From positions 1 to 40,600 of the forward strand of contig JAKMEQ010000045.1 of assembly GCA_022425805.1 (NCBI GenBank): DNA of 40,600 bases, written 5' to 3'. This document shows, piece by piece, positions 1 to 40,600 of the stretch (within the stretch, counting starts at the first letter, position 1; the number at the start of each line of letters is the position of its first letter). Below the pieces are notes generated by a model that searched no databases, was not told the origin of the DNA, and saw nothing but the letters and a program-made list of their open reading frames with translations. The position numbers and the translations under genes are program-made. The DNA is from Acidimicrobiales bacterium. Lineage in GTDB: Bacteria > Actinomycetota > Acidimicrobiia > Acidimicrobiales > UBA8592.

Positions 1-1
1 A

Positions 2-1465
2 AGTAGCAGTAGCTCTGACAACAGCGCTATCAGCGATGATTCAGCTGAAGAAGAAGAAGCTGAAGAAGAAGCACCAGCAGCTGAAGAAGAAGCTGAAGAA
101 GCACCAGCAGCTGAAGAAGAAGCTGAAGAAGCACCAGCAGCTGAAGAAGAAGCTGAAGAAGCAGGTGAATTTTCTGATGCAGTAAACGGTGATGGTTCAG
201 AACTGCTAGAAAGCGTCATGGATGCTAAGTCAGGACCAGCAGATGACAGCCTAGATGCATTTGTCGTTACCATGTCCAACATTGAAGGAACACCTGTTGG
301 TTCATTCCCTGAAATTCGTGAAGGTGCAGCAGCAGCAGCTAAAGCATTCAACGAAAATTACGGTGGAATGAATGGACGATCAATTGACTTCCAACCATGT
401 GTTCATGGACTTGACCCAGCTGAAGCTACGAACTGTGCGAACGATATTGCAGATGAACAGCCAAACGTACATATTCAGGGTATTGACTTCTTTAACCCTC
501 TAATGTGGCCAACTATTGTTGCTTCTGGAGTACCGGTAATGCAAACCGTGCCGATCTTCGTTTCAGACTTCAACACACCAGGTCTGATTTCAACTGAAGG
601 TGGTTGTGTGTCCGCATTCCCAACTGGTATGCAGTACATGGCTGAAGTAATAAAAGCTGATCCATTGATCATCCTTTACGCAAACAGCGCACCTGGGATT
701 GAGTGTTACAACGATACTGAAGCCCGACCAGCTCAACAGCTTGTTGATGAAGGCAAATTAACTTCATTCATTGGTGTTGAAGATGCATCCGGTGACCCAA
801 CTGACAACGAAGCAGTTGTTCAGAAAATTATCGAAGAAGCAGCAAAGGGTTCAAACCCTGGCGTCTTCTTCGGTCTCCAAGCTTCTGACTGCGCTGAACT
901 TATTGCAGGTATGGTAGCTGCCGGTTATGACGGGGCAATCGTCTCTTCTGCTTCATGTAAAGATGACTCTGTAATTTCACAGTCATACTCCCATGGCATG
1001 ACCATGCAGGGTGAGGAAGAGATTTACACACCAAATGATGGCATTCAATTAAGCGCTTACCAAACAAAATATAATCCTTGGCGAGAAGCTAACCTTGATG
1101 CCTACGGCCCAGATGCGCCGAAGTCACAGTTTATGAACGTCGCTCATGACGTAATGGTCACAGCGATCATTACCGCTATGCGCTTCGAAAACGGTGGAGG
1201 CGACGTTGATGACAACGCAGGTCTCATCGCCTTCATGGCAGGCCAGACTAACTGGAACCGTGCAGGACGTTCAAAACCAATGGACTGTACTTCAAACAGT
1301 GCAGAATTCGTATCCGTCTGTAAAAAAGACGCCGGGTTCTACATCTGGAATGGATTTGACAATGGTGGTTGGTCATATGGCCCTCTAGGAACTGAAATCC
1401 TAGATGCAACTGACATTCTACTTCGTCTAGCTGCAGGGGATAACGCTCGACCAGCAGCAGGTTAA
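2..1465 (+). CDS. livK: Branched-chain amino-acid-type ABC transporter substrate-binding protein, 5' truncated
   Basis: The reading frame is open from base 2 to the stop at 1463-1465, so the gene starts before the window. The Met at 218 is internal. The visible N-terminal part is a Ser/Asp stretch followed by Glu/Ala/Pro repeats, the kind of flexible linker that follows a lipobox in secreted actinobacterial binding proteins; the signal peptide itself is not in the window. From about base 255 a type 1 periplasmic-binding fold begins (DAFVVTMSNIEGTPVGSFPE, then a Gly/Ala-rich helix and a domain with many Cys residues). It should capture a ligand outside the membrane and pass it to the LivHM/LivG/LivF complex encoded directly downstream. 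The ligand may be a branched-chain amino acid, but this family also binds amides, urea and aromatic acids, so the substrate is not fixed. A hairpin and a 269-base gap separate it from the permease gene. Confidence 0.85.
   Translation, partial: SSSSSDNSAISDDSAEEEEAEEEAPAAEEEAEEAPAAEEEAEEAPAAEEEAEEAGEFSDAVNGDGSELLESVMDAKSGPADDSLDAFVVTMSNIEGTPVGSFPEIREGAAAAAKAFNENYGGMNGRSIDFQPCVHGLDPAEATNCANDIADEQPNVHIQGIDFFNPLMWPTIVASGVPVMQTVPIFVSDFNTPGLISTEGGCVSAFPTGMQYMAEVIKADPLIILYANSAPGIECYNDTEARPAQQLVDEGKLTSFIGVEDASGDPTDNEAVVQKIIEEAAKGSNPGVFFGLQASDCAELIAGMVAAGYDGAIVSSASCKDDSVISQSYSHGMTMQGEEEIYTPNDGIQLSAYQTKYNPWREANLDAYGPDAPKSQFMNVAHDVMVTAIITAMRFENGGGDVDDNAGLIAFMAGQTNWNRAGRSKPMDCTSNSAEFVSVCKKDAGFYIWNGFDNGGWSYGPLGTEILDATDILLRLAAGDNARPAAG
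71..160 (+). repeat. Three exact 30-bp tandem repeats encoding an acidic Ala/Pro linker
   Basis: Bases 71-100, 101-130 and 131-160 are identical 30-bp units, each encoding APAAEEEAEE. A degenerate partial copy precedes them (44-70). The array is in frame in the binding-protein gene and forms the linker between the presumed lipid anchor and the ligand-binding domain. Exact repeats of this kind can change copy number by slippage without breaking the frame. Confidence 0.9.
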
Positions 1466-1501
1466 TTAAGTTAATAAGAGTACTTTAAAATACTCTTACC
1501 T

Positions 1502-1544
1502 AGCGGCGGCGCAACACACCAGTTGCGTCGCCGCTATACGTTTT
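1502..1544 (+). terminator. Hairpin terminator after the binding-protein gene
   Basis: Arms 1502-1515 and 1522-1535 form a 14-bp stem with a single G-T wobble around a 6-base loop (ACACCA). TTTT follows at 1541-1544. It lies 37 bases after the stop codon. A smaller perfect 7-bp stem (1476-1482 with 1491-1497, AAGAGTA/TACTCTT) lies in front of it. The U-run is short, so the hairpin may act as partial attenuation or 3'-end protection, allowing the binding protein to be made in excess of the permease. Confidence 0.65.
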
Positions 1545-1734
1545 GATCAGCGCTATACGTTTTCGTCAATGACTGCATTTGCTCCCAAAATAGCCACGCT
1601 TTTGTTATCCAGTTAGAGCTTTTTGAAGAACATTGGATGAATTTAAAGACTTGTTATATCTGAAGTTGCAAGAAGTAGACATTCTCGTCTATAAATGCAA
1701 TTGGTCGAAGCATTTCTAGGGGGGTCCTGGACAA

Positions 1735-3900
1735 ATGAACCAGTTTATCATTGCACTAATTGCTGGAGTTGGCACTGGGTCACTTTATGCAATGCTCGGA
1801 ACCGGTCTCGTTGTCGCATTTCGCGGATCCGGTGTCATCAATCTCGGACATGGAGCAGTCGCAGGGTATTCCGCATATGTGTTCAATGAGCTTCGGACTT
1901 CTGGAGATCTTTTCCTTCCATGGTTCGACATCATCCCTGAATGGGGAGTCCTCCAGACTCTGCGTATAAGTAATATCCCGACTCGCATTCACGTCTTTGA
2001 TTTTGAAATGTACATAGGGAAACCTCCATTACTTCCAACTTTCCTAATCTCCATAGGAGTCTCAGTTCTACTTGGGCTTATGATGCACCTTCTGGTTTTC
2101 CGACCTCTACGAAACGCACCAGTTCTCGGAAAAGTAATCGGCTCTGTAGGAGTTCTTCTGTATCTTGACTCTGTCATAGCCGTTAATTTCGGTGGCCAAA
2201 ACAGAAGCAGTTCAGGGTTCTGGATTTTCAGGCCAGACCTAGAACCAGTGAGTAATTTCCTTGGTCTCGGGGGCACAATCCCGCGTGCTAACTTCTACAT
2301 GCTCCTCGTGGCCGTCCTCATGGGAGCTTTCGTCTTTATCCTTTACAGGTACACGAGATTTGGTGTCTCTACCCGCGCCGCTGATGAAAACGAGAAAGGC
2401 GCATCTTTACTTGGGTATTCTCCACAACTTATCGCCGGTATCAACTGGGTATTTTCTTCTGTCCTAGCTGGTATCGCCGGAATCGTATTCCTCCACAAAA
2501 CACAGCCTTCACTGTATGCAACCTTTGTTGTCGGGGCACTCGGTGCAGCTTTATTTGGTAAATTGACCTCTATTCCCATGACTGTCTTAGGAGGCCTTAT
2601 CATCGGCGCGATGTCAAGCGGTGGTGTTTCACTCGCAACGCAAGACTGGTGGCCTGGTTGGCTCGAAAGTGAAGGCGTCCGAACCTTTATGCCGCTTCTT
2701 GTAATCATTCTCGTTCTCTATTTCCAAGGGGACAAATTACCAATCCGTGGAACTCTTAGCGCTGGGAAACAACCGGCTGCTCCAGCTAGCCGCAACGTAA
2801 CCGTTGGCGTAATAGCAGCTATGGGGTTTGCACTCATACTCTCAAATGTATTTGTTTCAAAATGGGAAGCTGTTCTCACTACCAGTATTTTGGCGACACT
2901 ATTTATGTTCAGCCTCATCGTGATAGTCGGATACCTAGGACAGATATCGCTCGCCCAATACAGCATTGCAGGGTTTGCAGCCTTTATGATGATCCGCTTT
3001 ATTGGTGACGGCACGCTCCAGAGACCGGACGACTACTACGTAATCACCGGACTTGGCATGCCCACGATTTTGTCCTTCGTTTGCGCAGTTATAGCTGGGA
3101 CTCTTCTTGGACTCCTTATCGGTTTACCTGCTTTGCGTATTCGAGGTGTGCAACTCGCAGTCGTTACGATCTCATCGGTTCTTGCTATCGAGGAACTACT
3201 CACGAAGAGTCGATCACTCATGGGCACCGGTGCAGCTTCGATCCAACCGACCCCTTCGAACCCCTCTTGGTTTGGACAATATATTGGTGGTTTCAACAAA
3301 GAAACATTCCGAACAGATTATTGGAAATACAGTCTTTTCCTCATAATTATTACGGCTCTAGTTGGCGCAGGAGTCGTCAACCTTCGGCGAGGAAACACGG
3401 GACGACGTTTCCTCGCTATCCGGGCTAATGAACGGGCCGCCGCTGCTGCTGGGATTAATGTGAAAAATGCTAAAATGCTCGGTTTCGGTATTTCCTCTGC
3501 AATAGCTTCAATAGCCGGCGTTATGCTCGCCTATAAAATTCCAGCTGTCCAAGCAGAGAATTTTGCAATCTTCAGCGGCCTTGGTCTACTAGCTTTCGTA
3601 TACCTTGGCGGCATAACCACAGGATATGGAGCCGTTGTAGGTGGAATGCTTGTAGCAGGTGGAATGATGCCCGAATTCTTAGGTGTCCACTTCGGTGATG
3701 TTGAGCGTGGAATGATTAATGCAGTTGGAGCTGTTGGTCTTATCGTGAATGCCATTGTCACTGGTGGAGAAGGTGTTGCGCTTCTCCAGAGCAACGGCCT
3801 AGGAAAGATACCGCTAAGACTACTCCGTCGAAATCCCGATGAAGATGAAGATTCCGAAGCTAATGAAGAAGAAACAGTAACTGAAGGGGCTTCGATATGA
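1735..3900 (+). CDS. livHM: Fused branched-chain amino-acid ABC permease (LivH-LivM)
   Basis: This 721-residue protein joins two permeases that are normally separate. Residues 1 to about 330 match LivH (start MNQFIIALIAGVGTGSLYAM, and a cytoplasmic loop with TRAADENEKGASLLGYSP). A Pro/Ala-rich linker spans about 331-352. The rest matches LivM, including the loop RRFLAIRANERAAAAAGIN that contacts the ATPases. Each half has about eight hydrophobic segments. The C-terminus is a very acidic tail (DEDEDSEANEEE). A purine-rich run AGGGGGG lies 10 bases before the ATG. The stop overlaps the livG start by four bases (ATGA), giving tight coupling. The fusion forces one-to-one stoichiometry of the two membrane subunits. 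Confidence 0.9.
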   Translation: MNQFIIALIAGVGTGSLYAMLGTGLVVAFRGSGVINLGHGAVAGYSAYVFNELRTSGDLFLPWFDIIPEWGVLQTLRISNIPTRIHVFDFEMYIGKPPLLPTFLISIGVSVLLGLMMHLLVFRPLRNAPVLGKVIGSVGVLLYLDSVIAVNFGGQNRSSSGFWIFRPDLEPVSNFLGLGGTIPRANFYMLLVAVLMGAFVFILYRYTRFGVSTRAADENEKGASLLGYSPQLIAGINWVFSSVLAGIAGIVFLHKTQPSLYATFVVGALGAALFGKLTSIPMTVLGGLIIGAMSSGGVSLATQDWWPGWLESEGVRTFMPLLVIILVLYFQGDKLPIRGTLSAGKQPAAPASRNVTVGVIAAMGFALILSNVFVSKWEAVLTTSILATLFMFSLIVIVGYLGQISLAQYSIAGFAAFMMIRFIGDGTLQRPDDYYVITGLGMPTILSFVCAVIAGTLLGLLIGLPALRIRGVQLAVVTISSVLAIEELLTKSRSLMGTGAASIQPTPSNPSWFGQYIGGFNKETFRTDYWKYSLFLIIITALVGAGVVNLRRGNTGRRFLAIRANERAAAAAGINVKNAKMLGFGISSAIASIAGVMLAYKIPAVQAENFAIFSGLGLLAFVYLGGITTGYGAVVGGMLVAGGMMPEFLGVHFGDVERGMINAVGAVGLIVNAIVTGGEGVALLQSNGLGKIPLRLLRRNPDEDEDSEANEEETVTEGASI

Positions 3901-4724
3901 GCAATATTCTTGAAACCAAAGGGTTGACTGTAACATTCGGTGGCTTAAACGCATGTGATAAAGTTGACCTCATAGTTCCTGAAGGTAAATTCGTTGGTCT
4001 TATAGGGCCAAATGGGGCTGGTAAAACAACTTTCATCGATGCAATTACCGGCTACGTCCCTACATCAGCGGGTACAGCAGTTTTTAACGGGAAAGACATT
4101 GGTGAATTAAAACCTCATGAACGTGCGCAACATGGCTTGGTTAGAACCTTCCAATCCTTAGAGCTCTTTGAAGATCTTTCCGTCTTGGACAATCTTCTTG
4201 TCGCTGGTTACCAGACGCGCTGGTACAGCTTCATTCTTGACATGTTGTACATGCCCAGAAAAGATGACGCTATCGAAGAACGCATTCAATGGGCCCTTAA
4301 AATTATGGGCCTCGAAGACGTAGCCGAGTCTATGCCAAGCGACCTTAGCCACGGCCGGCGTAAACTTGTTGGTGTGGCGAGAGCACTTGCCGCAGGACCT
4401 AAGCTGATCTTGCTTGATGAGCCAGCTGCCGGTTTAGACACAGCAGAAAGTCAAATTCTTGGAGGTCATCTTCGGGAGTTCCTCGACCATGACATGTCCG
4501 TCTTTCTCATAGACCATGACATGGGTCTGGTACTAAGTGTTTGCGACTACATCTATGTTCTCGACTTTGGAAAGATTATCGCTGAAGGAACTCCTCAAGA
4601 AATTCGGGAAAGTGCAACTGTTAAGAAGGCATATCTTGGAGAAGAAGCAGGAGAAATTCAGGCTCAGGCTGGTCAGCGAATGACAAGCCTCCAACAAGAT
4701 CACGCGGAGATCGAAGATGACTGA
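3897..4724 (+). CDS. livG: Branched-chain amino-acid ABC transporter ATP-binding protein LivG
   Basis: This 275-residue ATPase energises the importer together with LivF. The Walker A motif GPNGAGKTT is at residues 37-45 and Walker B is [11 protein letters not shown]. LivG proteins usually carry LSYGQ or LSGGQ as the signature; here it reads LSHGRRKL at about residue 150, which keeps the Ser and Gly but changes the fourth and fifth positions. The D-loop and H-loop (LIDHDMG) are present. The C-terminal tail continues about 30 residues past the usual LGE end. The gene overlaps livHM by four bases and livF by eight. Confidence 0.9.
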
Positions 4725-5490
4725 TACAGAAGCAATAACAGAAACCGAACAGGGTAATTCTGACCGCCTTTTAGATATCGTAAATCTATCTTCTGGCTAC
4801 AGCGGAGTAGCTGTGATACGAGATATCAATATGCATGTAAGCCCTGGAGAGGTTGTTGCCTTACTTGGACCTAACGGTGCGGGAAAAACGACAACGCTAC
4901 TGACAAGCTCAGGACTCTTAAAGCCTCTCGAGGGTTCAATCCAAGTACTTGGCGAATCAACCAACTTCGGAGCTCCGCATCGTACAGCCCGTCGAGGACT
5001 CGCTCATGTCCCTGAAGACCGTTCCTTATTCTTTGGACTAACTGTTGCAGAGAATCTTCGGCTCGGCCTTCGAGGAAAGAGAAAAGAACAGGCAGCTGGA
5101 TACGAAGCTGCTCTTGACTTACTACCAGCTCTTCGCCCTCTAATGAACAGGCGATCTGGTCTCCTATCCGGTGGAGAACAACAGATGCTTGCCATGGCCA
5201 GAGCATTGGTCTCTAACCCTAAAATGCTCCTCGTTGATGAGATGAGCCTAGGCCTTGCCCCAATCATCGTGGAAAGACTTCTACCTATCGTTCGAGATAT
5301 CGCTAACGAAACAGGGGCAGGAGTGCTCATCGTTGAACAACACGTCCATCTCGCTCTTGAAGTCGCTGATCGTGGCTATGTTATGAGCCATGGCGAAATC
5401 GTCCTGGAAGGAACCGCCGCTGACTTAATGGAACGTCAGGACTTGCTGGAAGCAAGTTACCTCGGTGGTGACATCGAGGAGGCAGAATGA
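4717..5490 (+). CDS. livF: Branched-chain amino-acid ABC transporter ATP-binding protein LivF
   Basis: This 257-residue ATPase is the partner of LivG. The Walker A motif GPNGAGKTT lies at residues 51-59, the signature LSGGEQQML at about 151, Walker B is [11 protein letters not shown], and the H-loop is [16 protein letters not shown]-type sequences after Walker B are typical of LivF. About 17 extra acidic residues precede the usual family start. The ATG lies inside the end of livG (8-base overlap), and its stop overlaps the next gene by four bases, so it is translated as part of one polycistron. Confidence 0.9.
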
Positions 5491-6416
5491 CATTACAAGA
5501 TAGATTATTGGAAAATATAAAAAAACCTCTCGTTCTTGCCCATTTAGCCTTCTCAGGATTATATTTTGTCTTTGCCTTCCTCGGCTCTTGGGCAAAACGA
5601 AAAGAAGGTAGCTATGGCGCTTTCGAATTCTTTGGTGGAACCGGATTTGGAATCATTGGAGTGGCATTAGGTGTGCTTCTTGTTTTCCTTTCCCTAATGC
5701 GGCTAGGAGGCTATTCCAAAGTCCTACCCGGACTAGGAGTTGAGCAACTCACCTTAGCGATTGGACTGGCAGCAACAGTAAATATTTTTGCTTTTATATT
5801 TGGCTGGTTACCTGTCCTTCCTGTCAAGAAAGACCCTGCTGGTACTGGCTGGGCTATCGTCGCCTCATATTGGCCAGCTTCTTTCATCCCCCAGCTCGGG
5901 ATTATCACCCTAGCTAGGACAAAACCAAATAAAGGAATACGACCTCTATCGAATAATAATCGCACAATACTTTCTTTCCTAACACTCGTAGCCTCGGCGG
6001 GAGTCATCGCCTTCCCCTTCATGACATGGTTAAAAATTGGTGCCCTAAAGTTAAGCACATTCGACGGACGTACCGAATGTGATGCTTTAGGATGCAAGGA
6101 CATTCTTGGTAAAGGGGCTTCAGGGCCACGCTTCGGCCATCTACTACTTATAGCTGGAATTGTTATAGGCTTCACCGCTCTGATGCGCCTACGACCTAAA
6201 GGCCTCGCAGAACCCGGGCCTAACCTCCTACTCTCACATTGTCTTTTCATTGTAGCGCTTACAACATTTCTGATTCCAATTGCGATGTTGATTACGACAC
6301 TGCAGAATGATCGAATGAGCGCTGGTATTGGACTGTGGATGAGCTTAGTGAGTAGCGCTGTTCTGATTCTGATCAGCCTGTATGAGAATCATCTTCGCGG
6401 CGCTAAAGCTGCCTGA
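5487..6416 (+). CDS. Uncharacterised multi-pass membrane protein of the liv operon
   Basis: I do not recognise a family for this 309-residue protein. It has about seven or eight hydrophobic segments, for example around residues 14-36, 48-72, 80-110, 160-180, 210-232, 245-268 and 275-300. A short soluble loop between the later segments contains two Cys residues ([10 protein letters not shown]). Its start overlaps the livF stop by four bases (ATGA), so it is almost certainly co-translated with the transporter. It may be an accessory or stabilising subunit or an unrelated passenger. Nothing in the sequence shows a catalytic function. Confidence 0.75.
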
Positions 6417-6576
6417 GAAACTCCCGAAATCTAATAATTACGATTGTTAACATACTTCTGCCAGTGTCGGGCCATAAGAATATTTTAGGTATCTATCACA
6501 GGAATCAATGCAGTCGATACCCTCAGCGACCCTAAATAGCAGTGATGGATGCGCACTACCTCAGTCGCAACCCTTA

Positions 6577-6957
6577 TTATTGTGGTAGTTGTTCCGTGTA
6601 AGTCGGAAGATCAAAATAGTCACGCCACAACGTAATATGTCCGGCAACTACTTCAAAAATACCTGCGACGGGCACCTCAACCCAACCATGCGGCCACAGG
6701 AAACGGTCAAGCCGTTCATTCATAACCAACGACCCTGACGCAGCTTGCCGAATAGTTATCCAATCTATTTCTGTGCATCGTTCTGTCACGGGAAGGAGGT
6801 ATTCATAAATTTGTGTTCTTCCGAACACTTTCCCCATAGGAACATTGTCATACTCGCAGTTATCACTCAAAAGAACTATCGCTGAACTCAAATCCATTAC
6901 ATTTATATGCTCTAAAAACTCATTAACTACCTGCTCTGGAGATGCACTTACTTCCAT
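6577..6957 (-). CDS. Limonene-1,2-epoxide hydrolase family protein
   Basis: This 126-residue protein of the SnoaL/NTF2-like fold matches the limonene-1,2-epoxide hydrolase subgroup. The residues known to act in the Rhodococcus enzyme have counterparts here: Tyr36 and Asn38 (EYDNVP), Arg82 and Asp84 (NERLDRF), and an Asp in WRDYFD (113 or 116). It would open a small epoxide to a diol by direct water attack in the cytoplasm. I chose the ATG at 6957 rather than an in-frame start at 6975 because GGGGAGGAG sits seven bases before it. The start overlaps the end of the upstream nitroreductase-family gene by 10 bases, so the two are coupled. The natural epoxide is unknown. Confidence 0.75.
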   Translation of the reverse strand: MEVSASPEQVVNEFLEHINVMDLSSAIVLLSDNCEYDNVPMGKVFGRTQIYEYLLPVTERCTEIDWITIRQAASGSLVMNERLDRFLWPHGWVEVPVAGIFEVVAGHITLWRDYFDLPTYTEQLPQ

Positions 6958-7622
6958 GGCGGTTCTCCTCCCCATCTATCCCAGTGGAGCACTGTTTCGA
7001 TCGGAGGTCGTTTCGCTGGTTGAAAATCAGTCCCAAGGGAATAACCGCAAGTAATAAGAGCACATTGGGTGTAACTCTCATAATCTATTCCGATAATTTC
7101 TGCTGCCTGTTCTTCAAACATAAGATGAATTGTCGTCCAAGCAGTACCTAAGCCTCGCTCTCGAGCTGCGATCATGAAACTCCAAGCACCCGGAAGAATT
7201 GACCCCAACATAGAAGTAGCAGCCATTGAAGGAAGCCCCTCAAATCTTCCTGGCAGTAACGGAATCATCATGACTGGGACTTTTTCGAAATTCTCTGCTA
7301 GATACTGTGCAGATTTGACAACGCGGTCTTGTTGAGCCACACGTCCATCATCATCACCCTTGTATACCGTATCTACATTTCCATCCATTTGAGAATAGAG
7401 TTCCCAGCCTTGACGGTATAAACCAGCAAGAGCGTTTCGTTGATCTTGATCGGTGATAACAAGCCATTGCCAAGATTGAGAATTCGATCCTGTAGGTGAT
7501 TGCACCGCAGCCTCTAAACATTCTCGAATAACTTCTGGCTCTACCGGCCTATCAAAGTCCATCCGTTTCCTGACCGCCCGCGTAGTTGCAAGAGCTTCAT
7601 CAACAGAGAGGTTAAGTTTCAT
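6948..7622 (-). CDS. Nitroreductase-family FMN oxidoreductase (first copy)
   Basis: This 224-residue protein has the nitroreductase fold. The N-terminal RAVRKRMDFDRPVEP stretch and QSPTGSNSQSWQW are the usual FMN-phosphate binding segments, and AARERGLGTAWTT in the second half is the family hallmark. It would reduce a substrate with NAD(P)H through FMN. AAGGAG lies eight bases before the ATG. It sits between an SDR gene (33-base gap upstream) and the epoxide-hydrolase-like gene (10-base overlap), so the three look like one operon. A paralogue with the same landmarks is at 13427-14092. Confidence 0.82.
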   Translation of the reverse strand: MKLNLSVDEALATTRAVRKRMDFDRPVEPEVIRECLEAAVQSPTGSNSQSWQWLVITDQDQRNALAGLYRQGWELYSQMDGNVDTVYKGDDDGRVAQQDRVVKSAQYLAENFEKVPVMMIPLLPGRFEGLPSMAATSMLGSILPGAWSFMIAARERGLGTAWTTIHLMFEEQAAEIIGIDYESYTQCALITCGYSLGTDFQPAKRPPIETVLHWDRWGGEPPWK

Positions 7623-7655
7623 AAATAATTCTCCTTTTAAGATTCAACATAGTAC

Positions 7656-8450
7656 TTAAGTTTCTTCTAACCGTTCTTGGTATTGGTAGCTTCGATGGGT
7701 TCGACCACCAGCAACAAGAATGTTTCTTCCAGTAACCCACCGTGATGCGGAGCTAGCAAGGTAAACGACCGTATGCGCAATATCATCGGGGGTACCCAAA
7801 AACCCCAAAGGAATCGTGGCAGCTATCGCTTCTTCAGCGCCTGCGACTCCGAGAACTTCATCAAAAGCTTCGGTTACTACTGGCCCAGGAGACACGGCAT
7901 TTACACGAATACTTGGAGCAAGTTCTATGGCTAACGTTTCAGTCATGTTAAGCATGCCAGCTTTCGCTGCAGCATAAGGTCCGGTGAACGGAGATCCGCG
8001 CATTCCAGCTCCAGATGCAATATTGATGATACTTCCACCTTCCTGCATTTTTTTTGCAGCAGCTTTTGCACCTTGAAAAGCAGTCGTCAAATTAAGATCT
8101 AATTGGCTTCGAAAAATTTCATCAGGAGTCTCTATCAGAGGTCGTGTCATCTTCTCATCCGAACCGCCGACGTTGTTAACCCAAATGTCTAACTTGCCGA
8201 ATTGTTCAAGAGTCAATTCAGCAAGTTCTTCAGATCGATCACGAATATCTGCTACGAAGATAAACGATTTCTGCCCGCGTTCTTCCACCCCACGAGCGGT
8301 CTCCGTCAAATCGCTTTCTCTCCGCGCATTCAGAACTACGTCACAACCAGCATCGGCGAGTCCCCATGCAATACCCCGTCCGATACCTTGGCCCGAGCCG
8401 GTCACTACAGCCACCATCCCACGTAATCCGAATTGATCCATGAAGCTCAT
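7656..8450 (-). CDS. Short-chain dehydrogenase/reductase (classical SDR)
   Basis: This 264-residue classical SDR has the cofactor motif TGSGQGIG at residues 17-24, NNVG at 92-95 and the catalytic set Ser146, Tyr159 and Lys163 (YAAAK). The SPGPV segment after the active site is typical. The residues after the second strand (NARRES) suggest NADP(H). It would oxidise an alcohol or reduce a ketone. The ATG at 8450 is preceded by an AGGAG site at about six bases. It is the first gene of the operon that continues into the nitroreductase-family and epoxide-hydrolase-like genes. A diol or hydroxy product would be a sensible substrate, but that is inference. Confidence 0.85.
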   Translation of the reverse strand: MSFMDQFGLRGMVAVVTGSGQGIGRGIAWGLADAGCDVVLNARRESDLTETARGVEERGQKSFIFVADIRDRSEELAELTLEQFGKLDIWVNNVGGSDEKMTRPLIETPDEIFRSQLDLNLTTAFQGAKAAAKKMQEGGSIINIASGAGMRGSPFTGPYAAAKAGMLNMTETLAIELAPSIRVNAVSPGPVVTEAFDEVLGVAGAEEAIAATIPLGFLGTPDDIAHTVVYLASSASRWVTGRNILVAGGRTHRSYQYQERLEET

Positions 8451-8516
8451 ACCGTACTCCTATTATTTTTTTTACCTAAATGAACATTAGCCTATGAGTC
8501 TTAAGAATGGCCCATA

Positions 8517-8538
8517 GAAAGGAGTACAAATTCCTTTC
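8517..8538. promoter_or_regulatory. Inverted repeat between divergent SDR genes
   Basis: GAAAGGA (8517-8523) and TCCTTTC (8532-8538) form a perfect 7-bp inverted repeat with an 8-base spacer. It lies in the 129-base gap between the divergent starts at 8450 and 8580. The dyad could be an operator controlling both genes. The left arm also resembles a ribosome binding site, but it is too far from the 8580 start (more than 50 bases) to serve it. Confidence 0.4.
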
Positions 8539-8579
8539 AATTAAGGTATTTACTGTTGAAGGCAGAGTACTGTCATAAC

Positions 8580-9452
8580 ATGGGTCGTTTAAGTGGCAAA
8601 GTTGTCGTTGTCGTCGGAGGGGCGACCGGCTTTGGACTAGCCTGTACGAAACGTTTTTCGAATGAAGGTGCAACAGTCGTTGTTGCCGGAAGGCGAATCG
8701 ATTTAGCGCAGCGGGTCGGTGAACAATACAACGGCATGGGTGTGGCGTGGGATGTGACAGATTTTGAACAAGGGGAAAGCGCCAGCTCCGAAATCATGGG
8801 GCGATACGGCCATATTGATGCTGCTATCAACTTCGCTGGATATGACGATGTGAGTCTTATCCGAGATATTACTCCCGAACACCTTGAACCCATGGTCAAC
8901 GTTCAATTCAATGGAGCCATCTATTTTCTCAGATTTATGTGTAATGCCATGGCAAAAAGTGGGGGAGGTTCGGCAATTCTATGCTCATCGCTGACTGCTC
9001 AAACACCATCTGTAAGTCGTGTCGGATACGCAGGGTCGAAGGCTGGACTCGAATACGTCGCTAAAATTGCTGCCGTCGAATATGGTATTGATAACGTACG
9101 GATCAACTGCATTGCCCCACATGTTATTGAAACTGAAATGACAGCCGAAGCGTTCACACACGAAAACAGGCTTGCTATTGAAGCTGTCAGGCTTCAGACT
9201 CCTTTGAAACGTATGGGGCATGTAGATGATGTTGCAAACTGTGCCCTTTACCTTGCTAGTGATGAATCAAACTACGTTAATGGCGAAACAATCCGAGTCG
9301 ATGGGGGCGCTCATACGCAAAAACTTCCTTCTGATTGGGACTACGCATTTCTTGGATTAGTAAGACCAGACCTTGGAGAAGATCATCCTCGTGCGATAAT
9401 GCCTGATTGGTATAAGCCAGAGGTTCGCCAGACAGACGAAAGCTTAGAGTAA
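8580..9452 (+). CDS. Short-chain dehydrogenase/reductase (SDR)
   Basis: This 290-residue SDR begins [14 protein letters not shown]. It has a GGATGFG cofactor loop (13-19), NFAG, and Ser137, Tyr150 and Lys154 as the catalytic set. A family-typical DGGAH lies near the end, followed by an unusual 40-residue C-terminal extension ([13 protein letters not shown] onward). I start it at the ATG at 8580: the upstream TTG at 8556 would add eight residues unlike any SDR start. No clear ribosome binding site precedes the ATG, so the transcript may be leaderless. It is divergent from the SDR operon at 8450 and convergent with the hydrolase gene downstream. Confidence 0.83.
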
Positions 9453-9474
9453 CCGTTCTCTTAACAATTTAGAC

Positions 9475-10335
9475 TCAGCTGGTTGTTTGCAGAAAAGCAG
9501 CGACAGCGTCTGTAAAGACGTCGTTTTGGTCGCCAGCGACCATATGCCCAGCCCCGCTAACATCAACGAATGATGCTTCTGGAAATTCGTTTATAAATTC
9601 TTCTGCCTCAACCTCGGTAACGAGGTCGCTTAGCCTCCCCCTGATGAGGAGTATTGGCACCTTAACAGCTTTACAAACGGAGGTTAGCAGATCTGGGTTT
9701 TGCATCTCTAACCGTTTTTCAGTACCGGCCATTTCGATAAACGCTGGGTCCCAATGCCAAAACCATCGACCATTTCGCTGATGTAAATTTTTCTTGAGAC
9801 CTGTCAAATCTGAAGGTTTTCGCCGTTGTGGGTTGTACGTAGCGATAGCCTCTGCCGCTTCTTCAAGAGTGGCGAACCCGGTTTGAATGTGTTCCTGCAT
9901 AAACGCCTTCACCCTGTCAGCTCCTTGGGGGTTCATCCTAGGGACAACATCTACCAATACTAGCGACCTGATTGAATTTGATTTTAGTTGCCCGCTGAGA
10001 TACATGCCTGCTAACCCACCCAGAGAAGCTCCAATCACGACCGGACATATTTCAAGCTCCTGAAGAACACTGAGTACATCTTCTGCAAAATCGTTGAGAC
10101 CGTATTCTCCCTTTTTCGCCCAATCTGAACCACCATGCCCGCGAAGATCCAAGGAAACAGTGAACCAACCTTGGTTCGCTATAGTGGTAGCTGTAGAGCC
10201 CCAGGAGTGGCGCGTTTGCCCTCCTCCATGAAGAAATACCGCAGCATTATTAGATGGTTCACCCCAAAGATCTGCTTCAATTTGGATGCCTGACCTTGTA
10301 GTGAAACGTTCAGTGGTTCGACTGGGCAATGACAT
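9475..10335 (-). CDS. Alpha/beta-fold hydrolase
   Basis: This 286-residue hydrolase has the oxyanion-hole segment HGGG (36-39), a nucleophile elbow GASLGG with Ser104, an acid at about Asp237 (SDLVTE) and the general base His264 (GAGHMV). The nucleophile is Ser, so it is an esterase, lactonase or C-C hydrolase type rather than a dehalogenase. It is the last gene of the operon that starts with the CMD/AhpD-like gene; the upstream CoA-transferase gene ends 19 bases before its ATG. The substrate cannot be told from sequence. Confidence 0.82.
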   Translation of the reverse strand: MSLPSRTTERFTTRSGIQIEADLWGEPSNNAAVFLHGGGQTRHSWGSTATTIANQGWFTVSLDLRGHGGSDWAKKGEYGLNDFAEDVLSVLQELEICPVVIGASLGGLAGMYLSGQLKSNSIRSLVLVDVVPRMNPQGADRVKAFMQEHIQTGFATLEEAAEAIATYNPQRRKPSDLTGLKKNLHQRNGRWFWHWDPAFIEMAGTEKRLEMQNPDLLTSVCKAVKVPILLIRGRLSDLVTEVEAEEFINEFPEASFVDVSGAGHMVAGDQNDVFTDAVAAFLQTTS

Positions 10336-10354
10336 AATCCGCTCTTCTAATTAT

Positions 10355-11533
10355 CTATACGACAGTATTCGAGTCGCGTAGTCGATGAATTTCTTCCAAG
10401 TCGTACCCTAGTTCAGAGAGAAGTTCATCCGTGTGTTCCCCATAAGCAGGTGCAGGCCTCGGGCTCACTGATTCTTCTCCCATGAAGGCAGCACCTTGAC
10501 GCGGAACTCTCATCTTCCCAACTCTTGGATGAACTATTTCCTGCAATGCCCCTCTTTCTATTACGTGAAGGTCTTCCGAAACTTCGCTTGGGTCGAGAAC
10601 AGGAACAGCAGGAACATCAGATCTTTGGCAGCGAGACAACACATCTTCACTTGTGAACGCATTCACCATTTCTCCAAAAGCTCCGTACCACTGTGTAAAA
10701 TTTTTGCTCCTATTCGCTGCTGATGAGAATCGTTCATCTTCAGCTAAATCCAAACGATCTAAAGCGCTACAGACAGCATGCCATTGTTTGTCTGTTCCAG
10801 CGGTAACAGAAACCCACCCGTCTAATGTAGAAAAAAGCTGATACGAACTAAGTAAATTCGGGAGATGCAAGGCATCATCATCGAGAAGAGTTTCGTGCAT
10901 CATTACGTCCGGCCAGTTAAAGGCGATATTAGCTTCAAGCATCGAGATTTCAATATGCTGACCACAACCGGTGGTACTTCTTCGATATAAGGCTGTGGAA
11001 ATAGCCTGAGCGGTGGTTAAAGCCGCCACCTTATCCGCTACCATTCCACGAATAAGCATGGGACCTTCTGGTGTCTTCTGCGCACCTGCCCACCCAGAAA
11101 GTGCTTGAATCACAGGATCATAGACTGGTCGTTCACTATACGGACCCGAAGATCCAAACCCAGATGAAGAGACATAAATAACGTCAGAGAATTTTTCGTG
11201 AACTTGTTCGTAGGAAAACCCAAGACGTGCTACAGCTCCTGGGCGGAATCCTTGAATGAAGACGTCACAAGATTCTATAAGTTTCCAAAAAACAACCTTC
11301 CCATCTTTATCCATAAGGTCGACTCCAATCGACCGTTTTCCAGCGTTAGCATTTGCGAACCAACCTGACATGTTTTCTTTTCGGCTTCCATACATGCGCA
11401 GATCATCACCACCTGTCACATTTTCGACTTTAATAATTTCCGCTCCCTGTGTTGCTAGAAGATACGTTGCCCCGGGAACAGCAATCATTTGCCCCAATTC
11501 AAGGATTTTAACTCCCTCTAATGGCCCCGTCAT
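10355..11533 (-). CDS. CaiB/BaiF family III CoA-transferase
   Basis: This 392-residue protein matches the family III CoA-transferases, which move CoA between carboxylic acids through an aspartyl-CoA thioester. Landmarks are the start GPLEGVKILELGQMIAVPGA, the nucleotide-binding GKRSIGVDL, and the catalytic Asp139 in YSERPVYDPVIQALSG. AAGGAG is placed six bases before the ATG. Its position between the P450 and the hydrolase suggests that it activates an acid made by those enzymes, using a CoA donor such as succinyl-CoA. The donor is inference. Confidence 0.88.
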   Translation of the reverse strand: MTGPLEGVKILELGQMIAVPGATYLLATQGAEIIKVENVTGGDDLRMYGSRKENMSGWFANANAGKRSIGVDLMDKDGKVVFWKLIESCDVFIQGFRPGAVARLGFSYEQVHEKFSDVIYVSSSGFGSSGPYSERPVYDPVIQALSGWAGAQKTPEGPMLIRGMVADKVAALTTAQAISTALYRRSTTGCGQHIEISMLEANIAFNWPDVMMHETLLDDDALHLPNLLSSYQLFSTLDGWVSVTAGTDKQWHAVCSALDRLDLAEDERFSSAANRSKNFTQWYGAFGEMVNAFTSEDVLSRCQRSDVPAVPVLDPSEVSEDLHVIERGALQEIVHPRVGKMRVPRQGAAFMGEESVSPRPAPAYGEHTDELLSELGYDLEEIHRLRDSNTVV

Positions 11534-11560
11534 CGTTTCTCCTTACACCTATCTACGAAT

Positions 11561-12784
11561 CTACTTTGGTTTGAACTGCAGCCCCAACTCTGTAACAGCC
11601 ATGAATGAATTTCCCTGAATAATCGGACCTCTTTGATCCGGCGTAGCTAATCGTGGGGAACCACATTGTTCTACGATAAGTTGCGACCCGATGACAGCTT
11701 CAGCACGTGCCAGTTCATACCCAATACAAAAATGTTTCCCTTGACCAAACCCTAAATGACCAGACCTTTGCGGATCTTTCGAGTTACCCGACCGGAGTTC
11801 TTTCTCAAGATGTAAGTCAGATCGGAAGATATCAAATTCATTCGGAGATCGGAAAACAGTCGGGTCGTGATGCGCTGCCCCCATACATACACGAACACGT
11901 GCCCCTTTCGGTATCTCGATTCCGTAAAGTTCTATTGGCAGAGTTGTGAAACGGTCTTCACTTATAACTGGCGGAGTACGTCTCATCGTTTCGCTAAAAG
12001 CATTACTCCACAGCTTCGGGTCATCCTGGATGTTCTTGAGCGCTTCAGGATGGGTGAGGACATTCCACCACATATTTGCAATTGCCTTATCAGTTGTTTC
12101 GCCGCCAGCAATAAATAGCAAACCGCAAAAGGCAGTTATCTCTTTCTCTGTTAATCGATGCCCATCAACTTCTGCTCTGGCAATTTTAGCTATATGGTCA
12201 GTTCGATTCGGGTCGTCAACGTCCACTAACAATGGAGTGATGTGTTTACAGAATGCCGTATTCGCGTCCAGTCCCCGTTCGCGACTCGCAGGTGAACCGG
12301 ACAAACCCATAATCATGTCGGTCACCCATTGGCGGAAAAGGTGACCCTCTCCTACCATCCCCAATATCGAAGAGATGACATCGACCGGAAGTAGAGAACT
12401 GAAATCACGAACTAACGCAACTTCTTCATTCTCTGGAAACTTCTCGATCAATCGTCTCGAACAATCTTCAATCATGCTTAAATAAGATTTCATCCTTTTA
12501 CCAACGAAATCGGGTGCTACGATGCTTCTCCGTACAACATGGCCATAGTCATCACGTGATATCAACGTTGGGCCAACTACCTGACCCGTCGTGAGCTCAT
12601 AAGTTGATGAAGAAAATGTGTCGTGGTCGGAAAAAACAGTTAGAACATCTTGATAACGCGTCAACCACCAGATTTTCCCGACCTCATCGTAAAAAAGAGG
12701 GTGTTCATCACGCATCTGCTCCCATACCGGCTCAGGATTTTCTCGATATTCGCTACTGTACAGAACATCTGAATTTAGGGACAT
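11561..12784 (-). CDS. Cytochrome P450
   Basis: This 407-residue soluble bacterial P450 carries the I-helix oxygen-activation motif AGGETTD, the K-helix ExxR (ETMRR) and the heme loop FGQGKHFCIG with the thiolate ligand at about Cys353. It would insert one oxygen atom into a hydrophobic substrate. No ferredoxin or ferredoxin reductase gene is seen in the window, so its electron donors must lie elsewhere. It follows the CMD/AhpD-like gene by 20 bases and precedes the CoA-transferase by 27, so all are in one operon. The substrate is unknown; terpenoids, steroids and alkyl acids are plausible for the family. Confidence 0.92.
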   Translation of the reverse strand: MSLNSDVLYSSEYRENPEPVWEQMRDEHPLFYDEVGKIWWLTRYQDVLTVFSDHDTFSSSTYELTTGQVVGPTLISRDDYGHVVRRSIVAPDFVGKRMKSYLSMIEDCSRRLIEKFPENEEVALVRDFSSLLPVDVISSILGMVGEGHLFRQWVTDMIMGLSGSPASRERGLDANTAFCKHITPLLVDVDDPNRTDHIAKIARAEVDGHRLTEKEITAFCGLLFIAGGETTDKAIANMWWNVLTHPEALKNIQDDPKLWSNAFSETMRRTPPVISEDRFTTLPIELYGIEIPKGARVRVCMGAAHHDPTVFRSPNEFDIFRSDLHLEKELRSGNSKDPQRSGHLGFGQGKHFCIGYELARAEAVIGSQLIVEQCGSPRLATPDQRGPIIQGNSFMAVTELGLQFKPK

Positions 12785-12804
12785 ACTTTCTAAAGCCCCG
12801 TGAA

Positions 12805-13335
12805 TCAGCCGTGAGCGTAATATGTGGGATCCTCGTCTGGATCCACTGTCAAGTTAAGGGGACAGTCATTAGCGATATCGAGAACGGTCAGGACGCGCCC
12901 CATTCCTAGGCAGAATCCAATCAGCGTAACTAATTCAAGTATCTGCTGATCAGTAAAATTAGCTTTTGCTTTTTCCCAGAAAGTCTCATCGTCCTTCAAA
13001 GCCACATGATCAAAAACAAAGCGTTCGGCCATTTCTGCAGCGATTTTCTCCGCAGGAGAGAATGCCCCAATACTCTCATACTCCGATACACGATGATAGA
13101 GATCTTCTTCAAGTCCTTGCTGCATCGCCGATGCAGAACGCGTTTCCATTCATATATGGCATTCGTTAATTTGTGCGATACGCATCCGCGCAACTTCACG
13201 TACGCGAGTATCCAAAGAAATCTTCGTATAAAGAGCGTTACCAGCTATTCCGATACCCGCTGCAACATCTTTCTGCAAAGTCCACATTCGACTGCGCTCA
13301 AGACCGTCACCCTCTGGAATCTCTATTCGTGCCAT
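12805..13335 (-). CDS. Candidate selenoprotein: CMD/AhpD-like protein with in-frame UGA (Sec) in a Cys-x-x-Sec motif
   Basis: Two open stretches (13335-13153 and 13149-12805) are in the same frame and separated only by TGA at 13150-13152. Read through, they give one 176-residue carboxymuconolactone decarboxylase/AhpD-like protein. The stop falls at residue 62 in NECHI-U-METRSAS, exactly where AhpD-type peroxidases have the second Cys of their Cys-x-x-Cys redox pair. Cys59 is kept. AAGGAGGG lies about seven bases before the ATG at 13335, while the ATG after the TGA has no binding site of its own. A 7-bp hairpin with loop GGC follows the TGA by 20 nt, as expected of a bacterial SECIS. CMD and AhpD-like selenoproteins are known from marine metagenomes. 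It probably acts as a thiol/selenol peroxidase or reductase and is the first gene of the P450 operon. A nonsense mutation is the alternative. Confidence 0.82.
13120..13152 (-). promoter_or_regulatory. Candidate bacterial SECIS element with Sec UGA codon
   Basis: On the minus strand, UGA (13152-13150) is followed by 13 bases, then arm CUGCAUC (13136-13130), loop GGC (13129-13127) and arm GAUGCAG (13126-13120). The stem is 7 bp without mismatch. The apical loop begins 20 nt after the UGA and its first base is G. These fit the usual bSECIS rules (loop 16-37 nt downstream of UGA, small loop, G in the first two loop positions). The hairpin lies inside the coding sequence, as bacterial SECIS elements do. 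Confidence 0.78.
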
Positions 13336-13426
13336 GAAGCGCCCTCCTTAACCAGATTTCTTTTTTGAAACGTACTATGTTCAAGCATAGCCGCTTACTG
13401 ATTCCCAAGAAAGACAGAACCACGTT

Positions 13427-14092
13427 GTGACAGAATTTAATTTACTTCAAACCGACCATCTCCTAACAACGACGCGTGCCGTTAGAAAACGTCTTGATCT
13501 CAAGAAACCTGTTTCAAGACAGCTCATCCTTGACTGCATCCGCGTCTCGACTCAAGCACCTGCGGGGGGCAATTACCAAAAATGGCGTTGGGTAATCGTC
13601 GATGATCCTGAAAAAAAACTTGTGGTAGCTGATGCATACCGGGAAGCATACGCGCCATATATTGAAGCACAAAAAGGAGCTGTTTCATCCAAAGCAAAAA
13701 AGAACTCGACTGTAGAAAAAATTATGTCGTCCAGCGACTATTTGGCGCAGATACTCGAACAAGTACCCGTGCTTGCAATCCCCTGCTCTTTAGGAACACC
13801 TGCTGATATGGAAGGAAGCCTTGGAGGAGGAACACAAGGATGGTGGGGTTCAGTTCTTCCGGCTGTCTGGAGTTACATGCTTGCTGCGCGCTCTAGAGGT
13901 CTAGGAACAGCATGGACGACCTTGCACCTTCGGTTTGCCGACCGTGTTGGGGAGGCTCTTGGGATTCCCGAGACAGTAACACAATTAGCATGTATTCCAA
14001 CCGCCTTCTATACCGGAAAAGATTTTCGTACTGGGTCTAGAAAACCTGCAGAACAAATAACCTACTGGAACAATTGGAAACAAACCGAATAA
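13427..14092 (+). CDS. Nitroreductase-family FMN oxidoreductase (second copy)
   Basis: This 221-residue protein is a paralogue of the product of 6948-7622: the same RAVRKRLDLKKPVS start, TQAPAGGNYQKWRW cofactor segment and AARSRGLGTAWTT landmark. The start is GTG at 13427 with no good ribosome binding site; the nearest purine run is about 20 bases upstream. It is divergent from the CMD/AhpD-like gene (91-base gap), so the two may share a control region. The first copy belongs to an SDR/epoxide-hydrolase operon and this one stands alone, so the copies may serve different substrates. Confidence 0.82.
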   Translation: MTEFNLLQTDHLLTTTRAVRKRLDLKKPVSRQLILDCIRVSTQAPAGGNYQKWRWVIVDDPEKKLVVADAYREAYAPYIEAQKGAVSSKAKKNSTVEKIMSSSDYLAQILEQVPVLAIPCSLGTPADMEGSLGGGTQGWWGSVLPAVWSYMLAARSRGLGTAWTTLHLRFADRVGEALGIPETVTQLACIPTAFYTGKDFRTGSRKPAEQITYWNNWKQTE

Positions 14093-14102
14093 AGACTCCT
14101 AA

Positions 14103-14396
14103 TTATTTTCGCGAGCTCTCTTCAGCTGTTTGTTCATGGTGCCGAATAACTTCATCCACTATTAGACGAAAAACTTTTACCGAAAATTCTGGATCCATAC
14201 CTACTTCGTTAGCAATCTTGTGAAGTCGCCTGATTTGTTCTGCCTCACGTTCGGGATCAGCCGCCGGAAGTCCTTTTTCGGCTTTAAACGCTCCAACCGC
14301 TTTGGTGATCTCAAAGCGTTCAGCGAGCAGTTGGATGAGTTTCTCATCAAGCTGATCGATATGTTTTCGATGGTTTGAAAGTACGTCTTCGTTCAT
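14103..14396 (-). CDS. Chorismate mutase (AroQ class, monofunctional)
   Basis: This small all-helical protein of 97 residues carries the AroQ active-site set: Arg10, Arg27, Lys38, Asp47, Arg50 and Glu51, spaced as in the E. coli chorismate mutase domain. It converts chorismate to prephenate for Phe and Tyr synthesis. There is no attached dehydratase or dehydrogenase. I start it at the ATG at 14396; a TTG nine bases earlier is possible. No clear ribosome binding site is seen. It is convergent with the preceding nitroreductase-family gene, with 10 bases between the stops. It is a housekeeping gene within a catabolic stretch. Confidence 0.88.
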   Translation of the reverse strand: MNEDVLSNHRKHIDQLDEKLIQLLAERFEITKAVGAFKAEKGLPAADPEREAEQIRRLHKIANEVGMDPEFSVKVFRLIVDEVIRHHEQTAEESSRK

Positions 14397-14583
14397 ATTG
14401 CTCAATCTGTTGTGGATGCTCTGATCAAAAAATATCTTCTAAAGAAAGTAAGAGCCATCAATGAATACTAGTCGAGAGCTTTACTCTGTATCCCACTTAT
14501 TCAACATGCGAGCTATTGGACTCTGCTATTTTGAATAACAGAATCCAAATAGCTTCCATACTTCAGATGCGAAAGGGTCATGC

Positions 14584-15495
14584 ATGATCCCCAAAGATGA
14601 AACATTCAATGGAACTTGGCCTTATCTGCCAAATTTTTGCGACGCAGCAGGATTCCAACAGCATTATGTCGATATTGGAGAAGGTGAACCTACAATCTGC
14701 CTGCACGGCGAACCTACTTGGGGATACCTATACAGAAACATGATCCCCAAACTCGCAGCAAACACCCGAGTCATAGTCCCTGATCATATGGGGTTCGGGA
14801 AAAGCGAAACCCCTGCCGATCGTGAATATACTTTGCAAGCCCATACGGAGAATCTGACTGCCTTGATAGATTCACTCGAACTAGAAAAAATAACTTTTGT
14901 TATGCAGGATTGGGGTGGGCCAATTGGGACCGCTTACACAGTCCGCCATCCAACCAAAGTGAAACGCTTGATCTATATGAATACAATTGCGGGGTATGGC
15001 AGGGTTCCTGAAACAACTACATCTATAAATAACTCACCGTGGTTCAAATGGATAGGTGAGGGCTTAGAATCTGGAAGAACCGAACAGGTTCTCCGCAATG
15101 CTGGTTCGACTGTCTTGTCAATAATGAAAATAATCGGCTTCCAAAATTCTAACGTGATAGATGATGTCTGGATCGAAGCTTACAGTTCTCCTTTCCCTGA
15201 CTACCAAAGCAGTATCGGAGTTTACGAATTCCCTATTGATGCTTATCTAGGAAGAATTGTAGATTATGTTCTTGATGGAGCAAGTGGCGTCCCTGACCTC
15301 CAATCCAAACCGGCTATTCTCCTTGAGGGCCTTGAGGATCGAGCGATTCCTCCTGACAGAGCCATTGCAGGATTCAAATCTCTTTGGCCAGACGCGCCAG
15401 TTATTGAACTACCAGGAGTTGGACATTTCTGCCAAGAAGATGCCCCTGATTTACTGGTGTCACACATTCTTAGATTCTTTCAAACGAACCCTTGA
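14584..15495 (+). CDS. Haloalkane dehalogenase, HLD-I (DhlA-like) type
   Basis: This 303-residue alpha/beta hydrolase has Asp in place of Ser as nucleophile: QDWGG with Asp109, followed by Trp110, the halide-binding Trp. HGEPTWGYLYRNMIP at 41-55 and AYSSPFPDYQ match the Xanthobacter DhlA group. The acid is Asp252 (LEDRAIPP), placed after the late strand as in HLD-I, and the base is His281 (GVGHFCQED). It would hydrolyse a carbon-halogen bond to an alcohol and halide. AAAGGG lies before the ATG. The downstream acyl-CoA ligase gene follows by 48 bases on the same strand. Fluoroacetate-type dehalogenases and epoxide hydrolases are relatives, but they lack the adjacent Trp. Confidence 0.83.
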   Translation: MIPKDETFNGTWPYLPNFCDAAGFQQHYVDIGEGEPTICLHGEPTWGYLYRNMIPKLAANTRVIVPDHMGFGKSETPADREYTLQAHTENLTALIDSLELEKITFVMQDWGGPIGTAYTVRHPTKVKRLIYMNTIAGYGRVPETTTSINNSPWFKWIGEGLESGRTEQVLRNAGSTVLSIMKIIGFQNSNVIDDVWIEAYSSPFPDYQSSIGVYEFPIDAYLGRIVDYVLDGASGVPDLQSKPAILLEGLEDRAIPPDRAIAGFKSLWPDAPVIELPGVGHFCQEDAPDLLVSHILRFFQTNP

Positions 15496-15543
15496 AGCAA
15501 AGTCCACTTAGACATACCATCAAAGACGACGAGAGAAGGTCAC

Positions 15544-17241
15544 ATGCCGGACACCGATGATCAAATGGATCTAGCTAGGGAAATTCGGTATGAACTCTGC
15601 GGGCCAGGTGGCGATTGGGAAACAACTACTGAAAACGTTTTAGGCGAACAACTCCTCGTTTTTAATAATCGTCATAGGGATCTTCGTGAAATGTTTCATG
15701 CCCATACGGAAAAATGGAATAACCGTGAATGCTTCGTTATCGGAAAGACTCGAATCACTTACGAAGAGCTCGCTGACAGAGTTTCATCCGCTACATATCG
15801 GCTGCAAAACGATTTTGGAGTAAGAACCGGAGATCGTGTTGCTTTACTTGCAGCAAATTCGCCTGAGTGGGTTATCGCCTTTTTCGCCACTACCTTCCTA
15901 GGTGCAATTTCTGTTGCAATCAATGGATGGTGGACTTCAACAGAAATCGACCATGCGTTACGACTTACTGAACCTTCTGTTTTAATCGGCGACAGTCGAC
16001 GAATTAACCGTGCTTCGAATCTAGATAAAAATATAGCTGTTCTTGATTTCACTACTGAAAAAGACTTCTTTTCTCCTACCGGCGCAACCCCAACTCTTAA
16101 AAACATCACCGAAGATAGCCCCGCATTAATTCTCTTTACCTCTGGAACAACAGGTCGAGCCAAAGGGGCCTTGTTATCACATCGAGGTTTGATTGGTTTT
16201 GTAGATGGGACAGTCCATAACGGATACGAAAAAAAATTAATCGCCCTTAGGCGTCTTGGACTTGACCCCTCAAATATGCCAAATGTTCAAGAAGTCACAC
16301 TTTCTACTTCTCCCCTCTTTCATGTTTCTGGACTTCTGGCGGGTGTACTGATGAATATGGCTAACGGAGCAAAAATTGTCTTCCGTGAAGGACGGTTTGA
16401 CCCAGCCGATGTTCTAAGAATCATCGAAGAAGAAAAAGTAACTACCTGGACAGCAATCGGTGATATGGGGTCAAGAGTAATGTCCCACTCAGACCTGTTA
16501 GTCCGTGATACTTCGAGCCTGACGAGGGTGAGTAGCGGAGGTGCACACCTTTCTGAACATGTCCGTGAGCAAATAGTTAAACATTTTCCGCAGGCTGCCG
16601 CAGCGATCGGCCAAGGATATGGAAGTAGCGAGTCTTGTGGAGTAATGACCTCGATTGGAGGCCAAGAATTTCAAGATAACCCCACATCTGCTGGCAGGGT
16701 CTGTTTGGGTTACGAAATCCAAATTCGCAACGAGCAAGATGCTCCACTCCCTGAAGGAAATGAGGGAGAAATCCATGTGAGGTCAGCATGCACGATGCTC
16801 CGATATTGGGGAGACCAAGAAGCAACAGCAGCGGCATTAAAACCTGGCCGATGGCTCGCAATGGGTGATATCGGCAGACTCGAGAATGGGCTTCTGTTCA
16901 TTAATTCAAGGGCCAGGGACATGATTATTCGATCGGGAGAAAACATCTACCCCGTGGAAATTGAACACCGCCTTGAAGCCCACCCAAATATCTCTGAAGT
17001 ATCCGTGGTCGGAGTTGACCATCTTGAGTTGGGACAGGAGGTCAAAGCTATTCTGGTAATGAAAAAAAATCAAAATCTAGATCCAGAAGACTTGACAAAT
17101 TGGTGTAAAGAAACACTTGCAGGATATAAGATACCAACGATTTGGGAACACAGAGAGGAACCCTTACCAAGAAATGCAAGTGGGAAAGTCGTCAAAGGAG
17201 TACTTACAGGCGATCAAGAGCTAAGTATCTACAAAGATTAG
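15544..17241 (+). CDS. AMP-dependent acyl-CoA synthetase/ligase
   Basis: This 565-residue member of the adenylate-forming ANL superfamily has the P-loop FTSGTTGRAKGALLSH, the A5 motif GYGSSE, the A7 motif GDIG, the A8 hinge RARDMIIRSGENIYPVEIE, and the C-terminal catalytic Lys in PRNASGKVVKG. It activates a carboxylic acid to acyl-AMP and then acyl-CoA. Its order after the dehalogenase suggests a route from a halogenated or hydroxylated compound to an acid and then CoA thioester, though the acid is unknown. GAGAAGG precedes the ATG by about four bases. It is convergent with the molybdopterin oxidoreductase gene. Confidence 0.9.
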   Translation: MPDTDDQMDLAREIRYELCGPGGDWETTTENVLGEQLLVFNNRHRDLREMFHAHTEKWNNRECFVIGKTRITYEELADRVSSATYRLQNDFGVRTGDRVALLAANSPEWVIAFFATTFLGAISVAINGWWTSTEIDHALRLTEPSVLIGDSRRINRASNLDKNIAVLDFTTEKDFFSPTGATPTLKNITEDSPALILFTSGTTGRAKGALLSHRGLIGFVDGTVHNGYEKKLIALRRLGLDPSNMPNVQEVTLSTSPLFHVSGLLAGVLMNMANGAKIVFREGRFDPADVLRIIEEEKVTTWTAIGDMGSRVMSHSDLLVRDTSSLTRVSSGGAHLSEHVREQIVKHFPQAAAAIGQGYGSSESCGVMTSIGGQEFQDNPTSAGRVCLGYEIQIRNEQDAPLPEGNEGEIHVRSACTMLRYWGDQEATAAALKPGRWLAMGDIGRLENGLLFINSRARDMIIRSGENIYPVEIEHRLEAHPNISEVSVVGVDHLELGQEVKAILVMKKNQNLDPEDLTNWCKETLAGYKIPTIWEHREEPLPRNASGKVVKGVLTGDQELSIYKD

Positions 17242-17269
17242 ATCAGTAACAACACTTTGTAATTATTTC

Positions 17270-19429
17270 CTATGCGTTCTGCAACTCATCTTCAGAAATA
17301 AGCTGAACCTGGACAGGTATCGCGCTCATGATCGGAAGCCCTGTAATCCTGTCGAAACCATTATCGCTTGAGACAAGGCGATTTGTTGGAGTTCCGATAT
17401 CACGTACCTTCTCATCAGTTAGCGAGATTCCTCCCCACGAATGGGACATGGAAATTACCCCCCGTTTGATATCTGGATCACTTTCCGCTACACCAATGAC
17501 TGTCGCCCTAGGGGAAGTTATTTGAAGGAGATCGCCAGCTTTTGCATCAAGCTCGTCAAGGTCAGCTGGGTGGACATAGGCATAATTTGTCGTCGCGACT
17601 TTAGCCAAACCGGGGAGCTCAGAACCTAAAGAATTCAGGGCATGTTTAAGTCGTCGGCCAACAAGTCGAAACGGAAATGTTGAAAGATCAAATCCTGCAA
17701 GAATTTCAAGTCCTGACTCTTCATTTCGAACTTCACCAAGTTCTACAAAGACATCCGACGGACAAACCGCAAACCTTGCGTCATTCCCCGTATCAGCAGG
17801 TACTACTTCTATTGGTTTATCATGAATAACTCTACGATTTTTTCGCCATTCCGAGATCGGCAACCGAGCATCTGCGTAAATATAATCAATAACGTCACCA
17901 TCCGTTAAATCTTGCTCGATTGGAAGTTCTCCTCCCGGTAGGACTATAGAAGTTTTATTTCTCGAAGCTAATCCTGCGAAAACCTCCCACTCATTTATAA
18001 CATCGTCACCAGAATTAATCACAGGATCGGTGTAGTTCGTATAAACCTTCGGGAAGCGCCTATCCATTACATTTGGGACATCGGCTCGCTCTAGTTGCAA
18101 TCGCGGTGCAATCACATAATCTGACATTTCTGCTGTGGCTGTCATCCGATGGTCAATAACAACTAATAAGTCTAAAGCCTCCATAGCTTGCAACGTTTTT
18201 TGCTGGTCTGGCCATGCCTGAACGGGGTTGCCACCAGAGACTATTAAAGCCCGCACCTGCCCTTCACCACTAAGGAGTATCTCATCGTTCAAAGCATTCG
18301 TCATCATTTCATTAGCGAGACCGCTCAATCCTCGAACACGGTGAGGGGCCCCTGGGGTAGGATCGCTTGGAGGGGTAACCTGTGCTCGCCTTGTATCACC
18401 AGGGGCGAGCATGTAGGGGCTTTCGAGAGTATCGCCTACTTGGAGAACTCGTCCACAAATCACATTTAATGTCAGAGCTAGCGTCTCCATTAATGTCCCG
18501 TGCGGTGCCATATTCGGTCCAGTCCCCGAACCGGCAGTTCCTTTTGGACCAGCAGCAAAAATTTCTGCTGCGGAAAGAATATCTTTCGCTGCAACATCAC
18601 ATCGATTTGCCGCATACTCGACAGAGAAGGGCTCCGTTGCTGTTCGAAGTAAATCTAGTTGCTCTTGATCGACATGATCTCTACAAAAGGATTTATCATG
18701 AAGATTGTTACCCAATATAACGTTAATGATTGCCGCTAATAGAGTTGGATCTTCGCCTGGTTTAACCTGCAGCCAGACATCTGCTTGAGTGGCGAATTCA
18801 CTCCGCCGTGGATCTATTACTATCAGTTTTAAACCGCGTTTTTTAGCTTCACGTAATTTTACAAAGGGGTTTGTTCCCTGCAGGCCATTCGAAGGCCCAT
18901 AACTCGAAACGAGAGGGTTATAGCCAACAGCAAGAAGGACATCTGAATCAGCAAAGTTCTGCCACCCTGCTTCCCAAGACCCTAATCTCAACAGTGAACT
19001 TCTGTGAGCAGGTTGGTCAATAGTCAATGACGTATAGAACGACGGGGAGTTAAAGCCTTCATGCCATGCAGCGGCTACAGGCACTCCCACACTATTTTGA
19101 TACGCTCCAGTCCCAATATAAGTTGCGATAGCTCGCGGCCCATATTGTGTAACAATCTCATCTACTTTTGCGGCGATTTCGTCGAGAGCTTCAGAGGAAC
19201 TAATCGGATCAAAAGTACCACTAGGATTTTTCTTTAGTGGAGAACGGAGGCGACTTGGGCTGTGATACTGGTCTGCTAGTTGTCGACCTTTAATACACGT
19301 ATACCCTTCAAAAAGAGGGTCGCTTTTATCACCTCGAACGGCGACAATCTGTTTCCCATCTTCAATATCAATCTCCATAGGGCAAGCGGCATGACAGATA
19401 CGGCAAAATGTTTTTTCTGTTGTAATCAT
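17270..19429 (-). CDS. Molybdopterin-dependent oxidoreductase with [4Fe-4S] cluster
   Basis: This 719-residue protein of the DMSO-reductase family binds an N-terminal [4Fe-4S] cluster through Cys9, Cys12, Cys16 and Cys45 (CRICHAAC and TCIKGR). Molybdopterin-guanine-dinucleotide segments follow (LIVIDPRRSEFATQADVWLQ, SGGNPVQAWPD) with the C-terminal binding domain (YVHPADLDELDAKAGD). The metal ligand is not evident; the usual region reads TIDQPAHRS and has neither Cys nor selenocysteine. There is no twin-arginine signal, so it is probably cytoplasmic. No partner subunit is encoded beside it, so the reaction cannot be named. The modABC genes at 33944-36541 could supply its molybdate. It is divergent from the isomerase gene, with a 108-base gap. 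Confidence 0.87.
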   Translation of the reverse strand: MITTEKTFCRICHAACPMEIDIEDGKQIVAVRGDKSDPLFEGYTCIKGRQLADQYHSPSRLRSPLKKNPSGTFDPISSSEALDEIAAKVDEIVTQYGPRAIATYIGTGAYQNSVGVPVAAAWHEGFNSPSFYTSLTIDQPAHRSSLLRLGSWEAGWQNFADSDVLLAVGYNPLVSSYGPSNGLQGTNPFVKLREAKKRGLKLIVIDPRRSEFATQADVWLQVKPGEDPTLLAAIINVILGNNLHDKSFCRDHVDQEQLDLLRTATEPFSVEYAANRCDVAAKDILSAAEIFAAGPKGTAGSGTGPNMAPHGTLMETLALTLNVICGRVLQVGDTLESPYMLAPGDTRRAQVTPPSDPTPGAPHRVRGLSGLANEMMTNALNDEILLSGEGQVRALIVSGGNPVQAWPDQQKTLQAMEALDLLVVIDHRMTATAEMSDYVIAPRLQLERADVPNVMDRRFPKVYTNYTDPVINSGDDVINEWEVFAGLASRNKTSIVLPGGELPIEQDLTDGDVIDYIYADARLPISEWRKNRRVIHDKPIEVVPADTGNDARFAVCPSDVFVELGEVRNEESGLEILAGFDLSTFPFRLVGRRLKHALNSLGSELPGLAKVATTNYAYVHPADLDELDAKAGDLLQITSPRATVIGVAESDPDIKRGVISMSHSWGGISLTDEKVRDIGTPTNRLVSSDNGFDRITGLPIMSAIPVQVQLISEDELQNA

Positions 19430-19537
19430 GTAACCAATTTACATCATGAAGAGAATAAATAACAGAAAGGCGGAATATCGACGACAAAAATTTCTTTTCG
19501 AGGTGGCAGATTTTCATAGAACCTGCGATCGTTAGAC

Positions 19538-20380
19538 ATGACCTATGAATGTTTTGAAGTTACTAATATCGGAAAAATCGTCCATGTACAATTGAACCGA
19601 GGTGAGGAACTGAACACTATGGTTCCCTCATTTTGGAGAGAGCTACCTGAAATCATTAACGCTATCAGCGATGAAGGCAGCGCTAGAGCCATTGTCTTGT
19701 CATCGACGGGGCGCCACTTCTGTGCAGGAATGGACCTCTCTGTGTTTACGACAGGCGACATATCTGGGAAACCAGAAAAGGAAAGAGGACGACAAAACGC
19801 GAGCACACGCAGTAGCGCATTACATCTACAAGAAAGTTTCAATTGCCTTGAGCGTGCCCGAATGCCTGTTCTAGCTGCGATACAAGGTGGCTGCGTAGGT
19901 GGCGCAGTAGATATGGTTACGGCAGCCGATATGCGATATGTAACATCTGACGCATGGTTCTGCATACAAGAAATCAACATCGGAATGACTGCTGATGTCG
20001 GAACCCTTCAACGACTTCCAAAAATTATCCCAGAAGGAATTGTCCGAGAACTTGCATATACGGGACGACGGATGTCTGCCCAAAGAGCGTACGAAGTAGG
20101 TCTTGTGAACCAAATTTTTGAAACTCATGAAGAACTAGTAGAAGGAGTAATTGAAATAGCAGGCGAAATTGCTTCCAAGTCGCCATTAGCAATATGGGGT
20201 ACAAAAGAAAGTGTAAATTATGCTCGAGATCATTCCGTTGCTGACAGTCTTAACTTCATTGCGACCTGGCAAGCTGGCATGTTCCAACCTAAAGATATGA
20301 TGGCAACTTTTGAAGCCCAAGCGACCAATGAAGATCCCGAGTTTGATGATCTCCCACCTTTGCGCAGAGGTTTGGAATAA
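19538..20380 (+). CDS. Enoyl-CoA hydratase/isomerase, delta(3,5)-delta(2,4)-dienoyl-CoA isomerase-like
   Basis: This 280-residue crotonase-fold enzyme has oxyanion-hole segments CAGMD and GGCVGGAVD. The three acids that define mammalian dienoyl-CoA isomerase (Asp176, Glu196 and Asp204 in rat ECH1) have exact counterparts at Asp125, Glu145 and Asp153. The surrounding INIGMTADVGTLQRLPK is strikingly similar to that enzyme. It should move conjugated double bonds during breakdown of unsaturated acyl-CoA. The ATG at 19538 has no obvious ribosome binding site. It is convergent with the acyl-CoA dehydrogenase, with 15 bases between the stops. Confidence 0.85.
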   Translation: MTYECFEVTNIGKIVHVQLNRGEELNTMVPSFWRELPEIINAISDEGSARAIVLSSTGRHFCAGMDLSVFTTGDISGKPEKERGRQNASTRSSALHLQESFNCLERARMPVLAAIQGGCVGGAVDMVTAADMRYVTSDAWFCIQEINIGMTADVGTLQRLPKIIPEGIVRELAYTGRRMSAQRAYEVGLVNQIFETHEELVEGVIEIAGEIASKSPLAIWGTKESVNYARDHSVADSLNFIATWQAGMFQPKDMMATFEAQATNEDPEFDDLPPLRRGLE

Positions 20381-20395
20381 TCCGAAGTCCCCTAG

Positions 20396-21964
20396 CTAAG
20401 CAGAAAGCAATCTTCGACCTATAAGTTTAAGACAAAGTGTCTCATCCGCACCTTCAAAAATAGAAAGTACTCTAGCGTCCACGAAGAGCCTACTCACAAC
20501 GTATTCCTCTGCATATCCAAATCCGCCGTGTATTTGCATGGCTTCTCTGGTAACCCATTCCGCTGCCTTACAAGAATACGCCTTAATCATTGCCGCTTCG
20601 AGTGCTCCCTCTCCATGGGCCATTTTTTCAGCCACAACATAGGTGTACTGCCTACAGGCTTGTATCAAGCATGCCATCCGGCCGAGTTTTACCTTGGTTA
20701 ATTCATAGGAGTCAAGAGCCTCCCCAAAAACCTTTCGCTCACTGCTGTATTGCAAGGCTTCTTCATATGCCCGCTGCATCACACCAATAGCTCGAGCTGC
20801 GGTTTGTAGCCTTCCATTCTCAAATCCTGCCATCTGAAGGTAGAATCCGCGACCTTGGCCTTCTGGCCCACCTATCAAAGCTTCTATTGGTACTTCCCAA
20901 TCCTGAAAAGAAATTTCAAAGCTATGCATACCCCTATATCCGAGTGTGGGGATAGCAGTTCCCTGCATCCTGCCTCCGGATTCTTGGTGTAAGTCAAAGC
21001 TATGTCCCGCAACACGTTCCTTCCTGACGACGAAAACGCTAAGGCCACGATGGCCTACAGAAGTTTCAGGGTTCGTTCGGGCTAGTACCATCAAAAGGTC
21101 AGCTCTACCGGCGAAAGTGCACCATGTTTTAACCCCATTTAGCTTCCAAACGTCATTATCGCTTTGGCGAGCAGTCGTATTTATCGATGCTACATCGCTT
21201 CCAAAATCTGGTTCTGTCACGGCTACTGCAGACATGAGCTCCCCTGAAGCAATTCTTGGGAGAAGGTCCTTTTTCTGTTGTTCGGTCCCACCGTTTTCTA
21301 TCGCTCTAGCTAAGATTTCTGGCCTAGTAATTAGAGATCCACCTATACTCAGTGATGCTCTAGAGAGCTCTTCAGTTGCGATCACCATTCCATGCATATC
21401 TAGACTTGAACCTGAAGCACTCCCTCCGTATTCCGATGGAATTGATAAACCGAAACACCCTAGGTCCGCTAAACCACTAATAATCGACTCTGGGACATCT
21501 AGGTCTTCCCGATGAACTTTCTCAGCTAGGCCTGTAATATGGTCTCGCCCGAAACGCCGGAAAGTTTGAGCTACAAGTTCCATCTCATCGCTTAGGTGAG
21601 ACTCCCCCGAGATTTGTGAAGCCTGCGCATACTGCTCTGGAGCCCCATGGTTCGTAACGTATGCACGGACTATTTCAAAGTCAGAATTTTCTAACTCCCA
21701 TGCCTGTTCGTTCCCAAATGTAATGGCAGCAACTGATCGTAGTACATCCGCGCAAAAAATCTCAACGATTTGGCTCTCTTCAGGTCCTTTCGCAGCATAG
21801 TCAAGGAAGCTCTCAGCAATCACGTAAGCAGAACTTGCATGAGCAAGGTCATAGAGAAAAGCTTGACTCGCTTCAGGGTTTTGTTGCGAACGAAGATGTG
21901 ATAGTCCGGAATCAATAATATTTTTTGCGCTCTTAAGGGCATCGGAGGCTTTCCTTCGGTCCAC
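20396..21964 (-). CDS. Acyl-CoA dehydrogenase with N-terminal extension, methylsuccinyl-CoA-dehydrogenase-like
   Basis: This flavoprotein has 522 residues, about 130 more than a typical acyl-CoA dehydrogenase, because of a helical N-terminal domain (residues 1-130). The catalytic core has VTEPDFGSDV, WCTFAGRADLLMVLART, GYRGMHSFEISFQDW, FENGRLQTAARAIGVMQ, and the catalytic Glu region FEGADE. The length, the extension and these segments resemble (2S)-methylsuccinyl-CoA dehydrogenase of the ethylmalonyl-CoA pathway, but no other gene of that pathway is in the window, so a broader branched or aromatic acyl-CoA substrate is possible. The start is GTG at 21964 with GGAGGGG about six bases before it. 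Confidence 0.85.
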   Translation of the reverse strand: MDRRKASDALKSAKNIIDSGLSHLRSQQNPEASQAFLYDLAHASSAYVIAESFLDYAAKGPEESQIVEIFCADVLRSVAAITFGNEQAWELENSDFEIVRAYVTNHGAPEQYAQASQISGESHLSDEMELVAQTFRRFGRDHITGLAEKVHREDLDVPESIISGLADLGCFGLSIPSEYGGSASGSSLDMHGMVIATEELSRASLSIGGSLITRPEILARAIENGGTEQQKKDLLPRIASGELMSAVAVTEPDFGSDVASINTTARQSDNDVWKLNGVKTWCTFAGRADLLMVLARTNPETSVGHRGLSVFVVRKERVAGHSFDLHQESGGRMQGTAIPTLGYRGMHSFEISFQDWEVPIEALIGGPEGQGRGFYLQMAGFENGRLQTAARAIGVMQRAYEEALQYSSERKVFGEALDSYELTKVKLGRMACLIQACRQYTYVVAEKMAHGEGALEAAMIKAYSCKAAEWVTREAMQIHGGFGYAEEYVVSRLFVDARVLSIFEGADETLCLKLIGRRLLSA

Positions 21965-22296
21965 GGTCTCCCCTCCAATTACTCTTTATAGTTCAGACAG
22001 TTGATTTTATAGTCTATGTCTTTGATGGTTCTCCGGCACTTTTGAGAAACAATTCACCATTCAGTTGATCTTCTTCACCAAGACGGTCAGTAACCCAACA
22101 CAACCATGTTCAGGACTCACCTCAACGAATATCGTATCATCAATAGCGCTTTGACCTTAGTCGTGTACGGTCGAACAATTCATCAGCGAATGGCCTATTT
22201 TTAACAGATATTAGTTCAGGTAACTCTTGGGTTCTTAATTTCACAAATCTCTACAAATTCAATATGCGAAGTGAAATTTATAGCTAGTTTAAAGGT
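21965..22296. other. 332-base divergent intergenic region
   Basis: This gap separates the divergent acyl-CoA dehydrogenase and F420-type oxidoreductase genes. It contains no convincing gene. The only small ATG frame of note (22106-22204, 32 codons) has no ribosome binding site and no recognisable protein features. The last 40 bases before 22297 are AT-rich (TATAGCTAGTTTAAAGG) and may hold the -10 region of the oxidoreductase gene. I found no strong hairpin. Confidence 0.5.
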
Positions 22297-23163
22297 ATGA
22301 GTCCTACATCAATTACGGCTGGCATGCATCTGCCTCAAGCAGGTCCGGCTGCTTCAGGAGACTCTATAACGCAAGTAGCTCAACTTGCCGAAGAACTGGG
22401 TTTCGCCGATATTTGGGTCAGCGACCATCTAGTCATTCCGTCAAATGCAAAGTATCCACCCTCTGCCTACATCTATGAACCTTTAGCAGTAATGGCTTGG
22501 GTCGCCGCTAAAACCTCGAAAATCAGAATTGGGACAACCGTTCTAGTCCTACCTTTGAGAAATCCAATAGTTGTAGCTAAATCGTTAGCTTCAATTGATC
22601 AGCTAAGCGAAGGTCGAATCATTTTAGGAACAGCAGCAGGGTGGCTCAAAGAAGAATTTGATGCGCTCGGGGTCCCGTTTGAAGAAAGGGGAAAGCGAAC
22701 AGATGAAGCACTAGAAATTATCCGGTGTTTATGGAATGAAGACAATATTTCAGCTTCATTTCCGGTTCACGAAGCTGAATTTGTTCAAATGCGAGCAAAG
22801 CCTCAACCGGTAGGGAACATACCTATTTGGATAGGCGGTCATGCAGATGTTGCTCTTCGGAGGGCATGCCGCGTGGGAGATGGCTGGCATGGAGCATTTC
22901 TCTCTCCACAAGAAACTTCTACCGCCATCAAAAAAATACGCTCCTACCGCGATGAAGATGCTTTTACGATCTCGATGCGGACCAGTTGGGACCCGTTAGA
23001 AGATAACCGTGAAACAATTCTCAGTGAATTAGAAGAATATATAAGGGCTGGGGTGAGTCATTTCGTTCCTGAACCCCGCCAACGAACTATTGACAACTAC
23101 CTCCGATCCGTAGAAAAGATGGCATCATTACTCTTTGAATTCGGAATTGAACCTTCGGTATAA
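22297..23163 (+). CDS. LLM-class (luciferase-like) F420-dependent oxidoreductase
   Basis: This 288-residue TIM-barrel protein of the luciferase-like monooxygenase superfamily has IWVSDHLVIP near the start, TSKIRIGTTVLVLPLRNP, the LSEGRIILGTAAGWLKEEFDALG core, and IPIWIGGHADVALRRA. This pattern is usual for F420-dependent actinobacterial members (TIGR03619-like). It transfers hydride between F420 and an organic substrate. The ATG lacks a well-placed ribosome binding site; an AT-rich TAGTTT ends six bases before it, which would suit a leaderless transcript. It is convergent with the DUF454 gene. Confidence 0.85.
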   Translation: MSPTSITAGMHLPQAGPAASGDSITQVAQLAEELGFADIWVSDHLVIPSNAKYPPSAYIYEPLAVMAWVAAKTSKIRIGTTVLVLPLRNPIVVAKSLASIDQLSEGRIILGTAAGWLKEEFDALGVPFEERGKRTDEALEIIRCLWNEDNISASFPVHEAEFVQMRAKPQPVGNIPIWIGGHADVALRRACRVGDGWHGAFLSPQETSTAIKKIRSYRDEDAFTISMRTSWDPLEDNRETILSELEEYIRAGVSHFVPEPRQRTIDNYLRSVEKMASLLFEFGIEPSV

Positions 23164-23182
23164 AACACAAAAGACAAAGCGC

Positions 23183-23623
23183 CTAAGAACCCTTCTCTTC
23201 TTGTGACCTTTGTTCTAAGACTTTTTCCCGCGTAGGGACCCGATAGCAAACATACCAAACCCCTATTACACCAACCAATATAACTAGTACGCGAATTAGG
23301 AAATTAGAAAGGAAAAATACTGCACTTGAAGTGACTGTCACACCCATCATAGTGACCGCTATCACCTTAATTCGACGAGGCATCCCAAGACCTGAACGAA
23401 AATCGATAACCATTCTACCTACCACTGGCAAATCAAGAATCCAGCGTTCAAATCTCGGACTCGATTTGGTAAAACACGATGCAGCTAAAATCATAAAGAC
23501 TGTAGTAGGCAAACCCGGCACGACGATACCGATAAACCCTAGAGCCGAAAATACAAAACCGAAAAAGAGGAAGAAATATTTGATAGGCCCTGTTCTAACA
23601 GAACTTTCAGGTTGTAGATCCAC
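23183..23623 (-). CDS. DUF454 (YbaN-like) small membrane protein
   Basis: This is a small membrane protein of 146 residues from the GTG at 23623, which has AGGAAGG about five bases before it. A TTG at 23647 would add eight residues. The DUF454 signature LGFIGIVVPGLPTTVFMILAASCFTKSSPRFERWILDLPVVG is complete (positions roughly 28-68), followed by two or three further hydrophobic segments. The biochemical role of this family is not known. It is convergent with the preceding gene and divergent from the SDR at 23777. Confidence 0.83.
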   Translation of the reverse strand: MDLQPESSVRTGPIKYFFLFFGFVFSALGFIGIVVPGLPTTVFMILAASCFTKSSPRFERWILDLPVVGRMVIDFRSGLGMPRRIKVIAVTMMGVTVTSSAVFFLSNFLIRVLVILVGVIGVWYVCYRVPTREKVLEQRSQEEKGS

Positions 23624-23761
23624 TTTTTCCTTCCTGCCCCCGATCAAACGATAGCGCTGAACTTGATTGACATGGTATCGCTTTTGATTAACCTGACCGT
23701 CACTCCACCGGCAGTCAATTATTTACATGAGAAGACTGAATTGGATCGAAATCAAAGTCAC

Positions 23762-23776
23762 TATTAGTATTCTCCT
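23762..23776 (+). promoter_or_regulatory. Candidate -10 element for a leaderless SDR transcript
   Basis: TATTAG (23762-23767) lies nine bases before the GTG at 23777, within CACTATTAG. No ribosome binding site is present between it and the start; the nearby CTCCT is the wrong sense. The same nine-base word with the same spacing precedes valS. The spacing would place transcription initiation at or near the start codon. Confidence 0.4.
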
Positions 23777-24547
23777 GTGACAGTAAACGAACAGCTCTCG
23801 AATCTCATTGATCTAAGCGGTAAACGGGCACTTGTAACCGGTGGGGGCAAAGGTATAGGCGCTGCTATTACTACTCGCCTCCTACAAGCAGGAGCCGAAG
23901 TGACTATTGCTGATAATGATGAAACGTTGCACACAGAAACTTTCAAAGACCTCGTACCCCCTCGATTCATTCATTGTGATATCACTGTCCCGGAACAATT
24001 GACTGCGGCTGTAGAGGATGCAGCTGGCGGCTCCAATTTGGATATCCTCATCAACAATGCTGGCATCTACCCACCTACCGGACCGATTGCAGAGGTAAGT
24101 GACGAATTTGTAACAAGAATGCTCGATATTAACGTCCGAGCTCAATTTAGCGCTTCTCGGGAAGCCGCAAATCTTATGGGAAACGGAGGAGCCATTGTCA
24201 ATATTTCTTCAATTGCCGCTCTCCGAGGCGGCGCCGGAATCAGTGCTTACAGCACTTCCAAAGCTGCTCTCATTGGATTAACGAGAGCATTCGCAAATGA
24301 GCTTGGCCGTCGACGAATACGAGTCAACGCGATAGCGCCCGGGATTATTAACACTCCAGGCCTAAACGAACAAAACGAAGCGCTTAAAGCCGAAGGTCTA
24401 GATGTTTATGCCGCTATCACCGCCAATCCCCTCCGGCTTGCTGGAGAACCAGATTACATCGCTAGAGCAGCCCTGTTTCTTGTATCTGACCTATCTGTTT
24501 TCATAACAGGACGATTGCTGGTAGTAGATGGCGGGGCAACTGATTAG
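23777..24547 (+). CDS. Short-chain dehydrogenase/reductase (SDR), Rieske operon
   Basis: This 256-residue classical SDR has TGGGKGIG (21-28), Asp46 after the second strand (IADND, suggesting NAD+), NNAG (93-96), and Ser145, Tyr158 and Lys162. It would dehydrogenate an alcohol or dihydrodiol. The start is GTG with no ribosome binding site. The Rieske oxygenase gene begins two bases after its stop. In Rieske systems a dehydrogenase often acts on the oxygenase product, so the pair likely works in sequence. Confidence 0.87.
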   Translation: MTVNEQLSNLIDLSGKRALVTGGGKGIGAAITTRLLQAGAEVTIADNDETLHTETFKDLVPPRFIHCDITVPEQLTAAVEDAAGGSNLDILINNAGIYPPTGPIAEVSDEFVTRMLDINVRAQFSASREAANLMGNGGAIVNISSIAALRGGAGISAYSTSKAALIGLTRAFANELGRRRIRVNAIAPGIINTPGLNEQNEALKAEGLDVYAAITANPLRLAGEPDYIARAALFLVSDLSVFITGRLLVVDGGATD

Positions 24548-24549
24548 AA

Positions 24550-25815
24550 ATGGATGCACAAACCGTAAAAAGCATAAAGAAAAAAATCCGCTACGAATCG
24601 GAGCGCACCGCACCTCCAGAAGGTTTTCCGAAGTTCCATGACATTCCTAAAGAGCGGTACACCTCCGATGAGTTCCATGAGCTCGAACTCGAACACGTCT
24701 TTGGCAAATCATGGCTTATAGCTGGCCGTGTAGAAGATATTCCCAATCCTGGTGATTACTTTACGTTCAAGAAACTCAAAGAACCTATGATCATTGTTCG
24801 TGGGGCTGATGGAGAAATTCGGTGTTTCTATAACACCTGCCAACACAGAGGGGCGCCAGTAGTTAGAGAGGAATGCGGATCAGCCCGACGGCTAAGATGC
24901 CAATACCATTCCTGGACCTACGACATTACCGACGGAACCCTCGTAGCCCTTCCTGACGAACGCGATTTTGTGGATTTAGACAAGACAGAACGGTCCCTCC
25001 CTAGAATAAGCTGCGATACCTTCGCCGGATTTATCTTCATCAATAAAGATCTAAATGCTGTTCCCTTGCTTGAATACCTCGGTGATGCGACTCAAATGCT
25101 TGAGCCTCTTAACTGTGAAACTTTACGCGAGGTCTACAGGCGAAGCATCGTTATCCCATGCAACTGGAAAGTAACAGCGGAAGCTTTCCTAGAGGTTTAC
25201 CATTTCAGACACATTCACTCGAATAAAGACGGCTTCTCTGTGCTTAATAGCAACCAAGCAGCAATGGGCCTGTACCCAAACGGGCATAGCCGTCAGGTCT
25301 GCGGGTATTCGAACCAACAGTTCCGAAATCATGGTATGGAATCATGGGATGACTGGAAGCCGCTTGACAATGGCCCTTTTGCCATGATCGAAACGGAAAA
25401 TCAAGAGTTTTTGGACATGGTTGATTGCACCAGTACAGCTGTGAGCTATTTCCCGAACTACATTCTCCCATTGGGCACAATTGGATTTCCGGTTCTTCTT
25501 TTTTGGCCAATGGGCACAGGGAAGACCCTCTTGGAATGGTCATATTACGCTCCGAAAGATTGGGAAGGCGATGAAATGCCTACCCATTGGAAAAAACGAT
25601 CCGAACAGTTTGATCAGATTATGGATGAAGACAAATTCAATATGGCACCTATGCAGGAATCACTAGAATCACCGGCATTAACAGGTATTCCGATCAACTA
25701 CCAGGAACGAAGAATCTGGCATTTACATGAGCAAATAGACCACCTGATCGGCGAAGAACACATACCTGAAGAACTTAGAATAGAAAAATTACTAAGCCCC
25801 TACATTGAAAGTTAG
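24550..25815 (+). CDS. Rieske non-heme iron oxygenase, alpha subunit
   Basis: This 421-residue oxygenase has the Rieske [2Fe-2S] ligands Cys97, His99, Cys117 and His120 (CQHRGAPV and CQYHSW). The mononuclear iron site is E211xxxE215xxH218xxxxH223 (EAFLEVYHFRHIH). The acidic residue that bridges electron flow between subunits is Asp in naphthalene dioxygenase; here it is Glu215, as reported for the CntA/YeaW carnitine oxygenases. This hints at a demethylating or quaternary-amine-type enzyme, but similarity by eye cannot settle the substrate. No reductase or ferredoxin gene is adjacent. The gene sits two bases after the SDR and is followed by two VOC genes on the same strand. Confidence 0.87.
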   Translation: MDAQTVKSIKKKIRYESERTAPPEGFPKFHDIPKERYTSDEFHELELEHVFGKSWLIAGRVEDIPNPGDYFTFKKLKEPMIIVRGADGEIRCFYNTCQHRGAPVVREECGSARRLRCQYHSWTYDITDGTLVALPDERDFVDLDKTERSLPRISCDTFAGFIFINKDLNAVPLLEYLGDATQMLEPLNCETLREVYRRSIVIPCNWKVTAEAFLEVYHFRHIHSNKDGFSVLNSNQAAMGLYPNGHSRQVCGYSNQQFRNHGMESWDDWKPLDNGPFAMIETENQEFLDMVDCTSTAVSYFPNYILPLGTIGFPVLLFWPMGTGKTLLEWSYYAPKDWEGDEMPTHWKKRSEQFDQIMDEDKFNMAPMQESLESPALTGIPINYQERRIWHLHEQIDHLIGEEHIPEELRIEKLLSPYIES

Positions 25816-25822
25816 AGGAGAA

Positions 25823-26293
25823 ATGTTTAATCTTCAGGAAATTTTTCATATTGGAATTCGAGTACCTGATATTTATCAGGCAATGGAAGAGATGGGAGAA
25901 TCTTTAAACCTTACATGGGCAGAAGTAGTTGAAACTCCGGGTAAAAGCATTTGGACTCCGGAAGGTGGCCATCAAAAAGTTCCTCTAATGTTCGTGTACT
26001 CATGTGAAGGACCTCAACATCTTGAGTTGCTTGAAGGAGCTGAAGGTTCCTTCTTGGATGGGCGTGAAGATTCTGGAGTTCACCATTTCGGAGTTTGGGT
26101 AGATGATGTCAAAGCGGAAACCGACCGCCTTATCGCTCTTGGCTGGGACCTTCTTGCATCAGCGAAATCTCCCGAAGAAGGGTACGCCGGAATGGCGTAT
26201 CTCGCTCCTCCCAGTGGAACAATAGTCGAACTTGTTACCCCTGCAATCAAACCCAAATTTGAAAGATGGTGGGCTGGAGAACCTCTTAACTAG
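25823..26293 (+). CDS. VOC (glyoxalase/bleomycin-resistance fold) protein, copy 1
   Basis: This 156-residue vicinal-oxygen-chelate protein has two beta-alpha-beta-beta-beta modules. Likely metal ligands are His in IFHIGIRV, Glu in PQHLELLEG, His in GVHHFGVWV and Glu in GTIVELV. Members include glyoxalases, methylmalonyl-CoA epimerases and extradiol dioxygenases; the placement of the ligands does not decide which. I use the ATG at 25823, with AGAGGAG directly before it, because the duplicate copy starts at the same place. It begins eight bases after the Rieske stop, so it is in that operon. Confidence 0.82.
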   Translation: MFNLQEIFHIGIRVPDIYQAMEEMGESLNLTWAEVVETPGKSIWTPEGGHQKVPLMFVYSCEGPQHLELLEGAEGSFLDGREDSGVHHFGVWVDDVKAETDRLIALGWDLLASAKSPEEGYAGMAYLAPPSGTIVELVTPAIKPKFERWWAGEPLN

Positions 26294-26395
26294 GTAATGA
26301 GAATTTAGATTATCTTTATTTACCATTATTCGGCCAAACCAAAGAAGCTAGAGTAAAGCAATTATTAAAATTATTTGTAAAGAGTTAGAGGACCG

Positions 26396-26884
26396 ATGTT
26401 AAATCTTCAGGATGTTTTTCATGTAGGAATTCGAGTACCTGATATTTATCAGGCAATGGAAGAGATGGGAGAATCTTTAAACCTTACATGGACTGAAGTA
26501 GTTGAAACTCCGGGTCAAAGACTTTGGACTCCGGAAGGTGGCCAACAAAAAGTTCCTCTAAAGTTCGTGTATTCATGTGAAGGACCTCAACATCTTGAGT
26601 TGCTTGAAGGAGCTGAAGGTTCCTTCTGGGATGGGCGTGAAGATTCTGGAGTTCACCATTTAGGAATTTGGGTAGATGATGTCAAAGCGGAAACCGACCG
26701 CCTTATCGCTCTTGGCTGGGGCCTTCTTGGATCAGCGAAGTCTCCCGAAGAAGGGTACGCCAGTATGGCGTATCTCGCTCCTCCCAGTGGAACAATAGTC
26801 GAACTTGTTACTTCTGCTAATAAACCCCGATTTGACCGATGGTACGCCGGAGGGCCCTTCTACGACGATAATTCAACGAAATAA
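26396..26884 (+). CDS. VOC (glyoxalase/bleomycin-resistance fold) protein, copy 2
   Basis: This 162-residue protein is a tandem duplicate of the product of 25823-26293: about 23 differences over 155 aligned residues by eye, roughly 85% identity. All four candidate metal ligands are conserved. Differences cluster at residues 41-43, around 50-56 and at the C-terminus, where copy 2 is longer (YDDNSTK). The sequence before the ATG (GTTAGAGGA) is also duplicated. A 102-base AT-rich spacer separates the copies. Conservation of both frames suggests that both are functional. Confidence 0.82.
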   Translation: MLNLQDVFHVGIRVPDIYQAMEEMGESLNLTWTEVVETPGQRLWTPEGGQQKVPLKFVYSCEGPQHLELLEGAEGSFWDGREDSGVHHLGIWVDDVKAETDRLIALGWGLLGSAKSPEEGYASMAYLAPPSGTIVELVTSANKPRFDRWYAGGPFYDDNSTK

Positions 26885-26911
26885 GGAATGATCCGTTATC
26901 CCTGTTTGTTG

Positions 26912-27820
26912 CTAAGAGAACGTAGCAAAGAGTTCGTCAAAAGCGGTGAACTGACCTCCGACAGTTGATGAAGGAACTAATATAGGTGTGGTCAAGCCTG
27001 CTTCATACCATGCATCGAGCCCCTCACGCACTTCACCTGCTGAACCATAAAGAGTAACATCACTTAGCCATTCATCAGTCATGAGGCCCATAAGGTGACC
27101 CGTATCTCCCCTAGATAGCGCCTCTTCTATTAATTCCATTTCTTTAACGTAACCCGCTGCCTTCCAATAGTTTCGGTAATTTGGCAAGGACACATACATC
27201 CGCAATGTTTTTCGGTTGACTTCTGCTGCGGCTTCGCGGTCATCAGAAATACACGTTGGTATCATCCCCCCTACAAAAAAATTTTCCGAGAGACTACGAT
27301 CAGTTCGCATACGCGCAAGAGCTGAAGGCAACGCACTACGCGCTCCATTAGCTAGAACAACCCCATCGCCTACTTCGGCACCAAGAGACATCATACGGTC
27401 TCTCATCGCGGCTAATACCACTGGTGGTAGTTCCCCGACATGAGATGTATTCTTAATTTTTTCGACAAAATCTCGCATATCGCTCAAAGGTTTTCCCGTT
27501 GCTAGCCCCAAACGTTTATTCATGGGAGCATGACTCACTCCTACCCCTAATTGGAAACGTTTTCCAGATATTTCATGGATGAATGCTGCTGTTGAAGAAA
27601 AATCTGCAGGGTGCCGAGTGTAAATATTCACAATGGAAGTTCCAAAAGGGATTGACTCTGTAACACTTGCGACCCCTTGACATAACCCCAAAGCATCCCC
27701 AAAACTAGGACAATAGATACCGGAGAATCCACGTTTTTCAATCTCTTTAGCGATAGCCAGAGTTTTTTTTCTACGTCCAGGGACTGCTGCTAGTGAAACA
27801 GCTGGAAGGGGCCTACTCAA
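26912..27820 (-). CDS. LLM-class (luciferase-like) F420-dependent oxidoreductase, coupled to acyl-CoA dehydrogenase
   Basis: This 302-residue luciferase-like protein has KRGFSGIYCPSFGDAL, FGTSIVNIYTRHPADF, the GKRFQLGVGVSHAPMN core and a VREGLDAWYEAGL end. It is a distant relative of the LLM protein at 22297. The start is a TTG at 27820 that overlaps the stop of the acyl-CoA dehydrogenase gene by eight bases, with GGGATGAG before it, so its translation is coupled to that gene. An F420-linked reaction on the same acyl substrate is possible but not shown. Confidence 0.82.
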   Translation of the reverse strand: MSRPLPAVSLAAVPGRRKKTLAIAKEIEKRGFSGIYCPSFGDALGLCQGVASVTESIPFGTSIVNIYTRHPADFSSTAAFIHEISGKRFQLGVGVSHAPMNKRLGLATGKPLSDMRDFVEKIKNTSHVGELPPVVLAAMRDRMMSLGAEVGDGVVLANGARSALPSALARMRTDRSLSENFFVGGMIPTCISDDREAAAEVNRKTLRMYVSLPNYRNYWKAAGYVKEMELIEEALSRGDTGHLMGLMTDEWLSDVTLYGSAGEVREGLDAWYEAGLTTPILVPSSTVGGQFTAFDELFATFS

Positions 27821-29027
27821 TTCTCATCCCAGATATAGCTCGACTGATAACTAGCTGTTGTATTTGTTCAGTGCCTTCAAAAATATCATGAATTTTAGCA
27901 TCACGATGCCAACGCTCAACAGGGTATTCTCTGGTATAGCCATAACCTCCAAGGATCTGAATCGCTCGTTCAGTCACCCAGGTAGCTACACGCCCTGCCT
28001 TAAGCTTAGCCATCGACCCTTCTGCGTTCTCGAACTTCCGTTGCTTCCCGAGCCAAGCGGCGCGCCACGTTAACATTCGAGTGGCGTCAATCTCAGTTGC
28101 CATATCGGCCAACATGAAAGCTATACCTTGGTTCTTAATAATGGGACGTCCAAATGCATGACGTTCTTTAGCGTATTCAAGGGAATACTCATATGCCGCT
28201 CGAGCAATACCAACTGCCTGTGCCGCTACTGCAGGCCGTGTCGCTTCAAAAGTCTGCATCGCAGCTTGGGAATTTCCTTTCTTCCCTTCCCTAACTCGCG
28301 CTAAACGTTTATCAAGTTTTTCTTTACCACCTAGAAGGCAACTATTAGGGATTCGCACATTGTCGAAAACGACCTCTGCGGTGTGGCTTGCCCGAATTCC
28401 GTGTTTTTTATATTTCTGCCCTTGGCTTAAACCTGAAGTATTCGGTGGGACGACAAAACTGGCATGACCTTTAGAACCGAGATCTGGGTCTACGACTCCC
28501 ACTACAACGTGAATATCAGCAATCCCACCATTAGTAATCCACGCTTTCGTTCCGTTAAGAACCCATTCATCCTTTGTTTGGTCATATTTTGCAGAAAGTC
28601 GGTAGCCTCCAACATCTGACCCAGCATCAGGTTCTGAAGCACAAAAAGCTCCAAGTTGTAAGTTGTTAGCATCCCCATAACATTGTGGAACCCACTCCAT
28701 TACCTGTTCATTGGTTCCTGCAGATGCGATGCCGGCAGCTGCCAAACCCGACCCCATGATAGCCATTCCGATACCCGCATCTCCCCAGAAAAGTTCCTCA
28801 ACTGCTATGCAAAGAGTAAGACCGGTAGGATCATTCCAGATAGCCTCTGCCATGAATTCCCATCCGTACAAGCCAATTTCAGCCGCCTGTTTAACAATCG
28901 GATACGGAAATTCTTCTCGCTCGTCCCATTCTTCGCCAGCAGGGCGGGCCACATCTTCAGCAAAACCATGCACCCAATTTTGGATACCTATTTGGTCTTC
29001 ATTTAGTTCGAGTGAAAATTCAGTCAT
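27813..29027 (-). CDS. Acyl-CoA dehydrogenase
   Basis: This 404-residue flavoprotein has CASEPDAGSDVGG, WVLNGTKAWITNGG, ERHAFGRPI, QILGGYGYTREYPVERWHRDAKI and the catalytic Glu in FEGTEQIQ. The family introduces a C2-C3 double bond into acyl-CoA and passes electrons to ETF. The length is normal, unlike the extended enzyme at 20396-21964. It is the first gene of a two-gene operon with the LLM oxidoreductase and is divergent from valS (153-base gap). Confidence 0.9.
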   Translation of the reverse strand: MTEFSLELNEDQIGIQNWVHGFAEDVARPAGEEWDEREEFPYPIVKQAAEIGLYGWEFMAEAIWNDPTGLTLCIAVEELFWGDAGIGMAIMGSGLAAAGIASAGTNEQVMEWVPQCYGDANNLQLGAFCASEPDAGSDVGGYRLSAKYDQTKDEWVLNGTKAWITNGGIADIHVVVGVVDPDLGSKGHASFVVPPNTSGLSQGQKYKKHGIRASHTAEVVFDNVRIPNSCLLGGKEKLDKRLARVREGKKGNSQAAMQTFEATRPAVAAQAVGIARAAYEYSLEYAKERHAFGRPIIKNQGIAFMLADMATEIDATRMLTWRAAWLGKQRKFENAEGSMAKLKAGRVATWVTERAIQILGGYGYTREYPVERWHRDAKIHDIFEGTEQIQQLVISRAISGMRIE

Positions 29028-29165
29028 GGTACAGCCTTGATTTAAAGAAGTCCTTTGTCGTTCTTCTAATTACAAATTAGCTTCTCGGGCCCTTGTTGCA
29101 AATTTAATAGATTTGTAATAGAACTCACCTTTCTCCCTATCTAACATCACTCGTAACCTAAACAC

Positions 29166-29180
29166 TATTAGCCTTACTCT
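29166..29180 (+). promoter_or_regulatory. Candidate -10 element for a leaderless valS transcript
   Basis: TATTAG (29166-29171) sits nine bases before the GTG at 29181 within CACTATTAG, as at the SDR gene at 23777. No ribosome binding site lies between it and the start codon. A clear -35 box is not seen. Confidence 0.4.
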
Positions 29181-32100
29181 GTGACGAAGAAAAGAGACTC
29201 TCTTCCTGAATTACCGACTAAGTACAATCCTGCCGACACAGAAGTTGAAGTTGGGCAGATTTGGACTGAGTCTGGAATTTTCCATGCAGATCCTAAACCA
29301 TCAGAGTCTCCTTCTTATTCGATCATCATCCCCCCTCCAAACGTTACTGCCCCGCTACATCTTGGCCATGCCTTAAATAACACGCTCCAAGATCTATTAA
29401 TCCGATTCCATCGAATGCGCGGGGAATCCACACTCTGGATGCCAGGAACTGATCATGCCGGCATAGCTACTCAAACTGTCGTAGAAAAGCGTCTAATCGG
29501 GGAAGGAACAAGCCGTCTTGAAATTGGGCGCGATGCTTTCGTAGAGAAAACGCAAAAATGGAAAGATGAGTACGAGCAAATTATCATCAATCAATTACTT
29601 GCGATGGGGGCGTCATGTGATTTTGACCGGACACGGTTCACTATGGACGAGATGTGCGCTATCGCTGTCCGACATGCATTTTTCATATTATTTCAAGATG
29701 GTCTGATCTACCGAGGGAAACGGCTAGTTAATTGGGATCCGGTAACTAGAACAGCACTAGCTGACGATGAAGTTGAAATGGAAGAAGTTCACGGCCACAT
29801 GTGGTATCTAAAGTATCCCTTGGCGGACGGAACAGGGGATGTAGTAGTTGCCACAACCCGACCAGAGACCATGCTGGGAGATACCGCTGTGGCAATCAAC
29901 CCCAACGACCCTAGAGCAGAGAGCCTTGTGGGAAAGACAGTTAGACTCCCGATCGTTGAGCGCCTTATCCCTATAGTTGCCGATGACCACGTCGTAATAG
30001 AAGATCCGGAAAGTGATGATCCGAAAGCCCGATATGCTTCGGGCTTCCTTAAAGTTACACCTGCCCATGACACTAACGACTGGGAGATCGGCCTTCGCCA
30101 TGACCTTCCCGTCATCAATATTCTTGGCCCTGATGGAACTATCTCTGACCAACACGGCTGGGAAGACATTTCGGCTACTGCAGAACAATTTGTAGGCCTT
30201 ACAAGAGAAGATGCTCGGACAGCTATCGTCGAATGGTTCGAGCAGCACGATCTCCTAGATGAAGTACGTCCATACTCCCATTCCGTTGGACATTCTTATC
30301 GCAGCCATGCTCCAATAGAACCCTGGTTGAGCGACCAGTGGTACGTAAATGTAACTGACGACCGATTAAGGGGCTCAGCATTACGGGCTCAGAATTCCGA
30401 ACAGTCGCCGCCTATGCCCGAAGAAATACCTGTCCGGACGGATACGCCAGGAGACGGAGAACTCAATTTCTATCCAGAAAGATACGCTCGGACGTACCAT
30501 GCTTGGCATGAGGGTATTCGTGACTGGTGTATTTCGCGGCAGCTTTGGTGGGGGCATCAGATTCCAGTCTGGATACGTGTCAGCCCAATAACCCAAAGCC
30601 CTGTTCCTATGGACAAGGCAGCCATCGATACAGCTATCAAAGTCAATAGCGACTGGGTAAGCCAAGGGGCCGCCCATGTTGTCCGTAAAATTAATCCGGA
30701 GGAAGTAGAAGAGGCAGTTTGTGTGCCTCCAGAAAGCACCCTGCAGCGGTTTGCTGATAAGACTGACGAGGAATCGCTAATTGACTCCCTCGAGTCAGAG
30801 GGCTTTACCAGAGATCCAGATGTCTTGGATACATGGTTCTCTTCTGCCCTATGGCCCCTTTCAACGATGGGCTGGCCATGGCCTGAAGATTTTCCAGAAA
30901 CTGTGGGGCTCCTCGAGAAATACAACCCTACCTCTGTGCTCTCAACCGCTCGTGAGATCATCACTCTCTGGGTGAGTAGAATGGTAATGTTCAACCGCTA
31001 TTTCCTTGGAGGTAAGCTACCCTTCAAGGACGTCTTCATCCACGCAATGGTCCAAGATGGGCAGGGGCAAAAAATGTCAAAGAGCCTCGGAAACGGGGTC
31101 GACCCACGCGACATTATTTACAGCCATGGGGCAGATGCTATGCGCTTCACATTGGTTCAAATGACTACAGACACCCAAGATGTTCGTATGCCGGTTGACA
31201 TGCTGTGTCCACATACTGGCGAAGCCTTCACCCCTTCATTTATCACCAGCCCATCCGGGCATATTGTTGCTGCTCCAGAACAAACTTCTCCGAGCGACGC
31301 CAGTAAAAAAATGATTAGTGCATACGGCGTAGCATTGGGAACTCACTTCCCTACTGATGAGATGCCTCTAGCTAGAAACTCTTCTGCAAAATTTGATCTC
31401 GGCCGTAACTTCGCAAATAAAGTCTGGAATGCAACCCGATTCGCACTCAATCGAGTTGAAGAAGACGTACAAGTTCATAGCCCGATCGACATTACCTCAA
31501 GACCATTCTCGGATCGGTGGATTATCTCCCAGCTATCGCAAACTATTACGAAATTAGAGCAGTCGATAAGTACCTACCAGTTTAACATGTACGCAGATAC
31601 CTTATATGACTTTATCTGGCATGACGTCTGTGACAGGTATCTCGAAATAGTCAAGCCGACCATCGATAATGACCCTGAACAACAAGCAGTCCTCACCGCT
31701 GTACTGGACTCTGTCCTACGCATTATGCACCCAGTCTGTCCTTTCATTACCGAAGCGCTTTGGCCGTATGTCGCGCAGGCTCGATGTGGAGAAATAGCCG
31801 GAGTGCAGCTTGGAAAGTCAGAAATTCTCGCAGGGGCAAATTGGCCAATAACGGATCTGGCCATAGGCACAGAGGAAACCCTACAAATGTTTGATCGGGC
31901 TACTTCGCTAGTGACTCTCATTCGCTCTGTGAGAGCAGAACAGAACGTGAAACCCAAACAGCTCATTACGCTTCACGCCTCCGATGCCATTCGCTATCTC
32001 TTATCCACGACAGATGGGCTTGTTGAAGTATTAGCTGGCGTAGGAGAAGTCCTCCCACTTACTCACGACCGCCCGAAAATCGCCAGTCCTTTGACTTTCG

Positions 32101-32342
32101 AAGGTTCCGAAGTCCTCATATCAGGCTTACTCGATACGGTGGATGTAGAAGCACAACAAAACCGATTAACAAAGCTCGTAGAAGAAAAAACTAGGCAAAT
32201 CGATGGTTTTGAAAATCGTCTTTCTAACCCGGGTTATGTCCAGAATGCAAAATCTGAGCTTGTGGAAGAGACTAGAGCTTTACTAGGTAAAGCCAAAGCG
32301 GACTTAGCAGCCGCACAAGATTCTCTCACTAAACTGAAGTAA
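29181..32342 (+). CDS. valS: Valyl-tRNA synthetase with large insertion
   Basis: ValRS charges tRNA-Val in the cytoplasm. The class I signature is HLGH (60-63) in PPPNVTAPLHLGHALNN, the editing domain includes TTRPETMLGDTAVAINPND, and KMSKS is at 631-635. A C-terminal coiled coil (VDVEAQQNRLTKLVEEKTRQ onward) is present. The protein is 1053 residues, against roughly 880-950 for common ValRS. The extra length includes about 60 residues (about 672-737, beginning CPHTGEAF) between the KMSKS region and the anticodon-binding domain, and a segment near SALRAQNSEQ before the WCISRQLWWGH motif. Similar insertions occur, from memory, in planctomycete ValRS. The start is GTG and is possibly leaderless. 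Confidence 0.95.
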   Translation: MTKKRDSLPELPTKYNPADTEVEVGQIWTESGIFHADPKPSESPSYSIIIPPPNVTAPLHLGHALNNTLQDLLIRFHRMRGESTLWMPGTDHAGIATQTVVEKRLIGEGTSRLEIGRDAFVEKTQKWKDEYEQIIINQLLAMGASCDFDRTRFTMDEMCAIAVRHAFFILFQDGLIYRGKRLVNWDPVTRTALADDEVEMEEVHGHMWYLKYPLADGTGDVVVATTRPETMLGDTAVAINPNDPRAESLVGKTVRLPIVERLIPIVADDHVVIEDPESDDPKARYASGFLKVTPAHDTNDWEIGLRHDLPVINILGPDGTISDQHGWEDISATAEQFVGLTREDARTAIVEWFEQHDLLDEVRPYSHSVGHSYRSHAPIEPWLSDQWYVNVTDDRLRGSALRAQNSEQSPPMPEEIPVRTDTPGDGELNFYPERYARTYHAWHEGIRDWCISRQLWWGHQIPVWIRVSPITQSPVPMDKAAIDTAIKVNSDWVSQGAAHVVRKINPEEVEEAVCVPPESTLQRFADKTDEESLIDSLESEGFTRDPDVLDTWFSSALWPLSTMGWPWPEDFPETVGLLEKYNPTSVLSTAREIITLWVSRMVMFNRYFLGGKLPFKDVFIHAMVQDGQGQKMSKSLGNGVDPRDIIYSHGADAMRFTLVQMTTDTQDVRMPVDMLCPHTGEAFTPSFITSPSGHIVAAPEQTSPSDASKKMISAYGVALGTHFPTDEMPLARNSSAKFDLGRNFANKVWNATRFALNRVEEDVQVHSPIDITSRPFSDRWIISQLSQTITKLEQSISTYQFNMYADTLYDFIWHDVCDRYLEIVKPTIDNDPEQQAVLTAVLDSVLRIMHPVCPFITEALWPYVAQARCGEIAGVQLGKSEILAGANWPITDLAIGTEETLQMFDRATSLVTLIRSVRAEQNVKPKQLITLHASDAIRYLLSTTDGLVEVLAGVGEVLPLTHDRPKIASPLTFEGSEVLISGLLDTVDVEAQQNRLTKLVEEKTRQIDGFENRLSNPGYVQNAKSELVEETRALLGKAKADLAAAQDSLTKLK

Positions 32343-32350
32343 CGCTCTTA

Positions 32351-33385
32351 TCAGCTCTCTTCACCCTGTCGGTTAATCCAAACAGTCCTTTGAGGAAATG
32401 GCATTTCGATTCCAGCTTCATCAAAAGCTTCTTTGATGCGCAGCCGTAGCTCTCTGGCTACAGCCCACTGATCGGAGGCATTAGTCTTTGCGACAAGACG
32501 GAGTGTTATTCCATCAGCTCCAAGACTCTGAACACCACTAACGGTCGGCTCCTCAATAATATCGCCACCAGTGAATTCCTCATCATGCCAAAGCTCCATG
32601 GCAACGCTCTTAAGAACTTCTTGCGCTTGGCGAAGGTCTGTATCATAAGCCACATCGATATCTAACAGGGCTCGTGCCCAAACTTGAGACGTGTTCCCGA
32701 CTCGGGCTATTTCGCCATTCGGTATATACCAAATACTGCCATTACCGTCACGAAGAATCGTTGTACGAAGCGTGACTCGTTCAACAGTCCCTGAAACGAG
32801 TCCTACGTCGATGTAATCACCAACCCCATACTGATCTTCTACCAGCATGAAAACCCCAGATAAAAAATCTTTAACAATTGATTGGGCACCAAACCCAACT
32901 GCAACACCGACGATGCCTGCTCCCGCAATGAGTGGACCCAAATTAATCCCCAATTCACCCATCATCATTAATCCAGCAACTGTCCAGATAACAAGATTCG
33001 CACCACTTGAGAGAACCGACGTCAATGTCTCTGTTCTGGCTTTCGTCCGAGCTTCCTGTTGTTCATCAATCAGAATCTTCCCGGCTTTAACTTTCTTTAT
33101 CTGCGCTAACGCTCGGCTCTTCTTGTCATCAGTAAGACGTTCACCGAAATGGGTTACTGCTCTCTTCATCACACGTGAAACGATAAAAGCGGCAATGAAA
33201 ACAACGATGATTTTTAATGGGCGATCTACGGCCCACCCAACGATAGACGCAAGGTTTTTATTGTTCGAAGCGTTGAATACCCATTCACAAATTTGCTGTG
33301 GATTATTTCCGCAGGCGTCAGTCAAGCTATCAATTGCTGTATCAGCAACAGTATTTTGAAGAAGGCCAAATAGGTGAGGACTCAT
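32351..33385 (-). CDS. MscS-family mechanosensitive channel
   Basis: This 344-residue protein has an N-terminal extension with two Cys residues, hydrophobic segments at about 55-75 and 125-165, and the pore helix GPLIAGAGIVGVAVGFGAQSIVKDF. After it comes the MscS beta domain (LVEDQYGVGDYIDVGLVSGTVERVTLRTT) and the alpha/beta domain ending in IEMPFPQRTVWI. It would open under membrane tension and release solutes in hypo-osmotic shock. I use the ATG at 33385; a TTG two codons earlier is possible. Its stop lies eight bases from the valS stop (convergent). Confidence 0.88.
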   Translation of the reverse strand: MSPHLFGLLQNTVADTAIDSLTDACGNNPQQICEWVFNASNNKNLASIVGWAVDRPLKIIVVFIAAFIVSRVMKRAVTHFGERLTDDKKSRALAQIKKVKAGKILIDEQQEARTKARTETLTSVLSSGANLVIWTVAGLMMMGELGINLGPLIAGAGIVGVAVGFGAQSIVKDFLSGVFMLVEDQYGVGDYIDVGLVSGTVERVTLRTTILRDGNGSIWYIPNGEIARVGNTSQVWARALLDIDVAYDTDLRQAQEVLKSVAMELWHDEEFTGGDIIEEPTVSGVQSLGADGITLRLVAKTNASDQWAVARELRLRIKEAFDEAGIEMPFPQRTVWINRQGEES

Positions 33386-33477
33386 GCCCAAATATTAGAT
33401 ACTGATTGGACATAGATTTGTGATAGTCAAAGAAAAATCTCAATTTCTCTACACGAGCTTAATAAAAGCTGATTTTT

Positions 33478-33517
33478 ATAGATTTTAGAATATAATCCTA
33501 TTAATTTCATAGATTTT
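33478..33517 (+). promoter_or_regulatory. Promoter -10 flanked by direct repeats before the molybdate regulator
   Basis: A perfect TATAAT lies at 33491-33496 in a very AT-rich stretch. The word ATAGATTTT occurs on both sides of it, at 33478-33486 and 33509-33517, 31 bp apart (about three helical turns). A good -35 hexamer is not evident. The repeats could be sites for the regulator encoded just downstream, giving self-control of the mod genes. Confidence 0.45.
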
Positions 33518-33533
33518 TAATAAAGGATTTCAT

Positions 33534-33923
33534 ATGACAACTTATCGCATGGGCCAAGTTGCTTCTCTTCTAGCAGTAAGTGTGGATACTGTTCGCTCTT
33601 GGGTCGATGAAGGGCGCATTGCGGCAACTCGAACAGACGGCGGACATCGAAATATCTCAGGCGTCGATCTTGCTCGATTTCTTCAAGAAATGAATGACTT
33701 CGAGACCGAACACGGACAGCGACTATCTGCACGGAATCGTTTTGTTGGTTTAGTAACGCAAGTAATTCAGAATGACGTGATGGCACAAGTCGAAATTCAA
33801 GCCGGCGGGCACCGTTTTATTTCTATCATTTCTGCTGAAGCAGCTAAGGAAATGCAACTAGAGCAAGGAGTTCTTGCTGCAGCCGTAGTCAAAGCAACCA
33901 ACGTCGTGGTAGAACTACCCTGA
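33534..33923 (+). CDS. Molybdate-responsive regulator: helix-turn-helix plus TOBE/Mop domain
   Basis: This 129-residue protein joins an excisionase/MerR-type winged helix-turn-helix (YRMGQVASLLAVSVDTVRSW, then a GGHRNISG wing) to a C-terminal Mop/TOBE domain (residues about 65-129: ARNRFVGLVTQVIQNDVMAQ through a VVKATNVVVE end) that binds molybdate or tungstate. It likely senses molybdate and controls modABC, which begin 20 bases downstream. AAAGGA lies about seven bases before the ATG. It replaces the ModE-type regulator of proteobacteria. Confidence 0.88.
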   Translation: MTTYRMGQVASLLAVSVDTVRSWVDEGRIAATRTDGGHRNISGVDLARFLQEMNDFETEHGQRLSARNRFVGLVTQVIQNDVMAQVEIQAGGHRFISIISAEAAKEMQLEQGVLAAAVVKATNVVVELP

Positions 33924-33943
33924 AATCCGACATTGACCACTTC

Positions 33944-34705
33944 ATGAGACTACAAAAGAAACAACGTTTCACTCAGGAGGCAGTTGCGGCCATACTTGCC
34001 ATAACTTTCGGTTTCTTCCTCATGTGTTGCAGCGGTGACAGTTCGACCCTGAGAGTCATGGCGGCCGCTTCATTATCCGATGCTTTTCATGAGATAGCAG
34101 AAGCTTTTGAACATGAAACAGGAACAAGGTCCACAATATATACAGCCGGCAGTACGACTCTTGCCACACAACTCGAAGAAGGTGCTGAGGCAGACGTCAT
34201 CGGCTTAGCAAATGAACAGACACTAGAGCGTGTCATCACCTCGGGCCGAGTAGCAGATAATACGCTCGTTCAAATCTTCGCAACGAACCGTATGGTCATT
34301 GTCACACCGAAAGGGAATCCAGCATCGATTTCATCGTTCAAGGATCTGCCCGACGTCCTTCTAGCTATCTGCGCCCCTGCTGTTCCCTGTGGAGTTCTTT
34401 CATACGAGTTAGCAGAACGCAAAGGGGTCGTATTGAAGCCTGCCTCAGAGGAGCCAAGCGTACGATCTGTCAGAACCAAGGTTGAGCTTGGCGAAGTTGA
34501 TGCTGGCTTAATCTACATCACGGACACCACTATGAATATGGAAGTCATCAGAATACAAGACAGCGAAGACGTCTTCACCCGATACCCCATAGCAGTTCTT
34601 GAACCTTCCAAAGCAGAAGCCGAAGATTTCGTAGCGTTCGTGATCTCCGACAATGGACAATCAATTCTGAAGAAACACGGATTCGGGGTAAAATATGAAA
34701 ACTAA
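33944..34705 (+). CDS. modA: Molybdate ABC transporter substrate-binding protein ModA
   Basis: This 253-residue protein has a hydrophobic signal (13-27) ending in a Cys pair (FLMCCSGD), so it is probably a lipoprotein although the lipobox is atypical. The mature part matches ModA: LRVMAAASLSDAFHEIAEAF, TAGSTTLATQLEEGAEADVIGLA, and GEVDAGLIYITD. It should capture molybdate (or tungstate) outside the membrane. Its end overlaps modB by 11 bases. Confidence 0.9.
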   Translation: MRLQKKQRFTQEAVAAILAITFGFFLMCCSGDSSTLRVMAAASLSDAFHEIAEAFEHETGTRSTIYTAGSTTLATQLEEGAEADVIGLANEQTLERVITSGRVADNTLVQIFATNRMVIVTPKGNPASISSFKDLPDVLLAICAPAVPCGVLSYELAERKGVVLKPASEEPSVRSVRTKVELGEVDAGLIYITDTTMNMEVIRIQDSEDVFTRYPIAVLEPSKAEAEDFVAFVISDNGQSILKKHGFGVKYEN

Positions 34706-35489
34706 AAAGTTGTCCTCTGCCCCTCTGCCCGTTGTAAGCATTGGTGCTTTGGCAACTATATTAATCCTGCTTCCATTCATCGGACTCGCCCAAAGGACAC
34801 CCTGGTCTTCCTTTTTTTCTATCCTTACCGAGCAATCGGTCAGGAGAGCAATCACCTTGTCACTCATCGTGGCTACGACTTCAGCGCTCATTTGCCTTCT
34901 TCTCGGATTACCGCTCGGGTGGATTCTCGCCCGATCCCAAAATCGGTGGATACGATTCCTAAGGGCGGCAGTACTATTACCCATGGTCCTGCCACCTGTT
35001 GCCGGCGGTACCGCCTTGCTATTTGCCCTCGGTAGAAGAGGTTTCGTGGGGCAGAAACTCGATGAGTGGTTCGGCATAACCCTTCCGTTTACAACAACCG
35101 GAGCTGTGGTCGCGGCTACGTTTGTGTCGTTGCCCTTCTTTGTCCTTGCGATTGAATCATCTTTAAGCGACTTAGATTTAGACTTTGAGGAGAGCGCTAT
35201 GAGCCTTGGTTCAAGCCCCTCTCGTACTTTCTTCACCGTTACCATTCCAATGATTCGAACAGGGCTGATCACTGGCTTGACGCTCTCATGGGCGCGTGCT
35301 CTCGGGGAGTTTGGGGCAACAATAACTTTTGCTGGAGATAACCCGGAACGAACACGTACCCTCCCGCTAGAGCTTTTCGTTGCATTGGAAAGTGACCCAA
35401 GTAGGGCAATTGTTCTTGGGATGATCATGGTGACTATTTCTCTCGGGGTCTTGATCACTCTTCGGGGTAGATGGATGGGACAACGATGA
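34695..35489 (+). CDS. modB: Molybdate ABC transporter permease ModB
   Basis: This 264-residue inner-membrane permease has about five or six hydrophobic segments and the EAA-type loop ESAMSLGSSPSRTFFTVTIP that contacts the ATPase. PMVLPPVAGGTALLFALGR and SWARALGEFGATITFAGD are typical of ModB. It overlaps modA by 11 bases and modC by four (ATGA). Confidence 0.92.
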   Translation: MKTKKLSSAPLPVVSIGALATILILLPFIGLAQRTPWSSFFSILTEQSVRRAITLSLIVATTSALICLLLGLPLGWILARSQNRWIRFLRAAVLLPMVLPPVAGGTALLFALGRRGFVGQKLDEWFGITLPFTTTGAVVAATFVSLPFFVLAIESSLSDLDLDFEESAMSLGSSPSRTFFTVTIPMIRTGLITGLTLSWARALGEFGATITFAGDNPERTRTLPLELFVALESDPSRAIVLGMIMVTISLGVLITLRGRWMGQR

Positions 35490-36541
35490 CTTCCATAGAG
35501 CTCCATGGCCTAGCAACACTGGATACACATATATTCGACTTCGATTTCTACGCTCCCGCTGGTGACCACTTGGTCGTAATCGGTCCGAATGGCGCAGGAA
35601 AATCAACACTATTACGTATTCTCGCAGGGCTTTTACCCCTTCAATCAGGAATTTTATCAATTGGTGGAAAAGTCGTTGATGCCCCAGAACAAAATATTTT
35701 TCTCCCGGCCTATAAACGATCCGCTGTCCTCCAACTACAGACAGGTGCTGTTTTCCCTCATATGACTGTTTCTGAGAATATAACTTTTCCACTTCGCGCC
35801 CATGGTCGAAGAGCTAAAAATATACGGACACGGACAGAAAAAATTATCGAACGATTCGCCCTCTCAGAGATACAAAACCGGCTACCTAGTACCCTGTCTG
35901 GGGGGCAGCTATCCAGAGTTGCGCTTGCCCGTTCCCTTGCCAACGAACCCGAAATTCTTCTCCTTGATGAACCAACCTCATCAATTGACGCAGAAGCTTC
36001 AATCTGGATACGGGATTTTTTAAAAAATCAACAAACTACCTTGATCCTTGTAACACATAACCCCGTAGAAGCTTTGTTGATCGGTAATTCGGTATTAGCC
36101 ATTGACTCCGGAAAGATTATTCAGACTGGGGCGATGGAGGAAGTAGCTGAACGCCCTGCGAGTTCATGGGTAGCGAAATTTCTCGATCTTAATCTACTCT
36201 CCGCTTCCGCTAACGGGCTTTTGGCTGAGATCGATGGAGGGGGGTCATTCCGACTTGCCGAAGAGCATTATGGGCCAGTTCATATCAGTTTCTCTGCTTC
36301 CGCTATCTCCCTTTACCTCGAGCCGCCTGATGGGTCACCCCGAAATGTGTGGCCAGTTACTATCACGGCACTCAATGATGATGGGTTGAAAGTTCGAGTA
36401 GGTATGACAGGCCCATTCGAAGCGACCGCATTAATTACGCAAGAATCACTGCACCATCTCAATTTACGACTTGGGTCACAGTGTTGGGCAGCAATAAAAG
36501 CAAACGAACTTAATATCATCTCTTCCACAATTTTGCGCTAA
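35486..36541 (+). CDS. modC: Molybdate ABC transporter ATP-binding protein ModC
   Basis: This 351-residue ATPase drives the importer. Walker A GPNGAGKST is at 33-41, the signature is LSGGQLSRVALARSL, Walker B is ILLLDEPTSSID, and a TOBE domain forms the C-terminal third (VWPVTITALNDDGLKVRVG), which in this family can bind molybdate and slow transport. I chose the ATG at 35486 because it overlaps the modB stop as ATGA; an ATG at 35471 is possible. Confidence 0.92.
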   Translation: MTSIELHGLATLDTHIFDFDFYAPAGDHLVVIGPNGAGKSTLLRILAGLLPLQSGILSIGGKVVDAPEQNIFLPAYKRSAVLQLQTGAVFPHMTVSENITFPLRAHGRRAKNIRTRTEKIIERFALSEIQNRLPSTLSGGQLSRVALARSLANEPEILLLDEPTSSIDAEASIWIRDFLKNQQTTLILVTHNPVEALLIGNSVLAIDSGKIIQTGAMEEVAERPASSWVAKFLDLNLLSASANGLLAEIDGGGSFRLAEEHYGPVHISFSASAISLYLEPPDGSPRNVWPVTITALNDDGLKVRVGMTGPFEATALITQESLHHLNLRLGSQCWAAIKANELNIISSTILR

Positions 36542-36551
36542 AAAGGAAACT

Positions 36552-37034
36552 ATGACCCACTTCACAACAGCTGATTTACTTGACCAATTTCCTAATAGTG
36601 AAGTCCTTCTACCCGGGCTGCAGTCATTTGGCAAAACTATATCTTTCTTTGGAAGCGTGCAGACTGTGACTGCACCTGAGGATAACTCACTTGTCCGCAA
36701 AGTTCTAGAATCTCCTGGTTTAAACCGGGTACTCGTAGTCGACGGAAATGGCTCCCCACTCTGCGCCCTCCTAGGTGACCAACTAGCGCAATTGGCAGTT
36801 CACAACGAATGGGCTGGGGTCATTGTCTTCGGTTACATTCGCGATTCACAAGTAATAGCTAATATTCCGATCGGAATTCGGGCACTTGGGACAACCCCAC
36901 GACGAAGCATTAAGCGTGGACTTGGAGCCATTGGAGAATCAATTCATTTTTTAGGATCAACCATCGAGCCAAATTTTTGGGTATACGCAGACGAAGATGG
37001 CATCGTTATTACCCCGTCAAACCTGCTTTTATAA
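36552..37034 (+). CDS. rraA: RraA-like protein / HMG aldolase family
   Basis: This 160-residue protein of the RraA family has LPGLQSFGKTISFFG, the GDQLAQLAVHNEWAGVIVFG core and YIRDSQ. The Asp-x20-Arg-Asp pattern used by 4-hydroxy-4-methyl-2-oxoglutarate aldolases to bind metal and pyruvate is present (GD at GDQLA, RD at YIRDS), so it may be an aldolase or oxaloacetate decarboxylase rather than an RNase E inhibitor. AAAAGGAAAC precedes the ATG, and it follows modC by 10 bases. The link to molybdate import is unexplained. Confidence 0.85.
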   Translation: MTHFTTADLLDQFPNSEVLLPGLQSFGKTISFFGSVQTVTAPEDNSLVRKVLESPGLNRVLVVDGNGSPLCALLGDQLAQLAVHNEWAGVIVFGYIRDSQVIANIPIGIRALGTTPRRSIKRGLGAIGESIHFLGSTIEPNFWVYADEDGIVITPSNLLL

Positions 37035-37062
37035 AACTTTCTCAAAAATATTTGAATAACTA

Positions 37063-37093
37063 TTGACACGGGTGTAGTTACAAGGGTGTAATT
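37063..37093 (+). promoter_or_regulatory. nrdAB promoter with 14-bp tandem repeat
   Basis: TTGACA (37063-37068) and TGTAAT (37087-37092) are spaced 18 bases apart, a good housekeeping promoter. Overlapping it, ACACGGGTGTAGTT (37066-37079) and ACAAGGGTGTAATT (37080-37093) are direct repeats with 12 of 14 matches. TTACA-N4-TGTAA (37078-37091) is an inverted repeat across the -10. A regulator bound here would block the promoter. It is not a clear NrdR box. Confidence 0.55.
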
Positions 37094-37133
37094 AGAGTCT
37101 GGCAGTATTTCAAAGACGAAATAATAGCTGCGA

Positions 37134-37213
37134 GAATTTGGGGTTACGGAAGTCAACCTGAAAATAGGTTTGTATCCGTTCCCCGAATTTGAGATCCGGT
37201 GATACGTCGGATC
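37134..37213 (+). ncRNA. Structured 5' leader of nrdA: compound hairpin plus second stem-loop
   Basis: The first element nests three helices: 37135-37143 with 37181-37189 (9 bp, one wobble), 37146-37150 with 37175-37179 (ACGGA/TCCGT), and 37155-37159 with 37166-37170 (AACCT/AGGTT, loop GAAAAT). Small internal loops join them (TT/T and AGTC/TGTA). A second stem follows, GATCCG 37193-37198 with CGGATC 37208-37213 and a 9-base loop. Both lie between the promoter and the GGAG site of nrdA. No U-run follows either stem, so they are not simple terminators. I do not recognise a known riboswitch class. Confidence 0.5.
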
Positions 37214-37243
37214 GTAGTTGGGGGATATTGAGGAGAGTAACCG

Positions 37244-39796
37244 GTGGCACTGTTTGAACCATCCATAGATGACGAAACAAAAACTGACGATGATACGTTA
37301 CAAAATGCTGAAGCTACAGAGGGAGGAGCGAGTCAACTAATAACTGAGGTCCCTGACTTGTTAGAGGCTTCAGAGAATCTCGCTTCCACCGTCAACCGCA
37401 TTGAATCAGGTCTTGGCATGCGTGTTAAGAAACGCAACGGCGACCTTGAGGAAGTAGATGTAAACAAAATAGTAAATGCAGTCGCTCGTTGCGCTGAAGG
37501 CCTACCTGGAGTAGATCCGATGCGGGTCGCTACTAGGACTATCTCTGCACTAGCGGATGGAGCTACGACACAAGAACTAGACGAATTATCAATACGGACT
37601 GCAGCTGGACTCATCATAGAAGAACCCAGGTATTCCCGACTCGCCGGACGGTTACTTGCAACATACATCGACAAAGAAGTTCGTAATCAAAATATTCCGT
37701 GGTTCACAGAGTCAATCACACGAGGTTACGAACTAGGGCTAATTAGCGATAGCGCCTTGTCCTTCGCTATGGAGCATGCATCAACGCTTAATGCTGCGGT
37801 TGATTCCAGCAGAGATCAGAATTTTGAGTTCTTCGGGTTGCGCACTGTTTACGACAGATATCTACTCCGGCACCCTGAAACACGCGAAGTAATTGAAACA
37901 CCACAGTATTTCTTCCTTCGAGTTGCCTGTGGACTTTCACAAAATGTAGATGAAGCTGTTGCCTTCTACGATCTCATGTCCTCTCTGGCTTACCTCCCTT
38001 CTAGCCCTACCCTCTTCAACTCTGGAACAACACATCAACAACTATCGAGTTGCTACCTTCTCGACTCTCCAGATGATTCTTTGGAAGGCATCTATAAACG
38101 GTATGCGGACATTGCTCAACTCTCAAAATTCGCCGGTGGTATCGGAGTTGCTTGGCACCGCATACGAAGTAAAGGCAGTTTAATCCAAGGAACAAATGGC
38201 CTATCCAACGGTATTGTCCCTTGGTTAAAAACCCTCGATAGTTCCGTTGCAGCTGTCAACCAAGGTGGAAGACGGAAGGGCGCTGCATGTATTTATCTAG
38301 AGACATGGCATGATGACATCGATGATTTTCTCGAATTGAAAGATAACACCGGGGACCACGCTCGTCGCACCCACAACCTCAATATTGCCAATTGGATTCC
38401 TGATCTTTTCATGAAGCGAGTCGAAAATGACTGGCAGTGGAGCCTCTTCGACCCGAAGAAAGTACCCCACTTGACTGACCTTTTCGGAGATCAATTTGAG
38501 AAGGCCTATATAGAAGCCGAAGAGGCCGGTTTATACGAGCGGCAAATCTCGGCTCGTGACCTTTATACCAAAATGATGAGGACGCTCGCTCAGACAGGCA
38601 ATGGGTGGATGACTTTCAAAGATGCCTCAAACCTAAAATGCAACCAAACCGGAAGCGAAGCTGAATTAGTGGAGGAGGGTAAAACTGCAAGAGTCGTCCA
38701 TTTATCAAATCTATGCACAGAAATCATTGAAGTAACGAATGAATCCGAGACAGCTGTGTGCAACTTGGGGTCTGTAAATCTAGGGTCTTTCGTCACCAAT
38801 GACAAAGAGCCTACTTTTGATTATGAGAAGCTCGGCGAAACAGTTCGTCAAGTTGTCCCATTCCTCGACCGGGTAATAGATATCAATTTCTACCCCATCG
38901 GCGAAGCTAGTACTTCAAACAACCAATGGCGTCCCATCGGCCTCGGATTGATGGGACTACAAGATGTGTTCTTCAAAATGGGACTTCCCTTTGATTCAGA
39001 AACTTCAAGGAATCTATCAAAAAGAATAAGCGAAGAAATCTATTTCAACGCACTTTGGGCTTCTACTGAACTTGCTGAAACCGATGGGCCTCATGAAACT
39101 TTTGAGCTAACTCGAGCAGCGAAAGGGGATCTCCAATTTGACCTATGGGGAGTTGAACCTTCCGACGAAATACGCTGGCAAGAATTACGTGACCGTGTAC
39201 GACAATTTGGACTACGTAACTCTCTGATGATCGCCATAGCCCCGACGGCAACTATTGCTTCCATATCGGGATGCTACGAATGTATCGAACCGCAAGTTTC
39301 TAACTTGTTCAAACGGGAAACCCTATCCGGAGAGTTCATGCAAATTAATAAATACCTCGTGAAAGAACTTCAGGAGAGAGAATTGTGGGATGAAGAGATG
39401 CGTAAAACCCTCATCCTCAACGAAGGCTCAGTACAAAATGTCGACCGGTTACCAGCCGACTTGAAAGAAATTTACAGAACAGCATGGGAAATACCAATGA
39501 AATCTCTCATAGAGATGGCATCTGACCGAGGTGCTTTCATCGACCAAAGTCAATCACTCAACTTGTTCATGGAGTCTCCAACAATTGGAAAATTAAGTTC
39601 GATGTACATGTACGCATGGAAACAAGGAATCAAAACTACCTACTACCTCCGCTCAAGACCAGCGACTCGAATCAATCAAACAACTGTTGGAACTAGTCCC
39701 GACACTCCGCCCGAAGAAAAAGTCAAAACATTCACCGATGCCGAAGCGCTCGCATGCTCTCTAGAGAACCCTGAGCACTGCGAAGCATGCGAATAG
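37244..39796 (+). CDS. nrdA: Ribonucleoside-diphosphate reductase, class I large subunit
   Basis: NrdA reduces ribonucleotides to deoxyribonucleotides. After an acidic N-terminal tail (1-55), an ATP-cone domain begins (KKRNGDLEEVDVNKIVNAVA, about 61-150). Active-site residues are Cys270 (SSCYLL), Asn489, Cys491 and Glu493 (SNLCTEI) and Cys506 (AVCNLGSVNL). The C-terminal swinging pair is Cys846 and Cys849 (HCEACE), reduced by thioredoxin or glutaredoxin. The start is GTG with GGAGAG about eight bases before it. nrdB follows 16 bases after the stop. The long, structured leader and promoter upstream suggest control beyond simple transcription. Confidence 0.96.
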   Translation: MALFEPSIDDETKTDDDTLQNAEATEGGASQLITEVPDLLEASENLASTVNRIESGLGMRVKKRNGDLEEVDVNKIVNAVARCAEGLPGVDPMRVATRTISALADGATTQELDELSIRTAAGLIIEEPRYSRLAGRLLATYIDKEVRNQNIPWFTESITRGYELGLISDSALSFAMEHASTLNAAVDSSRDQNFEFFGLRTVYDRYLLRHPETREVIETPQYFFLRVACGLSQNVDEAVAFYDLMSSLAYLPSSPTLFNSGTTHQQLSSCYLLDSPDDSLEGIYKRYADIAQLSKFAGGIGVAWHRIRSKGSLIQGTNGLSNGIVPWLKTLDSSVAAVNQGGRRKGAACIYLETWHDDIDDFLELKDNTGDHARRTHNLNIANWIPDLFMKRVENDWQWSLFDPKKVPHLTDLFGDQFEKAYIEAEEAGLYERQISARDLYTKMMRTLAQTGNGWMTFKDASNLKCNQTGSEAELVEEGKTARVVHLSNLCTEIIEVTNESETAVCNLGSVNLGSFVTNDKEPTFDYEKLGETVRQVVPFLDRVIDINFYPIGEASTSNNQWRPIGLGLMGLQDVFFKMGLPFDSETSRNLSKRISEEIYFNALWASTELAETDGPHETFELTRAAKGDLQFDLWGVEPSDEIRWQELRDRVRQFGLRNSLMIAIAPTATIASISGCYECIEPQVSNLFKRETLSGEFMQINKYLVKELQERELWDEEMRKTLILNEGSVQNVDRLPADLKEIYRTAWEIPMKSLIEMASDRGAFIDQSQSLNLFMESPTIGKLSSMYMYAWKQGIKTTYYLRSRPATRINQTTVGTSPDTPPEEKVKTFTDAEALACSLENPEHCEACE

Positions 39797-39812
39797 ACAC
39801 GAGGAGAGCATT

Positions 39813-40600
39813 ATGGCCCTAACAGATGACAGCGCTTTTTCTATAAATCCAGATCCCGAAGAATCGGAGCACCCTAAAACACCAACGAATACGGTAACCA
39901 GCAGGCCAGAGAATATCCTTGACCCTGGTTTTAGTCTCACTCTCCGCCCGATGCGATACCCACAATTCTTTGAGATGTACGAAGATGCTATCAAGAACAC
40001 ATGGACTGTTGACGAAATTGATTTCTCTGATGACCTAGTTGACCTACGGAAAATGCTTCCAGCAGAGAAACACCTTATAAACCGGTTGGTAGCTTTTTTC
40101 GCTACCGGAGACTCCATTGTCGCCAATAACCTAGTACTGAACCTGTACAAGCATATAAATGCCCCTGAAGCACGGATGTACCTAAGCCGGCAACTATACG
40201 AGGAAGCTCTCCATGTACAGTTCTACCTGACTCTCCTTGACAACTACATCCCTGATGTAGATGAACGAGAAGAAGCCTTTGCAGCAATTAACAACATCCC
40301 CTCTATCAAACAAAAAGGCGAATTTTGTTTCAAGTGGATGGGAACAATGGAAAAAGTTGACGAATTGCGTTCGGAGGAAGACCAAAGAACCTTTCTACTG
40401 AACTTGATATGCTTTGCTGCATGCATAGAGGGATTATTTTTCTTTGCCGCTTTCGCTTATGTATATTTTCTTAGAAGTAAAGGGCTCCTCAACGGACTAG
40501 CAGCAGGAACAAATTGGGTCTTTCGAGATGAAAGCTGCCACATGAATTTCGCATTTGAAGTAGTTAATAGAGCTCGAAATGAACAGCCTGAACTATGGAA
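39813..40600 (+). CDS. nrdB: Ribonucleoside-diphosphate reductase, class I small subunit, 3' truncated
   Basis: The frame is open from the ATG at 39813 to the window end, 262 complete codons. The di-iron ligands are found at E. coli-like spacing: Asp100 (ATGDSIVANN), Glu131 and His134 (EEALH), the Glu in CIEGLFFF and Glu/His in RDESCHMNF. Tyr138 sits four residues after His134, where the stable radical Tyr122 of E. coli lies, so it is a tyrosyl-radical R2. GAGGAG precedes the ATG by about six bases. It forms an operon with nrdA. The C-terminal tail that docks to NrdA lies beyond the window. Confidence 0.94.
   Translation, partial: MALTDDSAFSINPDPEESEHPKTPTNTVTSRPENILDPGFSLTLRPMRYPQFFEMYEDAIKNTWTVDEIDFSDDLVDLRKMLPAEKHLINRLVAFFATGDSIVANNLVLNLYKHINAPEARMYLSRQLYEEALHVQFYLTLLDNYIPDVDEREEAFAAINNIPSIKQKGEFCFKWMGTMEKVDELRSEEDQRTFLLNLICFAACIEGLFFFAAFAYVYFLRSKGLLNGLAAGTNWVFRDESCHMNFAFEVVNRARNEQPELW

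Follow-up and report, generated by a model that had tools for sequence, protein, structure and literature searches.

We report that an apparent stop codon in a gene of marine Acidimicrobiia almost certainly encodes selenocysteine (Sec) as an active-site residue of a small redox enzyme. The gene lies in a stretch of 40,600 nucleotides from an Acidimicrobiales bacterium (hereafter the window), and on the evidence of its sequence and that of its relatives we predict with very high confidence that its product is a CMD/AhpD-fold selenoprotein in which the UGA at codon 62 stands for Sec. The following features are central to this reading:

12805..13335, minus strand: predicted CMD/AhpD-like selenoprotein gene, 176 aa, Cys59-x-x-Sec62 (from the read-through frame, PF02627 and the predicted fold)
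13150..13152, minus strand: in-frame TGA, predicted to be read as Sec at residue 62 (TGA in 18/18 orthologues, TGC in distant homologues)
13342..13349, minus strand: Shine-Dalgarno sequence AAGGAGGG before the ATG at 13335 (direct reading)
13120..13136, minus strand: putative bacterial SECIS hairpin CUGCAUC-GGC-GAUGCAG (from the absence of synonymous change, covariation, model fit, and Cys and recoding controls)

In translation, the minus-strand frame runs from the ATG at 13335 to a terminal TGA at 12807-12805 (M1 to G176) and contains one internal TGA (13152-13150) in the context INE-C59-H-I-U62-M-E-T-R66. An earlier note on this DNA had described a 176-residue CMD/AhpD-like frame with a single TGA in place of the second Cys of a Cys-x-x-Cys pair, Cys59 being kept; both the arrangement and the coordinates were right, and the strand, which the note left unstated, is minus. 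The plus-strand reading of 12805-13335 was rejected, its translation being meaningless.

Read through with Cys at position 62, the protein matches PF02627 CMD (E 4.7e-8, 33.4 bits, cut-off 23) over residues 32-104, across the TGA, which bears out the similarity claimed earlier for both halves of the frame. The AlphaFold2 model (pLDDT 84.8) shows an AhpD-like all-helical fold, and Foldseek places it closest to structures of AhpD/PA0269 and of peroxidase-related CMD proteins (E 3e-5; for 7xw1 the TM score to target is 0.86). No NCBIfam model passed its cut-off on the window protein, the nearest curated models, those of YciW-related and peroxidase-related CMD proteins, both remaining below it. 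The canonical AhpD relay reads Glu-x11-Cys-x2-Cys-x3-His. In our alignment of 23 sequences, Glu47, Cys59, Cys/Sec62 and Arg66 are invariant, and Arg66 sits where AhpD usually has its His. The AhpD-like identity given in the earlier note holds for the fold; the protein itself, as its sequence indicates, is not a canonical AhpD, and peroxidase chemistry is not assured because the AhpD His is Arg here. Taking sequence and model together, the protein is most likely a selenol/thiol oxidoreductase, either peroxidase-like or disulfide-reducing. At the position of the AhpD active site, Cys59-His-Ile-Sec62 would form a redox pair, with Glu47 before and Arg66 after it; one member of the pair would attack the substrate and the other would resolve the intermediate.

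The gene stands among the following neighbours:

11561..12784, minus strand: cytochrome P450 (PF00067), 20 bp downstream of the CMD gene, a labile neighbour
10355..11533, minus strand: family III CoA-transferase (CaiB-like, PF02515), a conserved downstream neighbour
9475..10335, minus strand: alpha/beta hydrolase, a mostly conserved downstream neighbour
13427..14092, plus strand: nitroreductase-family protein (PF00881), divergently transcribed, a conserved neighbour

On the minus strand the CMD gene is followed by the P450, CoA-transferase and alpha/beta hydrolase genes with gaps of about 19-27 bp, and co-transcription with the latter two (here with the P450 gene too) within a catabolic gene island is probable. 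The surrounding island also holds paired nitroreductases, an acyl-CoA synthetase and a molybdopterin oxidoreductase; with the first nitroreductase and the molybdopterin oxidoreductase as its two ends, it is well conserved across the genus. In all genus genomes that we looked at, the CMD gene is followed by the CoA-transferase gene, and in most of them by the hydrolase gene too. The operon with a P450, which the earlier note had emphasised, is real in the window; however, the P450 gene stands beside the CMD gene in just two of 17 genus genomes (that of the window and G003) and in G018 from a sister genus, so the selenoprotein persists without it, the P450 does not define the operon, and we rejected it as a functional partner conserved with the CMD gene. 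In another genus member, a stretch just before the CoA-transferase gene (L099:10529-10740; a weak match, E 0.022 in a tiny search) looks like the C-terminal end of a P450 and is suggestive of a decayed 3' end and hence of P450 loss. Gene context is not conserved in more distant homologues, and that comparison gave no functional clue. Elsewhere in the window, two tandem ORFs of 162 aa (25805-26293 and 26396-26884) have translations that begin almost alike, likely reflecting a recent duplication.

With these neighbours in view, a more specific role can be sketched. The protein might be a Sec-dependent CMD enzyme for a particular step in an uncharacterised, CoA-dependent pathway of catabolism in marine Acidimicrobiia, for example reductive dehalogenation or the reduction of an intermediate that is peroxidised or bound to a thiol, with the CoA-transferase, the hydrolase, the paired nitroreductases, the acyl-CoA synthetase and the molybdopterin oxidoreductase of the island as partners, although we regard this reading as rather doubtful. 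Still less probable, in our estimate, is a selenoprotein devoted to reductive dehalogenation of halogenated metabolites instead of peroxide or disulfide chemistry. The CMD-fold debrominase Bmp8 does occur among the fold matches, yet at ranks 23, 26 and 28 and with 14% identity, and AhpD/PA0269-like structures score better. Likewise, an alpha/beta hydrolase at 14584-15495, conserved in the genus, is possibly of the haloalkane dehalogenase type, a guess made from its sequence, but it could be an ordinary esterase.

The reading as a selenol/thiol oxidoreductase presupposes that the internal TGA is a sense codon, and here the comparison with relatives is most informative. In a search of 60 genomes (the window's own and relatives), a single TGA was found at the same codon in 18 of 18 orthologues, which come from 17 of the 18 same-genus genomes, the window's own included, and from G018, the sister genus being of the same family. 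Since the orthologues of the relatives are 72-87% identical and all 18 share the codon, the sequences indicate that the TGA at residue 62 is not there by chance. It also occurs in homologues of Acidimicrobiia and Myxococcota with identity down to 37%; among titled genome records, these include two Myxococcota MAGs at approximately 41% identity, as well as Acidimicrobiia MAGs and AG-410-G14 (L109, apparently a single-cell genome) with a single TGA. Titled records that match genus genomes (L096-L101 and L109) were counted once. Solimonas, Mycolicibacterium and some of the relatives at the order level have TGC instead, and in well-aligned homologues residue 62 is Cys or TGA only, as the earlier note had expected. 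A 27-sequence tree requires no fewer than three changes of the Sec/Cys label, and residue 62 has thus probably switched between Sec and Cys more than once. One further contig, L108, is labelled Planctomycetaceae; its gene and surroundings are very like the Acidimicrobiales-type loci L106 and L107, and the label may be wrong.

Downstream of the TGA, the coding sequence itself carries the putative SECIS element. This hairpin is perfect, comprises 17 nt with a 7-bp stem and a GGC loop, and starts 14 nt past the UGA, from where it would direct decoding from within the coding sequence. Published rules for bacterial SECIS elements ask for a loop of 3-9 nt with G in loop position 1 or 2, a spacing of 16-37 nt after the UGA and an energy of -7.5 or below (PMC13188914); with a UGA-to-loop spacing of 20 nt, its GGC loop and -7.8 kcal/mol, just inside the cut-off, the window hairpin agrees with all of them. 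The same applies to all distinct Sec sequences except three, paralogues (L142-L144) in which the stem is kept and weaker, to one of ten Cys homologues and, when the window gene was recoded synonymously, to only 30 of 5000 variants. Taken in full, the 52-nt fold does not exceed shuffled sequences in stability (z -0.18); such single-sequence folding is uninformative, and codon-level and covariation tests were therefore used. All 21 distinct sequences, of 64-99% identity, carry the very same bases in codons 5 to 11 after the UGA, while wobble positions of the flanking codons vary freely in the same set. In pairwise counts, pS is 0 in the seven hairpin codons against 0.66-0.93 on either side (a range that leaves out the close pair L102/L105), so that synonymous divergence flanking the hairpin is saturated; pN amounts to 0.02-0.19. 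Among 22 representatives, both partners have changed in six of eight pairs, 86% of cells are paired (74% when shuffled, at most 53% in slid controls) and the covariation score is 0.42 (0.18 shuffled, at most 0.13 slid). RNAalifold recovers the same stem, and distant homologues, to judge from these alignments, preserve the hairpin via compensatory changes.

Decoding of the UGA at codon 62 as Sec would be carried out by SelB and tRNA-Sec. The earlier note had proposed a search for selA, selB, selD and tRNA-Sec, and all four occur in the genus: above curated cut-offs, selB and selA were each detected in 14 of 18 genus genomes, selD in 10, the window's own included, and tRNA-Sec in 15, with the anticodon TCA according to ARAGORN. 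In the window's own bin, which is 74% complete, selD is present; selA, selB and tRNA-Sec were not found there, and those tRNA-Sec candidates of the bin that were checked with ARAGORN turned out to be tRNA-Ser and tRNA-Leu. In the relative G012, selA, selB and tRNA-Sec lie within about 15 kb, beside glutamine synthetase-like and other housekeeping-like genes. When the own genome was searched with 20 kb of this locus, contig C15 matched its left flank (query 451-2598) with a match that stops 48 bases from the contig end, approximately 0.5 kb before the next G012 gene (3104) and 1.3 kb before selB (3897). The remaining 17 kb are absent from the own genome except for two short matches on other contigs. 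Since C15 breaks off shortly before the sel block and the bin is 74% complete, an assembly gap appears to be the simplest reading of the three missing genes.

Several other UGA-containing genes came to light alongside. The own selD has an in-frame TGA and is itself predicted to encode a selenoprotein (G000:C33:17627-18547, minus strand, locus L058). A PF02627 scan of the own genome found two further CMD-family CxxU genes with one TGA each and hairpins after the UGA (loci L155 and L156), in frames of approximately 360 and 305 aa, respectively:

G000:C31:3936-4043, minus strand: CMD-family CxxU gene, NECFYUTSAH
G000:C42:3325-3468, plus strand: CMD-family CxxU gene, TDCGYUKNV

The C31 gene resembles the CFYUT family NF041238, a likeness by motif alone. 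Several genus members have a second CMD selenoprotein paralogue of 39-45% identity (L142:6138-6611, L143:7996-8469 and L144:7518-7991), which is flanked by ABC transporter genes on one side and an acyl-CoA synthetase gene on the other and whose hairpin does not reach the published SECIS cut-off.

Could the TGA nevertheless be a former Cys codon altered by a nonsense mutation or a wrong base call? In a single MAG, one isolated in-frame stop would give the same picture, and selA, selB and tRNA-Sec were not found in the bin. Such a pseudogene or error is, however, extremely improbable: the 18 orthologues share the TGA in separate assemblies at saturated synonymous divergence, with strong purifying selection on either side of it and nucleotide-level selection on the downstream hairpin. 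Because the TGA recurs in so many separate assemblies, one of them the apparently single-cell AG-410-G14, it is not a read error. We give as little credence to two proteins arising by termination at the TGA and re-initiation. In the window, an ATG (13149-13147) directly follows the TGA and opens a 114-aa ORF, but CTN, ATT or ATC stands at this position in many relatives, so the ATG is not a conserved restart codon; moreover, the CMD domain spans the break, and a strong ribosome binding site precedes the first half only, as the earlier note had observed (AAGGAGGG, 6 nt before the ATG at 13335), the second half having none of its own. Insertion of another residue, such as Trp or Cys via a suppressor, has scarcely any probability either, for although selection on the frame shows read-through without identifying the inserted residue, UGA is also the terminal stop of the same gene, well-aligned homologues have Cys and never Trp at the site, and a putative SECIS element is present, with sel genes in the genus. 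Our results hence support the selenoprotein interpretation of the earlier note.

Related selenoproteins have been described before. The Global Ocean Sampling survey reported AhpD-like 1 and AhpD-like 2 selenoproteins (COG2128/PF02627) with CxxU (PMC2398784), and CMD-like and AhpD-like CxxU families have also been listed (PMC13188914); with the gene presented here they have the CMD/AhpD family, CxxU and marine bacteria in common, and the earlier note was correct in calling them known from marine metagenomes. The survey worked with metagenome reads, whereas here the host group, the full gene, its neighbours and the evolution of the SECIS element are resolved; some of its members, set beside our gene by description, may be this very gene. 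The YciW-related (seleno)protein model NF053654 has detectable similarity (E 6.9e-10 for P0001; all 23 family members match) and a Cys/Sec site in common with the window protein, which at 39 bits against a cut-off of 310 falls outside that curated family. Detectable similarity and the Cys/Sec site are likewise shared with NF041047 (GSU3128) and NF041238 (AhpD-related CFYUT). Pseudomonas aeruginosa AhpD PA0269 (7xw1, 2ijc, 2o4d) and the peroxidase-related TIGR01926 share the predicted fold and the Glu-x11-Cys-x2-Cys arrangement, while the window protein differs from them by Sec for the second Cys, Arg66 for the AhpD His and an identity of 15-20%. CxxU selenoproteins of the AhpD/CMD type are thus already established in marine metagenomes, and our gene adds a new subfamily member and no new system. 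For selenoproteins of Acidimicrobiia, we found no report in the open-access papers searched. The finding places Sec use in the mostly uncultured marine Acidimicrobiia with unusually strong SECIS evidence, and genes of this kind are likely mis-annotated as truncated in public genomes. A single small genome here holds several separate UGA genes of the CMD family, which makes it useful for studying why Sec is retained in preference to Cys.
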